Assembly (NCBI GenBank): GCA_016795505.1
Contig: JAEUHH010000094.1
Location: forward strand, 1 to 64,000
DNA from: Verrucomicrobiales bacterium
GTDB lineage: Bacteria; Verrucomicrobiota; Verrucomicrobiia; Verrucomicrobiales; DEV007
Length of the DNA: 64,000 bases
Reading direction: 5' to 3'
Part shown: piece after piece, positions 1 through 64,000 of the stretch
Numbering within the stretch: the stretch's first letter is position 1
How the letters are laid out: each line of letters opens with the position of its first letter
Notes under the pieces: model-generated
Told to the model about the DNA's origin: nothing
The model's database searches: none
Seen by the model: only the letters and a program-made list of their open reading frames with translations
Translations under genes and position numbers: made by a program

Positions 1-252
1 AAGTTCCAAGTTCCAAGTTCCAAGTTCCAAGTTCCAAGTTCCAAGTTCCAAGTTCCAAGTTCCAAGTTCCAAGTTCCAAGTTCCAAAATCCAAAATCCAA
101 AATCCAAAATCCAAAATCCAAGATCCAAGATCCAAGATCCAAGATCCAAGATCCAAGATCCAAGTTCCAAGTTCCAAGTTCCAAGTTCCAAAATCCAAGA
201 TCCAAGATCCAAGATCCAAGATCCAAAATCCAAGATCCAAGATCCAAAATCC
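1..252. repeat. Heptanucleotide tandem array, 36 units
   Basis: Exactly 36 uninterrupted 7-bp units fill positions 1-252, and the array probably continues left of the window. Three variants occur in blocks: AAGTTCC (12 copies at 1-84), AAAATCC (5 copies at 85-119), then AAGATCC, a few more AAGTTCC, and a mix of AAGATCC and AAAATCC. The block order suggests successive slippage duplications. It ends 21 bp before the start of the permease gene at 274, so it occupies the 5' region of that gene. No function is evident. Confidence 0.97.
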
Positions 253-273
253 AATCCCCCGTTCTCAAGAAAA

Positions 274-1518
274 ATGTCCTGGCTCTCCCTCGCCTTCCGC
301 AACCTGCTCCGCAACGCCCGCCGGTCGGTCACCACGATCGCTGCGGTGGCGCTGGGCTATGCGGCGGTGAACATCATGGGTGGCTTTGCCGATTACCTCT
401 TCGTCAGCATTCGCGAGGCTTACATCTACGATCAGACCAACGGCCACGTGCAGGTGTGGAAAACCGGCGCCCGGCTCCATGGCGGCTCCGATCCCGGCGC
501 CTACCTGCTCAGCGGCGAGGACTACGCCGAGATCGAGGCCTTTGCCGCCGCCGATCCCCGCGTCCGGCTCGCCGCCCCCATGCTGGAGGTGCGCGGCAAC
601 CTCGACTACAACGGCGTGCCCGCCTTTTTCATGAGCCGCGCCATGGTCCCCAGCGATCAGGACGCTTTCTTCGAAGCCGCCACCGCCCTGCGCGCCCGCA
701 ACAATGCCCGCTATCGCGGCGAGGCCATCACCGACGAGACCACCACCGCCATTGGCATCACCGACGGCATGGCGGAGAATCTCCAGCTCGATGTCGGCGG
801 CAGCGTCATCCTCATGGCACCCACCGTCCAGGGGCAGATGAATGCCGCCGACGCCGAGGTCCATCAGGTCATCGACATGCCGGCCGAGGCTTTTGACGGC
901 AAGCTCGTCTTCATGCCCCTGTCGCTCGCCCAGTCGCTCTACGACACCCGCGGCGTGACCTCGGTACGCCTGCTGCTCCACGACGGCGCCGATACCGATG
1001 CCGTCACCGCCGCGCTGCGCGAGCACTTCGCCGGAAAAGACTGGGAGATCGTCCCCTGGTACATCCTGTCCGACCTCTACAACCGGACCAAGAAGATGTT
1101 CGACATCATCTTCGGCCTCGTCTTTGCCATCATCATCACCATCGTCACCATGTCCGTGCTCAACACCATCGGCATGGCCGTGGTCGAGCGCACCCGCGAG
1201 ATCGGCACCCTGCGCGCCATCGGGCTCAAGCGCCCCGGCGTGGTGAGGCTCTTCGGCATCGAGAGCGCCCTGCTCGGCCTGATCGGATCCGGCATCGGCC
1301 TGTTCATCACCGTCATCGTTTCCCTGTCCGTCGAAGCCGCCAAGCCGCTCTGGAATCCCCCGCTGACCACCCGGGCCGTCATCTGGCAGATCAAGCTCGT
1401 GCCGGAGTATCTCATCGCCACCTTCGCCCTGCTGGTGGTCTTCACCTTCTTCGCCGCCATCACCCCCGCCCGCCGCGCCGCCCGCCGCAGCATCGTCGAC
1501 TCGCTCGGCCACGTGTGA
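274..1518 (+). CDS. FtsX/LolC-type ABC transporter permease
   Basis: This 414-residue protein is an ABC permease of the LolC/LolE/MacB type. These families couple cytoplasmic ATP hydrolysis to lipoprotein or lipid handling on the periplasmic side of the inner membrane. It has the standard plan: one membrane segment near residues 18-38, a large periplasmic domain (about 40-270), then three membrane segments near 276-300, 327-352 and 378-401. The C-terminal FtsX domain carries the usual cytoplasmic loop VERTREIGTLRAIG and ends in TPARRAARR. The ATPase partner is not in the window and may lie left of position 1. The start is the ATG at 274, just after the heptamer array. The substrate cannot be told from sequence. 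Confidence 0.9.
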   Translation: MSWLSLAFRNLLRNARRSVTTIAAVALGYAAVNIMGGFADYLFVSIREAYIYDQTNGHVQVWKTGARLHGGSDPGAYLLSGEDYAEIEAFAAADPRVRLAAPMLEVRGNLDYNGVPAFFMSRAMVPSDQDAFFEAATALRARNNARYRGEAITDETTTAIGITDGMAENLQLDVGGSVILMAPTVQGQMNAADAEVHQVIDMPAEAFDGKLVFMPLSLAQSLYDTRGVTSVRLLLHDGADTDAVTAALREHFAGKDWEIVPWYILSDLYNRTKKMFDIIFGLVFAIIITIVTMSVLNTIGMAVVERTREIGTLRAIGLKRPGVVRLFGIESALLGLIGSGIGLFITVIVSLSVEAAKPLWNPPLTTRAVIWQIKLVPEYLIATFALLVVFTFFAAITPARRAARRSIVDSLGHV

Positions 1519-1639
1519 CCCCGGGAGCGGGGCCGGAAAAGCAGGCGAGCGCCCCCTTCCGGTTGATGGCGCCATGTCAGCCATTCACCGACATTTCGAC
1601 GGGACAAATCCACCACCTCGCCACCTCGGCTCCCCTCCT

Positions 1640-1688
1640 CCGAAAAAAGACGGGGCGCCGCATCCTCTCCAGGTTACTGCGGCGCCCC
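1640..1688 (-). terminator. Intrinsic terminator downstream of dedA
   Basis: A perfect 11-bp inverted repeat (GGGGCGCCGCA at 1652-1662, TGCGGCGCCCC at 1678-1688, 15-nt loop) is followed on the minus strand by a run of six T (complement of 1645-1650). That is the form of a rho-independent terminator for the minus-strand dedA transcript, about 155 nt past its stop. It lies between two convergent genes. I see nothing else in the 324-bp gap 1519-1842. Confidence 0.75.
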
Positions 1689-1842
1689 TGAGCCCCGGGA
1701 CGGGCGAATAACCACAAACATCCCGCCCCAAAGCCTGCCCGGAGGCTGCCATAACTGGCGTGATCGCGCAAACATTTGATGCATAAGGATGGCTCGCTCC
1801 GGCAAAAAAAATGCCGCCGCGCCCCGTCCCAGCCGGCTCCGC

Positions 1843-2538
1843 TCACTCCTGGTCGCTGCCCGGCCGCACCGGATGCCGTCCGGGGGCCTCCTCGCGGGCC
1901 TGCGCCCGGCGCGCCTTCCAGATCTCATAGACCATCGGCAGCACCGAGACAAAGATGATGCCCAGCACCACCAGTTCGAAGTTCTCCTTCACCACCGGGA
2001 TGTTGCCGAAGAACCATCCCGCCGGCAGGATCAGCCCCACCCACAGCAGCGCCCCCGTCACGTTGAAAAACATGAACCGCCGGTAGTTCATCGCCCCCGA
2101 TCCCGCCACGAACGGCGCGAACGTCCGCACGATCGGCACGAACCGCGCCAGGATGATCGTCTTGCCGCCGTACTTTTCGAAAAACTCGTTCGTCAGCGCC
2201 AGGTGCTTCGGTTTGAAGACACGCGGAAAGCGTCGCACCAATTGCTCGCCCGAAAAGCGGCCCACCGAGTAGTTCACCGAGTCCCCCAGCACCGCCGCGG
2301 CGAACAGCAGCACGGTCGCCGTCCACACGTTCAGTCCGCTCGCCGGGTCCGCCGCCAACGCCCCCACCGCAAAGATCAGCGAATCCCCCGGCAGGAAGGG
2401 CGTCACCACCAGCCCGGTCTCACAGAAAATGATCAGAAACAGGATCCCGTAGATCCAGGCCCCGTAGTCCCGCGTCAATTGGTGCAGGTGCTCCTGCAGG
2501 TGCAGGACGAAATCGAGAGCTTGTTTCAGCAGATCCAT
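1843..2538 (-). CDS. DedA family membrane protein
   Basis: This 231-residue integral membrane protein belongs to the DedA/SNARE-associated family. Some members recycle or flip undecaprenyl phosphate, and others affect membrane potential or drug tolerance. The family core is visible: FCETGLVVTPFLPGDSL near the N-terminus, the central ARFVPIVRTFAPFVAG motif with its conserved arginines, and a hydrophobic C-terminal half. The ATG at 2538 (protein start MDLLKQAL) is preferred over an upstream in-frame start at 2568, because it matches the usual family N-terminus. The gene is divergent from the antiporter gene at 2649, with a 110-bp shared upstream region. The exact substrate is not predictable. 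Confidence 0.93.
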   Translation of the reverse strand: MDLLKQALDFVLHLQEHLHQLTRDYGAWIYGILFLIIFCETGLVVTPFLPGDSLIFAVGALAADPASGLNVWTATVLLFAAAVLGDSVNYSVGRFSGEQLVRRFPRVFKPKHLALTNEFFEKYGGKTIILARFVPIVRTFAPFVAGSGAMNYRRFMFFNVTGALLWVGLILPAGWFFGNIPVVKENFELVVLGIIFVSVLPMVYEIWKARRAQAREEAPGRHPVRPGSDQE

Positions 2539-2648
2539 GGGCGCGGGAGTTAACCTCCGTCTCCCCAAATTTCAACCACCTCCCGCCGCGCCAGCCCCTT
2601 GCCAAAGCCGAATTCTCGGCGACGAGTCACGCCACTCCTACCTACCCT

Positions 2649-3602
2649 ATGCTTGCTGACAGCCTCTTTGTCCTGCTCTCCCTCGTCCTCCTCATCGCCG
2701 GCGCCGAAGGCCTCGTCCGCGGCAGCGCCTCCATCGCCCTCAAGCTCGGCCTCACCCCGCTCATGGTGGGGCTCACCGTCGTCGCCTTCGGCACCAGTTC
2801 GCCGGAGCTCGTCGTCAGCATCAAAGCCAGCCTCGCCGGCCAGGGCGACATCTCCGTCGGCAACGTGGTCGGGTCCAACATCTTCAACATCGCCGTCATC
2901 CTCGGCCTCACCGCCCTGATTTGCCCCGTCGCCGTCCAGTGGCAGTTGATCAAAATCGACGCCCCCATCATGGTCGGCGTCTCCCTGCTCATGCTCCTGC
3001 TGCTCGGCGATGGCGCCCTGAGCCGGGCGGAAGGCAGCCTGCTCTTTGCCGGCATTGTTTCCTACACCATCCTCAACGTCTACCTGGCCCGGCGCACCAC
3101 CACGCCCGCCGTCGAGGCCGAATTCGAGGAAGGCGTGCCGAAGCCGACCAGCCACTGGTGGGCCGACCTCCTGTTCATCGCCGGCGGACTCGCCCTGCTT
3201 GTCTTCGGCTCCGACCTCCTCGTCGAGCACGCCGTCTCCCTGGCCCGCTCCCTCGGCGTCAGCGAAGCCGTCATCGGCCTGACCATCATCGCCGCTGGCA
3301 CCAGCATGCCCGAGCTCGCCACCTCCATCGTGGCCGCCCTCCGCAAAGAGCCCGACATCGCCATCGGCAATGTCATCGGCTCGAACATCTTCAACATCCT
3401 CAGTATCCTCGGCCTCTGCTCCCTCGTCGCCCCCATCCAGTCCAGCGGCATCCGTCCCTTCGACTACTGGGCCATGATCGGCTGTGCCGTCCTCCTGCTC
3501 CCCATGCTCTGGACCGGCCGGAAGATCGTCCGCATCGAAGGCGCCATTTTGCTGGCCGCGTATGGGGCCTATTTGTACGTGCTGTGGCCGAAGGCCGCCT
3601 GA
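2649..3602 (+). CDS. Calcium/sodium antiporter (CaCA family, YrbG-like)
   Basis: This 317-residue inner-membrane cation exchanger has the two inverted alpha-repeats of the CaCA superfamily. Repeat one has GTSSPELVVS and GNVVGSNIFN; repeat two has GTSMPELATS and GNVIGSNIFN. The acidic residue in each GTSxPE motif forms the ion site in characterised members. About ten hydrophobic segments are present and the length is typical of YrbG. The last codons (Ala-Ala-stop) lie inside a GC-rich palindrome that begins the 3594-4065 repeat array, so the repeat supplies this gene's stop codon. The ion pair is inferred from the family. Confidence 0.94.
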   Translation: MLADSLFVLLSLVLLIAGAEGLVRGSASIALKLGLTPLMVGLTVVAFGTSSPELVVSIKASLAGQGDISVGNVVGSNIFNIAVILGLTALICPVAVQWQLIKIDAPIMVGVSLLMLLLLGDGALSRAEGSLLFAGIVSYTILNVYLARRTTTPAVEAEFEEGVPKPTSHWWADLLFIAGGLALLVFGSDLLVEHAVSLARSLGVSEAVIGLTIIAAGTSMPELATSIVAALRKEPDIAIGNVIGSNIFNILSILGLCSLVAPIQSSGIRPFDYWAMIGCAVLLLPMLWTGRKIVRIEGAILLAAYGAYLYVLWPKAA

Positions 3603-4065
3603 CGGCGGAAATCCGAAGCCGCCTGCGGCGGAAATCCGAAATCCTAAGCTCTAAATCCGAAACAATTTCGAATGTCCAATCAGGAAAGGCTCAAAACCGA
3701 TACGGCTATCCCTTTGCCACTCATTCTCTTGTCCCATCCTCTGCGCCTCCGCGCCTCTGCGCCTCTGCGCCTCTGCGCCTCTGCGTGAGATTCTCCCAGA
3801 TTCCGCGCCGGAAATCCGAAACGAATTCGAATGTCCAATCAGGAAAGGTTCAAAACCGATACGGCTAATCCTTTGCCACTCATTTTCTTGTCCCATCCTC
3901 TGCGCCTCCGCGCCTCTGCGTGAGATTCTCCCAGATTCCGCGCCGGAAATCCGAAACGAATTCGAATGTCCAATCAGGAGAGGCTCGAAACCGACACGGC
4001 TGTTCCTTTGCCGCTCATTCTCTCGTCCAAGCCTCTGCGCCTCCGCGCCTCTGCGTAAGACTTTC
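3594..4065 (+). repeat. 135-bp repeat array, plus orientation
   Basis: The array begins with a palindrome made of GCCGCC, TGA and CGGCGG, which includes the antiporter stop codon. A second similar palindrome and AAATCCG motifs follow, then three repeats anchored on AATGTCCAATCAGG at about 3671, 3830 and 3965. The second interval is 135 bp. The first is 159 bp because the 8-mer GCGCCTCT is present three extra times. The same unit occurs in reverse orientation at 11955-12314. No open frame in it looks like a gene. Confidence 0.92.
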
Positions 4066-4102
4066 CCGCCGACCCGACAGCCTGACTCCTGAAAACGTGT
4101 TT

Positions 4103-4169
4103 CCGATCAAACCCTGTTTCCTCTCCGATCAGACCCTGTTCGATCGGCGATGAGACCCTGTTCGATCGG
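4103..4169 (+). repeat. 22-bp-period ACCCTGT units, cluster A (3 units)
   Basis: Three units start at 4103, 4125 and 4147. Each has CCGAT-like and ATCGG-like ends around a central ACCCTGT, and shares its end base with the next unit, giving a 22-bp period. They lie between the 135-bp array and the secreted-protein gene at 4251. I see no gene between 3603 and 4250. Confidence 0.9.
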
Positions 4170-4250
4170 AAAACCGGCTGCCTGACTTCCGTGCGACTCT
4201 GATCCGGCGGCGGGTTGCGGCGAGGCGGGGCTGTGGCACGCTGTGGGCGG

Positions 4251-5462
4251 ATGAATCTGCGCCTTTCCTCACCCTCTCCCTTTCCCCGGACGGCCGGTCG
4301 ATGGCCGGGGCTGCTGATCCTGCTGGCTCTGGTCGCTCTGCTGTCGCCGACGGCGGCACGGGCCCAATCGGCGAACGCCGTGACGGAGGATACGGCCCGC
4401 CTGCTGGCCGGCCTGCCGATCCGCGGTGGCAGCGGGCTGGAGGCGGTGGCGGCCTCGGCCGAGGCGCGCAACCACGCAGCGGCGATGGAGGAACTGTGGA
4501 CGCGGTGGGAACAGATCCGGCTGGGAAAGATGCGGAACTGGGCGGCGCTCCAGGTGCGCCCGCAGATCCGGCGACCCAAGACGCTGTTTTACCTGTTCGG
4601 CGGGCCGGATCTGGTGTCGGCGGCGACCCTGTTCCCGGGGGTGGAACTCTACACGCTCGGTGGCCTGGAGCCGGTGGGTCAGATCCCGGACCTCCGCACG
4701 ATGTCGCCGGAGGCACTGGCGCAATCGCTCGCCCAGGTCCGGCACAACTTGCGCAGCATCCAGGAAAAAGGCTTTTTCGAAACGCGGGAGATGCGGACCG
4801 ATCTGGCGCAGGGGAGCGTGAGCGGCGTGTGGCCGATCCTCGCGCTGTTCGCGGTGCGGACCGGCCACGAGGTGACGGAGTGGTCGCGGATCGGACTGGA
4901 TCGCGACGGCCGGGTCATCGCCGGCGGCGCCACGGGCGGCGGTCCCCAGGGCGTGCAGCTCACCCTGCGCTCGGCCGATCCGGCGGCAGGGACGCAGACG
5001 GTGCATTACTTCTCGGCGGATGTGTCGGACGCGGGTCTCGGACGCGACGGGCGCTATCTGGCTTACCTGTCGGATCAGTCGCCGGGCGGCACTTACCTGA
5101 AGGCGGCCTCCTATCTGATGCACGAGGACAGCTTCAGCCGGATCCGCGGCTTTCTGCTGGAGCGGTCGGTGTTCATCCTGCAGGACGCCTCGGGCATCCC
5201 GGCGGCACGCTTCGAGACCGGCGACTGGGACATTCGCACCTACGGGCGTTATGCGGGACCGGTGGACATTTTCAAGGAATACGAGCAGCCGGGGCTCTAT
5301 GGCTGGTTCCAGCCGCCGCGCTGGCGGGGGCCGCTGCCGTTCGGGGCGAATTACCGGTATTCCGACGAGGACGCGCACCAGATCTTCCTGATCCGCCAGC
5401 GCTGGCCCGACGAGGCGCCGGCGGCCGGGACTCCGCTGCGGGCGGTGCCGACGGTGCCCTGA
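4251..5462 (+). CDS. Secreted protein of unknown function
   Basis: I do not recognise this 403-residue protein. The chosen ATG at 4251 gives an N-terminus with a signal-peptide form: basic residues, a hydrophobic stretch (LLILLALVALLSP) and an Ala-rich cleavage region ARAQS. An upstream in-frame start at 4215 is less likely because it would place 12 charged residues before the signal. The mature part is mixed alpha/beta with few cysteines and contains the segment LFYLFGGPDLVSAATLFPG, which looks structurally conserved. No enzyme motif is evident. A serine hydrolase gene follows 52 bp downstream in the same direction, so the two may be co-transcribed and act together outside the cytoplasm. Confidence 0.8.
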   Translation: MNLRLSSPSPFPRTAGRWPGLLILLALVALLSPTAARAQSANAVTEDTARLLAGLPIRGGSGLEAVAASAEARNHAAAMEELWTRWEQIRLGKMRNWAALQVRPQIRRPKTLFYLFGGPDLVSAATLFPGVELYTLGGLEPVGQIPDLRTMSPEALAQSLAQVRHNLRSIQEKGFFETREMRTDLAQGSVSGVWPILALFAVRTGHEVTEWSRIGLDRDGRVIAGGATGGGPQGVQLTLRSADPAAGTQTVHYFSADVSDAGLGRDGRYLAYLSDQSPGGTYLKAASYLMHEDSFSRIRGFLLERSVFILQDASGIPAARFETGDWDIRTYGRYAGPVDIFKEYEQPGLYGWFQPPRWRGPLPFGANYRYSDEDAHQIFLIRQRWPDEAPAAGTPLRAVPTVP

Positions 5463-5514
5463 GGCGGGGCGGCGTTTCCGGATGACGACGGGGATTTCCG
5501 ACCGATCTTGGGTC

Positions 5515-6591
5515 ATGCCTGTCAGCACATGTCGTCACTCCCCCGCCCGGCGGGTCGCCGTCTGGCTGCCGGCTCTGGGCGCCCTGACCCTGCCGGTGAC
5601 CGGACTGGCGCAGAAGCTCTCCTCGGCCGGCCTGCGGGAGGCGGCGGCTTACTCACGCGGAACAGGCCAGGTGGCCTTGCTGGTATGGCAGGATGGCTCG
5701 AACCGCCTGCGGGAAACGTCCGACCGGCTCCGGCAGCAGGACGGGGTCCACGATGTGCGGAGCGTGACGAAAAGCCTGTGGGCGCTGGCGGCGCTGAAGG
5801 CGGTGGAGGAAGGCCACGCGTCGCTCGATGCCCCCGTGTCCCGCTGGCTGCCGGAGTGGAGCGCCGACGCCCGCGGGACGCTGACTCTGCGGCAGATGCT
5901 GTCGATGACTTCGGGATTGGAGCCGGCGGCCTCGGCGATCTATCGGCAGGGTTTTCGGGACCTGAATCGCATCGCGCTGGCCACCCCGCGGACGCTGGAG
6001 CCAGGGTCGGCTTTCCGCTACGGGCCATCGGGCTACGAATGCGGCTGGGAAACGCTGCGGCGCGCCGTTTCCCCCACCGGCCTGCCGCTGGAGCTGTGGT
6101 ACGCCCGGCAGGTGGCCGAGCCGGCGGGGGCGCAGGCGCCGTGGCTGAAGCGCGACGACACGGGCCGGCCGTTCGCCTCGGCCGGGGCCAGGCTGCGGCC
6201 GGAGGACCTGCTGCATCTCGGCACCATGCTGGCCCGCGACGGCAAGGCCGGGCCGCTGCGGCGGGTGCTGACGGAGGAGTCGATCGACACCGCCTTCCGC
6301 GGGACGACAGCGAATCCGGCCTACGGGCTGGGTTTCTGGCTCAATGCCCGGGCGGCGGCTCCGGAAGCGGCGGAGGCCTTTCCGGAAGACCTGGTGGACC
6401 TGAAGCCAGCCGAAGTGGACTGGACCGCGGTCTGCCTGTCGCGGGCGGCACCGGCCGACCTGGCGGCGATGCTGGGATCGAGCGGCCAGCGGGTTTACAT
6501 TTCCCGCGCGAGGCGGCTGGTGGTGGTGCGACTGGGCGAGGGCAAGGACTTCCGCGACGCGGACTTCCTGGGCCGGCTGTTCGGCGGCTGA
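5515..6591 (+). CDS. Exported serine hydrolase (class C beta-lactamase / PBP-like family)
   Basis: This 358-residue protein has a signal peptide (hydrophobic VAVWLPALGALTLPV, then GLAQ) and the beta-lactamase-like fold motifs. The SxxK nucleophile motif is SVTK at residues 83-86, followed by the typical LDAPVSRWLPEW and LTLRQMLSMTSGL segments. A tyrosine-containing motif lies near 169 (YGPSGYE). A clear KTG/HTG box is not visible. Family members hydrolyse peptides, esters or beta-lactams, so substrate and periplasmic role are open. I chose the ATG at 5515 because it sits directly before the signal peptide; 5482 is an alternative. It follows the unknown secreted protein and converges on the oxidoreductase gene with a 21-bp gap. 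Confidence 0.85.
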   Translation: MPVSTCRHSPARRVAVWLPALGALTLPVTGLAQKLSSAGLREAAAYSRGTGQVALLVWQDGSNRLRETSDRLRQQDGVHDVRSVTKSLWALAALKAVEEGHASLDAPVSRWLPEWSADARGTLTLRQMLSMTSGLEPAASAIYRQGFRDLNRIALATPRTLEPGSAFRYGPSGYECGWETLRRAVSPTGLPLELWYARQVAEPAGAQAPWLKRDDTGRPFASAGARLRPEDLLHLGTMLARDGKAGPLRRVLTEESIDTAFRGTTANPAYGLGFWLNARAAAPEAAEAFPEDLVDLKPAEVDWTAVCLSRAAPADLAAMLGSSGQRVYISRARRLVVVRLGEGKDFRDADFLGRLFGG

Positions 6592-6612
6592 GCACCTGCC
6601 GCGCGGCGGCAA

Positions 6613-7779
6613 TCAGCCGGCTTTCATCCCGGCAAAGAAGGCGCGATGGCCCTCCAGCACGCGGGCGCGGGCCTCTTCGTTGACTTCCAGCGACCACTCG
6701 CCGCGCTCCATCGTGCCGCCCAGCAGAATGCCGTCGGTGCGGGGAAACATGTAGAGCGCCCCGGCGAGGGTGATGTAATCGACCTCGGGCTGTGGCAGCA
6801 GCACGATGAGCTGGCCCTTGATTGGCGTGAGCTCCTCGTCACCACAGAGCGCCCTGGCCCCGAGACCGGTGCAATTGACCACGACGGGCTCTTCGAGTGC
6901 CTGCCATTCCTCCTGCGACGCGAACTCGCGCACCACGATCCGCCCGCCGAACTGAAGGAAGTCCCGGAGAACGGCGGCGAGATAGACCGGCGTCTCGATG
7001 AACAGGGTGGAAAACCGCCGCGCATGGGGCGTGGGAAACGGATGCCCGCCGGGAGTGTAGGCGGCGCCATCGGGATAGAGATCGGCGATGGGATCGGCGC
7101 GGTAGGACTCTTCCGGTGCCTCGGTGCAGGAGTAGTTTTCGATCCACCGCACCCCGTAGTGGTGGCCGGTGAGGTCCTGGAAATACCGGTGCGACAGCCG
7201 CGCGGCGCGCTCCTGGAGTGCCTCGTAAGCGGGGGTGCGGTGGGCGCGATCGGACACGGTGAACGGCTGCCACTGGGCGCCCGCGATATTCGATGTCGTC
7301 TGGGGCGGGAGATCCTTCGCATAAATCGTCACCTGCGAGCCGCGCCGCTGAAGCAGCCGTGCGGTGGCCAATCCCACCGCTCCGCAGCCGATCACGGCAT
7401 GACTGGCCGCCGGATGGGCCTCGGCCAACTCCACCGCGAGGTGGGCGGTGCCCCACGACAGCGACACGCCCCCGCCGCCGTGGCCGTAGTGGTGGATCAC
7501 CGTTTTCCGCCCTTGGGTCTCGGCGCGCACCACGAATCCGGAGGGCCGGAAAGGCCGCAGCCCCACCACCGTCCGGATGATGCGGTCCTCCTCCACCCGC
7601 ACCGGGGCAAATTCCCGGCCCGGCGTCTCTTTCGGCGGGGGCCCGGTTTGCGCCGACGGTTCAGGCTCCGCCTCGACCGGTGGCATGGGTTCCGCCGGCC
7701 GGCAACCCGTCATCCCGACAGCGGTGAGACCGGCGGCCCGGAGCAGCGATCGACGGGGCATGGAGTCGGGAGAGGTCAT
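6613..7779 (-). CDS. Tat-type FAD-dependent oxidoreductase (D-amino-acid oxidase-like)
   Basis: This 388-residue protein starts with a twin-arginine-like leader (PRRSLLRAAG) and a possible lipobox ending MTGC, so export of a folded, FAD-loaded enzyme is likely. A roughly 125-residue N-terminal part precedes the dinucleotide-binding motif VIGCGAVGLATARLL, followed by strand and loop features of the DAO fold (VTIYAKDLPPQTTSN, later VVNCTGLGARALCGD and the C-terminal TPIKGQLIVL). D-amino-acid oxidases place the FAD motif at the extreme N-terminus, so the long leader is unusual. The substrate is probably an amine or amino acid, but this is inference. The gene is divergent from the thioesterase operon at 7867. 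Confidence 0.82.
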   Translation of the reverse strand: MTSPDSMPRRSLLRAAGLTAVGMTGCRPAEPMPPVEAEPEPSAQTGPPPKETPGREFAPVRVEEDRIIRTVVGLRPFRPSGFVVRAETQGRKTVIHHYGHGGGGVSLSWGTAHLAVELAEAHPAASHAVIGCGAVGLATARLLQRRGSQVTIYAKDLPPQTTSNIAGAQWQPFTVSDRAHRTPAYEALQERAARLSHRYFQDLTGHHYGVRWIENYSCTEAPEESYRADPIADLYPDGAAYTPGGHPFPTPHARRFSTLFIETPVYLAAVLRDFLQFGGRIVVREFASQEEWQALEEPVVVNCTGLGARALCGDEELTPIKGQLIVLLPQPEVDYITLAGALYMFPRTDGILLGGTMERGEWSLEVNEEARARVLEGHRAFFAGMKAG

Positions 7780-7866
7780 GCAGTCGCGCAGAGTGTCGCG
7801 CCCCCTTCCGGACCGGGCAAGGTTCGATCTTGAATCGCTTCCGATGCCGTGGACCGTATCCCCTGC

Positions 7867-8379
7867 ATGCCCGCCCACCGATTCCTCTACCGCAAGCGCG
7901 TCGAGTTCGCCGACACCGACGTCGCCGGCATCGTCCACTTCTCCAATTTCTTCCGCTACATGGAAGTCGCCGAGCACTCCTTCTACCGGTCGCTCGGCTT
8001 TTCCGTCCATGACTTCCGCCCGCGGCCCGGCGCGCCACCGATCGGCTGGCCCCGGGTCCATGCCTCGGCGGATTACCGGCTGCCGCTCTTTTTCGAGGAG
8101 GAAGTCGAGATCGAACTGCTCATCGAGGAGATCCGCGGAAAAACGATCAAATACTTCTTCCGGTTCTGGAAACAGCCCGATGACGACGACGCCCGCGCTC
8201 TCGCGGCCACCGGTCGCTTCGTCGTGGTGTGCGTGGCCTTCGGCGAGGGCAGCAGCGGTGGCGGCCACGGCCACACCGGCCGGCGCATGAAAGCGGTTGC
8301 GATCCCCGACGAAGTGCGCGACCGAATCGAACCCGCGCCCGCCGAACTCCTGGCCGATGCGGCCGAACCCAAACCCTGA
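7867..8379 (+). CDS. Hotdog-fold acyl-CoA thioesterase (YbgC/4HBT type)
   Basis: This is a 170-residue single hotdog domain. The motif VEFADTDVAGIVHFSNFF is the YbgC / 4-hydroxybenzoyl-CoA thioesterase active-site region, in which the Asp after FADT is catalytic. A Gly/His-rich loop (GEGSSGGGHGHTGR) near residue 140 is unlike the family core. The ATG at 7867 is preferred over a GTG at 7849 because it matches the usual family start. The stop codon is one base away from the start of the next gene, so translation is probably coupled. Context with an acyl-CoA-ligase-like gene suggests that both act on the same thioester pool. The substrate is unknown. Confidence 0.9.
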   Translation: MPAHRFLYRKRVEFADTDVAGIVHFSNFFRYMEVAEHSFYRSLGFSVHDFRPRPGAPPIGWPRVHASADYRLPLFFEEEVEIELLIEEIRGKTIKYFFRFWKQPDDDDARALAATGRFVVVCVAFGEGSSGGGHGHTGRRMKAVAIPDEVRDRIEPAPAELLADAAEPKP

Positions 8380-8380
8380 A

Positions 8381-8956
8381 ATGAGCAAGACGATGGGAAG
8401 CTATACTTGGTTGTTATTCGCCCTCGGCACGGTCGTGACCTGGGGTCTGTACGGCATTTTCCTCCATGCCGGTCAGATGGGGATGGGAGATCCGGCCAAT
8501 GGCCGCTACAAGGCCTTCCTGTTCGTCGGCGTCGCCTATTTCATCACCGCCGTGCTCGCCCCGGCCGCCGTGCTGTGGTTCAACAAGGCCACCTGGACCT
8601 TCCCGGCCAAAGGCCTCTGGCTCTCGCTCTTCGCCGGTATCCTCGGGGCCATCGGCGCCTTTTTCGTGCTCCTCGCCCTCGGCGCCGCCATCGGGGCCAA
8701 GGTGCAGAATGCCCCCGGCGTGGTCATGTCGATCATCTTCGCCGGCGCGCCCATCGTGAACGCCATCGTCGCCATCTCCATGGCCCACGACTGGGGCAAG
8801 GTCCGCTGGCCCTTCGTCCTCGGCCTGGTCATGGCCGCCGCCGGTGGCTTCCTGGTCACGAAGTTCAAGCCCGTCCACGCCCCGCCCGCCAAACCGGCGG
8901 AGAAAGTGGCTGCCGCGCCCAAATACACGCCCGAGACCGATCCCTTCCGCCGCTGA
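8381..8956 (+). CDS. DMT-like integral membrane protein
   Basis: This 191-residue protein has about five hydrophobic segments and a short charged C-terminal tail. Glycine-rich segments such as LGAIGAFFVLLALGAAIGA and the half-size length resemble one repeat of a drug/metabolite (EamA-like) transporter, but I cannot place it in a named family. It starts at the ATG at 8381, one base after the thioesterase stop, and is followed 31 bp later by the ligase-like gene. A role in moving a small organic acid or acyl compound is plausible from context only. Confidence 0.75.
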   Translation: MSKTMGSYTWLLFALGTVVTWGLYGIFLHAGQMGMGDPANGRYKAFLFVGVAYFITAVLAPAAVLWFNKATWTFPAKGLWLSLFAGILGAIGAFFVLLALGAAIGAKVQNAPGVVMSIIFAGAPIVNAIVAISMAHDWGKVRWPFVLGLVMAAAGGFLVTKFKPVHAPPAKPAEKVAAAPKYTPETDPFRR

Positions 8957-8987
8957 TCGGCCGCGGTCCGGCGCCTACCCGCCCGCC

Positions 8988-10271
8988 ATGTCCGATCGCG
9001 CCGCCATCGAGACGCTCCAGCTCGGCCGACTGCGCGCCCTCGTGGCGGAACTCCGCCGCGGCAATGCCTTTTACCGCGAGCGGCTCGCCGATGCCGGCAT
9101 CGACGAGAAGAACCTCGCCTCCCTGGCCGATTTCTCGGCCCGCATGCCCTTCACGTCCAAGATGGATCTCGTCTGGGACCGGGAGGAATACCCGCCCTAC
9201 GGGTCGAACCTCACCTATCCCCTCGCCCGCTACTCCCGCTACTGCCAGAGCAGCGGCACCACCAGCAGCCCCCTGCCCTGGCTGGATACGCCGGAGAGCT
9301 GGTCGGCCATGCTCGACTGCTGGGACCGGGTTTACGATGCCGCCGGCGTCACTCCCGATGATGCCATCTTCTTCGCCTTCAGTTTCGGCCCCTTCCTTGG
9401 ATTCTGGACTGCTTTCGACGCCGCCACCCGCCGGGGGAATCTGGCCATCCCCAGCGGCGGCCTGAGCAGCGAGGCCCGCCTCCAGGTCATCCTGACCAAC
9501 CGCGCCTCCGTGCTCTGCTGCACCCCCACCTACGCCCTGCGACTCGGCGAGGTGCTCGCCACCCTCGATCCCGCCGACACCGCCGACCTCGCGGTGCGGA
9601 CCATCATCGTCGCCGGCGAGCCCGGCGGCAGCATCCCCGAGGTGCGCGGCCGCATCTCCAGCCTGTGGCGCGGCGCCCGCATCTGCGACCACCACGGCAT
9701 GACCGAGGTCGGCCCCGTCACCTACGAGACGCCCGGCCGGCCGCTGCACCTCTGCGTCATCGAGGAGGCTTACTACGCCGAGATCCTCGACCGCGACACC
9801 GAGCAGGAAGTCGCCCCGGGCGAGCGCGGCGAACTTGTCATCACCACCCTGACCCGCACCGCCAGCCCCCTGCTCCGCTACCGCACCGGCGACCTCGTGC
9901 AGAAAGCCTGGACCGAGGACCCCGCCGGCCACCCCGTGCTCACCCTCGACGGCGGCATTCTCGGCCGCGTCGATGAGATGATCGTCATCCGCGGCGTCAA
10001 CATCTACCCCACCGCCGTGGAAAAGATCATCCGCGGCTTTCCAGAGGTCGCCGAATTCCAGGTCACCCAGACCACCCACCACCACATGGCCGAGCTGGAG
10101 ATCGCCGTCGAGCCCCACACCACCCCGCCGCCGCATGTGAATCTGGAAAAGCGCCTCGCCCAGGCCCTGACCAATGCCTTCGCCCTGCGCATCCCCGTGC
10201 GCCTCGTCGCCCCCGGCTCCCTGCCGCGCTACGAGTTCAAATCCCGCCGCTGGGTGAAGCGCGACGCCTGA
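8988..10271 (+). CDS. Phenylacetate-CoA ligase-like adenylating enzyme
   Basis: This 427-residue member of the ANL superfamily is close to PaaK, which activates aryl acids as acyl-AMP and then acyl-CoA. Motifs in order are the phosphate-binding loop QSSGTTSSPLPW, the aromatic-adenylate motif HHGMTEVGPVTYE, YRTGDL, and the hinge GRVDEMIVIRGVNIYP. A small C-terminal domain ends SRRWVKR. The canonical loop SSGTTGxP is SSGTTSSP here, so one glycine is replaced. The Ser-Gly-Thr-Thr core is intact. The length fits PaaK. It is third in an operon after a thioesterase and a membrane protein. The acid substrate cannot be assigned. Confidence 0.88.
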   Translation: MSDRAAIETLQLGRLRALVAELRRGNAFYRERLADAGIDEKNLASLADFSARMPFTSKMDLVWDREEYPPYGSNLTYPLARYSRYCQSSGTTSSPLPWLDTPESWSAMLDCWDRVYDAAGVTPDDAIFFAFSFGPFLGFWTAFDAATRRGNLAIPSGGLSSEARLQVILTNRASVLCCTPTYALRLGEVLATLDPADTADLAVRTIIVAGEPGGSIPEVRGRISSLWRGARICDHHGMTEVGPVTYETPGRPLHLCVIEEAYYAEILDRDTEQEVAPGERGELVITTLTRTASPLLRYRTGDLVQKAWTEDPAGHPVLTLDGGILGRVDEMIVIRGVNIYPTAVEKIIRGFPEVAEFQVTQTTHHHMAELEIAVEPHTTPPPHVNLEKRLAQALTNAFALRIPVRLVAPGSLPRYEFKSRRWVKRDA

Positions 10272-10277
10272 GCCGGC

Positions 10278-10751
10278 TCACCCGCCGCCCGGTTTGCGCC
10301 CTCCGGGCGGAGTCGGCGACGCGATCTTCAGCGGCGGACGCGACGACGGCAGATTGGCCGCTCCCGGTCGCCGCAGCGGCGCCACCGCGACCGGCTTCGC
10401 CACCGAGGCCGACGGCGCCGACGGACGCGGCTCCTCCACCCGCGTCGCCACGGCCACTGAGTGCGTGTAAATCGCCGCCACCACCCGGCCGATCAGGATC
10501 TCGTCCCCGTCCCGCAGCACGGCATCGGTCACCGCCCGGCCATTGACCCGCGTCCCGTTGGTCGAGTCCAGATCGATCAACCGGTAGCCCCCATCCGGCT
10601 CCCGCCTCAGCTCCAGATGCACCGCCGAGACCTGTGGCAGCGCCACCACGATGTCATTGCCCGCCTCGCGACCGAGCCGGACACGGTCCACGTCCAGCTC
10701 ATACTCCACCGGAGGCCCACTCGGGGCCAGAATGCGAAACAGAGGGTTCAT
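10278..10751 (-). CDS. FHA-domain protein
   Basis: This 157-residue cytoplasmic protein has an N-terminal forkhead-associated domain (about residues 20-95) with the phosphothreonine-binding signature: VRLGREAGNDIVV, then SAVHLELRRE, then DSTNGTRVNGR. The rest is a Pro/Ala/Arg-rich, probably disordered tail ending in glycines. FHA domains bind phosphothreonine peptides made by Ser/Thr kinases, but no kinase is encoded in the window, so the partner is elsewhere. Unlike most family members, HLELRRE has Leu and Glu in a stretch where SRxH is more usual; the Ser and His (SAVH) are kept. It ends 6 bp from the convergent ligase-like gene. Confidence 0.9.
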   Translation of the reverse strand: MNPLFRILAPSGPPVEYELDVDRVRLGREAGNDIVVALPQVSAVHLELRREPDGGYRLIDLDSTNGTRVNGRAVTDAVLRDGDEILIGRVVAAIYTHSVAVATRVEEPRPSAPSASVAKPVAVAPLRRPGAANLPSSRPPLKIASPTPPGGRKPGGG

Positions 10752-10876
10752 CGGTTCTGGGTAAACTTACCCCGGACTCCGCCCCAGCGTCAAACCCCAT
10801 CCCACCGGGCCGACCGAGCCGCCATGGCGCGATGCCACCTCTCGCCGCCACCCCCTTTTCGGCTAACGTCGCCCGT

Positions 10877-11893
10877 ATGCGCATCCCCCATCTCCCCCTT
10901 TTGGCCGCCCTCGGTCTCAGCCTCCTCACCACCCCTCCCGCCACCGCCGAGCCCCTCGTCTATCAGGGCGAGGCCGGACCGGGGAAAGGCAAACACCTCG
11001 TCTTCATCGCCAGCGACCACGAATACCGGTCCGAGGAGACCCTGCCCGCCCTCGCCCGCATCCTCGCCCGGCGCCACGGCTTCACCTGCACCGTCCTGTT
11101 CGGCGTCGATGCCGAGGGCTACATCAAGCCCGGCGAATCCCACATCCCCGGCATCGAGGCCCTCGACCGCGCCGATCTCCTCATCCTCTTTACCCGGTTC
11201 CAGGACTGGCCCGCCGATCAGATGCGCCACTTCGTCTCCTACCTGGAGCGCGGCGGTCCCGTCGTCGGCCTGCGCACCGCCACCCATGCCTTCAAAATTC
11301 CCCAGGACAGCCCCTACGCCGCCTATGACTACCGCCACGCCGGCCCCGAGTGGAAAAACGGCTTCGGCCGCGCCGTCCTCGGCGAGACCTGGGCCGGCCA
11401 CCACGGGCGGAATCACCAGCAGAGCACCCGCATCGACATCGTGAAAGAAAAAGCCGCCCATCCCATCCTGCGCGGCGTCACCCAGGCCTGGGCCGAGTGT
11501 GGCGGCTACTTCACCGATCCCGAGCCCGACAGCGACATCCTCGCCCTCGCCCAGCCGATCGAGGGCATGAAGCCCGGCGGCCCCGACGCCACCGAGTTCA
11601 AAGCCGTCCCCGCCGCCTGGACCCGCACCTACCGCCTTGGCGACCGCACCGGCCGCGTCTTCACCAGCACCTACGGCGCCTCCGGCGACATCGTCGACGA
11701 CGGCTACCGCCGCCTGCTCATCAACGGCTGCCTCTGGGCCGTCGGCCTCGAGTCCGCCATCACCCCCGATCTCGACATCGCCTTCGTCGGCCCCTACCAG
11801 CCCCACTGGCACGGCAGCACCGGCCGCAAAGCCCGCGTCAAACCCGCCGAACTCGCCGGCTGGGACACCCCCATCTGGCCCGCCCAGCCCTGA
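10877..11893 (+). CDS. Secreted ThuA-like domain protein
   Basis: This 338-residue protein has a signal peptide (LPLLAALGLSLLTTPPATA) and a ThuA-like, class I glutamine-amidotransferase-like fold. Visible features are the opening strand LVFIASDHEYRSEETLPAL, the central DLLILFTRFQDWPADQ, and GPVVGLRTATHAF where other members of the fold carry the nucleophile-elbow region. ThuA was linked to trehalose or disaccharide conversion in rhizobia. The secreted verrucomicrobial and planctomycete relatives are abundant and mostly untested. A catalytic Cys is not evident, so classical amidotransferase chemistry is unlikely. The gene diverges from the FHA gene. It ends before the inverted 135-bp repeat array. 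Confidence 0.87.
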   Translation: MRIPHLPLLAALGLSLLTTPPATAEPLVYQGEAGPGKGKHLVFIASDHEYRSEETLPALARILARRHGFTCTVLFGVDAEGYIKPGESHIPGIEALDRADLLILFTRFQDWPADQMRHFVSYLERGGPVVGLRTATHAFKIPQDSPYAAYDYRHAGPEWKNGFGRAVLGETWAGHHGRNHQQSTRIDIVKEKAAHPILRGVTQAWAECGGYFTDPEPDSDILALAQPIEGMKPGGPDATEFKAVPAAWTRTYRLGDRTGRVFTSTYGASGDIVDDGYRRLLINGCLWAVGLESAITPDLDIAFVGPYQPHWHGSTGRKARVKPAELAGWDTPIWPAQP

Positions 11894-11954
11894 TACACCC
11901 CCGAAGGCATAGAGGCTTGGACAGAGGAATGGGCGGTTCAGGGGAAAGCCCCCC

Positions 11955-12314
11955 GATCAGACAATCGAATTCGTTTCGGATTTCCGGCTCGGCTGGAGGG
12001 AAAATCTCACGCAGAGGCGCGGAGCCGCAGAGGCTCGAACAAGAGAATGAGCGGCAAAGGAACAGCCGTGTCGGTTTTGAACCTTTCCTGATCAGACATT
12101 CGAAGTTGTTTCGGATTTCCGGCTCGGCTGGAGGGAAAATCTCACGCAGAGGCGCGGAGCCGCAGAGGCCGGGCCAGGCGAATGAGCGGCAAATGAGCAG
12201 CCGTGTCGGTTTTGAGCCTTCCCTGATTGGACATTCGAAATTGTTTCGGATTTAGAGCTTAGGATTTAGGATTTCCGCCGCCAGGCGGCCCCGGATTTCC
12301 GCCGTCAGGCGGCA
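11955..12314 (-). repeat. 135-bp repeat array, minus orientation
   Basis: This is the reverse-oriented counterpart of the array at 3594-4065. Anchors at 11955, 12090 and 12225 are spaced exactly 135 bp. It ends at about 12314 in the same GCCGCC-TGA-CGGCGG palindrome, which here contains the stop codon of the minus-strand SDR gene. The octamer expansion of the first array is absent. The 411-bp gap 11894-12304 holds nothing else that I can identify. Confidence 0.92.
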
Positions 12315-13033
12315 TCCCTGTCCGCCAGCGAGCGGATCACCAGTTCCCGCGTCACACAGCGCTCATCCTGCGCCAGCAGCCCCACGATGGCATCCGCCAC
12401 CTGGCGTGGCGACAGAAAGTCTCCCACCGGCATCGCCCGGTCCACCGCCGCGTCCCAGAAAGCCGTGTCCACCCCGCCCGGCAGCACCGCCGACACCGCG
12501 ATGCCCAGCGGCGCGGCCTCCTCGGCCAGCGCCTGAGTGAAGCCCCGCAGCCCCCATTTCGTCGCGCAGTAGAACGACTCCGTCGGGATCCCCCGCAGCG
12601 CCGCCGTCGAGACCACATTCACGATCCGTCCCCGCCCCCGCGGCTCCATCGCCGCCAGCGCCACCTGACAGCCCAGCACCGCGCCCTTCAGGTTCACATC
12701 CATCATCAGGTCCAGATCCGCCTCCGAGTAGCTGCCCACCGGTTTGTGCCGTGCCAGCCCCGCGTTGTTGACCCACGCGTCGATGCCGCCGCCAAACGCC
12801 TCGATCGTCCGCGCCGCCGCCGCGTCCAGATCCGACCGGCGCCTCACATCGGCCGTCACCGCGATCGCCCGCCCCGCCGGCAGATCCGCCAGCGCCGCTG
12901 CCAGCGCCTCGCCGTCACTGTCCAGCATCGCCACCCGGCCGCCCGTCTCGACCAGCGCCTGGCTCAACGCCCGCCCGATGCCGCGCGCGGCCCCGGTGAT
13001 CACCGTCACTGAATCCTGCAAAGATCTGCTCAT
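12305..13033 (-). CDS. Short-chain dehydrogenase/reductase (SDR)
   Basis: This 242-residue classical SDR is an NAD(P)-dependent oxidoreductase. The cofactor motif is TGAARGIG near residue 15, with NNAGLA as the structural motif. The catalytic Ser lies in NVVSTAAL and the Tyr/Lys pair in YCATK. LPGGVDTAFW replaces the more common PGxVxT segment with little change. An Asp (LDSD) at the end of strand 2 suggests a preference for NAD(H), which is inference. The ATG at 13033 is preferred to an in-frame start at 13090 because classical SDRs begin shortly before the cofactor motif. Its last codons and stop come from the repeat palindrome. The substrate is unknown. Confidence 0.92.
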   Translation of the reverse strand: MSRSLQDSVTVITGAARGIGRALSQALVETGGRVAMLDSDGEALAAALADLPAGRAIAVTADVRRRSDLDAAAARTIEAFGGGIDAWVNNAGLARHKPVGSYSEADLDLMMDVNLKGAVLGCQVALAAMEPRGRGRIVNVVSTAALRGIPTESFYCATKWGLRGFTQALAEEAAPLGIAVSAVLPGGVDTAFWDAAVDRAMPVGDFLSPRQVADAIVGLLAQDERCVTRELVIRSLADRDAA

Positions 13034-13114
13034 GCCCGCGATCTTCCACCACCCCACCGCCCAAGGAAAGCGCCGATTGATCCGCCGCATCGGCCGGGTG
13101 CCCGCGCTGCCAAC

Positions 13115-13207
13115 AAAGTAGCTTGGGCTTCAGCCCAAATCCGCTGCCTTCGCCGCCTCGCTCCGGCTGCTCGCGACCAGATCTTGGGCTAAAGCCCAAG
13201 CTACTTT
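13115..13207. repeat. 24-bp inverted repeat with 45-bp spacer
   Basis: Arms at 13115-13138 and 13184-13207 are near-perfect reverse complements (AAAGTAGCTTGGGCTT... and ...AAGCCCAAGCTACTTT), and each arm contains a smaller TTGGGCT/AGCCCAA palindrome. The element is upstream of the SDR gene. It could form a cruciform or a transcript hairpin. No coding potential is seen. Confidence 0.85.
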
Positions 13208-13247
13208 CCTTTTCCACCGCCGCGGGCCGGCTCCGGCGGCTCCGATC

Positions 13248-13292
13248 CCGATCGAACCCTGTCTCCTCTCCGATCCAACCCTCTTGCATCGG
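13248..13292 (+). repeat. 22-bp-period ACCCTGT units, cluster B (2 units)
   Basis: Two units at 13248 and 13270 are 22 bp apart. The second has ACCCTCT instead of ACCCTGT. The cluster ends 28 bp before the 22-bp minisatellite. Confidence 0.85.
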
Positions 13293-13319
13293 AAAGCCAG
13301 CCGAACCCGTCGGCGCTCT

Positions 13320-13554
13320 CTTGGGGTGCCCCCAGTCAACGCTTGGGGTGCCCCCTGCCAACGCTTGGGGTGCCCCCTGCCAACGCTTGGGGTGCCCCTT
13401 GCCAACGCTTGGGGTGCCCCTTGCCAACGCTTGGGGTGCCACCTGCCAACGCTTGGGGTGCCACCTGCCAACGCTTGGGGTGCCTCCTGCCAACGCTTGG
13501 GGTGCCTCCTGTCAACGCTTGGGGGGCCCCCTGTCAACGCTTGGGGGGCCCCAA
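13320..13554 (+). repeat. 22-bp minisatellite, 10 full units plus 15 bp
   Basis: Ten complete 22-bp units (13320-13539) and a partial one. Every unit starts CTTGGGG and ends CAACG, with changes mainly at unit positions 8, 12-15 and 17. Variants come in adjacent identical pairs (units 2-3, 4-5 and 6-7). GGGG and CCCC within each unit can pair. Since 22 is not a multiple of 3, a repeated peptide is not encoded. The rest of the 718-bp gap 13034-13751 holds the elements listed beside this entry and no gene. Confidence 0.96.
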
Positions 13555-13671
13555 AACTCGTCTAAGGGGGCTCCCATCAATATGGAAAAGTCACCCGCCA
13601 AAGCTGCTGTATCCGCTCCCTTTACGCCTGAGCCTTTCAGCCTAGCCAGGGTATCGCCCTCCCCCGGCGGA

Positions 13672-13695
13672 AAAATCGGTCGTCCCGCCGATTTT
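13672..13695. promoter_or_regulatory. Inverted repeat upstream of 13752 gene
   Basis: AAAATCGG and CCGATTTT form a perfect 8-bp inverted repeat with an 8-bp spacer, ending 56 bp before the start at 13752. It could be an operator or an mRNA hairpin. No regulator in the window is tied to it. Confidence 0.3.
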
Positions 13696-13751
13696 GACCG
13701 CCCGCCCGATTGATCTTGGCAGCGAACGACGATTTTTCTAAGCTCCCCCTC

Positions 13752-14216
13752 ATGGCTGCCTCGCCCCCTTTCGATCTCGTCTCGGCGCACCGCTGGTTTT
13801 CGGCCGGGTGTTTCAATGGAACCTGGGACCTGATGGATTTGCCCGACCGGACTCACGATCAGAACGAGGCGCTGCTCCTGTCCGCCCACGCCTCCCTGTG
13901 GCACTGGCGACAACGGCCAGATGTGACGAACCATCAACTGTCGATCGGCTACTGGCTGCTCTCGCGGGCGCACGCCACCGTCGGGCAGGTGAGCGAGGCG
14001 CGGAGATGGGCCGACCGCTGCCTGGCAGTGAGCGGAGACGAGCCCCCGTTCTTTCTGGGTTACGCCCACGAAGCCTGCGCCCGGGCTGCCCGGCTCGGGG
14101 GCGATCAGGCAGCGGCCTCCCGGCACCTCGCCGCGGCGCGGGGCCTGCTGGCGTCCGTGGACGATGAGGAGGAACGGCAAATCCTGGAGCGCGACCTGGA
14201 CGCCTTGACCGCCTGA
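13752..14216 (+). CDS. Conserved small soluble protein, function unknown
   Basis: This 154-residue protein is predicted to be all-helical and cytoplasmic. It shows a pattern I recall from uncharacterised proteins in several phyla: an N-terminal FNGTWDLMDLPDRT segment, an alanine-rich helix with ALLLSAHASLWHW, then paired helices (YWLLSRAHATVG and FFLGYAHEACARAA) resembling tetratricopeptide repeats. That suggests a protein-binding helical solenoid, not an enzyme. There is no signal peptide. I chose the ATG at 13752 over an in-frame upstream start at 13710 because 13752 matches the family-like N-terminus. It is followed 157 bp later by the FG-GAP gene. No function is proposed. Confidence 0.8.
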   Translation: MAASPPFDLVSAHRWFSAGCFNGTWDLMDLPDRTHDQNEALLLSAHASLWHWRQRPDVTNHQLSIGYWLLSRAHATVGQVSEARRWADRCLAVSGDEPPFFLGYAHEACARAARLGGDQAAASRHLAAARGLLASVDDEEERQILERDLDALTA

Positions 14217-14373
14217 TCCATCCACCCCCGACCGCCCAACTGTGTCGAAAAAGTTGGATGACATCTCGCTCGGGATCAGCATAATCGGACCTAGGGCCGC
14301 GAGCCCAGTCGTCTGTGGAACTGACACCGCCGGGCCAAATCCTTCACCCCGCGCGCCCCACCCACCCCTTGCC

Positions 14374-17115
14374 ATGAGAACGCTACCCACGCTCCCACTC
14401 CGCCGTCTCCTCCCCCTGTCCGCCGGTCTGATGCTGGCGCTGGGTTCCATCACCCCGCCGGCCATGGCCCAGTCCCTCCCGCCAGGCGTGCTGAAAGTCC
14501 ACAGTCGCAGTGTCTCGGCCAAGACCAGCCATGAATTCGGCACCGCCGTGTCGGTCTCCGACTCCTACCTGCTGGTCGGCGAACCCAACGACGACGACCG
14601 GGCCGCCGATGCCGGGGCCGCCTATCTCTATCTCGCCACGACCGGCCGATTCGTGCGCAAACTGACCGCGCTCGACGCATCCGCCGGGGCGCAGTTCGGC
14701 TATGCCGTCGCCGTCAGCGGCACCCAGGCCATCATCGGCGCGCGGAGCGCTGACGGCGGCATCGGCGCGGCGTATGTCTTCGACCTCCGGCGCGGCACCC
14801 AGCTGGCCAAGCTCTCGCCGTCGGATGGCGTCTCGGGCGATGGATTCGGCTCCGCAGTCGCCCTGAGCGGAAACCTCGCCATGGTCGGGTCGCCCGCTCA
14901 CAACGGCTCTCGCGGGGCAGCCTATCTGTTCAATGCCCGGACCGGCGGAGCCGAGCTGGGCAAGCTGACCGCCACGCCCACCACCGCGGGCGATGAATTC
15001 GGCGTCGCCGTGGCCCTGAGCGGCCCCTTTGCCCTCGTCGGGGCGCAGAATGCCTCCACCAACAAGGGCGCGGCTTTTCTCTACAACGTCAGCGACGCCT
15101 TTTTCCCCAATCCCGAGCTGAATCGCCTGTCGATGATGATCGCCAGTGACGGCGTGGCCGACGACCGGTTCGGCATCGCGGTGGCGCTGGATGGCTGGCG
15201 CTGCCTGATCGGGGCCAAGGACCACAATGGCGAGCGCGGCGCCGCCTACCTGTTCGATGGCCGCAACGGCATCCAACTGGGAAAACTCACCGCCCCGGAT
15301 GCGGCCGTGAATGATCACTTCGGCTCGGCCGTGGCCCTGAATGGCAATCTCGCCGTGATCGGCGCGCCGGAAAAGGATGCCGTGTATGTGATGAACACGG
15401 AGACGGGCGGGCAACTGATCCGGCTGAACCCGGACGACGCCGTCGGCACCTCCTTCGGCTATGCGCTCGCGATGGCGGGCAACCGCGTGCTGGTGGGGGC
15501 CCCGCAGGATGCCGATCTCGCGACCGATGCCGGCGCGGCCTACCTGTTCCGCCCCGTCTCCGGTCCCCTGCCCCTGACCCAGGTGGCCAAGGCAGGCGAC
15601 TACGCCCCCGGCGCGGTGGAGGCGAATTTCTCCGGCTTTTACAGCGCCTACCTGAACGACGACGGCGAGGCCAGTCTGTCCGCCCTGTTGACCAACCGCG
15701 GCCGAGGCGTCTGGACCCGCCTGCCCGCCCTGTTCCGGCCGGGGCTGAAAACCGGCGACGACCTCGCCGCCATCGGCCTGCCCGGGGCGACGCCGTCGTC
15801 CTTCGGCGAGATCATCCCGGAGGATGACAACGGGCTGCTCATGCAGACCTTCCTCCGCGGCACCGGCATCACCAAGGCCAACAATCTCGCCTGGCTGCGA
15901 TCCGACGGCACGGCGATCAATACCATCCTGCAGCACGGCGCCGCCTTTCCCGAGCTGACCGGCTCGCCGACTTTCGCCTCCTTCCCGGAGGTGGTGTTTC
16001 ACGATCAGTCAGGCATCACGGCCGCGACCTATACTCTGGCACGGAGCGCCGTCACCGGCGTCACCACGCTGAACGACACCGGTGTGACCCTGCGGGACGA
16101 AAACGGAGCCGTGGTCATTCCTGGCATGGGCAATCCCGCCACGAAGCACCGGGAGGGTGACCCGGCCGCGACCACGGTGCTCGGCGACACCTATAGCCAG
16201 TTCTTCGGTCGCGTGGCGATCGCCGCGGACAACGACTGGTTCTATTTCCCGGCTTATTACTACGACACGGTCGACGCGACGACGCTGCACGGCTTGTTCT
16301 TCGCCAATTCCGCAACCGGGGCTGAGGGAAATGTGGCTCTGGTGGGAAATTTCTTGTTCACCGGCAACGCCTCCTTCCGCGCCTTCCTCGGCGAAGCGGT
16401 GTCCGGCAGCAATGCCGTCTTCCGCGCGACGATGACCGGCTTAGATGACCAAGCGCTTCCCATCACCTCCGCCAATGACGAAGCGATCTTCGATGAGTCG
16501 TCCCTCGAGCCCTATCTCCGTGAAGGCCAGGAAATCGACACGCTGAACCTGCCCGGCGTCGTCGTCAGCCGCTTTTTCGGCTATTGGGGGGTGGACAGCG
16601 GTGCCGCCGCCATTTGCCTGGTCTCGCTGCGGGGACCGGGCGTGAATGCCTCCAACGATCTCGCCGTGATCCGCTGTTCTTCTCCTGCGGTAGGTGCCTC
16701 CCCGCTGATCCTCCTGCGCGAAGGCGACACCGTCGGCACGGACGATGCCGCCCGCGTGTCGGTGATCCAGCGGGTCGATGTGGACAGCGTCGATGGGCAC
16801 TACTACATCCTCGCCGGCCTCGCCAGCGCGGCGGCCCGCAATCAGGCGCTCTTCCGGGGCAAGGCGAAGGGCTTGGGCAACGACACCGACACCCGCGGTC
16901 GTCACCTGCCCGGTCTGGTCCTGCGCAAGGGCCAGGGCTACCAGCAGCCCACCGGCGATACCAGCGCCATCAAGACCATCTCCATGCCCGTCAGCACCGA
17001 CCGCACCGGCGCGGGAGCCAAGGGCCACGGCCAGGCGATCAACCGCAGCAGCAGCCTGGTGATCACGCTGGAGTTCGTCAACCGGGCTCGCGAGATCTGG
17101 TCGGGGCTCCCCTGA
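14374..17115 (+). CDS. Secreted FG-GAP repeat protein
   Basis: This 913-residue protein has a signal peptide (LLPLSAGLMLALG then AMAQS). Seven FG-GAP-type repeats lie roughly between residues 45 and 400, each with FGxAVA near its start and GAAYLF near its end. Such repeats build a beta-propeller like that of integrin alpha chains. Calcium-loop-like acidic turns are present in some repeats (for example PNDDDRAAD). The C-terminal half (about 410-913) is a different, repeat-poor beta-rich region that I do not recognise. No C-terminal anchor or sorting signal is obvious. It is probably a surface or extracellular binding protein. The ATG at 14374 was chosen because it directly precedes the signal peptide. 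Confidence 0.88.
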   Translation: MRTLPTLPLRRLLPLSAGLMLALGSITPPAMAQSLPPGVLKVHSRSVSAKTSHEFGTAVSVSDSYLLVGEPNDDDRAADAGAAYLYLATTGRFVRKLTALDASAGAQFGYAVAVSGTQAIIGARSADGGIGAAYVFDLRRGTQLAKLSPSDGVSGDGFGSAVALSGNLAMVGSPAHNGSRGAAYLFNARTGGAELGKLTATPTTAGDEFGVAVALSGPFALVGAQNASTNKGAAFLYNVSDAFFPNPELNRLSMMIASDGVADDRFGIAVALDGWRCLIGAKDHNGERGAAYLFDGRNGIQLGKLTAPDAAVNDHFGSAVALNGNLAVIGAPEKDAVYVMNTETGGQLIRLNPDDAVGTSFGYALAMAGNRVLVGAPQDADLATDAGAAYLFRPVSGPLPLTQVAKAGDYAPGAVEANFSGFYSAYLNDDGEASLSALLTNRGRGVWTRLPALFRPGLKTGDDLAAIGLPGATPSSFGEIIPEDDNGLLMQTFLRGTGITKANNLAWLRSDGTAINTILQHGAAFPELTGSPTFASFPEVVFHDQSGITAATYTLARSAVTGVTTLNDTGVTLRDENGAVVIPGMGNPATKHREGDPAATTVLGDTYSQFFGRVAIAADNDWFYFPAYYYDTVDATTLHGLFFANSATGAEGNVALVGNFLFTGNASFRAFLGEAVSGSNAVFRATMTGLDDQALPITSANDEAIFDESSLEPYLREGQEIDTLNLPGVVVSRFFGYWGVDSGAAAICLVSLRGPGVNASNDLAVIRCSSPAVGASPLILLREGDTVGTDDAARVSVIQRVDVDSVDGHYYILAGLASAAARNQALFRGKAKGLGNDTDTRGRHLPGLVLRKGQGYQQPTGDTSAIKTISMPVSTDRTGAGAKGHGQAINRSSSLVITLEFVNRAREIWSGLP

Positions 17116-17160
17116 TCCCGCCGGCTGCCCCGCCATCGCCGGAGGAACCGGGCCGGCTTT

Positions 17161-17205
17161 CCGATGAGACCCTGTTGGATCGCCGATCAGACCCTGTCTC
17201 ATCGG
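17161..17205 (+). repeat. 22-bp-period ACCCTGT units, cluster C (2 units)
   Basis: Units at 17161 and 17183 lie between two co-directional genes (FG-GAP stop at 17115, oxidoreductase start at 17274). The first unit is identical over 23 bases to the second unit of cluster F (54741) read on the other strand. Confidence 0.9.
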
Positions 17206-17273
17206 AACCGGCGCCGGCGGATTGGCCTCGATCGGGACTTGCCGGAATGGACTGGATTGGGGAAACTGCCGCC

Positions 17274-18614
17274 ATGACATCCCCGATCGATCGCCGCCAT
17301 TTTCTCACCGCCTCTGCTGCCGCCGCCGCTGCCTGGACGGGCGGCCTGCCGCTGATCCGTGCCCAGTCGAAGTCAGGCCGGAAACACAAGCTGGCCGTGA
17401 TCGGCGGGGGCGGCTGGTGGGCGATGAACATCCTGCGCGTCGCGCTGGAGGACGGGCGCTGCCAGTGCGTGGCGCTCTGCGATGTGGATGCGGACAATCT
17501 GGAGGTCTCCGCCGACGAGGTGGAAAGCCTGACCGGCACCCTGCCCAAGTGCTACAACGACTACCGCGAAATGCTGGAGAAGGAAAAGCCGGAGATCGTC
17601 ATCATCTCGACGCCGGACCACTGGCACGCGCTCCAGTCGATCGACTGCGTCAAGGCGGGCGCCCATGTCTTTGTCGAAAAGCCGACCGGCCACACCATCC
17701 AGGAGAGCGGTGCCATGGTGCGCGCGGCGCGGGAGACGGGCCGGGTGGTGCAGGTGGGTCTGCACCGCCGGGTGGGGCCCCACCACGTGAGCGGCATGAA
17801 GTTCCTCCAGGACGGCGGGGCGGGACAAATCGGAATGGTGCGGATGTTTGCCCACAGTCCCGGCACCGGGCCGGAGGAGCCGAGCCCGAACTCGGAGCCG
17901 CCGAAGGGGCTGGATTGGGATCTGTATTGCGGCCCCGCGCCGCTGCGGCCCTACAACCGGCGCATCCATCCGGGTGGCTTCCGGCACTACCTCGACTTTG
18001 CCAATGGCACGCTGGGCGACTGGGGGGTGCACTGGCTGGACCAGGTGCTGTGGTGGAGCGGCCAGAAGGCCCCGAAGCGGGTCTTCTGCTCAGGCGGCCG
18101 GCCGATCAAGGGTGCGCCGGTGCTGAACGAGAAGGAGCAGACAAGCGACGCGCCGGATCACCAGGTCGCGACCTACGAATTCGACGGTTTCACCGCGGTG
18201 TGGGAGCACCGGCGCTTTGCCGGCAACGAGACGGAGAAGACGGGCGTCGGCTGTTACTTCTACGGGACAAAGGGCATCTTCCACATGGGCTGGCGCGACG
18301 GCTGGACTTTCTATCCGGACAAGAAGGGCGCGCCGACGGTGCACGAGGACCCGAAGTTCGATCACGAGAAGGACGGCCACAATGTGCCGCCGCTGTGGCG
18401 CGACTTCGTGGATGCGATCGAGCAGGGACGGCGCCCGGTGGCCGATGCCGAGGTGGGTCACCTGGCGACCAACTGCAGCCTGCTCGGCATGCTGAGCTGG
18501 AAACTGGGACGCAGCGTCGTCTGGGACGGCGAGAAGGAGCAGGTGGTCGGCGATGAGGAGGCAAACGGCCTGCTGAAGCGCGACTATCGCGGTCCCTGGG
18601 TGTATCCGACCTGA
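17274..18614 (+). CDS. Tat-exported Gfo/Idh/MocA family oxidoreductase
   Basis: This 446-residue NAD(P)-dependent sugar oxidoreductase-like protein has a twin-arginine leader (DRRHFLTASAAAAAAW) and an N-terminal Rossmann fold with VIGGGGWWAMNI. The conserved EKP motif is in HVFVEKPTGH, and the C-terminal alpha/beta domain contains NGTLGDWGVHWLDQVLWW. Exported members of this family are abundant in Verrucomicrobiota and Planctomycetota and are thought to act on polysaccharide-derived sugars or glycosides, with cofactor bound before export by the Tat route. The substrate is not predictable. The ATG at 17274 starts directly before the Tat leader. It is followed by a pseudogene fragment. Confidence 0.93.
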   Translation: MTSPIDRRHFLTASAAAAAAWTGGLPLIRAQSKSGRKHKLAVIGGGGWWAMNILRVALEDGRCQCVALCDVDADNLEVSADEVESLTGTLPKCYNDYREMLEKEKPEIVIISTPDHWHALQSIDCVKAGAHVFVEKPTGHTIQESGAMVRAARETGRVVQVGLHRRVGPHHVSGMKFLQDGGAGQIGMVRMFAHSPGTGPEEPSPNSEPPKGLDWDLYCGPAPLRPYNRRIHPGGFRHYLDFANGTLGDWGVHWLDQVLWWSGQKAPKRVFCSGGRPIKGAPVLNEKEQTSDAPDHQVATYEFDGFTAVWEHRRFAGNETEKTGVGCYFYGTKGIFHMGWRDGWTFYPDKKGAPTVHEDPKFDHEKDGHNVPPLWRDFVDAIEQGRRPVADAEVGHLATNCSLLGMLSWKLGRSVVWDGEKEQVVGDEEANGLLKRDYRGPWVYPT

Positions 18615-18637
18615 AGCTGCGGCTCGACCTCCATTGA

Positions 18638-18868
18638 TCGAGCCTGTTCTACTATCCGGACGTGATGGTGGTGTGCGACCCGGACGACGATGGGCCGCTC
18701 TACAAAACGCGCCCGAAGGTGTTGTGCGAGGTGATGACGGACTTCAAGAAGGACCACTTGGAGAAGCTCTTCGTGAATGAACAGATCCAGAGTCAGGAGG
18801 ACTCTCTGGTGGTCGATCAGAATCCCCGTCAACCGCGCGCCTGGCTATATCGGCGGGAGAATGGGTGA
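18638..18868 (+). pseudogene. Uma2-family (DUF820) nuclease-like remnant
   Basis: The open frame encodes about 76 residues. FYYPDVMVVCDPDDDG, then a TRPKVLCEVMTDFKKDH segment, the EKLF helix and LVVDQNPRQPRAWLYRR follow the order of the central to C-terminal part of Uma2 family proteins, predicted PD-(D/E)XK nuclease-fold proteins of unknown role. A stop precedes the frame at 18635. The N-terminal half is missing, and the normal C-terminal residues after WLYRR are replaced by ENG and a stop. No start with a credible leader is present. It is a truncated copy, not a working gene. The remaining 102 bp before the RNase D gene show nothing. Confidence 0.7.
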
Positions 18869-18970
18869 CAACAGGAGGAAGTCGGCCCTGAAGGCACCGT
18901 TTCCCTGTCTTCGATCGGCTTTGCCACTCCGCTGGCTTCGCTCTACGAGGCGTGAGGCCCGCCGGAACCG

Positions 18971-20164
18971 TCAGTCCGGCCACATCAGATCGCGCTGCCA
19001 GTCCAGCAGCAGGGCGCTTTTCTCGTCATCGGTCACATTGGTGGCGGCGAGTTTTTCCATGACCGCCCGCGGGGCAATGAGGGTGGGATCGATGCCCAAC
19101 TGCTTGGCCCGGGCATTCCGGTGGTCGCGGAGACGCTGTAGCTCGGCTTCGTCGATCTGGAGGCGGGGGCCACCGTTGCCTTTGAGGCGCCTGGGCCACT
19201 CGGATTCGGGGATATTCCGGGCGTCGGCGATGGCCTTGATGAGCCGTCTCGCAATGGGCGGCCGCAGGTAGCGGGGCGGCTCGACGCGCTCGCCATCCTG
19301 GAGACGGCGTGAGATGGAGAGCAATTCCTGGTTGGAAATGAGCTTGAAGGCGGGCCGGTCGAGCAGCCGGCATTCGGCATCGCGCCACTCGCACAGGGCC
19401 TTCAGGTAGGCCATGCCACGGCGCTCGAGATTTCCCCAACCGGTGACGCGCCAGGAGTCCTCGGTGGTGCGCTCCTCGCGGGTGGCGGCAGACTGGCGGG
19501 CGGAATCGCACGACTCGATGAACCAGGACATCCTCCCCCGCTCCTCCAACTGCCGCACGAAGCGCTCTGCCATCGGAACGATGTAGCGGACGTCATTGAA
19601 GGCGTAGCTGACCATCTTGTCGGTCAGGGGACGCTTGCCCCAGTCCGCTTTCTGCGATGCCTTGGAGAGGGTGATGCCGTACTCGGCCTCGATGAGATTG
19701 GCGAGCCCGAACTGCTCGAACCCCAGCAGCCGGGCGGCCGTCTGGGTGTCCCAGACAGTGGCCGGGATGCGACCGAAGGTCTTGCGGAACATCGCCATGT
19801 CATAGTCGGCTCCGTGCATCCAGACAACTTCCGCCTCGTCGATGAGGTCGAGCAGTGAGACAAGCGCCTCGTGGGGGACGACGAGCGGATCGATCACGGC
19901 CAGGCGTCCCGCACTGGCGAATTGGATCAGGCACAGCTTGGTCTCGTAGGAGTGCATGCTGTCCGCCTCGGTATCCACGGAACACCACCGGTGGTCGCCG
20001 GCCCGGACGCGATCAATGAAAGCCGAGAGAGCCTCCGGGGTCTCGATGATGGCCTCTTCGAGCGTAACCGGGACGGAAAGATGATCTGCCTTCTCGCTGA
20101 AATCTGACACTTGACTGTGAAATGGGGAGACCGGCGATTTTCGGGATTCTGGCCGGAAAGGCAA
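18971..20164 (-). CDS. rnd: Ribonuclease D-like 3'-5' exonuclease
   Basis: This 397-residue protein has a DEDDy exonuclease domain. VDTEAD supplies the first Asp/Glu pair, HGADYDMAMF the middle Asp, and YAFNDVRYIV the final Tyr/Asp motif. A C-terminal helical HRDC-like region follows (about 215-380). RNase D trims 3' ends of tRNA and other small RNAs. There is no ATG near the N-terminus: the frame opens at a TTG at 20164, five bases after the rho stop, and an in-frame GTG a little downstream is an alternative start. The position suggests translation coupled to rho in one transcript with coaE. The middle HRDC part is more divergent than the nuclease domain. Confidence 0.88.
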   Translation of the reverse strand: MPFRPESRKSPVSPFHSQVSDFSEKADHLSVPVTLEEAIIETPEALSAFIDRVRAGDHRWCSVDTEADSMHSYETKLCLIQFASAGRLAVIDPLVVPHEALVSLLDLIDEAEVVWMHGADYDMAMFRKTFGRIPATVWDTQTAARLLGFEQFGLANLIEAEYGITLSKASQKADWGKRPLTDKMVSYAFNDVRYIVPMAERFVRQLEERGRMSWFIESCDSARQSAATREERTTEDSWRVTGWGNLERRGMAYLKALCEWRDAECRLLDRPAFKLISNQELLSISRRLQDGERVEPPRYLRPPIARRLIKAIADARNIPESEWPRRLKGNGGPRLQIDEAELQRLRDHRNARAKQLGIDPTLIAPRAVMEKLAATNVTDDEKSALLLDWQRDLMWPD

Positions 20165-20169
20165 GCGGA

Positions 20170-21639
20170 TTAACGCAGTCCCCGGAGGAGCAGTTCGATG
20201 TTGGAGCCGGTCTGTTTGATGTTTTTGACCAGGGTCTCCATGGCTTCACCGGCCGGCAGCTGAGCCAACTGGCGGCGCAGGGAGCTGATGCGCTTGAACT
20301 CTTCGGGATCGTAGAGGAGGTCGTCCTTGCGGGTGCCGGACTTGGGCGCGTGGATGGCGGGCCACACGCGGCGCTCGGCCAACTCGCGGTCGAGGTAAAT
20401 CTCCATGTTCCCCTTGCCCTTGAACTCCTCGAAAATGACGTCGTCCATCTTGCTTTCGGTCTCGATGAGGCAGGTGGCGAGGATGGTGAGGCTGCCGCCC
20501 TCCTCGACATTACGGGCGACGCTGAAGAACTTGCCGGACCGCTGGAGGGCCTTGGTATCAACCCCACCGGAGCCGAGGCGACCGCCCCCGCTGCCGCCCT
20601 GGATGGCGGAATTGTGACCGCGGGCCAGTCGGGTGAGCGAATCGAGCAGGATGACGACATCGCGCTTCATTTCGACCAAGCGCTTGGCCCTTTCCAGCAC
20701 GAGATCGGACACCTGCACGTGGCGGCGGGCCGGTTCATCGAACGTGGAACTGTAGATCGGGGTTTCGACCGATTCCTTGAAGTCAGTGACCTCCTCCGGC
20801 CTCTCGTCGAGCAGCAGCACGATCAGTTCGATCTCGGGATGATTTCGGCGGATGGAGGCCGCGATGCTTTTCAGCAGAATGGTCTTTCCGCCCCGCGGCG
20901 GAGCCACGATCAAGCCGCGCTGGCCTTTCCCCAGTGGGGCGATGAGGTCTACCACACGGGGTGACGGGGATTTGGCGTCGGGATTTTCGAGGATGATTCG
21001 ATCTTTCGGGAAAAGCGGCGTGAGGCGGTCGAATGGCGTCGGCGCCAGCCATTCGGAAACCGGAATGCCCTCCACCAAGAGGATTTCTTCGACGGTGAGA
21101 CATTTCTCACGTTCACGCGGAGGCCGTACGAGCGCCCGGACCAGATGCCCGGGTCGGAGCTCGTGCCGGCGAATGATGGGCTGGGCCACGAAGACATCGT
21201 CGGCGTTTGACGCAAAGCTGAACTCGGGCCACCGCAGGTAGCCGTGACCGTCGCGCTCCCGCTCGGGATTGTATTCCAGCACCCCGGTGGCCTCGATGCG
21301 GGTGCCCCGGCGACCATAGAAGCAAAGGATCTCGAAAATCAGTTGATGCTTTGAGCGCACCCCAGCCACCCTCAAGCCAATTTCCTGGGCGTTCCGGTGC
21401 AGATCGGCGAGGGAACGCCTTTGAAAGACGTTGAGATCGATGGACTCAGGGATCTCGATCGGTGGCTCGACGGGCTTCGACGGCATTACTGGCAATTCGG
21501 CCACAGCGACCGCGGACGCCGCTTGGGACAGCTCCAATTCGGACTGGGCCGGCGGTTCAACGACGGCAGCAGATCCATCGGCCATCGGCTCGGCGGAAAC
21601 GTCGTCACTGCCCGGTGGGGGGGTATCAGGTGTCATCAT
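20170..21639 (-). CDS. rho: Transcription termination factor Rho
   Basis: This 489-residue hexameric RNA-dependent ATPase terminates transcription. An Ala/Pro-rich, likely disordered N-terminal extension of about 65 residues is followed by the Rho N-terminal helical segment ([18 protein letters not shown]) and an S1-like RNA-binding domain ([19 protein letters not shown]). The RecA core has Walker A APPRGGKT, Walker [15 protein letters not shown], and the R-loop region [17 protein letters not shown] short Gly-rich insertion ([12 protein letters not shown]) sits in the Q/R-loop region. The start is the first of two consecutive ATGs at 21639. It lies between coaE and rnd with 5-12 bp gaps. Confidence 0.98.
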
Positions 21640-21651
21640 CAGAAAAAGGAA

Positions 21652-22272
21652 TCAACGGGGTAAACTCTCCAATCGGTGGTGAATAAGGGAAGACAGGACG
21701 TGCACCTGTTCCTCCAATTCTGTCTCTGTCCCATCATTCCAGATCACCACATCAGCGCGCTCCAACTTTACGGACAGGGGCATTTGAGAGCGGAGGAGAT
21801 TTTCGATGGTCTCTGGATCGAGTCCCCGCCGCTCGGCCATTCGGCTGCGTTGGACGTCCTCCGAGGAGGCCACGACGAGATCCAGATCTCTCTGGTGCTT
21901 GGAATCGACTTCGTAGAGTAAGGGAATTTCGTAAACAAACAGGCTTCGGTCACTCTTTTTAGCCAGCAGATGAGCCTGCTGACCGGCAACGAAAACCTCC
22001 GGGTGCAGGATGGCTTCCAAGTCCCGGCGCAAAGGGGGGGTTCGGAAAACGACCTGCCGCAGTTGAGAGCGGTCAATGGCTCCCGCTTCGTCAAAAACGG
22101 AACTCCCGAAAACCTCACCAATCTTGGTTTTAATGTCGGGTCTTGTCAATAATTCATGCACGGCGGCATCGGCGCTGAAGCTGGCAGCGTGCTCACCCCA
22201 AATCTGGGTCAACTGCGCCACGACAGCCGATTTGCCCGTCGCGACGCCTCCTGTAATGGCCATCGTGATCAC
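21652..22272 (-). CDS. coaE: Dephospho-CoA kinase
   Basis: This 206-residue cytoplasmic P-loop kinase catalyses the last step of coenzyme A synthesis (dephospho-CoA plus ATP). The phosphate-binding loop is GGVATGKS directly at the N-terminus. The substrate region has FSADAAVHELL in place of the common DxDxxxHxL. The lid segment contains RSRMAERRG, and LERADVVIWNDG matches the usual C-terminal ADxVIxN motif. The frame opens with a GTG at 22272, and an ATG at 22263 would give a very short leader (MAITGG). GTG fits the family spacing better. The first gene of a coaE-rho-rnd operon. Confidence 0.96.
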   Translation of the reverse strand: MITMAITGGVATGKSAVVAQLTQIWGEHAASFSADAAVHELLTRPDIKTKIGEVFGSSVFDEAGAIDRSQLRQVVFRTPPLRRDLEAILHPEVFVAGQQAHLLAKKSDRSLFVYEIPLLYEVDSKHQRDLDLVVASSEDVQRSRMAERRGLDPETIENLLRSQMPLSVKLERADVVIWNDGTETELEEQVHVLSSLIHHRLESLPR

Positions 22273-22319
22273 CGGAACCTAAAAAAGTATCTCGCTAAAC
22301 CATTCAAAAAAAGGCTCGG

Positions 22320-22357
22320 AAAAAGGGACCGGGCTCCGGCCGGGAAAAAGTCCGGCC
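22320..22357 (-). terminator. Probable terminator after the secretin gene
   Basis: GGCCGG (22338-22343) and CCGGCC (22352-22357) form a perfect 6-bp stem with an 8-nt loop, followed on the minus strand by T runs (complements of 22320-22324 and 22306-22312). A second perfect 8-bp hairpin (22375-22382 with 22398-22405) lies between it and the secretin stop. Together they fit transcription termination for the minus-strand pilus-like operon before coaE. Confidence 0.45.
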
Positions 22358-22446
22358 TCCGCCAGAAATGAGAAGCGGGTGGAGGAGAAAGTCCCCGCCA
22401 CCCGCCAATGAGCTTCGAAATGACTGTTCCGTCAAACGGGTTCGGA

Positions 22447-25059
22447 TCAGTTGACTGGAGCTCCCGCTGCCGGCAGCGACGCTCCCTTGAATCGCATTCC
22501 TGCAGGATCTACCAACTCGGCCCTGACAAAAATGGTCAAATTCTTCTTCAAGTGAAGCTCAACATCGTTGCGAAACAACCGCCCGACAAGAGGCATGTCA
22601 CCCAAGAGTGGAACCTTGTCCTGCACGTCTTGAACATCTTCACGAATCAGTCCACCCAATGCCACGGTCGCTCCATCCCAAATCGTAACCTGGGTAGTGA
22701 CCTTCCGAGTTGAAAAAACCGGCATCTCGATACGGTTCTGCGTCAACTCAACAGTACTGGAGGCTCCAGTGGCATCAATTCCAACAGAATTAATTGGACT
22801 ACCATAGTTGATGAAGCCTTCGAATTCGACCACTTCCGGAGAAAGATTCAGATCAATTGTAAAATCGTCACCACCAATTACTGGGTCTACTTCCAAAGTG
22901 ACACCGGTATTCCTAGTTTCGAAGGCAGCGGGAGTAGCCGGGGTTACCGGGAAGCCGCTAACGGCTCCTCCTCCAGCGCCTCCTAAGGAAACACCACCGC
23001 CAATCTGGTTCGGAATTTCCGGCGGATCATATTCAGTCGGGTAAATAAATTCCCGAATTACCTCAATTTTCGCACGCTGACCGCTTCGGGCAATCACACT
23101 GGGAGCGGATAGCAAGTCCGTACCCTTGCGCTGATTCAACGCCCGGATCATGACCTGAAATTGGGGATCAGTGAAAACACCTGCTATCCCAAAAATGGCA
23201 GGTGCAATAGCGTTCCCTCCCTGAGCAGCTCCACCAGCTTCGGAAATAAGTGAGTCAATACTATTGCTCTCAATCGCATTGAACCCGCTCCTCAAACCTG
23301 CCGTTAGCGGGTTCGTTCCGACAGGGGCCGTGGCACCAGGCTGAACAAATGTGAAATTAGAGTTGTCTATCGCCCCTGTATTCCCAGCAGTTCCTCCGCC
23401 ACCAAACACCTTCGGTTGCGAACCGATGTTAAAGGGCCCCAGCAGCCAGTCAAATCCCAACTCCTTACCGGCTTCCTCGCCAATTTCGATGAACTTCGAG
23501 GTAATATAGATCTGTTTCTGACCTCCGCCTCGGATCGACTCAATGACAGCCTCCACCAATTCCATCTGGTCTTGAGTTTGCCTAACAATCAATTGGGAAG
23601 TCTGTGGGTTAAACGTAGCCGAAGCACCCTGACCGAAGACGATACCATAGGATTCAAGCACATCCCTCGCGCTTTTTCGAACAGTCGGAGGAGCCGCATT
23701 TCCGCCCGCAGGCGCTGCGGCAAAGGGATCAACCGGTCCAGCAGCACCACCGCCGCCACCGCCACCGCCGCCACCATCAGAGACGAGGAAATTCGGCGGG
23801 ACCACGTATACATTGGTGTAAAGTTCCTTGTCAGGCGCAGAAAGCGGCAACACCACCACTGCATTCGGCTCGACTTTGTATTTAAGGTTCGCTAGAGAAA
23901 GAGTGTAGCGAAGCGCTTCAACCAAGGGCACGTTACTCAGTTGCAGCGTGATGGGCGTCTGATCAACACCACCGCCGAAGCCACCACCACCAGCTGGGGC
24001 TGCAGATGCTGCCCCATCAAAAACTGGACCACCTCCGGCAGGAGGCGCCGCAGCTGGGGTTGGCGCCAGAGCAGCACCAGCAGCCCCACCAGTGTTCAGA
24101 ATGATATCCACCCCCCTCTTGGTTACATCGGGGTTCGAGTCTAGTTCCTGAGCCCTTGCCCGAAGGAACTCAAGAGCATCCCTGAGAGGGGTGCCAACGA
24201 ATTCCACCGACGGAACAATAATGGTCTTTAGCTTATTCTCAATCTCAGCAATCCGGTCGGTCGATGTATCGGCCTTGAGTTCACTTGGAATACCAGCCCC
24301 CGTTACACTGACCGGCACAGGCAGCTCCCATCCCTCGGCAATTCGCCGTATGAATTCCGACCGCATCTGATTCCTAGCCACTTCTAAATACTCCACTCTT
24401 TCCCGGTCCACGCCTTCCAAACCACGGCGGGCCGCACTGTTGTAGCGGTCCTCATTGAGCACCTTGAAGTATTCCGTCTCCGCTTTGTCGTAATCACCAA
24501 TGTCGATGTAGCCCTGGGCGGTCTTCAGCGCCTTCTCGACGTTGCGCACGCTCTCCAAGTGCTCCGGAGACAGTGCGGGAGAATACCACTCGGGATCGTT
24601 CAGCCTTTCGAGCAGCTTCTTCGCCTCAAAGTTGTCCGGATCGATGTCCGGGGCCAGAACGTTCTCCAACAGGGTCCGGGCCTCGGCGTACTCCGCCTCG
24701 TCGGCGCGCTGCTGAGCCAGCTTCACACTGGCATTGGCGTACTGCTTCACGTAGGCATCACGACGATCTTTCGTGATTGGCGCATCCGGCAAAAGGTCGA
24801 TGGCCGATTTGAACTCCGTAATCGCCCCTTCGTAGTCGCCGTCGGCAAGCAACTGCGAACCCCGCAAGGCAGCTTCATCGGCCTTCTGGACCCGCTCCTG
24901 TAGGCGCGTCACAAAGCGTCCTGCAATCTCCGGAATTCCCGAAGCGCCCCCTCCCCCGCCGGCTTCGGCAAAGGCATCACCTCCGGTCACCAGAGGCACC
25001 GCCAGACCGACTACCGTCGCGGCCACAACTGAGCGATTGATCTCGATTCTTTTTTTCAT
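22447..25059 (-). CDS. Amuc_1098-like secretin (type IV pilus-like outer-membrane channel)
   Basis: This large protein (870 residues from the ATG at 25059) has a signal peptide and an N-terminal TPR-like helical domain (about 50-230; ADEAALRGSQLLADGDYEGAI is one repeat start). STIGNAL-poor Gly/Ala/Pro-rich linkers follow, one with ten consecutive glycines. The C-terminal secretin domain contains QIYITSKFIEIGEEAGKELG and the late motifs VALGGLIREDV and VPLLGDMPLVGRLFR, typical of GspD/PilQ. TPR before secretin and the gene order match Akkermansia Amuc_1098. Secretins form the outer-membrane pore of pilus or type II systems. It is last in a five-gene operon. Its base composition is less GC-rich than the genes beyond 30 kb. 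A GTG at 25080 is an alternative start. Confidence 0.93.
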   Translation of the reverse strand: MKKRIEINRSVVAATVVGLAVPLVTGGDAFAEAGGGGGASGIPEIAGRFVTRLQERVQKADEAALRGSQLLADGDYEGAITEFKSAIDLLPDAPITKDRRDAYVKQYANASVKLAQQRADEAEYAEARTLLENVLAPDIDPDNFEAKKLLERLNDPEWYSPALSPEHLESVRNVEKALKTAQGYIDIGDYDKAETEYFKVLNEDRYNSAARRGLEGVDRERVEYLEVARNQMRSEFIRRIAEGWELPVPVSVTGAGIPSELKADTSTDRIAEIENKLKTIIVPSVEFVGTPLRDALEFLRARAQELDSNPDVTKRGVDIILNTGGAAGAALAPTPAAAPPAGGGPVFDGAASAAPAGGGGFGGGVDQTPITLQLSNVPLVEALRYTLSLANLKYKVEPNAVVVLPLSAPDKELYTNVYVVPPNFLVSDGGGGGGGGGGAAGPVDPFAAAPAGGNAAPPTVRKSARDVLESYGIVFGQGASATFNPQTSQLIVRQTQDQMELVEAVIESIRGGGQKQIYITSKFIEIGEEAGKELGFDWLLGPFNIGSQPKVFGGGGTAGNTGAIDNSNFTFVQPGATAPVGTNPLTAGLRSGFNAIESNSIDSLISEAGGAAQGGNAIAPAIFGIAGVFTDPQFQVMIRALNQRKGTDLLSAPSVIARSGQRAKIEVIREFIYPTEYDPPEIPNQIGGGVSLGGAGGGAVSGFPVTPATPAAFETRNTGVTLEVDPVIGGDDFTIDLNLSPEVVEFEGFINYGSPINSVGIDATGASSTVELTQNRIEMPVFSTRKVTTQVTIWDGATVALGGLIREDVQDVQDKVPLLGDMPLVGRLFRNDVELHLKKNLTIFVRAELVDPAGMRFKGASLPAAGAPVN

Positions 25060-25138
25060 CTTAGCGACTCGATTTTGCACAAAAGTCTGCGAATCACCAG
25101 CTTTTAGCTGCTAGCTCTCGCAATGTCCATCCCAATCT

Positions 25139-26119
25139 TTATTTTTTCGGCGTAATCTTGAGCTTGACTTCCTTCCCCGGTTCAGGCTCGAACGAGATTT
25201 CCGCCTCTTGTTCTTGAATGTCAACGAGTTTGTACTTCGTATCCGGGTCCACCGGAAGCACAAACGGGTCTCCCTTCTTGACAAAAAACTTGCTCCCACC
25301 CCCGATCACGAACTCAAATTCCCCGTAGTAGGTGGGGATGGGCTGCTCGACACCACGAATCAACTTAACCGATTCACCAGTAGGAATATACGTAACCGTT
25401 AACTCAGACTGATCAACTGTAATCCCGAGGTTGTTTTGCCCCTGCTTCTTTTCGACCGATTCCACCCGGAACATGTTGTCGCCCGAGCTTTCACCGATCC
25501 TCAACATGAAATTCTGGTTCCCAGGGTAGGCTGCCGAGGGAAGCCGCTGAATCTGGAACCGTTGTTCGTCCGGCATCGTCATAAACTTCAAGATGTAGCT
25601 CTGCTGCTTCCGGGACAGCAAAAAAAGCTTGTCGGTATAGGGAGGATGGCTGCCAGAATCTTTCGGGTTTGTCTTGGCGGTCCACTCCTCCTCATTGGTG
25701 AACTCGTCCCCGTCGGGATCCTGCCCCATGACGCCTCCATCGAGGAAATCCAAGCCGTTTTCCAACAGCCACTGGTTGCTTGCCGGCGGGCGCACCTGGC
25801 GAGCCTTGGGGTCATTCATGTCGATGAGTTCCCCGGCTACTTCGACGATCGGAATCGAAACGAACAGCGGGAGCGGCTTCGGTGCCTCTGTTCCCTTGAT
25901 TGGCAGCACCCACTTTGCTTCCTGGTCCAGAAATGCCTGAGCACCATCAACTTTGGGCCCCTCAGGCACCGGCAATTCATCGTTGGGCTGCGCGGGTTCG
26001 ATCTCGAAAAGCGCCGGATAGCTGCGCGCCTTCAACCCAAACACCACGGCGAGAGCGATTCCAGCCAGCCCAACCGCCGTCAAGATCGCCCGGTCCCAGT
26101 TCTTGTTTAGCCAATCCAT
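25139..26119 (-). CDS. Amuc_1099-like pilus-like system protein
   Basis: This 326-residue protein has a single N-terminal membrane segment (AILTAVGLAGIALAVVFGL) and a periplasmic remainder. Near residue 135 it carries a calcium-loop-like motif (DPDGDEFTNEEEW, then TNPKD) of the thrombospondin type 3 kind. The C-terminal third is beta-rich with charged strands. Position and features match Akkermansia Amuc_1099, a component of unknown structure encoded between the secretin and the Amuc_1100 homologue. By position it might play a PilP-like linking role between inner and outer membrane parts, but that is inference. Gaps to both neighbours are 60-80 bp, consistent with one transcript. Confidence 0.85.
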   Translation of the reverse strand: MDWLNKNWDRAILTAVGLAGIALAVVFGLKARSYPALFEIEPAQPNDELPVPEGPKVDGAQAFLDQEAKWVLPIKGTEAPKPLPLFVSIPIVEVAGELIDMNDPKARQVRPPASNQWLLENGLDFLDGGVMGQDPDGDEFTNEEEWTAKTNPKDSGSHPPYTDKLFLLSRKQQSYILKFMTMPDEQRFQIQRLPSAAYPGNQNFMLRIGESSGDNMFRVESVEKKQGQNNLGITVDQSELTVTYIPTGESVKLIRGVEQPIPTYYGEFEFVIGGGSKFFVKKGDPFVLPVDPDTKYKLVDIQEQEAEISFEPEPGKEVKLKITPKK

Positions 26120-26178
26120 TGGATTCTGTCTGATAATTTTAAATTTTCCGTTTCAGCGATCGCATTCGCTCGATCGCC

Positions 26179-27228
26179 TCACTTCTTCGATCTACGAGAA
26201 CCGCCCTTGCTTTCGCTTTTCGGCTCGGGTGCGGATTTGACCTCGTCCGGAGATAGAAAGCGGACCAGATCGATCACCGCGAAAACCGTGAGCTTCTCTT
26301 GCCCAAAGATGATCCGGGCGTCCTTGCGCTGGATCTCCCAACCATCCGCAGTCATCGCTGTCACGAATTGATCGAAAGGGAGAGTCGCCAAGCCTTTCGC
26401 TTCCATGATCTCCTTGGTAGCCACCGTCCCGTCAGCCTTGGCAAACGAAGGCCCGCCAGCACCGGATTCATCACCTCCGAGCGAAGGCCCATCCGGGCTG
26501 GAATTGTCCACCCGCAAAACCCTCAGGATAAAGAAATACTCCTTGTCGTTTGCCAGACGGTTCAGAAACTCCTGAAAATCGCGGTGATCTGCCGCAAAGG
26601 TCAACGTGATGGGATACTTCTGCACCACCTGCCCCGGCACAATACCGGGAGGCGTATCTCCGGCAGTCGCGGGATCAGCCGGCGCGACCTCACCTGGCAA
26701 TTGCTCTCTCGACAGCAGGCTCAACTTGTCGGCGCCCGACTCGGCCAATTGCTTCAAAAGATGCTCGATCGCATCCAGTTGGTAGCCCAAAGCCGGGACG
26801 ATCTCCGGGCGCGGAAAAGTGGTCTTGTAGGCATCGAAGCCGAGGTAAAATTCCTCCTTCTTCTCGACTTCCATCCCCTTTTCACCGGCCAGTTTGAGGA
26901 AGTCGGCCACCTTGTTCTTCAGGATCTGGTTGGCGAACTCATTATCCGTAAGCTGCGCATTGAGCGGCTTCTGGTAGCGGGAAAGGCTCTCGTAGAGGGC
27001 CTTCACCTTGCCATCGTACTCGGTGACAATCCCTTCAAGCTTCTTCTCGTTGTCCTCGCTCGGGTAGGGCACCTCCTTTTCGAAACGGATGATCTTTCCC
27101 TTCAGGGAATCCCATCCTTCGAAGGTTTCGTTGTATGCCGACCTGCTTTTGAACAGGAAGAAACCCGATCCGCCAAGCAGGATCGCCGTGAAGAGAATGT
27201 AGCCAGCCAGCCAAGTGTTGCCTTTCAT
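26179..27228 (-). CDS. Amuc_1100-like pilus-like protein (PilO/PilN-like)
   Basis: This 349-residue protein has one N-terminal membrane segment (YILFTAILLGGSGFFLF), a coiled-coil-prone helix (about 20-110) and a C-terminal alpha/beta part with ferredoxin-like elements (YPITLTFAADHRDFQEFLNRL, then FFILRVLRVD). That is the layout of PilO-type alignment proteins. It corresponds to Amuc_1100 of Akkermansia muciniphila (317 residues), a surface protein known for TLR2 signalling and metabolic effects in the host. The neighbours suggest its native role is structural, in a pilus-like assembly. The tail is Lys/Ser/Arg-rich. The start is the ATG at 27228, 44 bp after the PilM-like stop. Confidence 0.88.
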   Translation of the reverse strand: MKGNTWLAGYILFTAILLGGSGFFLFKSRSAYNETFEGWDSLKGKIIRFEKEVPYPSEDNEKKLEGIVTEYDGKVKALYESLSRYQKPLNAQLTDNEFANQILKNKVADFLKLAGEKGMEVEKKEEFYLGFDAYKTTFPRPEIVPALGYQLDAIEHLLKQLAESGADKLSLLSREQLPGEVAPADPATAGDTPPGIVPGQVVQKYPITLTFAADHRDFQEFLNRLANDKEYFFILRVLRVDNSSPDGPSLGGDESGAGGPSFAKADGTVATKEIMEAKGLATLPFDQFVTAMTADGWEIQRKDARIIFGQEKLTVFAVIDLVRFLSPDEVKSAPEPKSESKGGSRRSKK

Positions 27229-27272
27229 CAGCAAGGAAATCGTTCGTCTTTTGAGCCCGGGTTGCCGCGCGG

Positions 27273-29027
27273 TTACTTCGTGAAGGGAATCCTGCCGTTT
27301 TCGGGAAGCGGCAGTTTCATCTCCCAACGCCCTGCGTATTTGGTGCCGGGCGTGAAATTTTCTGCCTCGATCAGGATGTCGCTGGTGGACTTGTCCTTGA
27401 GGTCGAAATAGGGCGACTCCCGCAAGTTGGTCAGGTAGTCGACCACGATGTCTGCCCCGCGTGCATTGCCCCGGTAGAGTCCCACGATGCGGATGGTATC
27501 GATCATCTTTTGCTCGGGAGCCTGTCCGGGAGCGGCGGGGGCCACAGGAGTCGTACCCGCAGACGCCTCTCCCGCCAATGACGCGGTCACCGCCTCTCCG
27601 GCTGCCAGAGGCTCGAGAATGGTGATCCACATCAAATCGCTGTCCATCCGCTGGCTAAGGTCGTTGAAAACCGTCGTCCAGTAAGCCCGGCTCGTCACCG
27701 CCTGGAAATAAGGATCCTTCTTCGTCTCGATCTCAGACAGCTGGTCTTTGAGCGAGCTGATGTCTTTCGAATGAGACTCCAGCGCCGAAGCCGTCTCTTC
27801 GAGTTGGGCCGATTTCTCGGCCGCCAGCGCGGCAGCTTTGCCATACCAGACACCGACGCCACCCAGCAGAGCCGCCCCGGTCAGGGAAGCCACCAGCAGG
27901 TAGGGCTTGCGCTTGGCGAACGCTTTGGCCGCACGCACCGAAACGGGCGCCAGTTCCAGATTCACCGGCACTTCACCAATCGCCGAGAGCGCGGTTCCCA
28001 CCAGTTCCCCGAGAGTGTGTGCCTTGGTAGCCAAGTCATCCCGATCCACAGAGCCAGCCACCGTCACATTCCTCAAGGCGTTGAAGTAATCGACCGGAAT
28101 GTTCAGCTTCTCGGCGAAAAACTCCCGGATAAACGGCAATCCAGCCGTCGCCCCGCTCAAAAGCGCGACATCGGGCGCACTGCCGCCCTGCTGGCTGCGG
28201 TAAAAAGTCGTCGTCCGCATGATCTCCGAGTGCAGACGGGTCAGGGAATTGCGGATCACCTTGGAGATGCCCGCGATCACGGGGTCCTCATGATCGGCAT
28301 AGGGACCACCCAACGCGACAAAGCCGTCGGCGATCTTGCGGCGCTCTGCGTCGTTGAAATCGACGTTGAATTCCTTTGCGATGGCTCGCGTGAGGTCGAT
28401 CCCGCCAATCTTGATCGTCCGCAGGAACATCTTGTTGCCCTCGACAAAAATCAGGTTCGTGGTCCGGGCTCCGATGTCGATGATCAGGGTCGTGCCCTCG
28501 ATATCGGCATAATTGAACCGAAACGCGTTGTAAAGCGCCAGCGGCGCCACCTCGGCCCCGGCCGATTTCAGACCGGAGCCCTGCACCGCCTTGTCGATCT
28601 CTCCGAGTTCGTCGGACTTGATCGCCGCCAGCAGCACCTCCACATCGATGTCGCCGGGCTCGCCCATCAGCTGGTAGTTCCACACCACCTCATTGATCGG
28701 GAACGGCACCTGTTGCTGCGCCTCGAACTCCACGATCTGATCCACCTGGTCCATATCCAGGGGAGGCAGCTTCACGAAACGGATGAACACCGGCTGACCC
28801 GACATGACGAGCCGGGCAGTCGATCCCTTCGCTTTCAAATTCCCCACCAGGCCCGTGAGCGCCATCTTGATCTGCCCGATCTGCTGGCCTTCCGCACCTG
28901 GATCGCCGACCATATCCACCCGCTCAAACCGGTTCAGCGCGAGACCTCCCGCGGCGGTTTTGGTGAAAACGGCCCCCGCAACATGCTGGGAGCCGAGGTT
29001 GAAACCGATGATGCGTTCTTCCGCCAT
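27273..29027 (-). CDS. Amuc_1101-like PilM-PilN fusion
   Basis: This 584-residue protein opens with an actin-like PilM domain (about 1-350): IIGFNLGSQHVAGAVF and LIIDIGARTTNLIFVEG are the two phosphate-contacting loops, followed by DVALLSGATAGLP. A single membrane segment (YLLVASLTGAALLGGVGVWYG) lies near residue 380, then a heptad-rich helix (about 405-440) and a PilN-like periplasmic domain (about 450-584). In classical type IV pilus operons PilM and PilN are separate proteins that bind each other. Here one chain carries both. It matches Amuc_1101 in position. It is likely the inner-membrane platform of the system. Confidence 0.9.
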   Translation of the reverse strand: MAEERIIGFNLGSQHVAGAVFTKTAAGGLALNRFERVDMVGDPGAEGQQIGQIKMALTGLVGNLKAKGSTARLVMSGQPVFIRFVKLPPLDMDQVDQIVEFEAQQQVPFPINEVVWNYQLMGEPGDIDVEVLLAAIKSDELGEIDKAVQGSGLKSAGAEVAPLALYNAFRFNYADIEGTTLIIDIGARTTNLIFVEGNKMFLRTIKIGGIDLTRAIAKEFNVDFNDAERRKIADGFVALGGPYADHEDPVIAGISKVIRNSLTRLHSEIMRTTTFYRSQQGGSAPDVALLSGATAGLPFIREFFAEKLNIPVDYFNALRNVTVAGSVDRDDLATKAHTLGELVGTALSAIGEVPVNLELAPVSVRAAKAFAKRKPYLLVASLTGAALLGGVGVWYGKAAALAAEKSAQLEETASALESHSKDISSLKDQLSEIETKKDPYFQAVTSRAYWTTVFNDLSQRMDSDLMWITILEPLAAGEAVTASLAGEASAGTTPVAPAAPGQAPEQKMIDTIRIVGLYRGNARGADIVVDYLTNLRESPYFDLKDKSTSDILIEAENFTPGTKYAGRWEMKLPLPENGRIPFTK

Positions 29028-29083
29028 GAGTTCAGGTGGGGTGACTCGATCGTTCTGTCTCGAATAAAGGATTTATCGGCCGA

Positions 29084-29671
29084 TCAGCGGCTTTCCTCCA
29101 CATCGGGATAGCGGTCCAGCCAGAGGAGGCTGAAGGGGGTCTTGTTCTTTGCGAGCACACCCGGCTCGGTCGCTTGTCCGCGCCACCAGCCATCGGGGCC
29201 GCCGCTGCTCGATTCCGCCACGATCCGCCCCTGATAGGAGATCTCGACAGCCACCAGGATATCGTTGGCACTGACTCGGTTGTATTCACCCGTGATCTTG
29301 CCGATCGTCGCCGGGGACACGTACGCCACCGAGTAGAGGTCCCGATCAGGCACCAGATTGACGTGCTTCACGTCACCAGTCAGATACTTGGCACCGTCCG
29401 CACCGCGCACCGCCACGTAGTAGCGGAACTCCAGGCTCGGCACCACGGAGCCACGCGGAGCCGAATCCAGGCTGAACGCAACTTCCGCCTCCAGCCACTC
29501 CTTCGGCTTCGGCACGTTCTTGTTCGCCACATCGCCCGCTTGGAAATTCGGGGTTTTCTGGGCGGAAACCTCGATCTTGTTGACCTCTACCTTGACTTGG
29601 ACCTGCTGCGCGTGCGCGGGCAGGACGACGGCCAAACCGGAAATGACTGCGAGGAGAAGGAGTTTTTTCAT
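29084..29671 (-). CDS. Amuc_1102-like secreted protein
   Basis: This 195-residue protein has a clear signal peptide (KKLLLLAVISGLAVVLPAHAQ). The mature part is a compact beta-rich domain with VKVEVNKIEVSAQ at the start and VEISYQGRIVAES near the end, as in Akkermansia Amuc_1102. No lipobox or membrane anchor is seen. It is the first gene of the five-gene operon and is preceded by a possible promoter at 29696-29724. The role is unknown. A structural or accessory part of the pilus-like complex on the periplasmic side is the simplest reading. Confidence 0.85.
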   Translation of the reverse strand: MKKLLLLAVISGLAVVLPAHAQQVQVKVEVNKIEVSAQKTPNFQAGDVANKNVPKPKEWLEAEVAFSLDSAPRGSVVPSLEFRYYVAVRGADGAKYLTGDVKHVNLVPDRDLYSVAYVSPATIGKITGEYNRVSANDILVAVEISYQGRIVAESSSGGPDGWWRGQATEPGVLAKNKTPFSLLWLDRYPDVEESR

Positions 29672-29695
29672 GTCGTTTCGAAGCGTGAAGACTGC

Positions 29696-29724
29696 TTGTA
29701 ACCTGATGGCGTCGTTTCTGGCAA
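29696..29724 (-). promoter_or_regulatory. Possible sigma-70-type promoter of the pilus-like operon
   Basis: On the minus strand TTGCCA (complement of 29719-29724) and TTACAA (complement of 29696-29701) are separated by 17 bases, about 25 nt before the start codon at 29671. The -35 is close to consensus and the -10 is weak. The intergenic region is otherwise AT-richer than its surroundings. Confidence 0.3.
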
Positions 29725-29775
29725 CCCTATTTTCGAACTTTCGCCCACATTGCGGCAGATTTTCTCAAAAATGGC

Positions 29776-30741
29776 TCATTTGCCCAGCACCGAACGGAAG
29801 TAGGCGATGGTGTGCGCGATGCCCTCGTCAAAAGTGACCCGCGGTTCCCAGCCCAGCCACTCGCGCGCCCGCGTGATGTCCGGCTGGCGCACCTTCGGGT
29901 CATCCTCCGGCAGCGGGCGATAGTCGATCTCCGACGGCGTGTCGATCAATTGCAGCGTCTTTTCGGCGAACTGCCGCACCGTCATCTCCGCCGGATTGCC
30001 GATATTGACCGGCTCGTGCGTGCTGTGCTGCGACAGGCGGAAGATCCCGTCGATCAAGTCCGACACGTAGCAGAAACTCCGCGTCTGGCTCCCGTCGCCA
30101 AAGACCGTGAGCGGCTTGCCCTCCAGCGCCTGACCGATGAAAGCCGGCACCACCCGGCCATCGCGCAGCCGCATCCGCGGCCCGTAGGTGTTGAAAATGC
30201 GGACGATCTTGGTGTCCACCCCGTGCGCCCGGTGGTAGGCCATCGTGATGGCTTCCGCGAACCGCTTCGCCTCGTCGTAGACGCCGCGCGGCCCGATGGG
30301 GTTCACGTTGCCCCAATACGACTCCTTCTGCGGATGCTCGAGCGGGTCGCCGTAGGTCTCCGACGTCGAAGCCAGCAGGAAAGTCGCCCCCTTGGCCTTG
30401 GCCAGCCCCAGCGCATTATGCGTGCCCAGCGAGCCGACCTTCAGCGTCTGGATGGGCAGCTCCAGATAGTCCAGCGGACTGGCCGGCGAGGCGAAATGGA
30501 AAATGAAATTCACCCGGCCCGGGATGTAGATGTACTTCGTGACATCGTGCTTGATGAACTCGTAGTCCTCGTTACCCGCGAGATGCCCGATGTTGTCGGT
30601 CGAGCCCGTGATCAGATTGTCCATGCCGATGACCCGGTGCCCCTCCGCCAGCAGGCGATCCGTGAGATGGGAGCCCAGGAAGCCGGCGCCCCCCGTGACT
30701 AGAGAGATGGGACGATCGTCGGCAGTGGATGAGAATGGCAT
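29776..30741 (-). CDS. UDP-glucuronate decarboxylase-like SDR
   Basis: This 321-residue extended SDR has the cofactor motif [10 protein letters not shown], then [11 protein letters not shown] and the catalytic YDEAK. The segments [24 protein letters not shown] and [11 protein letters not shown] are typical of UDP-xylose synthase (UXS), which converts UDP-glucuronate to UDP-xylose for cell-surface glycan. The C-terminal [20 protein letters not shown] also fits this family. The length and the lack of a membrane segment match bacterial soluble UXS. A related dTDP- or UDP-sugar dehydratase is the main alternative. It stands alone on the minus strand between the pilus-like operon and a PQQ-like gene. 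Confidence 0.88.
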
Positions 30742-30940
30742 GGGATTCAGGCGGATGGCGTATGGCTCGATTTCCTAGAGAAAGCACGGACCAGACCTAC
30801 TCCGCTCCCCGCCTCCCTCGGTGGCGGAGATTTCAGCACATGCCAGGCACTCTCTCAACCCCGAAAACAGCCCCGGAGCGGCAAATCTGCGCCCCGTCCC
30901 CCCCGCCGGACCGCTTTCCGGCCCGGCCGAGCGTCCCCAG

Positions 30941-32260
30941 TCACTTGCCGATGCAGAAAAGCTGGTCGTCCGTGCGGATGAACAGATTGCCATACGCTGG
31001 AACCACCGAGGACCGGATGTTCGTGCTCTGACTCTCACCGAGTTGCGTCTGGTGGAGCAGCTTGAACTCATCCCCTGCCTGCACCACGAAAACCTCGCCG
31101 AGATGGCTCATCAGGTAGATCTTGCCGTCCGCCGCCGTCGGAGATGCCTCGATCTTCACCTTTGCCTCCAGCCGCTCACTCCAGATCACCTTTCCCGTCC
31201 CCGGCTCCACGCAGGAAAGAAACTTGTTCCGGTCGTTCAGAATGTAAAAGCGGCCCTTGTAGAAAAGCGGCGTCGGCACATCGCTGTTCACCTCCTTGCC
31301 CTCGCTCACCCAGGCCAGCTCGGAATCCATCAATTTCCCCGACTTGCCCATCGGGATCGCGTAGACCGGCGCCCCTTTCGGCGCACAAGCCAGCACGATG
31401 CCGTCACCCACCACCGGCGAGGGCACCAGCCGCCAGTGACCGATCTTCTCCTTGTTCCACGTGCCCCAGCGCCACAATTCCTTGCCCGTGCCCGGTTCGT
31501 GGCCCGTGATGCAGTCGCCTCCGACGACCAGAATCTCCTCCCGGCCCCCGTGCGTCACCGGCACCGGCGTGCTGAACGCCTCCAGCGACTCCTGCACCGC
31601 ATCGGACGGCCGCAGATGACGCCATTTTTCCTTCCCCGTCTTCGGGTCCAGCGCCAGGAGGTAGGACTCATTCTTCTTGTCCTTGAATCCCCGATCCCCC
31701 ACCGCCGTGTCGCGCTGCAGCACCTGCATGTAGAGCGTGCCACCGTGCAGCAGCGGGCTCGTGGAGAACGTCCATTGGAACGCGAACGACCCGTAATCCT
31801 TCTGCAGATTCCGCTTCCACAGCTCCTTCCCATCCAGATCAAAGGCAGCCAGATCGCCGCTCCCGGAGAAAAACACCACCAACTCCCCATCCGTCGCCGG
31901 GGACGGCCCCGCGAAGTTGCTGCGCTCATCCTGACGAATGCCCTCGCCAAATTTCTTGGCCCACACCGTCTCGCCCGTCTCACGGTTCAGCCGGATCGCC
32001 ACGATGCCATCCTGCGACTCGTCGGCCGAAGTCAGAAAGACCGCCTCCTTCCACACGACCGGCGTCGAGGCCCCCTCGCCCGGCAGCGTTACCTTCCACT
32101 TCACATTGTCCGACTGGCTGAACTTCACCGGCAGCTCCATCTCCGCATCCGACGAGCCATTGTGCAACGGTCCCCGCCAATTCGGCCAGTCACCGGCTCC
32201 CGCCAGCGGCACCAGGCAGGTCGAAAAGACGAAGGCAGAGGCGAAAATCGAGCGTTTCAT
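30941..32260 (-). CDS. Secreted PQQ-like beta-propeller protein
   Basis: This 439-residue protein has a signal peptide (IFASAFVFSTCLVPLAGAG) followed by WPNWRGPLHNGSS. That opening is characteristic of the secreted PQQ-like (pyrrolo-quinoline-quinone repeat) proteins of this phylum. Propeller blades repeat in the form ALDPKTGKEKWR and VEPGTGKVIWSE. Only the repeat architecture is visible. The residues needed to bind the cofactor in true alcohol dehydrogenases are not recognisable, so an enzyme role is doubtful. Two more family members are in the window (38396-39736 and 45599-47068). It lies downstream of ftsZ and cluster D on the same strand. Confidence 0.88.
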   Translation of the reverse strand: MKRSIFASAFVFSTCLVPLAGAGDWPNWRGPLHNGSSDAEMELPVKFSQSDNVKWKVTLPGEGASTPVVWKEAVFLTSADESQDGIVAIRLNRETGETVWAKKFGEGIRQDERSNFAGPSPATDGELVVFFSGSGDLAAFDLDGKELWKRNLQKDYGSFAFQWTFSTSPLLHGGTLYMQVLQRDTAVGDRGFKDKKNESYLLALDPKTGKEKWRHLRPSDAVQESLEAFSTPVPVTHGGREEILVVGGDCITGHEPGTGKELWRWGTWNKEKIGHWRLVPSPVVGDGIVLACAPKGAPVYAIPMGKSGKLMDSELAWVSEGKEVNSDVPTPLFYKGRFYILNDRNKFLSCVEPGTGKVIWSERLEAKVKIEASPTAADGKIYLMSHLGEVFVVQAGDEFKLLHQTQLGESQSTNIRSSVVPAYGNLFIRTDDQLFCIGK

Positions 32261-32433
32261 GGGACTTCGTGGTCAGGTTTTGATCTGTCGGTTTTTGGGA
32301 AAAAAGCCATCCCGCCAACCCGATAAAGCCAGCAGAACGCCCCCGAGAGTCGCCGGACTACCCCAATAAGTCAAGATGACCACCTCCCTCCCGCTGGTGA
32401 CGACATCGCGCCACGATCGATCGCCTGCCGAGT

Positions 32434-32500
32434 GCGATCAGACCCTGTCTGGTCTCCGATCAGACCCTGTTTGATCGGAGATGATACCCTCTTTGATCGG
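32434..32500 (+). repeat. 22-bp-period ACCCTGT units, cluster D (3 units)
   Basis: Units start at 32434, 32456 and 32478. The first and third are more degenerate than the second. The cluster begins 43 bp beyond the ftsZ stop, inside the 282-bp gap before the propeller gene. Confidence 0.9.
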
Positions 32501-32542
32501 AAAGACGCCCCAAGCTCAAAACCAACCGCCTCGAGCGGCCGG

Positions 32543-34705
32543 TCACTTGCGGCGCTTTCTCAGGAAAGTGGGCACATCCATGTCCTCGCCATCCACGATG
32601 GTGGGCTCCGTTTTGGCGAAGCGGCCCTTGCTGAGCGGTTCGAGCTGGAGCATTTGCTGCTGGGCCGCTGCGGCGGCATCGAGATCGCCACCGAGCGGGT
32701 CGAGCCCCAGACCGAAGGCCGCGCCGAGCGTGCCGGGCATCACTTCCTCGGGCGCCGGAGCAGAACCGGGCACGAGGCGGGACAGGGAAATTTTCTGGGC
32801 GTCGCCCGTCTGGGCCACCACCACTTCGCCCTCGACTTCGCGGGGCGCCACCGGGGTCCGGGGCGGCAGGATCGGCACGGTCTGATCGGGATCGGGCTCC
32901 TGACGCAGACCGGCGGCCAGCATTTTGCCGATCGTGTCCGGCACATCGTCCTCGCTCCAGCGCTCCGCCGGCTTGGCGGGGGCGACCGGCTCCACGGGGA
33001 CGACGGGAGCCTGCCGGCTCACCGGCGTGCCAACATCGAGGGCCGGGCGACGGACGGGTTGGGCCTGAATGGGAGCCGTTTTGCGCACCGGCTGCAGATC
33101 GACCGGTTCGCGGGCCGGCGCCGGAGTGGCCGGGGCGGGCTCTGGCTGCTTCGGCGGCACGGGCTGCTGCGCGACCGGCGCGGGAGCCGGAGTGGCCGCC
33201 ACAGGTGCGGGAGCCGGAGTCGGAGCCGCCGCCACGGGCGCGGGAGCAGGGCTGACCGGCTGCTGTGCCACGGGAGCGGGCGCTTGAGCCGCCGGCGACG
33301 GCGTGGCAGCCACCGGTTGCGGGGCGGGAGCCGTAGCTGCCGCCGGCGCTGCCACGGGTGGCGTCACCGGTCTGGCCGGCTCCGCGGCCACGGGTTCCGC
33401 GGGCCGCGCCGGCGCTTCGACCGGCTGCGGCTTCGCCACCGGCGCCGGCTCGTGACGAGGCGGCGCCGGAGTGGCTGTCACGGCCTGCGGGGCAGGCGTC
33501 ACGGCCGCGGCGGGCGCGGGTTGAGGTTGAGAGGATGGGGTTTGTTGCTTTTCCGCGGAGACCGCGGCGTTCACCGGCTTTTCAACATTTTTATCAGGCT
33601 CCGGTGTAACCGCCGGTGTAGGCGACGCCGGAGCCATCAAAGGGCTGCCCAATCGAGGGGCAGGTGGTTCGGGTTCGGGTGACTGATAGGAGCTTCCCTG
33701 AACGGCATCCCGCCCCTGGCCTCCTGGTCCCTGTAGGGAGCTGATGATGGTGACGGTGAGATTACCGCCCAGCTTTTTGTCGGTGCCGGTACCGAAGAGA
33801 ATCTGCGTGCGGGAGCTGTCGATGTGCTTGGACAGCTCCTGCATGACGAGTTCGATCTCGTAAAGGGTCATGGAATCGCCGCCGCCCACGTGGACGAGGA
33901 CGTTGCGGGCCTGCTCCAGCATGCGGCCGCGATCGAGCAGCGGGCTCTTCATCGCCTGCTCGAAAGCTTCCAGCGCGCGGCTGTCGCCCTTGGCAACGCC
34001 GAAGCCGAAGAGGCAGCGGGAATTGTCGTTCCGCAGGGCGGAAAGCAACTCGTCCATTCCGATGCGGATGATGCCGGGGTGGCTCACGATCTTCATCGTC
34101 GCCCGGATGCTCTGGCTGATGATCTTGTCGGCTGCGGCGAAGGCGGATTGCACGCCTTCCTTCGGCACGATCAACTCGCCCATGCGGTCGTTGTCAAAAG
34201 TGACGACGGCATTGGCGTAGCGGCCGATCCGGTCGAGCGACTCGATCGCCTGATCCATGCGGCGCTTGCCCTCAAAGCTGAAGGGCATGGTCGCAAAGAC
34301 GACGAGAAAGACGCCCTCCTCCTTGGCGATGCGGCAGACTTCGGGAGCCGCACCAGATCCGGTGCCGCCTCCGAGGCCGACGCAGACAAATGCCATCTGG
34401 TGCCCCCTCAGGGACGCGCGGATGTCATCGACGGCTTCCAGGGCAGCCTGTTTGCCCAAATCCGGATCGCCCCCGGCGCCCATCCCTTTCAGGAGGGTTT
34501 TGCCGAGTTGGATCTTGTTATTGGAGACTGCCGACGACAGAGCCCGGATATCGGTGTTCAGCGTCAGCAATTCAGCCTCCTCACTACCCTCCAGCGCCAT
34601 GCGATCGAGGACGTTGGCGCCAGCGCCACCGACCCCGATCACCCGCACGGAGAAGTCTCCGTTCGGCGGGCCTTCGGTTTTTTCCGAGAGGTTGTACTCG
34701 ATCAT
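32543..34705 (-). CDS. ftsZ: Cell division protein FtsZ with very long C-terminal linker
   Basis: This 720-residue tubulin-like GTPase forms the division ring. The GTP-binding glycine motif GGGTGSG is near residue 110, and the catalytic-loop region is NDNSRCLFGFGVAKG. The globular domain ends near residue 325. The C-terminal peptide DMDVPTFLRKRR is intact at the end and is the docking site for FtsA and other partners. Between them lie about 380 residues, mostly Pro/Ala/Val-rich low complexity (about 340-600), then a less repetitive part (about 605-700) with an ERWSEDDVPDTIGKML segment. E. coli FtsZ is about 383 residues in total, so the linker is several times longer. Last gene of ddl-ftsQ-ftsA-ftsZ. 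Confidence 0.97.
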   Translation of the reverse strand: MIEYNLSEKTEGPPNGDFSVRVIGVGGAGANVLDRMALEGSEEAELLTLNTDIRALSSAVSNNKIQLGKTLLKGMGAGGDPDLGKQAALEAVDDIRASLRGHQMAFVCVGLGGGTGSGAAPEVCRIAKEEGVFLVVFATMPFSFEGKRRMDQAIESLDRIGRYANAVVTFDNDRMGELIVPKEGVQSAFAAADKIISQSIRATMKIVSHPGIIRIGMDELLSALRNDNSRCLFGFGVAKGDSRALEAFEQAMKSPLLDRGRMLEQARNVLVHVGGGDSMTLYEIELVMQELSKHIDSSRTQILFGTGTDKKLGGNLTVTIISSLQGPGGQGRDAVQGSSYQSPEPEPPAPRLGSPLMAPASPTPAVTPEPDKNVEKPVNAAVSAEKQQTPSSQPQPAPAAAVTPAPQAVTATPAPPRHEPAPVAKPQPVEAPARPAEPVAAEPARPVTPPVAAPAAATAPAPQPVAATPSPAAQAPAPVAQQPVSPAPAPVAAAPTPAPAPVAATPAPAPVAQQPVPPKQPEPAPATPAPAREPVDLQPVRKTAPIQAQPVRRPALDVGTPVSRQAPVVPVEPVAPAKPAERWSEDDVPDTIGKMLAAGLRQEPDPDQTVPILPPRTPVAPREVEGEVVVAQTGDAQKISLSRLVPGSAPAPEEVMPGTLGAAFGLGLDPLGGDLDAAAAAQQQMLQLEPLSKGRFAKTEPTIVDGEDMDVPTFLRKRRK

Positions 34706-34752
34706 TGTTGCGTCTCGTAAACTGTTTCGTAAGAATTGTCAACGACTTCAAA

Positions 34753-35973
34753 CTACCGGCCCCGGCCGAAAAAACGGCCGAATTTCTTGCCCAAATTGCT
34801 CAAGGGACCACCCTGCGGTCGCTGCTCGTCGAGCAATTGGGCATACCGGATCAGTCCGACCGGTGTCGCATACTGGGGATTTTCGAAAATGGCCGCCGGA
34901 CCTGACATCGAGGCCGATGTGTTGCGCTGCACGGGCAGCTCGAAGATCTCCTCGGCCAGCTCGGCGATGCCTCCAGTGAGGCTCACGCCCCCGGTGAGGA
35001 AGATCCCCTTCCCCACCTTTCTCAACTGGCCGGTCGTCTCGAGCCGCTCGCGGATGAGCTCGAAAACCTCGCTGATCCGGGCATTGACCACCTCGTTCAC
35101 GACGATCTGCTCCACTTTCGAGCCCTTGAAATGGGTGTCGGCCTCCAGGTCCACGTAGGCGTCTGGAGCGATGTCGTCGATCCGGGCACTGCAACGCTCG
35201 ATCTTCAGCTTCTCCGCGCGGGTGAGCGGGATCTTGAGCACGATGGACAGGTCGTTCGTAATGTGGTCCCCCCCGATGCCGAGGCATCCCGAGGCGACGA
35301 CCGCGCCCTCGATGTAGAGCACGTACTCGGTGGTGCCGCCCCCGATGTCGATGAGCAGGGCGCCCTGCTGCTTGGCTTCGCGGTTCAGCACGACCTGGGC
35401 GGCGGCGATGGGGCTGAAGACGATGTCCTCGACCTCCAGCGGCACCTCGCGGACGCAGCGAATGGCATTCTGGATGCGGGTCTTCACCCCATGGATGATG
35501 TGGTAGTCGGCCTCCAGCTTCTGGCCCAGCATGCCCACGGGATTCAGCACTTTTTCCTGCCCATCGACGTAGTAATGCTGGATGATGCTGTGGATGTAGG
35601 CGTTCTCCCCGGGCAGGGACACGTCGCGGGCGATCTCCTTGACCTCCTCCAGATTTTCCGGCGTGATCTCGGCCTGGTCGTCGGCGATGCGGATGGTGCC
35701 GCGATTGTTGAGACTCTCGATGTGGGCGCCGGTGACGGCGAGGAAGACATTCTTCACCATCACGTCGCTGCGGTCCTCGGCCTTCACCAGGGCGTCGTGG
35801 AGACACTGCTGGACGGTCTCGAAATCGACGATCTCGCCCTTTCTCACCCCTGCCGAAGGGTGCTGGCCCACGCCGAGGATTTTGATCGCGCCGTCGCTGC
35901 GCACCTCACCGACCACCACGCACACTTTCGAGGTGCCGATCTCCAAGCCGACGTAGATGACGGAACGGGCCAT
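34753..35973 (-). CDS. ftsA: Cell division protein FtsA
   Basis: This 406-residue actin-like ATPase tethers FtsZ to the membrane. The phosphate-1 loop is VGLEIGTSKVCVVVG at the N-terminus. The phosphate-2 loop is LLIDIGGGTTEYV, and the later FLTGGVSLTGGIAEL is the adenosine loop. The C-terminal GKKFGRFFGRGR is an amphipathic, basic helix of the type that binds membrane. A good ribosome-binding sequence (AAGGA) precedes the ATG at 35973. It is 47 bp from ftsZ and 167 bp from ftsQ. All expected subdomains are present with typical length. Confidence 0.97.
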   Translation of the reverse strand: MARSVIYVGLEIGTSKVCVVVGEVRSDGAIKILGVGQHPSAGVRKGEIVDFETVQQCLHDALVKAEDRSDVMVKNVFLAVTGAHIESLNNRGTIRIADDQAEITPENLEEVKEIARDVSLPGENAYIHSIIQHYYVDGQEKVLNPVGMLGQKLEADYHIIHGVKTRIQNAIRCVREVPLEVEDIVFSPIAAAQVVLNREAKQQGALLIDIGGGTTEYVLYIEGAVVASGCLGIGGDHITNDLSIVLKIPLTRAEKLKIERCSARIDDIAPDAYVDLEADTHFKGSKVEQIVVNEVVNARISEVFELIRERLETTGQLRKVGKGIFLTGGVSLTGGIAELAEEIFELPVQRNTSASMSGPAAIFENPQYATPVGLIRYAQLLDEQRPQGGPLSNLGKKFGRFFGRGR

Positions 35974-36140
35974 GCGTTTGCTGTCCTTTCTTAGCGGATT
36001 GAGAAAAAATTGGGAACTTTCATCGTCTGTTAACGGTTCGCTCGACGGATCCGGCGGATTCCTCCTCGCGCCGGCGCCCCGAGCCAGTCAACACCCGGAT
36101 GGTCAGGATGCAAGAGCCGGCAACGGGCGGCGAGGACGTG

Positions 36141-37145
36141 TCAGCCACCATTGAGGATGGAGCGCACCTGTCGATCCATCGGCGAGAGCGTCTCCGGCAG
36201 TCCCTCCACCGGGGTCGCCTGGATGGCCGGAGGCGTGGAAAAGGTCACCGGGATGTTTTTCGACGGGATCACATTCACGGTGGCCAGTTGCTGGCCGGCA
36301 GAGTGGGCGTGGGTCACGATCCAGCGCAGGTCCTGGAGACCACGGTCGATATCCTTCAGGCTGAAGATGACCTGCATCAGGTTGTTGTAGTTGCACTGGA
36401 GGGAGTAGACATTCCGCACCCGCACCTCGGTGACCCGCAGACCGTCGGCGCCGAAAAGCCGATCGCTTTCCCGGATCAGACGGATGGCGGCCTTCACCGG
36501 CTTGGATTCGACCTGCGAGCCGTCCGTGGGCTTGGGCATTTCCTGGGTCTCGATCACCGGCAGGTCCAAATAGCGCTGCAGGAGCTTTTCGCAGCGAAAG
36601 ACCTCGCCATTCTGGTCGACCAGATAGCCCTGGATCTCGCTGCGCGGCACCACGCCCTGGGTCGGACAGGACAGCCAGGCCAGTGGTTGCCGTTCCTGGA
36701 TGGTGATCTGCAACAGATCGGGCAACTCGCGGCTGACCTCGACTTTGTGGACCATGGGGAGCGCGCTCAACTGGCTACGCACCGACTTCAGGTCGATCGT
36801 CATCAGGTTCATCCCCATCTCGACATCCGCCGCCAGCGCCACGTCGGCCTCGGACAACACGCCGTCCGTTTCCACGAGCAGACGATCGAGCCGGAACTCC
36901 GAATTTTCATAAAATGCCTGCCGATAGGCCCACCGCACCGCCGCGCTCGCCGTGATCAGCGTCAGCACGATGGCCACCACCTTGATCACCGCCGCCTGCC
37001 GCCGGCATTGCCGGACCCGCTGGCCGCGGCGGGAGTTCAGCTTCACATCGAGCTGATGCAGTTCGAACCGGTTCTGCCGAGCCTTCACCCGCCGGTTCCG
37101 GAAGTGGCGGTCAGGAAAGAGCCGAATTCGTTTTTTGTTTCGCAT
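36141..37145 (-). CDS. ftsQ: FtsQ/DivIB-like cell division protein
   Basis: This 334-residue bitopic protein has a very basic cytoplasmic N-terminus, one membrane segment (AVIKVVAIVLTLITASAAV, about 52-70) and a POTRA domain. LVETDGVLSEADVALAAD starts that domain, which continues into VHKVEVSRELPDLLQITIQERQPLAWL. FtsQ scaffolds the FtsLB and FtsWI complexes at midcell. The ddl stop and this start overlap as TGATG, so translation is coupled. Sequence identity to model-organism FtsQ is visibly low; POTRA topology and position in the cluster carry the assignment. A shorter C-terminal tail after about 310 is Pro-rich. Confidence 0.88.
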   Translation of the reverse strand: MRNKKRIRLFPDRHFRNRRVKARQNRFELHQLDVKLNSRRGQRVRQCRRQAAVIKVVAIVLTLITASAAVRWAYRQAFYENSEFRLDRLLVETDGVLSEADVALAADVEMGMNLMTIDLKSVRSQLSALPMVHKVEVSRELPDLLQITIQERQPLAWLSCPTQGVVPRSEIQGYLVDQNGEVFRCEKLLQRYLDLPVIETQEMPKPTDGSQVESKPVKAAIRLIRESDRLFGADGLRVTEVRVRNVYSLQCNYNNLMQVIFSLKDIDRGLQDLRWIVTHAHSAGQQLATVNVIPSKNIPVTFSTPPAIQATPVEGLPETLSPMDRQVRSILNGG

Positions 37146-38104
37146 CAGTCAGAATTTAATGAAAGCTCAATAATTTTCAAACAAAGACTCGCGTAATCCA
37201 TCCCAATCGCCGCCGCCGCCTTCGGCAGCAGACTGCTCTCCGTCATCCCGGGGATCGTGTTCACCTCCAGAACAAACGGCAGCGAATCCGACTCGCGCAG
37301 CAGCACATCCACCCGCGAATACACCTCCACTCCGAGTGCTCGATGCGCCCTAAGCGATTCCGCCTGAACCGCTTGTGTGACCTCGGCGCTCAAATCAGCC
37401 GGGCAGAAATAGTCCGTGCCGCCCTGCCCCGTCATCCACGGATATTTGTTCGAAATGTCGTAAAATCCCGAGCGAGGCTGGATGTGAATCACCGGCAAAG
37501 CCAGATCGCCCACAATCCCGACGGTCAATTCTTTTCCCGCGACAAACTCCTCCACGAGCAGATCCGCCCCATATTTCGACGCATCGGCCACCGCAGCATC
37601 CCAGCCTTCCGGCGTTTGCAGGATGTGCACCCCCACGCTGCTGCCCTCGCGCGGCGGCTTCACCACACAGGGAAAAGTCACCGACTCTGCCGACGCCTCG
37701 TCGGCCCGCAGCACCCACTCCACCGGCGTCCTCACCCCGGCGGTGCGAAATCGGGCCTTGCTTGCGATCTTGTCGAAAGCCAGTCGCGAACTCGCCTCCC
37801 TCGCACCCGTATAGCGGATCCCGCGGCGCTCCAGTTCCGCCTGCAGATCGCCGTCTTCGCCGAAGGTCCCGTGGATGGCGTTAAACGCCAGATTTGTCCC
37901 CGCTGGCAGCACGAAATCCGGTCCCGTCACATCCACCAGCGACACCGAGGCTACCCGCCCCGTCAATGCGTTCACCACACCCTTCGCTGTATTCAGCGAG
38001 ACCGCCCGCTCCGAGCCCGGTCCCCCGGCCAGCACCGCGACATGGAGCGAGGCGAAATCGGGAGCAGATGGGGCAGCGGAAGCAGAGACAGGATCAGCAT
38101 TCAT
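37145..38104 (-). CDS. ddl: D-alanine--D-alanine ligase
   Basis: This 319-residue ATP-grasp enzyme makes D-Ala-D-Ala for peptidoglycan. Visible motifs are the N-terminal AVLAGGPGSERAVSL, NAIHGTFGEDGDLQ, the ATP-grasp loop FPCVVKPPREGSSVGV, LLVEEFVAGKELTVGI and the metal/ATP end FVLEVNTIPGMTESS. These match the canonical Ddl set. The ATG at 38104 is preferred over an in-frame GTG at 38161 because the extension is hydrophobic and not family-like. It overlaps ftsQ by one base. A complete murein precursor pathway is therefore expected in this organism, although mur genes are not in the window. Confidence 0.95.
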   Translation of the reverse strand: MNADPVSASAAPSAPDFASLHVAVLAGGPGSERAVSLNTAKGVVNALTGRVASVSLVDVTGPDFVLPAGTNLAFNAIHGTFGEDGDLQAELERRGIRYTGAREASSRLAFDKIASKARFRTAGVRTPVEWVLRADEASAESVTFPCVVKPPREGSSVGVHILQTPEGWDAAVADASKYGADLLVEEFVAGKELTVGIVGDLALPVIHIQPRSGFYDISNKYPWMTGQGGTDYFCPADLSAEVTQAVQAESLRAHRALGVEVYSRVDVLLRESDSLPFVLEVNTIPGMTESSLLPKAAAAIGMDYASLCLKIIELSLNSD

Positions 38105-38395
38105 GAGGCAAAAGAGTCGGATGCGGGAGAGATACGGAAAAAAGTCCGACACTTTCTCCACTTTTTAGAAAATAGCCTCAAAAAATCGCCAGCCAGCGCC
38201 GGGCACAGTCACACACTGGCGAAAAACCGCCCTCTCTACGCCAAAAAGCGGCAAGCAACCGGCCGATTTCAACCGGATGCCGCCACGAAATCAGCCAGAG
38301 CCGGCGGCATCCTGTTACCCAAGCCTACCGCCGCGGCCGCTACCAAATGCGCGAAACGACCAAGATTTCTCCTCCCGCCTTCAGGGCGCCCACGA

Positions 38396-39736
38396 TCACC
38401 GCAGATCGAGGCACTTCAGCGTATCCTGCCCGCGCATGATCAGCCGACCATCGGAGAGCGCCATCGGCGACCAGTATTTGAAGTCGGGCATCTTGATGGT
38501 ATCGCGCCCCGCCGCCACCTGCTTCGCCACCTCGGCATCGACCTCGGCTTTCTTCCCGAAGACATCAGTCATGGCGACCTCCTCATAGCCCTTCGGCGAG
38601 GGCTTCACCGCCCGCAGGTAGCCGACCTCGCCATCCTGGATCAGCAGGTGCCCGTCCACCAGGATCATGTTGCCCCGGCCCATGAAAGGCGAATCCCCCG
38701 TCTGCCAGATCGTCTTGCCCTCGAAATCAAGACACATCAGACCGCCCGTCTTCCGCGCCGCCCCGTTGTGGTTGTCATTCTCGTTGGCCAGCAGATAGAT
38801 GTGGTCCCCGATCACGAAAGGCGGATGGATCTGCGTGCCCTGCTTCAGCGCGAAGACCTTCTCGACCTTCCAGTCGTCGCCATTCTTCGTCACCCGGACC
38901 ATGCAGCTGCCGTCCCCATAGCCGCCCGTGAGGAAGACCAGATCTTCCGTGACCTTCGTCGGGAACGGGATCGGGATCTTGTTGAAGTAAGCATCCGTCT
39001 TCCACAGCACCTTGCCACCGGCCGGCTCGACGCTGATCGTGGTGCCGAGATTGTTGCCTCCGTCCCGTTTCGTCGCCACAAAGACGGCCTGCTCCACCCC
39101 GTGGAGCGTCAGCACCGTCGGCGTGGAGTGCGAGTCACCAAAACCCTCCGTGCGCCACATCTCCTTGCCCGTTTTGGCATTGAGACCGATCAGCCCTACC
39201 TCGGGCGCCATCGCCGGCACCACGATCACGTCGCCCACCTTCACCACACTCTGCGCCCAGCCCCACTTCGGCGGCTCGGCACCATACTGCTCCTGGATCG
39301 AGACCACCCAATCCGCGTCGTGGCTCTTGCGATTCACCCGGAAGACCTGCCCAAAGCCACCAATGAAATAGACCGCATCCTCCTCGACCAGCGGCACGCC
39401 GCGGCTGCCGGGAAATGGGAGTTTGCCCGGGAACGCATACGAATAGCTCCATTTCTCCGCCCCATCCTCCAGAGACAGGCACAGCAGGACATCGTTTTTG
39501 TCGTCGCTCCGATCCAGCAAAAAGACCTCGCCCCCAGCGATCGCGGCCCCGCCGAAACCTTCGTTCAGCTTCTTCTCCCACTTCACCGGCGGCGCGTCGG
39601 TCTTCCAGCCCGAGAGCTTCAGACCGGTTTCGGCAGAACGTCCATCGCGCCCCGGACCTTGGAATTGCGGCCAATCGGCAGCGTCTGCGGTCGTCACGAG
39701 GGTGAGGAGAGAGAGAAAAGGCAGGATTCGTTTCAT
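38396..39736 (-). CDS. Secreted PQQ-like beta-propeller protein
   Basis: This 446-residue protein has a signal peptide (ILPFLSLLTLVTTADAA) and the opening WPQFQGPGRDGRS, as in the other two propeller genes. The predicted beta-propeller has repeated LNAKTGKEMWRTEG and VEPAGGKVLWKTD blade motifs. No catalytic residues can be identified. It lies upstream of ddl on the same strand with a 291-bp gap, and may be an unrelated neighbour of the division cluster. Start chosen at the ATG 39736 before the signal peptide; 39829 is an in-frame alternative. Confidence 0.87.
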   Translation of the reverse strand: MKRILPFLSLLTLVTTADAADWPQFQGPGRDGRSAETGLKLSGWKTDAPPVKWEKKLNEGFGGAAIAGGEVFLLDRSDDKNDVLLCLSLEDGAEKWSYSYAFPGKLPFPGSRGVPLVEEDAVYFIGGFGQVFRVNRKSHDADWVVSIQEQYGAEPPKWGWAQSVVKVGDVIVVPAMAPEVGLIGLNAKTGKEMWRTEGFGDSHSTPTVLTLHGVEQAVFVATKRDGGNNLGTTISVEPAGGKVLWKTDAYFNKIPIPFPTKVTEDLVFLTGGYGDGSCMVRVTKNGDDWKVEKVFALKQGTQIHPPFVIGDHIYLLANENDNHNGAARKTGGLMCLDFEGKTIWQTGDSPFMGRGNMILVDGHLLIQDGEVGYLRAVKPSPKGYEEVAMTDVFGKKAEVDAEVAKQVAAGRDTIKMPDFKYWSPMALSDGRLIMRGQDTLKCLDLR

Positions 39737-40072
39737 CGTCCGTGAACGTGCCAAACCCACCTGCCCCACGCAAACCGGAAATCGCCACCGTATTGCGCCA
39801 TGCGGCAATCCGCCACCCCGGCATTTCAACCGGAAAAGCCCGTCTCACCGGGAAAGAATCCTTTCACTGAGCTCACCACGGGTGGAAAGTGGACGATCGA
39901 CGAGGGTTTAATTGGAGAATCAACCGGGTTCGATCGGGAATGGCGAAGGGAAGGATGATGCACCTCACCACACAAGAGACGACGACAAAAGAGCGACGTC
40001 ATTCAGGCGGAGAGCCCTCATATCAATTCCTGCTGCCGCCCATTTTTAACCCGTATGGCTCCTATGAATACC
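39737..40072. other. 336-bp gap without a gene
   Basis: I see no supported gene here. A degenerate look-alike of the ACCCTGT unit (CCGGGTTCGATCGGGAA near 39928) is present but lacks the core. GC content falls across this stretch toward the island that begins at about 40 kb. Confidence 0.5.
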
Positions 40073-40699
40073 TCATGCTCGGATCCTCAAGGTCGTGGCA
40101 TTGGCGGCAGCCCAAAAAAGCGAACACCTCGCTTCAATCCCGAGTTCTTCGCAGTAGGCCATCGCCAGATCAAGGTCGAACCGTTCCCTCACCAAGCGCC
40201 GAGTGTAGCGGTCCGTCTGCTCGAACGGCTGAACGATTCCCGCCTGACTGAACTCCCATTTGGTGTCCTTCATGGCTCGAATCAGGCGAGTCTGCGGGCT
40301 GCGATCGTGGAGAATAAACTCGCAAACAGGGTAGTCAGCCTCGGCACTTGAGATTCTCAGCGAAACAGCCCTGACTTTGAAAAGTCGGACAATATTATGA
40401 ACCAGTGATGCACCGCCGTCTTGGTAGTTCGGATACATGCCGGTAACCGTAGGACACGCGGCGGGCAACCAAAGCTGATACTCGCGGAACTGCGGATTGT
40501 AGGCCTGGGTAGTGAAGTCAGGAGAACCGCTCATCTGACTGATCCGGAGCTCCCTCGGATAGTCGGGTCGAGCATACTGATGGACAATGTGGCTGGCGAT
40601 CTCATGCGGAGGGCACCAGAAAACAGTGAACGCGAATACAGAACGATCATCTAGCGGGGGCAGGGCCGAGGTTCTGTTGGATGGCGGTGAATGGGGCAT
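40073..40699 (-). CDS. Hypothetical protein, island gene 1
   Basis: I do not recognise this 208-residue protein. It has no signal peptide and no membrane segment. From about residue 20 it looks like a folded alpha/beta domain (FAFTVFWCPPHEIASHIV, then FREYQLWLPAACPTV), and it ends in a helical region with YTRRLVRERFDLDLAMAYC. The first 15-20 residues are Pro/Ser-rich and less convincing, so the true start may be further in. It is the last of a run of minus-strand genes in a lower-GC island. No toxin or nuclease motif is seen. Confidence 0.6.
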   Translation of the reverse strand: MPHSPPSNRTSALPPLDDRSVFAFTVFWCPPHEIASHIVHQYARPDYPRELRISQMSGSPDFTTQAYNPQFREYQLWLPAACPTVTGMYPNYQDGGASLVHNIVRLFKVRAVSLRISSAEADYPVCEFILHDRSPQTRLIRAMKDTKWEFSQAGIVQPFEQTDRYTRRLVRERFDLDLAMAYCEELGIEARCSLFWAAANATTLRIRA

Positions 40700-40946
40700 G
40701 TCGGCCGAGGTTCAGTGTTTTGGTGGGGTAGGAGAAGCGTTCATGAGCATGGGCTTGGTGCAGATCTTTACCACGGGATCCCTGACAGGTCCCGAAGACC
40801 AAAAAACCCGCGCGTGTCATCGAGGCTTTCCACAGCGTTCCTCGTCTGGTCTGCGTTATGCCAATGTAGCCACTTGATTGCTCAAGCGATTGCAGACCCG
40901 GCGTATCGAATCGCGCATCTTCATAGCCTCCGCAACGAATCATGGG

Positions 40947-41609
40947 CTAAAATTGCTCGGGCCTTTGACCGGCGATCGCGAAGAGCTCGCTGATGATCTC
41001 TGGATCGGCATCCCCAACCAATCCCATCTGGGGATGTCGTCGGAAGCCAGACTCGGTCTCACCCGCCGCCTTGAGAGCATTCATCGCCTGATCCCGAGTA
41101 ACCGCCGAATCCCCCCCGGAACGATGAGTCAGAACCGAAATGATGGCGGCGCGCATGAAACGATGCATCGGAAAAATAAACGAAGACTCCTGGGCCAGTT
41201 CGATCGCCAACGGGTAGTGCTCAGTGAGCTGTCGCCGCAGGCAAAGCCATCCAAAATCGAGCGGAGCGGTGATGTCAAAACCCTTCGGCAGGCGCCGCAT
41301 CAAGGCAAAGCACCGGAGGTAATCCTCGATAGCCCCATTGAGATCACCCAATTCCTCACAACAACCTGCCCTGAGAGCGTAGGTGTGGTGAATCCGTGAA
41401 TCATCTGACCATTCGGAGAGAATTCTATCGGTGAGTTCCAGAGCTGCGACCACCCTCTTTTTATCTCCGCTTCGCCAAAGCGCGCACGCCTTGATATAGC
41501 AATACTGGGCCTTGTGGAACACGGTTCTTGAGCGCTTAAGCCTCGAGAAGAACTCTTCTTGAGCCTCACTGGTCCACTCGTCGGATCGGTACCAATCATC
41601 CTTATTCAT
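40947..41609 (-). CDS. TPR-like conserved hypothetical protein, island gene 2
   Basis: This 220-residue helical protein begins NKDDWYRSDEWTSEAQEEFF. That opening and FSRLKRSRTVFHKAQYCYIKACAL are the pattern of a widespread uncharacterised family whose members contain weak tetratricopeptide-like repeats. Further paired helices (AALELTDRILSEW, GDLNGAIEDYLRCFALM) support a solenoid that binds another protein. No catalytic residues or export signal are visible. Start is the ATG at 41609. It sits between two other unknown genes with gaps of about 220-250 bp, so each may have its own promoter. Confidence 0.72.
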   Translation of the reverse strand: MNKDDWYRSDEWTSEAQEEFFSRLKRSRTVFHKAQYCYIKACALWRSGDKKRVVAALELTDRILSEWSDDSRIHHTYALRAGCCEELGDLNGAIEDYLRCFALMRRLPKGFDITAPLDFGWLCLRRQLTEHYPLAIELAQESSFIFPMHRFMRAAIISVLTHRSGGDSAVTRDQAMNALKAAGETESGFRRHPQMGLVGDADPEIISELFAIAGQRPEQF

Positions 41610-41828
41610 TCATCTACATGGGTAAGCGATGGAATCCTGTCCAGCGCCTTCGTATCGTCCGCTGCGTCGGCAACTGACACGCGGAATCGATCGCTGGATC
41701 GCCTTGCGAGAAAAAGCCTATGCCCACAAACCACCTTGCCGGACGCGACATTTCGACGCAAAGTTGAAGTTAAAAGGGTCATGGCGGATGAAATTCACTG
41801 CGGGCGTTTCCTTCGGCCCTCGGTCCTG

Positions 41829-42275
41829 TTATCCCACTTGGCTATACTCAACATCAAGCCTATCGCACGGCCTGCCGACAAGGGCCTGCATGGCATCGGT
41901 TTTCATCACCAAGGCGGAGAATTTAGAAAGATTGCTTGGCGATCCACTCCAGCAATTTCCCGAGCCCAATGCGTCAAGATCGGCGTTCGGGGTAAACTTC
42001 GCTGAAACAGAGAGATGAAAAATCCCGTCATCGTCCCAATCGTCAGCCAACGTGAATTGCCGCGTAACGTTCAAATCGAACCATCTTCCTTGCCCCCAGT
42101 CGTAGGCGCCCCATTGGTAGAGAAGCATATCGCCATCACCTTCAATCTTGCAGTCGGAAACCCTTTCTTGTTGATAGAATTCTAGCATGCATGAAACAAT
42201 AACTTCCGGATGGGAGTTATTCGCTCGTTGAGAGAGCAATTTCTCGAACCGATATCTCGCGTCGTTGCTTGTCAT
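41829..42275 (-). CDS. Hypothetical protein, island gene 3
   Basis: This 148-residue soluble protein has no assigned family. An N-terminal helical part (about 1-45) is followed by a beta-rich part with WGAYDWGQGRWFDLNVTRQF and FHLSVSAKFTPNAD, suggesting a small alpha/beta domain. It lacks signal peptide and membrane segments. The size and soluble two-part form resemble immunity proteins of polymorphic toxin systems, but no toxin is next to it and I make no such assignment. Base composition is visibly less GC-rich than the division cluster. Start is the ATG at 42275. Confidence 0.65.
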   Translation of the reverse strand: MTSNDARYRFEKLLSQRANNSHPEVIVSCMLEFYQQERVSDCKIEGDGDMLLYQWGAYDWGQGRWFDLNVTRQFTLADDWDDDGIFHLSVSAKFTPNADLDALGSGNCWSGSPSNLSKFSALVMKTDAMQALVGRPCDRLDVEYSQVG

Positions 42276-42386
42276 ATTTTTTCAAAATTCACCCGATAAA
42301 CCGTAAAAAGTGGTGCCGGCGACGTTGAATTCAGTTTAAAACCCGATCGCCATTTCCGATCGGACTCTCCCCCTCGATATGCGTAT

Positions 42387-43766
42387 TCAATTTGTTTCCA
42401 AGGTTTCGATCTTTGGCATGGCAACATACACAATCGGCATCTCGCCATCTTCGGACGTAAAGTACGGAATATGGTAAATGCCACACATCAGCTTGCCACC
42501 CCCTGTGGGATCCACCTGCTGCCAGCCTTGGTCTTCGCGATAGAACTCAGCCCACACATGGCCACTGCTGCCGTAGAACCAGCCCGCAACTTGACGGCTC
42601 GGCACACCGGCCGCGCGAGCGAGCGTAATGAAGCAGTCGGAGAAATCCCAACAGTGGCCGAACTTCTGCTCGAACACCTTGCGCGTGCCCCAGCGGGACC
42701 CCGTTTGGCCGGAGTACTTCAAATTCTGTCCGGGCGACAACCACTCGAGGATCGCCATCGCCTTGGCGCCGTTCGTTGTCTTCCCGGCGGTAATTTGTGC
42801 CGCCAGCGCCACGATTGCCGGATCATCGGCCGGCCAGAAAGCCGTGGAAGCGGTGAGTTGTTCGGACGGTCGGGTGATCGCTTTCCGGAGGCCTGACTTA
42901 TCGACAGTGACTTCGATCGTGGCCGTCACGAAGGGGACATTCTGCCGTGTCTCGAGTTCGCCAAAGGAATAGACTGTCGTGGCGTCGCTCGCTTTCGATC
43001 CTGTGGCGGGAGGGTCGAACGAGCGCTTGGCAGATGCCCCATCAAGCGATGGGTTGCTTAGCACCAGGGTGCTGCCAAACGTGAATCGCTTTGCGAGTTC
43101 GTTGATCTGCTGAATGGCATTCACACTATCTCCACTCTGCAGGGCGAGGAACTGATTGAAAAGCGTGTTGCAAGCCATGTAGTCCACCTTCTCGGAGGTC
43201 GCCAGTTGAGCGGTCACGCGATACCGAACGGTGTCGGGCTTCGCGAGCAAACCCAGTTCGTAAGATGTCTTGAGGGCAAGGGCCGCTTCGATGTCTTTGC
43301 CAACGAATTCGATGACGACGCTACCCTTTCGCTGACAGGCGGGATACGGCTTGATCTTGGCAAGCGCGTCATGAATCGCACTGGCGTTGGGCTCGTCAAC
43401 CGCGGTCAGGACGTTTACTTGAATTGAGCGACCATGGACTCGGATGACAGAATTCGTCAGCCGCAGAATCTCTCCACCGAGCTTCTGCCCGATCGCCTTC
43501 GTTTGGGCTGACGGAATTTCCATGGAACTTTCGACTGTGACACCCGGAGGCACATCGCGGAGCAGGAGTTCCGCCGGCTCATCACCTTGAACGCCCCCTT
43601 CAATCGTCAGAGCGATCCCGAAAGCCAGTACCAGTGTCCCGAAGCGACTCGTGTTTCGAAACTCACGCCACAAGCTCAGCGAACCGGCACGCAGGATACT
43701 ACCATTGCAACTGCGACGCTGAAGCCGGATTCGCTCCGGCGCCTTGTTTTTACGCAACGTCATCAT
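42387..43766 (-). CDS. Exported transglutaminase-like protein
   Basis: This 459-residue protein has a membrane or signal-anchor segment near 41-57 (FGTLVLAFGIALTI) after a basic 40-residue leader. A beta-rich middle part (about 60-325) ends in a transglutaminase-like cysteine protease fold. The Cys is in FGHCWDFSDCFITLARAAG, the His in GSSGHVWAEFY, and the Asp in WQQVDPTGGG, giving a complete Cys-His-Asp triad. The segment VPSRQVAGWFYG is family-typical. Members cleave or cross-link peptides, so an extracytoplasmic protein or peptide substrate is likely. The gene starts the lower-GC island on the upstream side. Start is the first of two ATGs at 43766. Confidence 0.82.
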   Translation of the reverse strand: MMTLRKNKAPERIRLQRRSCNGSILRAGSLSLWREFRNTSRFGTLVLAFGIALTIEGGVQGDEPAELLLRDVPPGVTVESSMEIPSAQTKAIGQKLGGEILRLTNSVIRVHGRSIQVNVLTAVDEPNASAIHDALAKIKPYPACQRKGSVVIEFVGKDIEAALALKTSYELGLLAKPDTVRYRVTAQLATSEKVDYMACNTLFNQFLALQSGDSVNAIQQINELAKRFTFGSTLVLSNPSLDGASAKRSFDPPATGSKASDATTVYSFGELETRQNVPFVTATIEVTVDKSGLRKAITRPSEQLTASTAFWPADDPAIVALAAQITAGKTTNGAKAMAILEWLSPGQNLKYSGQTGSRWGTRKVFEQKFGHCWDFSDCFITLARAAGVPSRQVAGWFYGSSGHVWAEFYREDQGWQQVDPTGGGKLMCGIYHIPYFTSEDGEMPIVYVAMPKIETLETN

Positions 43767-44057
43767 GGTATTTAGGTCTGACTATGCCTCCAATGCTTTG
43801 ATACAAAATTACCCTGAAGATCTTGGGGACCAATCTCCCCTTCTTCGCGTTCAGCGTCGTATTTGGAAAGTAACAAATTCGTTTTCGCCATCGGTCACGA
43901 TTTTCAGCGGCCAGCGTTGCCGGCCCGCAGTAACGGCCCCGATCCTACCGCCTTCTGGAAAATCTCGTCAAGCCACAATACCTCGGAATGGAGCATTCCT
44001 CTCCCCCGCCATCGCTCCGACCGGATCTGGGACCACTGGAACGGCCCACCCTCCCCA

Positions 44058-45500
44058 CTACTGCAATACCAGAGCGAGTCCGCCGATGAGGACGCCATTG
44101 TTGATGGCATGGGCCACTACCGGGGCGATGAGGGAGTCGCGCCACTCCCGAATCAGCGCAAAGCCGAGCCCCATCGCAGTCAAAGCCGGGATCGCAAGCC
44201 AGCCCTGGGGATGCAGGGCGGCGAAGATGAGCCCATTGAGCAGGCCGGACACGAGCAGACCGCGATTCCGACGAAGGCTGCGGAAAAAGGCACCCCGGAA
44301 AAAAGTCTCCTCCACCAACGGGGCCATGATGGCCGCGAGGATAAACACCGCCACTTTCGCGGTCCAGCCACCCAGCATCCAACCGACGGCCGGATGAGTG
44401 ACCGGCGTGGGCGTGGGCGACTGGGCGGCGGCAGCGGCTTCGACCGCCGGGGCGGCGCCATCGGGAGCCGCTCCGAGCCCGTCAAACAGACCCGCGAGCG
44501 CCATGAGGATGGCCGAGGCCGCCACGCCCATGACGGCGAGCGGCAACATGGCGAGGTAGCCGGTCACCCCGGCGGCCATTTCCCGCCACACACCCCGCCC
44601 TCGATGCCAGCCAAGCGCCAGCCGGGACTCGCGCCAGCCCCATCCACGGAGTCGCGGCCAGCACAGGGCCAGCACCAAACCTCCGAGCGCGACGGTCGGC
44701 TGCACCAGCCAGTGCAGGGTCCAACTGCCCACATTTCCCACCGCCATGGTGACGAGGAACAAAGCGAAGCTTTCCAAAAACACTCCCGCGGGCTGCCGGG
44801 CGGGATCGAACGCCACTTGCAGCCGTCCCTGAACCCTGCGGAGGGTCGCGATCAACAGCAGCACCGCGCCGGTGAAAATTGCCACCACGGCCGCCATTAC
44901 CGCGAGGCCGGTGAGCATCACGACCACGGACGCCCGCGAGCGGATCTGATCGCCGCCGGGCGGTGCCTCCGGGTCACCAGGCACGCCCGGCAGATTGGCG
45001 AACCAGCCGAGTCGTCCACGCAACGCCTCGCGTCCGGCTTCATCCACGCCCTCGACAATGGCGCTGCCGACCCGCTCCAAAAAGGCCACATCGGCTCCCG
45101 GGATCTCCCGCCGACGGGCCAGCATCAGATCGACCGCTTCGCGCCCACCATCGTCCAAGCCGATGAAACCATGCACGGTCGCGAGTGCCGCCGTGGTGGC
45201 ATCGTCGGTGGCGTAGTTTTCCAAACTGGCCAGTTGCCGCCGCGCCTCGGCGCTCTGAAGACCATCCATCGCAATGATCAACTGGCTCTGGAACTGCAGC
45301 ACGGCGAGCAGGCTCAGATCCTGCTGCTGGCTGGCCTCGGTCTCGGCGGCGGGCACGAGATACTGGGCCGCGATCAGCCCCACGGGGACCAGCCAGATCA
45401 GTGGCCACGCCCACCACGCCGGACGGCGATCCGGCTCGGGCAAGGGAGGCGGCAGATGAGCCGGCTCGCCGGTGGTGGGCTCTGCAAAATCGGATTCCAT
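44058..45500 (-). CDS. CPBP-family intramembrane protease
   Basis: This 480-residue multi-pass membrane protein has the CPBP (Abi/CAAX) glutamic protease motifs in its C-terminal half: EETFFRG, the FAALHPQG His motif, and a final region with HAINNGVL. These match the EExxxR and FxxxH motifs that form the active site of Rce1-type proteases. A Pro-rich cytoplasmic N-terminus (PPPLPEPDRRP) is followed by a first membrane segment, a long soluble stretch of about 130 residues, and several more membrane segments. Start is the ATG at 45500; a TTG at 45506 is an alternative. The long soluble stretch is not typical of the family. The substrate is unknown. Confidence 0.85.
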   Translation of the reverse strand: MESDFAEPTTGEPAHLPPPLPEPDRRPAWWAWPLIWLVPVGLIAAQYLVPAAETEASQQQDLSLLAVLQFQSQLIIAMDGLQSAEARRQLASLENYATDDATTAALATVHGFIGLDDGGREAVDLMLARRREIPGADVAFLERVGSAIVEGVDEAGREALRGRLGWFANLPGVPGDPEAPPGGDQIRSRASVVVMLTGLAVMAAVVAIFTGAVLLLIATLRRVQGRLQVAFDPARQPAGVFLESFALFLVTMAVGNVGSWTLHWLVQPTVALGGLVLALCWPRLRGWGWRESRLALGWHRGRGVWREMAAGVTGYLAMLPLAVMGVAASAILMALAGLFDGLGAAPDGAAPAVEAAAAAQSPTPTPVTHPAVGWMLGGWTAKVAVFILAAIMAPLVEETFFRGAFFRSLRRNRGLLVSGLLNGLIFAALHPQGWLAIPALTAMGLGFALIREWRDSLIAPVVAHAINNGVLIGGLALVLQ

Positions 45501-45598
45501 GGACAATCAGCCGGCGCCCGCTCGCGCGATGAGACGAAACGTGAGTCGCCGGTCAATCCTGTCCACGGGTGGGAGGAGAAAAGCGCCCTCCCCGTTCC

Positions 45599-47068
45599 TC
45601 AGCCTTTCACATCGTAGCAGACGATGAACTCCTGGTCTCGCAGGTAAAGCTTGCCGCCGACGACCAGCGGATGGGTCCAGACCTTGCCCTTCGGATTCCG
45701 GTTCGGGCTCTGCGGGTCGAGTGTGAACTGCCCCAACTGCTTGAAGCCCTCGGGCGAGACTTCGGCCAGCGTCACGGTGCCATCATCTTCGTTCAGCGCG
45801 ATCAATTTGCCGTCGGCGATGTGGACAGCTCCCTTGGTGGTAAAACGGCCCTTCTCATTCCACACCATTTCGCCCGTCTTCCAATCCTGACAGATCAGGC
45901 CGCCGCCGTCGGAGAAGCCATAGACGTGGTCGCCGACCTTCACGACGCCACCGTGGTGATTTTTCATCACCGTATTCATCCAGACATCGCTGGTGCTGTT
46001 GTCGGCGCCGACTTTGAAGAGTTTCGACCCCACCCCGTAGCCGGAGGTCACATAGACTTCATTGCCGTCCACAATGGGAGTCGGGATCACCGCCGTCTTG
46101 CCGGGCCAGTCGGACTTCCACAGCTGCTTGCCGGTCTCGGCGTCGACGGAGACGACCTGCGACTCGAACAGCCGCACATACTGGCGTTTGCCGTTCATTT
46201 CCACCGGCACCAGCGTGGCATACTCGGCCTTGCCGGGCTTCACATCTGTGGCTTCCCACACGGTTGAGCCGGTCTTCTTGTCAAAAGCCACGATGCCGGC
46301 CTTTTGACCGCCGGGCGACACCACGACCTTGTCGCCATCGACCAGCGGCGACTCCGCAAAGCCCCAGCCGCCGGCCTGACCACCGAAGTCGGTCGCGAGG
46401 CTCTTCGACCATTTCACCTCGCCCTGCGCGGCGTCGAGACAGGCGAAGTTGCCCTTGGCATCGAGGACGTAGAGCATCCCCTCGCTGTAGGTCGGCGTGC
46501 TGCGGGGACCGTGCCCCCAGCCCGCGGCGTAGCCCTGCTGGTCGTCGCTGCCGAACTTGGTGGACCACACTTCCTTGCCGGTCGCCGTATCGACGCAGAT
46601 CGCATACACGTCCGAGCCGCGGGTGCCGATGGTGAACAGCTTTCCACCCACCACGACAAAGCTCGCATAGCCCATGCCCGCATCCTTGTAGACCCACGCC
46701 TGCTTCGGACCATCGGCCGGCCACTCCTTCATCAGACCCGTCTCCGTGGAGATGCCGTCACGATTCGGCCCGCGCCACTGCGGCCAGTCGCCGGCCGCGG
46801 CACCGCCAGTCGCCGAGCCGGCGCCCTTCGTGGCTTCCTGCTTCGCATAAGCCTGATCCTCCGCACTCAGCGCCGCGAGCGGGACCTGGGCTTTGCGACC
46901 ACCCACATTGAGGATGACCGTCTCTCCCTCGAGAGCGACAAAATCGGCTTCGATCTTTTTACCCGTGGACGACTGGGTCCAGGTGCGGGCCTCGGCGAGA
47001 CCGGTCAGGCTGGCCACCAGGGCCACGGCGGGAAGGGAACGGAGGAGAAAATGGCTGCGGGAGTTCAT
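45599..47068 (-). CDS. Secreted SHD1-domain PQQ-like beta-propeller protein
   Basis: This 489-residue protein has a signal peptide (LPAVALVASLTGLAEAR). An SHD1-like module follows at residues about 28-80 (RTWTQSSTGKKIEADFVALE, ending QVPLAALSAEDQAYA), which is a small beta-domain found in many PVC secreted proteins. After WPQWRGPNRDGIS comes a PQQ-like beta-propeller with VDTATGKEVWS and VDAETGKQLWK blade motifs. The propeller resembles the other two in the window but the SHD1 module is only here. A binding function is more likely than catalysis. The start is the ATG at 47068; a longer in-frame form from 47137 would add residues before the signal. Confidence 0.87.
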   Translation of the reverse strand: MNSRSHFLLRSLPAVALVASLTGLAEARTWTQSSTGKKIEADFVALEGETVILNVGGRKAQVPLAALSAEDQAYAKQEATKGAGSATGGAAAGDWPQWRGPNRDGISTETGLMKEWPADGPKQAWVYKDAGMGYASFVVVGGKLFTIGTRGSDVYAICVDTATGKEVWSTKFGSDDQQGYAAGWGHGPRSTPTYSEGMLYVLDAKGNFACLDAAQGEVKWSKSLATDFGGQAGGWGFAESPLVDGDKVVVSPGGQKAGIVAFDKKTGSTVWEATDVKPGKAEYATLVPVEMNGKRQYVRLFESQVVSVDAETGKQLWKSDWPGKTAVIPTPIVDGNEVYVTSGYGVGSKLFKVGADNSTSDVWMNTVMKNHHGGVVKVGDHVYGFSDGGGLICQDWKTGEMVWNEKGRFTTKGAVHIADGKLIALNEDDGTVTLAEVSPEGFKQLGQFTLDPQSPNRNPKGKVWTHPLVVGGKLYLRDQEFIVCYDVKG

Positions 47069-47368
47069 ATCAGCGGAAACAGTGCCAGCCAAGCCCGCGC
47101 CGCGCAACCCCCATCGCGTGGGAATTCGTACCCGCAATCGCGTTGCCAGATTTCAGGTTTCAGACCAGAGAAGGCCAGATTGGCTTTGCCGCCCCGGCCG
47201 ATGTCGGCTATGAGCGATCCTTGCCGCATCATCGAAATCGCCACAAATGGGACCAAGTTCAAATTGGTCGCGGAATGCCAACAAGAGAAGACTAGCGAAA
47301 GTATCTGCGGTCGAGCCTGAGCCCTCTGGCCAAAGCCGCCCCGGATCACGTTTGGAAAGCTCCCACCC
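47069..47368. other. 300-bp gap before the helicase gene
   Basis: The region between two divergent genes holds a 39-codon ATG-started frame (47201-47320, plus) with no visible ribosome-binding site. I cannot support it as a gene. No promoter or hairpin stands out. Confidence 0.4.
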
Positions 47369-50119
47369 ATGCCAGATCCGAAAGCCATCATCAGATACCT
47401 GAGGGAGTGCTATCGGGAAAATGGCCATCGCGGTGGACTGTGGAATATCCACTCGGGATCGGTCAGTCTCCGGCTGTTTTTGAATGGAAAAGACTTCCTC
47501 CACTCCCGGCCCGAGGCGGCGGACTCTCACTACATCCGCGAATCCACCGCCTCCACGCTGGCCCGCGAAGCAGCCCTCCATCGCAAAGAGAGGGAATTGC
47601 TCTATGGGACTCTTTTTGTCATCGGTCGTGCGGAAGTGCCCGGCGGCCGGTCGGAGACGGTTTGTGCCCCCCTGCTGCTTTACCCGGCCACCCTGGTTAC
47701 GACAGGCCTCGCTCAAGGCGCCCACCTGCACATCGACCCAGACCGGGGCCAGCTGAACGCCCCCGTTCTCGAAGCCATCGGCGGAGAGGACTTCGCGGCG
47801 CGGTTGGAAGAAGCCATCACCCCAGCCCTGGTCACCGAAGGTTGCGTTGGTCGTCTTCGCGACGCCATTTGCGAAGCCCTGCCAGACAGAGCCACCGACG
47901 AATGGCTCGGCTATCCCGAACTCATCGCGGGAGCGACTCTGCGGACCCGGATGGACGCACACCTGTCCGATCCAGGAGGAAGCGGCTACCTTCTGCTGTC
48001 GGCAGCCTGCGTGGCGCTGGTCCAAAAAAGCACCGAGATGCGCGGCGTGCTCAATGAACTGGACACGATGAGTGAGAATGACTGCATCTTGTCTTCTCCG
48101 GTGCTGTCCTTGATGGGCGAATATCCGCGCCCGGTCGCCTTATCCTCGATCGGGCGTATTCCAGCCACCCTGAGCCCAGCCCAGGAACGTGTCGTGGCAT
48201 CGGCCCGCGTCCGCCCCCTCACCGTTGTGATCGGCCCTCCTGGCACCGGAAAGTCCTTTACCATCGCCGCCCTCGCCATCGAGGCTCTCAGCCGCAATCA
48301 ATCGGTTCTGATCGCCGCAAAGATGGATCATGCCGTCGATGTCGTGACTCGAAAAATCGAGGAATCGATCGGCCTCGTAGGCGTGGTCAACCGCGGTGGA
48401 CGCAGCGAGCAACTGCGGAGGCTGAAGGATTTCATCGACGAACTCCTCACCGGGCTCCACACGACCAACGCTCCCGATAGCTCCACCCTCCGCCTCGCCC
48501 AACGGGATCTGGAAAGGCTGGAGAAAGGCATCCTCGCTCTCGCTCACCGTATCGAGCGGCGTATCAGCCAGGAGATCCGTCACAGCGCCCTGCTGGCTGA
48601 TCCCGCTCCGGGATTCCTGCGCCGTTGGGCGCGCCGCCGCCTGCTCCGACGAATCCAACGCCGGCAGGAATCCGAACTTTGGGAACTGACCGACGAACTG
48701 GCCAGCCTGATAGACCGCCGCAACCAGGCCACCATCGGCTACCTCCGGATGCAGAGAACCTCGCGTCTCGCCGGGCTTCTGCGCCGCGAGCGCGAGATGA
48801 TGCGCGACTTCCTGCGCGGACTCCGGGCTCGCACGGGGACACGGCAGAGCGAGTTCTTCTCAAAATTCAGCCTGCGACGCCTCCTTGACGCCCTGCCTGT
48901 CTGGCTGGTGACCATCTCTGACATCCACCGGATCCTGCCTCTGGAGTTGGAGCCGTTCGACCTCGCCATCATTGACGAGGCCACCCAGTGCGATATCGCC
49001 TCCGCCCTGCCCATCCTGCAACGGGCCCGGCGCGCCGTCATCGTCGGAGATCCCAAACAGCTCAGACACCTGTCCTTCCTTCCCGCCACGCGCCAGCACT
49101 CTATTGCAGAGCGATTCGGTCTCAATGAAGCCGATTTGGCTCGGTGGAATTTCCGCGACGTCAGCCTGCTCGATCTGGCACTCGGTTCTGTGACCGACCA
49201 GGACCAGATCGCCTTTCTCAACGAGCACTTCCGCAGTCGGCCCGGCATTATCGCCTTCAGCAATCGCGAATTCTATGCCGACCAGTTGCACATCATGACG
49301 GGATTTCGTCCGGGCGATGCAGACAGTGCGCCTGCCCTGCGATTTCATCATTTGCCGCAGGGCCGCCGTGAGGAGAACGGGACCAATCCGGCCGAGGCCG
49401 AAGCCATCATCAACGCCATCACCGCGATCGCTGCCTACGAGGCTCCCCTGCCGACCGATCTCACGACCAGCATCGGCGTGCTGTCCCCATTCCGCGACCA
49501 GGCGGATTGCCTGCTTGAATTGTTGTCCAAGCATCCCGATGCCGGAAACCTGATCACCCGGCACGACCTCCTGGTCGGCACCGCCCACACCTTTCAGGGC
49601 GAAGAACGCGACCACATGTTCGTGTCCCTCGTCGTGGACGACCACTCCCCATCGGCCAGCCTCAGATTTCTGCAAAAGCCGGATGTCTTCAATGTTGCCA
49701 TCACCCGTGCCCGGCTTCAGCAGGACATTTTTCAATCCATCTCCCCCGGCCGGCTCGATCCGCGGTCCCTCCTCGCCCGGTACCTCGCCTCGGACCCATC
49801 GCCGACCACCACTGCCCCGTCCCGTCCCTCTGATGCCATTCTCGCCGAGATCGCCGATGCCCTCCGGAAGGCTGGCGCCACCGTCCGCGCCCACGTATCT
49901 CTGGCCGGCACTGAAGTCGATCTGGTGTATTCCATCGGTGGTCGTGCCCGCGGCGTCGATTTGATCACCGGCATCGGTCAAGCCGCCTCCTCGCTGACAA
50001 CGGAACAGGCCCTCGCCTTCCGCCGGGCTGGGTTGGCGGTGATTCCCGTGCCAGTCAGCGTCTGGATGACGGCTCCTCAGCGCTGTCTCGACCGCCTCCT
50101 CGCACCGCCGCTTGCCTGA
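47369..50119 (+). CDS. SF1 DNA/RNA helicase with degenerate nuclease-like C-terminus
   Basis: This 916-residue protein has an N-terminal DUF-like region (about 1-265), then an SF1 (Upf1/Dna2-like) helicase core: Walker A GPPGTGKS near 289, Walker B IIDEATQ near 534, VGDPKQLRHLSF, GTAHTFQGEERDH and NVAITRAR. A helical insertion of about 190 residues lies between Walker A and B. The last 95 residues (VSLAGTEVDLVYSIGG to AFRRAGLAVIPVPVSVW) resemble the MTES_1575-type restriction-endonuclease-like domain seen at this position in related helicases, but a complete ExK motif is not visible. Related helicases occur in defence loci; the substrate here is not known. Confidence 0.85.
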   Translation: MPDPKAIIRYLRECYRENGHRGGLWNIHSGSVSLRLFLNGKDFLHSRPEAADSHYIRESTASTLAREAALHRKERELLYGTLFVIGRAEVPGGRSETVCAPLLLYPATLVTTGLAQGAHLHIDPDRGQLNAPVLEAIGGEDFAARLEEAITPALVTEGCVGRLRDAICEALPDRATDEWLGYPELIAGATLRTRMDAHLSDPGGSGYLLLSAACVALVQKSTEMRGVLNELDTMSENDCILSSPVLSLMGEYPRPVALSSIGRIPATLSPAQERVVASARVRPLTVVIGPPGTGKSFTIAALAIEALSRNQSVLIAAKMDHAVDVVTRKIEESIGLVGVVNRGGRSEQLRRLKDFIDELLTGLHTTNAPDSSTLRLAQRDLERLEKGILALAHRIERRISQEIRHSALLADPAPGFLRRWARRRLLRRIQRRQESELWELTDELASLIDRRNQATIGYLRMQRTSRLAGLLRREREMMRDFLRGLRARTGTRQSEFFSKFSLRRLLDALPVWLVTISDIHRILPLELEPFDLAIIDEATQCDIASALPILQRARRAVIVGDPKQLRHLSFLPATRQHSIAERFGLNEADLARWNFRDVSLLDLALGSVTDQDQIAFLNEHFRSRPGIIAFSNREFYADQLHIMTGFRPGDADSAPALRFHHLPQGRREENGTNPAEAEAIINAITAIAAYEAPLPTDLTTSIGVLSPFRDQADCLLELLSKHPDAGNLITRHDLLVGTAHTFQGEERDHMFVSLVVDDHSPSASLRFLQKPDVFNVAITRARLQQDIFQSISPGRLDPRSLLARYLASDPSPTTTAPSRPSDAILAEIADALRKAGATVRAHVSLAGTEVDLVYSIGGRARGVDLITGIGQAASSLTTEQALAFRRAGLAVIPVPVSVWMTAPQRCLDRLLAPPLA

Positions 50120-50164
50120 TACCCCCTCCGCCCCCACCTTGCGCCCAGTCGCTCTCCGCATCCG

Positions 50165-51283
50165 ATGGCCGCCATCTCCCATCTCTACGTTCACATCCCC
50201 TTCTGCCATCACATCTGTCCGTATTGCGGCTTCTACAAGCACCAACCGGGCCGGCTGGCCAATCGCGCCTTTGTCGATGCCCTACTCGATGAGCTGAGAC
50301 TCGCCGCCCGCGACACGGACCTCGCCCTCGAGACCATCTTTTTCGGCGGCGGCACCCCCACCCTGCTCAGCCCGTCCCATCTGGAGCGGCTGCTCACCGG
50401 CCTCGCCGGGCTGACCGACCTCTCCGGGGTGCGCGAGTGGACTCTGGAGGCCAATCCCGCCACCTTCGATCTGGCCAAAGCCAGCCTGCTCCGCGACCTC
50501 GGCGTCACCCGCATCTCGCTGGGCGTGCAGAGCTGGCAGACCGATACGCTGGCCACCCTGGGACGCGATCACAGTCCCGAGCAGGCAGAAGCCGCCTACC
50601 ACGTGCTCCGGGAGGCCGGCTTCGCCTCCGTGGGCATCGATCTCATCTTCTCCGTGCCGGGCCAGACCGCCGCCGGATGGGCTGCCGATCTGGACAAAGC
50701 CATCGCGCTCGGTGCCGACCACGTCTCGGCCTACAACCTTACCTACGAGGAGGATACGGAGTTCCTCACCCGGCACGAGCGCGGCGAACTCAACAGCGAC
50801 GAGGACCGCGACGCCTCCCTCTTTTACCTCGCCATCGACACCCTGGAGGGCGCCGGCTACCGGCACTACGAGATCTCGAACTACGCCCGCCCCGGCCACG
50901 AATCGCTCCACAATCAGGCCTACTGGTCCGGCGCCGACTACCTCGGCATCGGCCCGGGTGCCGTCTCCACCGTGGAGGGGCGCCGCTGGAAGTCCCTGCC
51001 CGACACCGCCGCCTGGATTGCCCGCATCCAGGCCGGCCAGCCTGCCCACACCGAGTTGGAACACCTCACCGACGAGGACCGCCGTCTCGAGCGCCTCGCC
51101 CTGCAGTTTCGCACCGCCGAAGGCATACCCGCCGCCATCGTCGCGGGAGGCGATCTCCGATCAGACCCTGTCTCATCGCTGATCGAACAGGGTCTCATCG
51201 AAATCGCCCCGCCCGGCGACCGCCTGCGCCTCACCCGCCGGGGCAAGGCTCTCGCCGACAGCGTCACCGCCGCTCTCGCCTGA
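50165..51283 (+). CDS. hemW: HemW-like radical SAM protein with a repeat-derived segment
   Basis: This 372-residue protein is a radical SAM protein of the HemW (heme chaperone, formerly coproporphyrinogen oxidase-like) family. The iron-sulphur motif is CHHICPYC (C-x3-C-x2-C) near residue 14. FFGGGTPTLL, SLGVQSW, FSVPGQT and the Tyr-rich HYEISNYARPGHES are all family motifs. HemW C-termini end in a small winged-helix region. Here residues about 331-346 (RSDPVSSLIEQGLIEI) are translated from two units of the dispersed ACCCTGT repeat (51157-51201), still in frame. The start is the ATG at 50165, 45 bp after the helicase stop. Heme trafficking is the likely role. Confidence 0.93.
   Translation: MAAISHLYVHIPFCHHICPYCGFYKHQPGRLANRAFVDALLDELRLAARDTDLALETIFFGGGTPTLLSPSHLERLLTGLAGLTDLSGVREWTLEANPATFDLAKASLLRDLGVTRISLGVQSWQTDTLATLGRDHSPEQAEAAYHVLREAGFASVGIDLIFSVPGQTAAGWAADLDKAIALGADHVSAYNLTYEEDTEFLTRHERGELNSDEDRDASLFYLAIDTLEGAGYRHYEISNYARPGHESLHNQAYWSGADYLGIGPGAVSTVEGRRWKSLPDTAAWIARIQAGQPAHTELEHLTDEDRRLERLALQFRTAEGIPAAIVAGGDLRSDPVSSLIEQGLIEIAPPGDRLRLTRRGKALADSVTAALA
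51157..51201 (+). repeat. 22-bp-period ACCCTGT units inside hemW, cluster E (2 units)
   Basis: The first unit (51157-51179) is on the plus strand and the second (51179-51201) is inverted relative to it. They share one base and keep the 22-bp step. Forty-five coding bases derive from the repeat without a frameshift or stop codon. Confidence 0.9.
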
Positions 51284-51346
51284 TTGCCGCCGGGGGGGAG
51301 AAAGCTGGCACGAACTCTGCTTTTCCAGCTTTCACCCTCTGTTTCA

Positions 51347-52783
51347 ATGTTCGAAAACTACCAAAAGGACCATTTCTTCGACGAGATGTTCGTGTCCGGC
51401 GACCACGACGTCTTCGACTTCTACCAGCCTCTCCGCGAGCGATTCGACCGCCTCAGCGAGGCTGAGCTCAGTGAGAAACGCCGGCGCGTCGACCACGGCT
51501 TTCTCGAGCAGGGCGTGACCTTTACCGTCTACGGCGACGAGCAGGGCACCGAGCGCATCTTTCCCTTCGACCTGATTCCGCGGGTCATCCCGGACGCCGA
51601 GTGGCGACTCGTCGAGCAGGGTCTGACCCAGCGCATCATCGCGCTGAATCTTTTTCTCCACGATGTCTATCACGAGGGCCGCATCATCAAGGACGGTATC
51701 ATCCCCGAGGATGTGGTGAAGACCGCCGCCCACTACCGCCCCGAGATGCTCGGCGTGCAGGTGCCGCGCGATATCTACATCCACATCTGTGGCTCGGACC
51801 TGATCCGCGACGGCGAGGGACGCTATCTGGTGCTGGAGGACAACGGCCGCTGCCCGTCCGGCGTCTCCTACCTGCTGGAAAACCGAGAGGCGATGAAACG
51901 CGCCTTCCCTGGCCTTTATCGGAAATGTGGCGTGCGCCCGGTCGATCAGTATCCCGAGCTGTTGCTGAAAACGCTGCAACACCTCTCTCCCCGCACCGGC
52001 CAGACACCCGTCTGCGTGCTGCTGACGCCCGGCGTGTACAACAGCGCCTATTTCGAACACACCTTCCTCGCCCGGAAGATGGGCATCGAGATCGTGGAAG
52101 GCCGCGACCTCATCGCCACGGACGGCTATGTCTACATGCGCACCACCAAGGGTCTCGTGCAGGTGGACGTCATCTACCGCCGCCTCGACGACGACTTCCT
52201 CGACCCCGCCGTCTTCCGGCCCGATTCCATGCTCGGCGTGCCCGGCATCATGGAGGCTTACCTGCGTGGCAATGTCGCGCTGGCCAATGCCGTCGGCACC
52301 GGCGTCGCCGATGACAAGGTCACCTACGCCTATGTGCCGGACATGATCCGTTACTACCTCGCCCAGGACCCCATCCTGGACAACGTGCCCACCTACCTCG
52401 CCTGGAAAGCCGACGACCAGAAGTACATCCTCGAAAACCTCGAGCGCCTCGTGGTGAAAGCCGCCAACGAATCCGGCGGCTATGGCATGCTAATGGGCCC
52501 CTCCTCCACCGCCGCCGAGCGCGCCGAGTTCGCCGACCGCATCCGCCACACACCGCGCAACTATATCGCCCAGCCCGTCGTCCCACTCTCCCGCCATCCC
52601 ACCATCTGCGACGACATGGCCATCGAGGGGCGCCACGTCGATCTGCGCCCCTTCATCCTCTATGGCGAGGATGTTGAGATCATCCCCGGCGGCCTCACCC
52701 GCGTCGCCCTGAAAAAGGGCTCCCTCGTCGTCAATTCCTCCCAAGGCGGCGGCAGCAAGGACACCTGGGTACTCTACCGCTGA
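51347..52783 (+). CDS. Circularly permuted ATP-grasp protein
   Basis: This 478-residue protein is of the circularly permuted ATP-grasp type 2 family (DUF404/DUF407-like). Segments include [20 protein letters not shown] near the start, [39 protein letters not shown] (nucleotide-binding loop) and the C-terminal [18 protein letters not shown]. The family is predicted to form amide or ester bonds between peptides or small amines and carboxylates using ATP. It starts a three-gene unit with alpha-E and transglutaminase-like genes, which often occur together. Comparative genomics assigns the set to peptide modification or synthesis, but few members are characterised. Start at the ATG at 51347; 51284 is an in-frame alternative with no family-like N-terminus. 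Confidence 0.92.
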
Positions 52784-52822
52784 CCCGACGTTTTCCCCTC
52801 ATACCCCCATTTTCCCCTGCCC

Positions 52823-53824
52823 ATGCTATCCCGCGTCGCCGACAGTCTCTACTGGCTGAGCCGATACCTCGAGCGCGCCGAGAATCTCGCCCGCCTTGTC
52901 GATGTGAACCGCCATGACGCCCTCGACTCCACCGGTGGCGAGGACAACGAAGCCGTCTGGCGTCCCCTCCTCTATGCCACCTGCACCGAGACCGCCTTCA
53001 CTGAGGCCCGGCTGGAGGGCGATCCCCACGCCACCGAGGTCGGGGCCTTCATCATGTTTTCGCATCGGAATCCCGACTCCGTCCGCCAGTGCATCGCCAC
53101 CGCCCGGGAAAACGCCCGGATGGTCCGCGACCAGATTTCCGAAGAAATGTGGCTGGAGTTGAACAGCATCCACCTCTTCATGCAGTCCGCCGACGCCGAG
53201 GATCTCTGGCGCCGCCAGCCCGAGGCCCTGTGCCGCGAAGTCATCAAATTTTCCCTGCTCTTTCAGGGGCTCAGCGACGCCACCATCGTCCACGATGAAG
53301 GCTGGCAATTCGTCCAGTTGGGCAAGTTCATCGAGCGCGCCGACAAAACCAGCCGCATCCTCGACATCCTGACGTATTTCACCGAACCGGAGCGCACCGA
53401 ACTGGCCTCCGTGCTGCGGTCCTGCTCCGGCTTCAGCGCCTTCCGCGCCGAGTTTCGTGGTGACATTACCCTGCCCAACGTGATGGCATTCCTCCTTTTC
53501 TCCCAGTCCTTCCCCCGCTCCGTGCGCTTCTGCGTGCGCCGGCTCGACGGCGTGCTCCACGCCATCTCGGGCGTCCCCATCGGCACCTTTTCGAACGAAG
53601 CCGAGCGACTCACCGGCGGCATGCTCGCCCAGTTGAACTTCTCCAGCCTCGACTCCGTATGGCAGTCCGGCTTGCACGACTACATCGACGGGCTGCAACA
53701 GCGGCTCAACGACATCGGGCAGCGGGTTTTTGAAACCTACGTGCTGCTCCCTTCGGAAATCCGCAATGTGAACCGTGCCGATGGCCATCGCCCGCAGTTG
53801 CAAGCCCAGCAACAGCAGCAATAA
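52823..53824 (+). CDS. Alpha-E domain protein (DUF403-like)
   Basis: This 333-residue all-helical protein belongs to the alpha-E family, named for conserved helices with acidic residues. It begins MLSRVADSLYWLSRYLERAE, the family signature, and further has WQFVQLGKFIERADKTSRIL and LPNVMAFLLFSQSFPRSVRF. The tail is Gln-rich. No enzymatic motif is known for the family. It pairs with permuted ATP-grasp and transglutaminase-like genes in many bacteria. The gene is 39 bp after the ATP-grasp gene and 6 bp before the next one, so the three are co-translated or nearly so. Confidence 0.94.
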   Translation: MLSRVADSLYWLSRYLERAENLARLVDVNRHDALDSTGGEDNEAVWRPLLYATCTETAFTEARLEGDPHATEVGAFIMFSHRNPDSVRQCIATARENARMVRDQISEEMWLELNSIHLFMQSADAEDLWRRQPEALCREVIKFSLLFQGLSDATIVHDEGWQFVQLGKFIERADKTSRILDILTYFTEPERTELASVLRSCSGFSAFRAEFRGDITLPNVMAFLLFSQSFPRSVRFCVRRLDGVLHAISGVPIGTFSNEAERLTGGMLAQLNFSSLDSVWQSGLHDYIDGLQQRLNDIGQRVFETYVLLPSEIRNVNRADGHRPQLQAQQQQQ

Positions 53825-53830
53825 GTCCCG

Positions 53831-54685
53831 ATGCGCCTGCGGGTCCACCATCGCACGGATTACCACTACACGACGCCCGTCACTGACAGCGTCAATGAAC
53901 TCCGACTGTACCCGGCCAGCGGCCGCTGGCAGAGCTGCGAGTCAGCTTTCATCACCGTCCTGCCCGCCGTGCGCCTGCGCCGCTATGAGGACCTGAACTG
54001 CAATGTGGTCCACCACTTCGAACTCGCCCGCCCTCACCAACGGCTCACCATCGAGAGCCGGATCACCGTGACCACGCGGGAAAAGGTCGATTTCGAGAAA
54101 CTTCCCTACGGTTTTCACCACCGCGACCTGCCCCGCTGCCAGCGGCTGGAGGAGTGCTTCCCTTTTTTGCAGGACAGTCATTACGTTACCCGCACCCCCG
54201 ACATCTGGCGCCAGGCGCTCGACATCCAGGGTGGATCCACCGACGTCTTCCAGACGAGCTATGCGATCATGGAGCACATCTTCGGCGGTTACACCTACCG
54301 CTCGGGAGCGACCACGGTGGGCACCCATGCCAGCGAGGTCATCGAGCGACGCACCGGGGTGTGCCAGGATTTTGCCCATGCCATGGTCGCCCTGTGCCGG
54401 GCCATCGGCATCCCGGCCCGCTATGTGAGCGGCTATTTTTTCGACGCCACCCGCGACCACCGGCTGCGCGGCTCGGAGGCATCGCATGCGTGGGTGGAGA
54501 TCTACATCGACGGCAGCGGCTGGATCGGGCTCGATCCCACCAACAACAAGGTCGTCGATGCCACCTACATCGTCATCGCCACCGGCCGCGACTATCGCGA
54601 TGTCGCCCCCGTCATCGGCACCTACTATGGAACCGGCCGCAGTTCCCTGTCCGTGACCGTGCAAGTTCAGCGCCTGGCCGAGTAG
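53831..54685 (+). CDS. Transglutaminase-like cysteine protease (alpha-E operon)
   Basis: This 284-residue cytoplasmic protein has an N-terminal beta domain (RLRVHHRTDYHYTTPV) common to bacterial transglutaminase-like proteins. The catalytic domain has Cys in GVCQDFAHAMVALCR, His in SEASHAWVEIY and Asp in IGLDPTNNK. The triad is complete and no export signal is present. With the ATP-grasp and alpha-E partners it may cleave or rearrange the peptide or amide that the ATP-grasp enzyme forms. Role and substrate are inference from the operon. It ends in a convergent arrangement with the TraB-like gene, and cluster F lies between the two stops. Confidence 0.92.
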   Translation: MRLRVHHRTDYHYTTPVTDSVNELRLYPASGRWQSCESAFITVLPAVRLRRYEDLNCNVVHHFELARPHQRLTIESRITVTTREKVDFEKLPYGFHHRDLPRCQRLEECFPFLQDSHYVTRTPDIWRQALDIQGGSTDVFQTSYAIMEHIFGGYTYRSGATTVGTHASEVIERRTGVCQDFAHAMVALCRAIGIPARYVSGYFFDATRDHRLRGSEASHAWVEIYIDGSGWIGLDPTNNKVVDATYIVIATGRDYRDVAPVIGTYYGTGRSSLSVTVQVQRLAE

Positions 54686-54718
54686 AAATCAAACGGGCCG
54701 GTAGAATCGGTCGAATTT

Positions 54719-54763
54719 CTGATGAAACAGGGTAGGATCGGCGATCCAACAGGGTCTCATCGG
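54719..54763 (-). repeat. 22-bp-period ACCCTGT units, cluster F (2 units)
   Basis: Units at 54719-54741 and 54741-54763, both read on the minus strand, fill the gap between two convergent stops (54685 and 54777). The second unit equals unit 1 of cluster C over 23 bases. Confidence 0.9.
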
Positions 54764-54776
54764 AAACGCCCCGCAA

Positions 54777-55877
54777 TTACTGTCCACTCCCGGCTCCGGC
54801 TCCGTCCTGCAACTGCCGCAGCATCTCCTGCACGTTGCCAATGAGGCTCTGGATGACCTGCGGATCGGCGAACAGATCCTGCCACAGGTTCCGTGCCTCC
54901 CCCGGAGCGGGATCGGTGATGTCCCACGCGGTGAGCCAGACTCCGACCTCTTTGCGGAAACCCTGCTCCTCCAGTCGGTCCTCCAAATCGGGCAGGTGCC
55001 CGGCGCCATAAAAGATGGCCACATTCTTCAGCCCGCTGTCCAGAGTGCGGCCCAGCACGTCCATCACCACCTTGTTCCGTTCGGTGATGAGCACGGTGCC
55101 GTCGTCGCCCTCGATCCGCTCGATCAGGACTTCGGCTTCGCTGAGAAACGGGGCGACGGCGCGCTTCAGCTCCGCCACATTGCCGGTGGTCAGGCCGGTG
55201 ACGAGCTTGTTGAGAATGGCATTGCCCGTGGCTTCGTCCGTGAGAAATGCGGGGGCATCCTCACTTTCCGCCACCGCCATGGCCCGCTCGAACAGGGTGG
55301 CCAGCGACTGCTGCCGCGCCTCGGACAGCTCCCGATATTGCGACCAGTCGATGTCGGCGTGAATGAAATTCTCCCGGTCATAGTCGATGCCCTCGGTCTG
55401 GTATTCCATGCCGAGCACCTTGTTGATCAGCCCGTGGGCGGCCTGCACGCGGGCGATCTCCGGATCGGCTTCGCGCTGATCACGGGTGGCAAACTCGCCA
55501 CCGACCAACTCGTAGAGCACCGCCTCGTACTGGGCGAGCTGCGTGTTCAGCGCATCGAAGTAGGAGGGATCGGCCAAGTGCACCGCCCCAACCAGATCGA
55601 CGATCCGATCACCCCGCACGTAGCGGACCACGCCGGTCTGGAGCAACTGTCGATTGGCCCCGTCGACATAGCGGACGAATTCGCCGTCCCCGGGAGGCGT
55701 CTCGGGAGCCTTGGGCGCGGCGGGTTTCGGATCAACGGCCGCGGGTGCCGCAGCGGCTGGACGGGCGAGAGGATCGGGCTCGATGGCGATGTCGCCGGCG
55801 CTCTGAGCCAAAGCCCGGGGTAAAGTAAAGCCAATGAGGCAGGCAGCCAGCGGAAGGAGACGGGAGGGAGCGGTCAT
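54777..55877 (-). CDS. Exported TraB/GumN-like protein
   Basis: This 366-residue protein has a signal peptide (LLPLAACLIGFTLPRALAQS), a Pro/Ala-rich linker (about 30-65), then a domain resembling the TraB/PrgY/GumN family: VDLVGAVHLADPSYF, AVLYELVGGEF, and near the C-terminus VAIFYGAGHLPDLED. The paired Gly-x-x-His motifs and the Glu after the first are the metal-site residues proposed for eukaryotic Tiki-type relatives, which act as metalloproteases. Bacterial members are largely untested. The middle part of the domain is longer than usual. It is alone on the minus strand and divergent from the next gene. Confidence 0.78.
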   Translation of the reverse strand: MTAPSRLLPLAACLIGFTLPRALAQSAGDIAIEPDPLARPAAAAPAAVDPKPAAPKAPETPPGDGEFVRYVDGANRQLLQTGVVRYVRGDRIVDLVGAVHLADPSYFDALNTQLAQYEAVLYELVGGEFATRDQREADPEIARVQAAHGLINKVLGMEYQTEGIDYDRENFIHADIDWSQYRELSEARQQSLATLFERAMAVAESEDAPAFLTDEATGNAILNKLVTGLTTGNVAELKRAVAPFLSEAEVLIERIEGDDGTVLITERNKVVMDVLGRTLDSGLKNVAIFYGAGHLPDLEDRLEEQGFRKEVGVWLTAWDITDPAPGEARNLWQDLFADPQVIQSLIGNVQEMLRQLQDGAGAGSGQ

Positions 55878-56054
55878 GTCCTGATCGACCGGGCCGGGAA
55901 GACTCGGCCGGCTCGACCGTGCCAGATCCTACCGGAACGCGCCGACGGGGGCAAGACGGCATTTCTCCCGCCGCCCGAGTGACGCACCGGTGGTCCCGCG
56001 CGGGTCCGCAAGCACGTCATTCCCCAACGGCACCCGATCTGTCATTGTGTGCCC

Positions 56055-57224
56055 ATGTTCCGTCGTCTCACGCTCCTCCCCGTCCTCATGGCCCTGTTCG
56101 TTTCGCCAGCCGAGGCCGACACGCCTCCGGCCAAGCCGAAGCCCGAATATCAATACCGATCCGGCGACATCGCCATCCCCGCCGCCACCGCCGACGAGCC
56201 CAAAGTCACAGCTTTCGGTCCCGACTCGGTCCGGGCCGCCAGCCGGTATCTGGAAGACGGCGCCCTTTCCTGGGTGCGCGAGAAATCCTGCGTCAACTGC
56301 CACACCACCGGGCCCTACCTCAGCGAGCGGCCCGCCCTGTCACCGCTGCTGGGCCCGCCCAATGCCGAGATCCTCGCCGATTTTGCGGAATCGATTCCGG
56401 AAGGCCCTGCCAAGGAAGCTGAGAAAAACGGCCACCGCTACGTTTCCGGCTCCTGGACCGCCATCTGGTGCGCCCTCGGGCTGGCGGAGTGGGATCGCCA
56501 TGTCACGGGAAAGACTTCAGCCGACACGGACCGCGCCCTGCGGCAGATGATGTCCCGCCAGTCGCCCAACGGCGCCTTCGTCAGCTACGGCGAGGTCGAG
56601 ATCCCGCATATCACCACCGATTTTGAGCTGAGTCTCCAGGCCGTCCGAGCCCTGACCGCCGCGCCCGGCTGGCTGGACTCGCTCGAAGCCGGCGAGACGC
56701 GTGATCGGATCGAGCGGCTGAAGGCGTGGATGAAATCCGCAGCGCCAAAAAATGACTTCGACCGCGTGCTGCGCCTCCAACTCGCCCACTACCTGCCCGA
56801 CCTCGTCAGCCCGGCCGAAAAGGAAAGCGCTCTCGCCCTGCTCGCATCGAAACAGCAGGACGACGGCGGCTGGTCCACCCGTGATTTTTCCGCCGTGCAG
56901 GACTGGCATTACGAAATGAGCGACGCCGTGGTGAAACTCCTCGCCTCCCTGCCGGACGCCGCCGATCCGCAGAGCGACGCCTACATGACCGCCCTCGCCG
57001 TGGTGATGATGCGCCAGAACGGCATTCCCACCACCGATCCCCGCATCCAGCGCGCCCTCACCTGGCTGAAGGGCGAACAACGCGTCTCCGGCCGCTGGTG
57101 GATGCACTCCCTCTATCGCGGCAACTACCACTACACCACCTACATCGCCACCGCGCAGGCCCTCAAAGCTCTCGCCCTGTGCGACGAATTGCCCAAGGTC
57201 GCTGCGCCTGCGGGAGCCGAGTGA
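56055..57224 (+). CDS. Exported alpha/alpha-toroid protein with a CxxCH motif
   Basis: This 389-residue protein has a signal peptide (LTLLPVLMALFVSPAEA). At residues about 79-83 the motif CVNCH within KSCVNCHTTGPY is a possible c-type haem attachment site. From about 120 it shows repeats of the squalene-cyclase / prenyltransferase kind (ALRQMMSRQSPNGAFVSYGE, LASKQQDDGGWSTRDF, WLKGEQRVSGRWWM), consistent with an alpha/alpha toroid. The family known for c-type cytochrome plus toroid is mostly unexplored. The cyclase DXDD motif is not seen. The chosen ATG at 56055 precedes the signal; a GTG at 56049 is also in frame. An electron-transfer or binding role outside the cytoplasm is inference. Confidence 0.82.
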   Translation: MFRRLTLLPVLMALFVSPAEADTPPAKPKPEYQYRSGDIAIPAATADEPKVTAFGPDSVRAASRYLEDGALSWVREKSCVNCHTTGPYLSERPALSPLLGPPNAEILADFAESIPEGPAKEAEKNGHRYVSGSWTAIWCALGLAEWDRHVTGKTSADTDRALRQMMSRQSPNGAFVSYGEVEIPHITTDFELSLQAVRALTAAPGWLDSLEAGETRDRIERLKAWMKSAAPKNDFDRVLRLQLAHYLPDLVSPAEKESALALLASKQQDDGGWSTRDFSAVQDWHYEMSDAVVKLLASLPDAADPQSDAYMTALAVVMMRQNGIPTTDPRIQRALTWLKGEQRVSGRWWMHSLYRGNYHYTTYIATAQALKALALCDELPKVAAPAGAE

Positions 57225-57235
57225 TTTTCGGCCCC

Positions 57236-58798
57236 TCAAAACATCCCCTCCACCCACTCCACCAGTCGGGTGAACCACGGTTCGCGATTCTCGTTCAGCT
57301 TCATCAGTTTCTCCGCCTCGTCGATCTCCAGCCGGCTGCCGGGCGTCGACTTCAGATAGAACTCCAGCAACTCCCGCGGCGTCGCACCCCGGAAGGTGCG
57401 GTCCGCAGGCATTGATGCGGGCAGGTGATCCTCCCAGAGATTTTCAAAATCCCACGCATACTGGGTCGCGACCGCGATCATCGCAAGCAGCAGATCCTCG
57501 GCATCTTCGGGGTCTTCCGGGAGGATGAGGTGAGGGATCTTCAGGTCGAACAAATTCGCGATCTCCCGTCCATTCGGCGCATCCGGCAAACCACCGATCT
57601 CACAGGTCAGTTCCGTCCGCCGCGGCAGGAAAACCAGTTCAATTGGAGTACCGGCATCCAACCCCGCCTCGATCTCTGCCGCGACGATTGTCATCTGGTC
57701 GGCTTCACCCAGATAGTCCCAATTCCATCGGTAGCCATTCTCACCCGAAAGCCTCCAGCCGCAATGCTCCCGGAGATACTCGCCCGATGACACCCGCACC
57801 ATCAGGCTGCGCGTGCTCCCTGGCGTTCCCCCGGACGGCTTGATCCAGGCTACCCGCCGATCCGGGTCGCTCGGATCGCGCAGGCGGTCGATCAAGTCCT
57901 GCCGGCCCGCCCCTCCCCATCCCTCCATCGGGGTGAATCGGTTTACGCTGTGTTCCACCTCCATTTCCTCATCCGCCTGATCCAACCACTGCACCCGGAG
58001 CCGGTCCGGAAACACCACCGACGCGCCGATTTCGCGCTGGAGTGTGGCCCGCTCCGGATCACCGGTCAGCGCCTGCACAGAGACCTTCACCGGCGTGTCG
58101 TGCCAGCACAGCAGCGCCGTGTCCAGACGGCACCACTCTCCCGCCTGGGCAAAAGCCGGGTATCCCTCCTCCAGTTCTTCCAGATCGTAGGAAATCGCCG
58201 CGCCGGTCCGCGCATCGCCCAACAGGGGCCGGCACAATCGGGCCACCGGCATCCCGCGCACCCGGCACAGCAGTCGCATCACCGGAGCGCGATACCGGGT
58301 CGGCACTTGCAGCCGGTGAAAGGCCTCCGGCACCCCGAGGGCATCGAGTTCCGACCTCTCCAGGAGCCGCTGCGAGCCGATTTCCCGAAAGTCCGACATC
58401 GCCACCTCTGCCGGGCTGTCACCACTCGGATACCACAAGGAATAGGCAAAAAATTCGACCGCACCGTCGCCCTCCAGACCTTCCGCCCAGCGCGAGGGCA
58501 TCGCTTGCTGTTTCACCTCAGGCTCACCCATCCAGTCGTAGAGCACCCCATCGCCATCCGACGGCACGCGGACCGGCACCCGCATCTCCGCCCCGGCCGG
58601 ATAGCCCTCGAAGCTGTCGCGATCCGCCGGTTCGAAGACGCCGAGTTGGTCATCTCGATAAGCCTGCGTCACCCGCGTCTCCGTGGGGGACGATACCAGA
58701 TCAGGCATCCGCAGGTAGGCGCGCGCCACCACCACCCCGACGACAACCACATAGGCGACCACGCCCAATCCCAGACTCCATTTTATCGCCCGACTCAT
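57236..58798 (-). CDS. Membrane-anchored protein, function unknown
   Basis: I do not recognise this 520-residue protein. One N-terminal membrane segment (LGLGVVAYVVVVGVVVARAYL) is followed by an acidic, mostly beta extracytoplasmic part. No lipobox is present. The region near 100-260 has a strand-rich segment (FFAYSLWYPSGDSPAEVAM), and the region near 380-440 contains IELVFLPRRTELTCEIGGLP. The last 60 residues are Glu/Leu-rich helices. The real start is the ATG at 58798; a much longer open frame upstream of it is antisense overlap. It converges on the toroid gene with an 11-bp gap, which does not imply a functional link. Confidence 0.7.
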   Translation of the reverse strand: MSRAIKWSLGLGVVAYVVVVGVVVARAYLRMPDLVSSPTETRVTQAYRDDQLGVFEPADRDSFEGYPAGAEMRVPVRVPSDGDGVLYDWMGEPEVKQQAMPSRWAEGLEGDGAVEFFAYSLWYPSGDSPAEVAMSDFREIGSQRLLERSELDALGVPEAFHRLQVPTRYRAPVMRLLCRVRGMPVARLCRPLLGDARTGAAISYDLEELEEGYPAFAQAGEWCRLDTALLCWHDTPVKVSVQALTGDPERATLQREIGASVVFPDRLRVQWLDQADEEMEVEHSVNRFTPMEGWGGAGRQDLIDRLRDPSDPDRRVAWIKPSGGTPGSTRSLMVRVSSGEYLREHCGWRLSGENGYRWNWDYLGEADQMTIVAAEIEAGLDAGTPIELVFLPRRTELTCEIGGLPDAPNGREIANLFDLKIPHLILPEDPEDAEDLLLAMIAVATQYAWDFENLWEDHLPASMPADRTFRGATPRELLEFYLKSTPGSRLEIDEAEKLMKLNENREPWFTRLVEWVEGMF

Positions 58799-58936
58799 AA
58801 GGGCGAATGATAACGAAAGCCAGCCAACCGGGGAAGCCAATTTTAGTGCGCCCTTCCCGAAACGACGCCGCGCCCCGCTGACTTCCGCCCGTCCGCCCCA
58901 ATTCCACTGGCCAAATCCGCCGCCGCGGTTCATCCT

Positions 58937-60106
58937 TTGCCCATCGTTCCCCCAACCCCCTCCCCACATTCCTTGAATCGCACCGAAGCCTACCTCGCGC
59001 TCAACCTGCTGCCCCGCATCGGCCCCATCCGGGTACGACGGTTGCTGGAGGTCTTCACCGAGCCCGAGCGCATCCTCGCCGCCAGCGCGTCCGAGCTCCG
59101 CGCCGTGCCAGGCATCGGAACCGAGATGGCGGAGACGATCCGGGATTGGGAAAGCCAGATCGACCTGGCGGAGGAACTGCGCCGCGTCGCCGACCACGGG
59201 ATCGAGCTGCTCACCATCGAGGACGACCGCTACCCACCCGCCCTGCGCCAGATCCACGATCCACCCCACCTGCTTTTCCTGCGCGGCACCCTGCTCGACC
59301 GCGACCGGCAGGCCATCGCCGTCGTTGGATCGCGGCGGGTCACCCACTACGGCCGGGAGTGCGCCCGGCGCCTGAGCTTTCAACTCGCCCACGCCGGCGT
59401 CACCGTCGTCTCCGGACTCGCCCGCGGCGTCGATACCGCCGCCCATGAGGCCTCCCTCGCCGCTGGCGGACGCACCATCGCCGTACTCGGATCGGGCATC
59501 GGAAATATCTACCCACCCGAAAACGCCGCCCTCGCCGACCGCATCGCCACCAGCGGTGCCGTGCTGTCGGAGTTCCCCGTGCTCTACGTGCCGGACAAAC
59601 AGAGCTTTCCCCTCCGCAACCGCATCGTCTCCGGGATGAGCCAGGGCATCCTTGTGGTCGAGGCACCGGCCCGCAGCGGCGCGCTCATCACCGCCAATCA
59701 GGCCATGGAACAGGGCCGCACCGTATATGCGGTGCCCGGCCCCATCGACCGCCCCCACTCCGAGGGCTGCAACCGCCTCATCCAGGACGGTGCCAAGCTC
59801 GTCATCGATTCGCGCGATGTGCTGGAGGAAATGGACACCCTTTTCTCACTCGACTCCGTCACCCAATCCGCCCCTCGTGGTCCCAAGAGCGCTGAGCCGC
59901 CGGTCCAGGCGCCCTCGCTGCTCGCCACCCTCGATCCCGTCGAGCGCGTCATCCTCGAAGCCGTCGGCGAGTCCGAAACCACCATCGACGACATCATCGA
60001 CCGCGCCCACCAACCCACCGCCATCGTTTCCGCCACCCTGCTCCGGCTGGAAATGAAGCGGCTCGTCAAAGCTCTGCCCGGCAAGTACTTCGTGCGCCTG
60101 ACCTGA
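58937..60106 (+). CDS. dprA: DNA-processing protein DprA
   Basis: This 389-residue protein loads RecA on single-stranded DNA during natural transformation. An N-terminal helical part has an HhH-like segment (ASELRAVPGIGTEMAETI). The Rossmann-like DprA core is clear: AVVGSRRVTHYGRECA, VSGLARGVDTAAHEASL, TIAVLGSGIGNIYPPEN, VLSEFP and RNRIVSGMSQGILVVEA. A winged-helix-like C-terminus (about 330-389) is present. No ATG is available: the frame starts with a TTG at 58937, with another in-frame TTG at 58973. DprA is often kept in species not known to be transformable. Downstream of its stop lies repeat cluster G. Confidence 0.93.
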   Translation: MPIVPPTPSPHSLNRTEAYLALNLLPRIGPIRVRRLLEVFTEPERILAASASELRAVPGIGTEMAETIRDWESQIDLAEELRRVADHGIELLTIEDDRYPPALRQIHDPPHLLFLRGTLLDRDRQAIAVVGSRRVTHYGRECARRLSFQLAHAGVTVVSGLARGVDTAAHEASLAAGGRTIAVLGSGIGNIYPPENAALADRIATSGAVLSEFPVLYVPDKQSFPLRNRIVSGMSQGILVVEAPARSGALITANQAMEQGRTVYAVPGPIDRPHSEGCNRLIQDGAKLVIDSRDVLEEMDTLFSLDSVTQSAPRGPKSAEPPVQAPSLLATLDPVERVILEAVGESETTIDDIIDRAHQPTAIVSATLLRLEMKRLVKALPGKYFVRLT

Positions 60107-60188
60107 CGCCGGCTCCTCAGCCAGATTAGCGAGACCGCGGACCGTCGGCCGAACCCTCAGAATCAGGATCTGCGAGACGCGGCAGTCT

Positions 60189-60233
60189 CCGATCCAACAG
60201 GGTTCGATCGGAGAAGCAACCCTGTTTCATCGG
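60189..60233 (-). repeat. 22-bp-period ACCCTGT units, cluster G (2 units)
   Basis: The first unit (60189-60211) is read on the minus strand and the second (60211-60233) on the plus strand, so the pair is inverted, as in cluster E but with the opposite order. It lies between dprA and the GntR gene. Confidence 0.9.
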
Positions 60234-60280
60234 AATCCCGCCCCACCCAGCACGCGAAAAAGGGACAATTTCCGCTTGCT

Positions 60281-60292
60281 AATCTATAGATT
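60281..60292. promoter_or_regulatory. Palindromic operator candidate upstream of the GntR gene
   Basis: AATCTATAGATT is a perfect 12-bp palindrome centred about 27 bp before the start codon at 60313, in an AT-rich stretch. GntR/FCD regulators usually bind short palindromes near their own promoters, so autoregulation is plausible. Confidence 0.4.
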
Positions 60293-60312
60293 TTTGGCTG
60301 AATCCATACACC

Positions 60313-61014
60313 ATGAGCCGAAATCAATCCGAAATCGCCTACGAGCACCTGCGACGAAAGATTTTCACCCGCGAGTTGGTGCCAGGAGCCAAAGTGCGCT
60401 ATGGCCCCCTCGGCCGGGAAATCGGGATGAGTGCGACGCCCATTCGTGAAGCAATCGGGCGTCTGGCGAGCGAGGGTCTGGTGGAGTTGGTGCCGCAGAC
60501 CGGGGCCATCGTGCGACGCCCAACCCGCGAGGATGCGGCGGAGGTTTATGAAATGCGCGAGGCGATCGAGCCGTTCGCGGCTGCGAAGGCCTGCCATCTC
60601 ATTGGACGCCGCCAGCTGAAGACGCTTGAGGCCACCGTGGAAGCCATGCAGACCACTCTCGCCACGGCCCGACCGGGCGCGTCGCTGGCCCGGGCGGAGG
60701 CCGCGGCATTCGACGAGGCGGATCTGAGATTTCACGTCACCATCCTCGAGGCCGCCGACAACCGCCGCATGCTGAAGGCGGTCGGCGATTTTCATCTCCT
60801 CACGGGCATCATCGGAGCCGACCGGCACGACTACGACGCGGAGGTACTGGAGATGACGATCGAGGACCACGCGGCGATCCTGGCCGCCCTGCGCGAGCGC
60901 CATCCCGAAGCCGTCAGCCGCGCCATGCTGGTCCACATCCGCAACAGCCGCCAGCTCACCCTGAGCCGCCTCGCCAACAACAACGGCAGCCCGCATTTTC
61001 CGCTGCCCAATTGA
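60313..61014 (+). CDS. GntR-family (FCD/FadR-type) transcriptional regulator
   Basis: This 233-residue regulator has an N-terminal winged helix (about 8-72). GMSATPIREAIGRLASEGLVE is the recognition part (shown to 21 residues minus ends: ATPIREAIGRLASEGLV). An FCD ligand domain (about 85-220) has YEMREAIEPFAAAKA, then DLRFHVTILEAADN, with Asp/His residues that bind a metal and an organic acid in FCD proteins. FadR-type members respond to small acids such as sugar acids, lactate or fatty acids. The gene starts a four-gene plus-strand unit, 26 bp before the aldolase gene. It probably controls this unit by sensing its substrate. Confidence 0.92.
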   Translation: MSRNQSEIAYEHLRRKIFTRELVPGAKVRYGPLGREIGMSATPIREAIGRLASEGLVELVPQTGAIVRRPTREDAAEVYEMREAIEPFAAAKACHLIGRRQLKTLEATVEAMQTTLATARPGASLARAEAAAFDEADLRFHVTILEAADNRRMLKAVGDFHLLTGIIGADRHDYDAEVLEMTIEDHAAILAALRERHPEAVSRAMLVHIRNSRQLTLSRLANNNGSPHFPLPN

Positions 61015-61039
61015 CTCAGATCCGCAAAGGTCCCTCGCC

Positions 61040-61975
61040 ATGCATCGACTTCACGGCATCATCCCCCCCATCGTCACGCCCCTGGCCAGCCGGGACGCGA
61101 TTGATGAGGTCGGCTTGGAGAGACTCGTGGAGCGACTCGTCGCGGCAGGCGTTCACGGCATCTTCGTCCTCGGGACGACCGGTGAGGGACCCAGCCTGAG
61201 CCATCGCCTGCGGGCGGAGGTGGTCCGCCTCACCGCCCGACTGCTGAGAGGTCGCCTGCCGCTCTACGTGGGCATCACCGACACGTCGCTGGTCGAGGCG
61301 GTCGATCTCGGCCGGGTGGCGGCCGATGCCGGAGCCGCGGCAGTCGTGGCGGCACCGCCTTTCTACTTTCCGGCCGGACAGACCGAGTTGCGGCACTGGT
61401 TCGACTGCCTCCTCGGCGACCTGCCGCTGCCGCTGGTGTTGTACAACATGCCGGGCTGCACCAAAATCGCGATCGAGCCCGAGACAGTGGCGGCCTTCAT
61501 CGGCCACGACCGTGTCATCGGCCTGAAGGACAGTTCGGGCGATTTGGCTTACTTTGAAAATATCACCCGCCTCGCCGCCCGCGAGCGCCCCGACTGGCCC
61601 GTGCTGGTGGGGCCGGAGCATCTGCTGGCGGCCACCCTGGCACTTGGCGGCACGGGCGGTGTCGCGGGCGGAGCGAATCTGGTGCCCGGTTTGTTCGTGG
61701 CGTGGTTCGACGCCATCCGATCCGGAGACACGGTCGGGGCGGCTGAGCTGCATCGGCAGGTGACAGACCTCCAGCGGCTCTATACCATCGGAAAATACGG
61801 ATCGGCCTTTTTGAAGGGCGTGAAGTGCGCCCTGGAGCTGACTGGCATCTGCTCTGGGCGGTTGGCGGCCCCCTTCGATGCCTTTTATGCGCCGGAACGG
61901 ACGCGCGTTTCGGCTTGGCTCGCGGAATTCTCCGCGCCACACTGGCTGCCGGTCGCGGAGACGGCCGCCATCTGA
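61040..61975 (+). CDS. DapA/NanA-family aldolase or lyase
   Basis: This 311-residue TIM-barrel class I aldolase belongs to the dihydrodipicolinate synthase / N-acetylneuraminate lyase family. Motifs are GTTGEGPSL (pyruvate carboxylate site), VVAAPPFYFP, the catalytic Tyr in VLYNMPG and the Schiff-base Lys in IGLKDSSGD. LKDSSGD is also common in 2-keto-3-deoxy-gluconate-type aldolases, so catabolism of a sugar acid or of sialic acid are both possible. Biosynthetic DapA is less likely given the GntR regulator and the sialidase-like neighbour. The start is the ATG at 61040. No signal peptide is present. Confidence 0.92.
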   Translation: MHRLHGIIPPIVTPLASRDAIDEVGLERLVERLVAAGVHGIFVLGTTGEGPSLSHRLRAEVVRLTARLLRGRLPLYVGITDTSLVEAVDLGRVAADAGAAAVVAAPPFYFPAGQTELRHWFDCLLGDLPLPLVLYNMPGCTKIAIEPETVAAFIGHDRVIGLKDSSGDLAYFENITRLAARERPDWPVLVGPEHLLAATLALGGTGGVAGGANLVPGLFVAWFDAIRSGDTVGAAELHRQVTDLQRLYTIGKYGSAFLKGVKCALELTGICSGRLAAPFDAFYAPERTRVSAWLAEFSAPHWLPVAETAAI

Positions 61976-62008
61976 TTGTCACCACCATATTATCACCCAT
62001 CCATTGCC

Positions 62009-62464
62009 ATGAAATCGCTGCTTTCCCTCCTTGCCATCACCCTGCTCGGCTCACTGCCGGCTTTTGGCCAGTCGCCCGATGCCTCCAAAGCCCTCGCCGC
62101 GGCCGACGACGCCCGCATTGCCGCGATCCTCAAGGCCGACACCGCTGCCCTGACCGGCATGCTCTCTGACGATCTCCACTACGCCCATTCGAGCGGTGCG
62201 GTGGACAGCAAAGCGGTCTTCCTCTCCAATCTCCAGTCCGGCGGCATCCGCTACACCGGCTACCAGCCGCAGGAACGCAAGTTCACCTTTCCCGCCCCGG
62301 GCATCGCCCTCATGACCGGCCGCGCCCACATCCAGGCCGAGACGGCGAAGGGAAAAATGGACAGCATCCTGAGCTATCTCGCCGTGTGGCGCGAGGAAAA
62401 CGGCCAGTGGCGATTCCTCGCCTGGCAATCCTGCCGCCTGCCCACCGAAACGCCGAAACCCTGA
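62009..62464 (+). CDS. Exported NTF2-like protein (DUF4440-type)
   Basis: This 151-residue protein has a signal peptide (LLSLLAITLLGSLPAFGQS) and a single SnoaL/NTF2-like fold (KADTAALTGMLSDDLHYAHS, then YLAVWREENGQWRFLAWQ). The fold hosts small-molecule binding or isomerase sites. No catalytic pair is identifiable. It lies 34 bp after the aldolase gene and 26 bp before the sialidase-like gene. A periplasmic helper in handling a sugar is conceivable, without direct support. The start is the ATG at 62009, directly before the signal. Confidence 0.85.
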   Translation: MKSLLSLLAITLLGSLPAFGQSPDASKALAAADDARIAAILKADTAALTGMLSDDLHYAHSSGAVDSKAVFLSNLQSGGIRYTGYQPQERKFTFPAPGIALMTGRAHIQAETAKGKMDSILSYLAVWREENGQWRFLAWQSCRLPTETPKP

Positions 62465-62489
62465 TGCCACGCCGCGCCACACCACACCC

Positions 62490-63638
62490 ATGCGCTGCCA
62501 ATCAGTCATCCCGCCCCGGAGCCTTGCCCTGCTGGCCAGCCTGGGCTGCCTCAGCCTCGCGGGCGCCGAGCCGCTGCCCGCCCTGCTGGACCTGCCCGGC
62601 ACGGACGGCGATCCCGACCAAATCGACTACGCCTCCCTGCCGGTGCTGACGGGCCGGCACGCCATTGTGTGCCCCTACGACGAGCAGTGGAAGTTTCAGC
62701 TTCACAATTACCTCCTCCACCGCGACGGGCTCTACTGGTGCCAGTGGAGCGCCGGTCCCGAGGTCGAGGATCTGCCGACTCAGGAAGTGCGTTACGCCAC
62801 CAGTAGCGACGGTCTCACCTGGAGCAAGCCACGCACCCTCACGGGACCGCCGGCAGAGGGACGCGCCTACATCGCCCGCGGCTTTTGGGAGCGCGAGGGA
62901 GAACTGCTCGCCCTCGCCGCCAGCTATCGGGGAAAAGGGGCCTTCGGAGTCGACAAGGATCTCAAGCTCGTCGCTTTCGGCTGGGACCGTGCCTCGGAGA
63001 CCTGGAAGGAACGGGGAGTCGTCTATGAAAACGCCATCAACAACTTCGCCCCTCAGCTCCTCGCGTCGGGCGAGTGGATGGTGACGCGGCGCGATGCGCG
63101 TTTCAATGTCACCATGCTCATCGGCGGAGTGAAGTCGCTCTCCGACTGGCGCGTCGTGCCCGTGGTGGACCGGCTCAAGGCGGTGCGCACCAGCCGATTC
63201 AGCCCGGACGAGCCCGTCTGGTGGCCGCTGGCCGATGGACGACTCGTAGCCGCCATCCGCGACAATGGCGGCTCGGGCCGGCTTTACCGCACCCTGTCCA
63301 CCGATCAGGGGCAGACGTGGAGCGCCCCCGAGATCACCAATTACCCCAATGCCACCAGCAAGCTTTTCACCCTGCTCACCAGCCGCGGCTACCGCGTGCT
63401 GATCTCCAATGCCCATCCGAAGATCGGGCGGCGCGAACTGCATCTCGCCGTGTCGCGGGACGGAATCACCTTCACCCGCCTCGCCCGGCTCGACATCCCC
63501 TCGCCCCGCGCGACGACCTTCCAGTATCCCCACGCCATCGAGCACGAGGGACATCTCCTCATCGCCTTCTCCAACAAAAAGGCCGTCACCGAGGTCCTCC
63601 GGGTGAGCCTCGACGACATCGACGCCCTGCTAAAATGA
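62490..63638 (+). CDS. Exported sialidase-like (BNR repeat) protein
   Basis: This 382-residue protein has a signal peptide (SLALLASLGCLSLAGAEP) and a six-bladed-propeller pattern with Asp-box-like repeats: TSSDGLTWSKP, STDQGQTWSAP and SRDGITFTRL. Sialidases need an arginine triad and a Tyr/Glu pair; several Arg residues (RRDARFN, RTSRFSPD) are present but cannot be assigned. Exo-alpha-sialidase or another glycoside-binding protein fits. With the NanA-like aldolase and GntR regulator it suggests uptake and use of sialic or related acids. Its stop overlaps the stop of the convergent gene by nine bases. Confidence 0.82.
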   Translation: MRCQSVIPPRSLALLASLGCLSLAGAEPLPALLDLPGTDGDPDQIDYASLPVLTGRHAIVCPYDEQWKFQLHNYLLHRDGLYWCQWSAGPEVEDLPTQEVRYATSSDGLTWSKPRTLTGPPAEGRAYIARGFWEREGELLALAASYRGKGAFGVDKDLKLVAFGWDRASETWKERGVVYENAINNFAPQLLASGEWMVTRRDARFNVTMLIGGVKSLSDWRVVPVVDRLKAVRTSRFSPDEPVWWPLADGRLVAAIRDNGGSGRLYRTLSTDQGQTWSAPEITNYPNATSKLFTLLTSRGYRVLISNAHPKIGRRELHLAVSRDGITFTRLARLDIPSPRATTFQYPHAIEHEGHLLIAFSNKKAVTEVLRVSLDDIDALLK

Positions 63639-64000
63639 AGCCTCCTCCCGGCGCAGGATTTCCCGCACCACCGGAAGGGCTTTTCGAAACGCATCATGCA
63701 ACTCCACCACATCAGGCATTCTGACCGCCGCGAACGCCGGCTCCATCTGATCCGCCGTGATGCGATCATGGCGGACCATGAAGGCGATGTCGTCCATGTC
63801 CTGAGGATCTGCCCCACGCATCATTTTGGTCAGGATCAGATCGATGCTATGCGGGCGAAGAAGCTCCAGCCAACGTGTCTTGGGTCTACCCACAGCGACC
63901 AACTGGCGTTCCCAATCCGGCCTCAAGAAAATCTGATCCTCCTGAAACAAGTGGGTAATGTAGAGTCCCTTGGGCTCAAGATACAGATTCGTCTCCTCGA
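63630..64000 (-). CDS. Nucleotidyltransferase-like protein (DUF6036 type), 5'-truncated by window
   Basis: The frame is open to the right edge, so only the C-terminal 123 or so residues are seen. The segment GLYITHLFQEDQIFLRPDWE, then LLRPHSIDLILTKMMRG and DPQDMDDIAFMVRHD, matches the C-terminal half of DUF6036-type proteins, a nucleotidyltransferase-fold family related to toxin-antitoxin or abortive-infection components. The N-terminal half with the GS and DxD motifs is outside. The gene overlaps the sialidase-like stop by nine bases. Whether an antitoxin-like partner gene sits next to it cannot be known from this window. Confidence 0.6.
   Translation of the reverse strand, partial: EETNLYLEPKGLYITHLFQEDQIFLRPDWERQLVAVGRPKTRWLELLRPHSIDLILTKMMRGADPQDMDDIAFMVRHDRITADQMEPAFAAVRMPDVVELHDAFRKALPVVREILRREEASF

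Follow-up and report, generated by a model that had tools for sequence, protein, structure and literature searches.

The pair of near-palindromic repeat units inside hemW is best explained as belonging to a set of recognition sites, spread over the genome, for a putative DNA-binding protein, likely one that organises the chromosome, and a probability of about 0.55 is given to this reading. The open reading frame at 50165-51283 of the window (the whole stretch of 64,000 nucleotides that was analysed) was identified as HemW by TIGR00539 (E 2e-81; 273.7 bits against a cut-off of 205.4) and comprises the domains Radical_SAM and HemN_C. The array, at 51157-51201, falls in HemN_C (residues 301-362), and 83 nt separate it from the end of the reading frame. 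As the earlier note had described, it consists of two inverted units at a 22-bp step: both are 21-bp near-palindromes, their starts lie 22 bp apart and the second is on the minus strand. Its 45 bases are read in frame as RSDPVSSLIEQGLIE, which upholds the proposal that the units supply HemW codons, but not the idea of an insert imitating HemW, as the residues are homologous to those of relatives. Unit 1, at the 3' edge of a linker of variable length, codes for R-SDPVSS, and unit 2 codes for LIEQGLIE, whose residues are homologous in all close relatives. LIEQGL is indeed normal for HemW, as had been suspected, for orthologues read [ND]PV.SLI[EQ]QGLI at the same columns. All other arrays of the window are intergenic (Table 1).

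Table 1. Position of hemW and of the repeat arrays in the window
Feature	Position	Strand	Remarks
Three-unit array	4104..4168		intergenic
Two-unit array	13249..13291		intergenic
Array, two strong units and a weak third	17140..17204		intergenic
Three-unit array	32435..32499		intergenic
Weak two-unit array	39894..39936		intergenic; outside family-pattern matches
hemW, radical SAM heme chaperone, 372 aa	50165..51283	+	ORF; TIGR00539
hemW array unit 1, CGATCAGACCCTGTCTCATCG	51158-51178	+	0 mismatches to family pattern CGATSNRACCCTGTYNSATCG
hemW array unit 2, CGATGAGACCCTGTTCGATCA	51180-51200	-	1 mismatch to family pattern; 22 bp from unit 1
Two-unit array	54720..54762		intergenic
Two-unit array, opposite core orientations	60190..60232		intergenic

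Tandem repeats of other kinds were also recorded in the window. A minisatellite, CTTGGGGTGCCCCCTGCCAACG, of 10.6 copies occupies 13320-13552 and begins 29 bp past the array at 13249-13291; its sequence is unrelated to the units and its period, 22 bp, is identical. Repeats of 135 bp at 3603-4067 and 11951-12253, about 8 kb apart, appear to be reverse complements of each other, and 36 copies of the heptamer AAGATCC (1-254) form the very start of the contig.

The units conform to the pattern CGATSNRAC-CCT-GTYNSATCG, a 21-bp near-palindrome, and with two mismatches or fewer 647 + 603 of them are present in the 6.5-Mb genome, against none in the reversed-pattern control. In the window there are 25 matches if readings on both strands are counted, where shuffled sequence leads one to expect 0.46. 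Pairing of the cores is exact: in 1.07 Mb, 140 pairs stand 22 bp apart, and any other step between 14 and 39 bp accounts for 0-4. Arrays of two units predominate, with 55 of the first 72; a further 14 contain three units, one contains four and two contain a single unit, and every combination of core orientation is represented. Many arrays carry TTTCC/GGAAA-like ends. Genus g11 (genome G013) also uses steps of 32 bp, i.e. one helical turn more. In 146 units no covariation between the arms was detected, the complementarity of variable arm positions being at or below expectation; the arm positions thus vary independently, which favours half-sites read by a protein and disfavours hairpins. An RNA hairpin or cruciform was accordingly rejected, the window also being without an Rfam match at the gathering score. 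The positional frequencies of the units contain no GTAG-like 5' tetranucleotide, the G000-dialect pair, a narrow pattern, has no match among IMG/VR viruses, and in the literature that was searched no account of this element came up.

The distribution along the chromosome was studied with one profile per genome, in 1.07 Mb (16%) of the window's genome (G000) and a smaller share of the others, all or nearly all of these genomes being drafts, mostly from metagenomes. In G000 the number of arrays called is 121 whichever threshold between 16 and 24 bits is applied, and reversed DNA yields none; 92 of the 121 are fully intergenic, in DNA that is 82% coding according to a home-made gene caller. The distances between arrays have a mean of 8.5 kb and a coefficient of variation (CV) of 0.48, as compared to 0.93±0.08 for uniform placement and 0.86±0.07 for placement in random intergenic gaps, the lowest of 5000 such placements being 0.63. 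A single distance of 109 is shorter than 2.5 kb, where random intergenic gaps predict 23.8±3.9. Spacing in G013 is in agreement (61 distances, CV 0.52), as is the over-dispersion in the small samples from G074 (11 distances) and G025 (8 distances); evenness is less strong in G081 (14-16 distances).

Among 75 genomes of the family, arrays are frequent in genera g1 and g11 and in most of g2, and essentially absent elsewhere. The unit core is constant and its flanks form lineage-specific variants, here called dialects: CGATC in G000, CGAAC in G013 and G025, and GACYY-like in G074 and G081, the last type being resembled by the few arrays seen in the genus-mates G001-G003. One-to-one orthologues near arrays, hemW left aside, retain it across genera in the same relative place, be it one side of the gene or its interior, in 8 cases against 3.1 expected, a value of at least 8 being reached in 95 of 20000 shuffles. 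Besides hemW, two genes have an array within their coding sequence in at least two genera. One is a large gene with an array at LDLTGLPPSSDRV (L248 12553-12595, contig G000:C7), where LTGL codons already spell the core and G074 has an array at the same alignment column. The other, of about 1,195 aa, bears its array in a variable stretch (L241 11307-11349, contig G000:C9), within which the G013 and G074 orthologues have arrays too.

In g1, g2 and g11 the HemW orthologues usually have not only the homologous residues but also the paired cores. The stretch that runs from a conserved Gly to the Ser-Leu measures 20 aa in G000; it has 22 aa in three genus-mates, 16 in most members of g2 and 28 in G025, so that the linkers differ from that of G000 by 6, 12 and 24 nt. 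As none of these is a unit length, the idea that a unit was inserted in hemW finds no support, although a change of 12 nt in the linker next to unit 1 is conceivable. The hemW site of G025 (L194 6300-6384) has four cores, at steps of 22, 32 and 22 bp, and a linker longer than in relatives. The insertion of a mobile repeat, which the earlier note had entertained, was thus not borne out, orthologues in three genera holding homologous residues and the unit pair at that place; for the same reasons an in-frame inserted palindromic element was rejected. A repeat capable of moving or amplifying, such as REP/BIME or MITE, inserted into or overwriting hemW and then accommodated, would account for the high copy number, the palindromic units, the mostly intergenic location and the TTTCC/GGAAA-like array ends. 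It is nevertheless improbable, since the position in hemW is shared by orthologues of several genera and their length differences do not correspond to unit lengths, the array distances are over-dispersed, the arms do not covary and Y1_Tnp does not track the arrays: G025, with 462 pairs, has one weak hit, and G021, with 0 pairs, has 16. REP/RAYT was rejected on these transposase counts, which show no tracking of the array counts.

Comparison of the orthologues indicates that the hemW pair is an old orthologous site at the DNA level, overlaid on the gene and following the dialect of its genome. Third cores, placed exactly one 22-bp step downstream of unit 2 or upstream of unit 1, are present in hemW of G074, G075, G081 and G070; they lie in another reading frame, so that protein constraint cannot explain them. 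Synonymous choice at the site is strongly biased, Gly being GGT in 20 of 22 cases against 3.2 expected and Pro being CCT in 18 of 19 against 1.6, both counts uncorrected for shared ancestry. The bias is weaker in array-poor relatives and absent in outgroups, those lacking arrays having GGT in 0 of 9 cases. The flanks of the G000 site score best with the G000 dialect (29.2 against 5.6-17.7), the sites of g2 and of G025 are fitted about best by the dialect of their own group, and that of G013 about equally by several dialects. That the HemW protein sequence merely happens to spell the motif is suggested by the resemblance of NPV...QQG codons to ACCCTGT...ACAGGGT and by the ordinary HemW residues of unit 2; it is nonetheless strongly disfavoured in view of the synonymous bias, the additional cores that keep the 22-bp step exactly in other frames and the tracking of dialects.

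The density of arrays and the number of mismatches at the hemW site are negatively correlated (Spearman -0.69, 35 genomes, shared ancestry uncorrected). Exceptions are G065, with a fair array count and a degraded site, and G080, which keeps most of the site and has almost no arrays. The case named beforehand as contrary, identical bases in relatives without the family, is therefore encountered to a slight extent, the sites of array-poor relatives tending to be degraded, with exceptions. The HemW tree requires several gains or losses of the site. Gene conversion, the second process put forward earlier, would keep the hemW copy similar to the rest of the family. The rule set in the earlier note, equal length with altered codons, points in that direction, as do the agreement of the G000 copy with its own genome's dialect and the core of unit 1, which has the opposite orientation in three genus-mates with the 22 bp to unit 2 retained. 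However, the pair is found in the relatives as well, where it mostly follows their own dialect; homology between arrays extends over only about 45 bp, with unrelated flanks; and no tract into the flanking codons is seen. Point substitution under selection yields the same outcome, and selection on a protein-recognition site accounts for the hemW site as well as conversion does. As the HemW codons already resembled the signal and few substitutions suffice, conversion is possible but not needed, and it is considered an improbable source of the pair.

Recognition by a putative DNA-binding protein would proceed as follows. Each unit may consist of two half-sites, a dimer being the most likely reader, and, since steps of 22 bp (in g11 also of 32 bp) place the 2-3 units of an array on one face of the helix, two dimers are probably bound side by side. 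The over-dispersed sites, about 4-10 kb apart and mostly between genes, would most likely serve to anchor, bridge or partition the chromosome, while sites inside genes, as in hemW, would be kept through codon choice. The HemW helix [ND]PV.SLI[EQ]QGLI is already near to ACCCTGT...ACAGGGT, and a few substitutions could make and maintain the site with the frame unchanged. No binding protein was found; canonical ParB, the sole candidate checked, is present in array-rich and in array-poor or array-less genomes alike, and a ParB/Noc paralogue was rejected because no extra copy tracks the arrays. More tentatively, and with the odds somewhat against it, the arrays may form a chromosomal 'ruler' of paired protein sites at near-regular 4-10 kb, whose dialect shifts by lineage and takes hundreds of sites along, that of hemW included. 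The hemW site provides an example of a signal carried in coding DNA through codon choice, and it allows comparisons that test in what way hundreds of sites are altered jointly when their reader changes.

The main rival to a protein site is a signal of the DNA-uptake type, the DNA uptake sequences DUS and USS being known to be evenly spaced and to have dialects. The arrays would then be uptake signals of natural transformation: a surface receptor would prefer DNA with the paired motif, and biased uptake followed by recombination would spread it, tolerant coding regions included. Relatively even spacing and an excess in non-coding DNA are described for DUS/USS in PMC1939737 (citing Karlin) and PMC7811141, and DUS dialects in PMC3630211. 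The present family shares the many copies with relatively even spacing (CV 0.48 against 0.93), the lineage-specific dialects (CGATC, CGAAC and GACYY types) and the non-coding excess, and evenness by itself also fits an uptake sequence spread by molecular drive. ComEC is present in array-rich genomes but equally in array-less relatives, and the competence gene was rejected as a discriminator, ComEC occurring in 23 of 24 genomes. The unit is not one short non-palindromic word: it is near-palindromic and its core may have any orientation, while non-palindromic sequence is described for DUES. Arrays normally have two or three phased units, single units making up 2 of 72 arrays, in contrast to the single short DUS. 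An uptake signal is hence rated unlikely, although ahead of a mobile repeat, gene conversion or chance. Paired, helically phased, near-palindromic sites in Verrucomicrobia would add a third case, unrelated to the two proteobacterial families with evenly spaced, dialect-bearing uptake signals; either the list of such signals would grow, or a system that organises the chromosome by an inherent distance rule would come to light.

A protein-read set of sites may be compared with several known systems. Like REP/BIME with RAYT, the family has palindromic, paired, mostly intergenic units in more than 100 copies; unlike them, it shows no GTAG-type lead, arm covariation or tracking transposase, and has even spacing and a conserved position inside a gene. 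The ARG boxes of ArgR are tandem operator pairs, two palindromes about two helical turns apart, and the same geometry here is consistent with protein subunits lying side by side; the present sites differ in numbering hundreds and in not preferring gene starts. Palindromic elements in coding genes of Rickettsia are insertions of about 100-150 bp; as with these, the hemW repeat is read in frame inside a conserved protein, but no unit is inserted relative to relatives. In contrast to DUS/USS, which occur once per 1 kb, there is about one array per 9 kb here, made of two or three near-palindromic units in 22-bp phase. The features shared with the DUS/USS of Neisseriaceae and Pasteurellaceae are a copy number of hundreds to thousands, fairly even spacing, dialects by lineage and an excess in non-coding DNA, with copies also in unconstrained parts of coding sequences.
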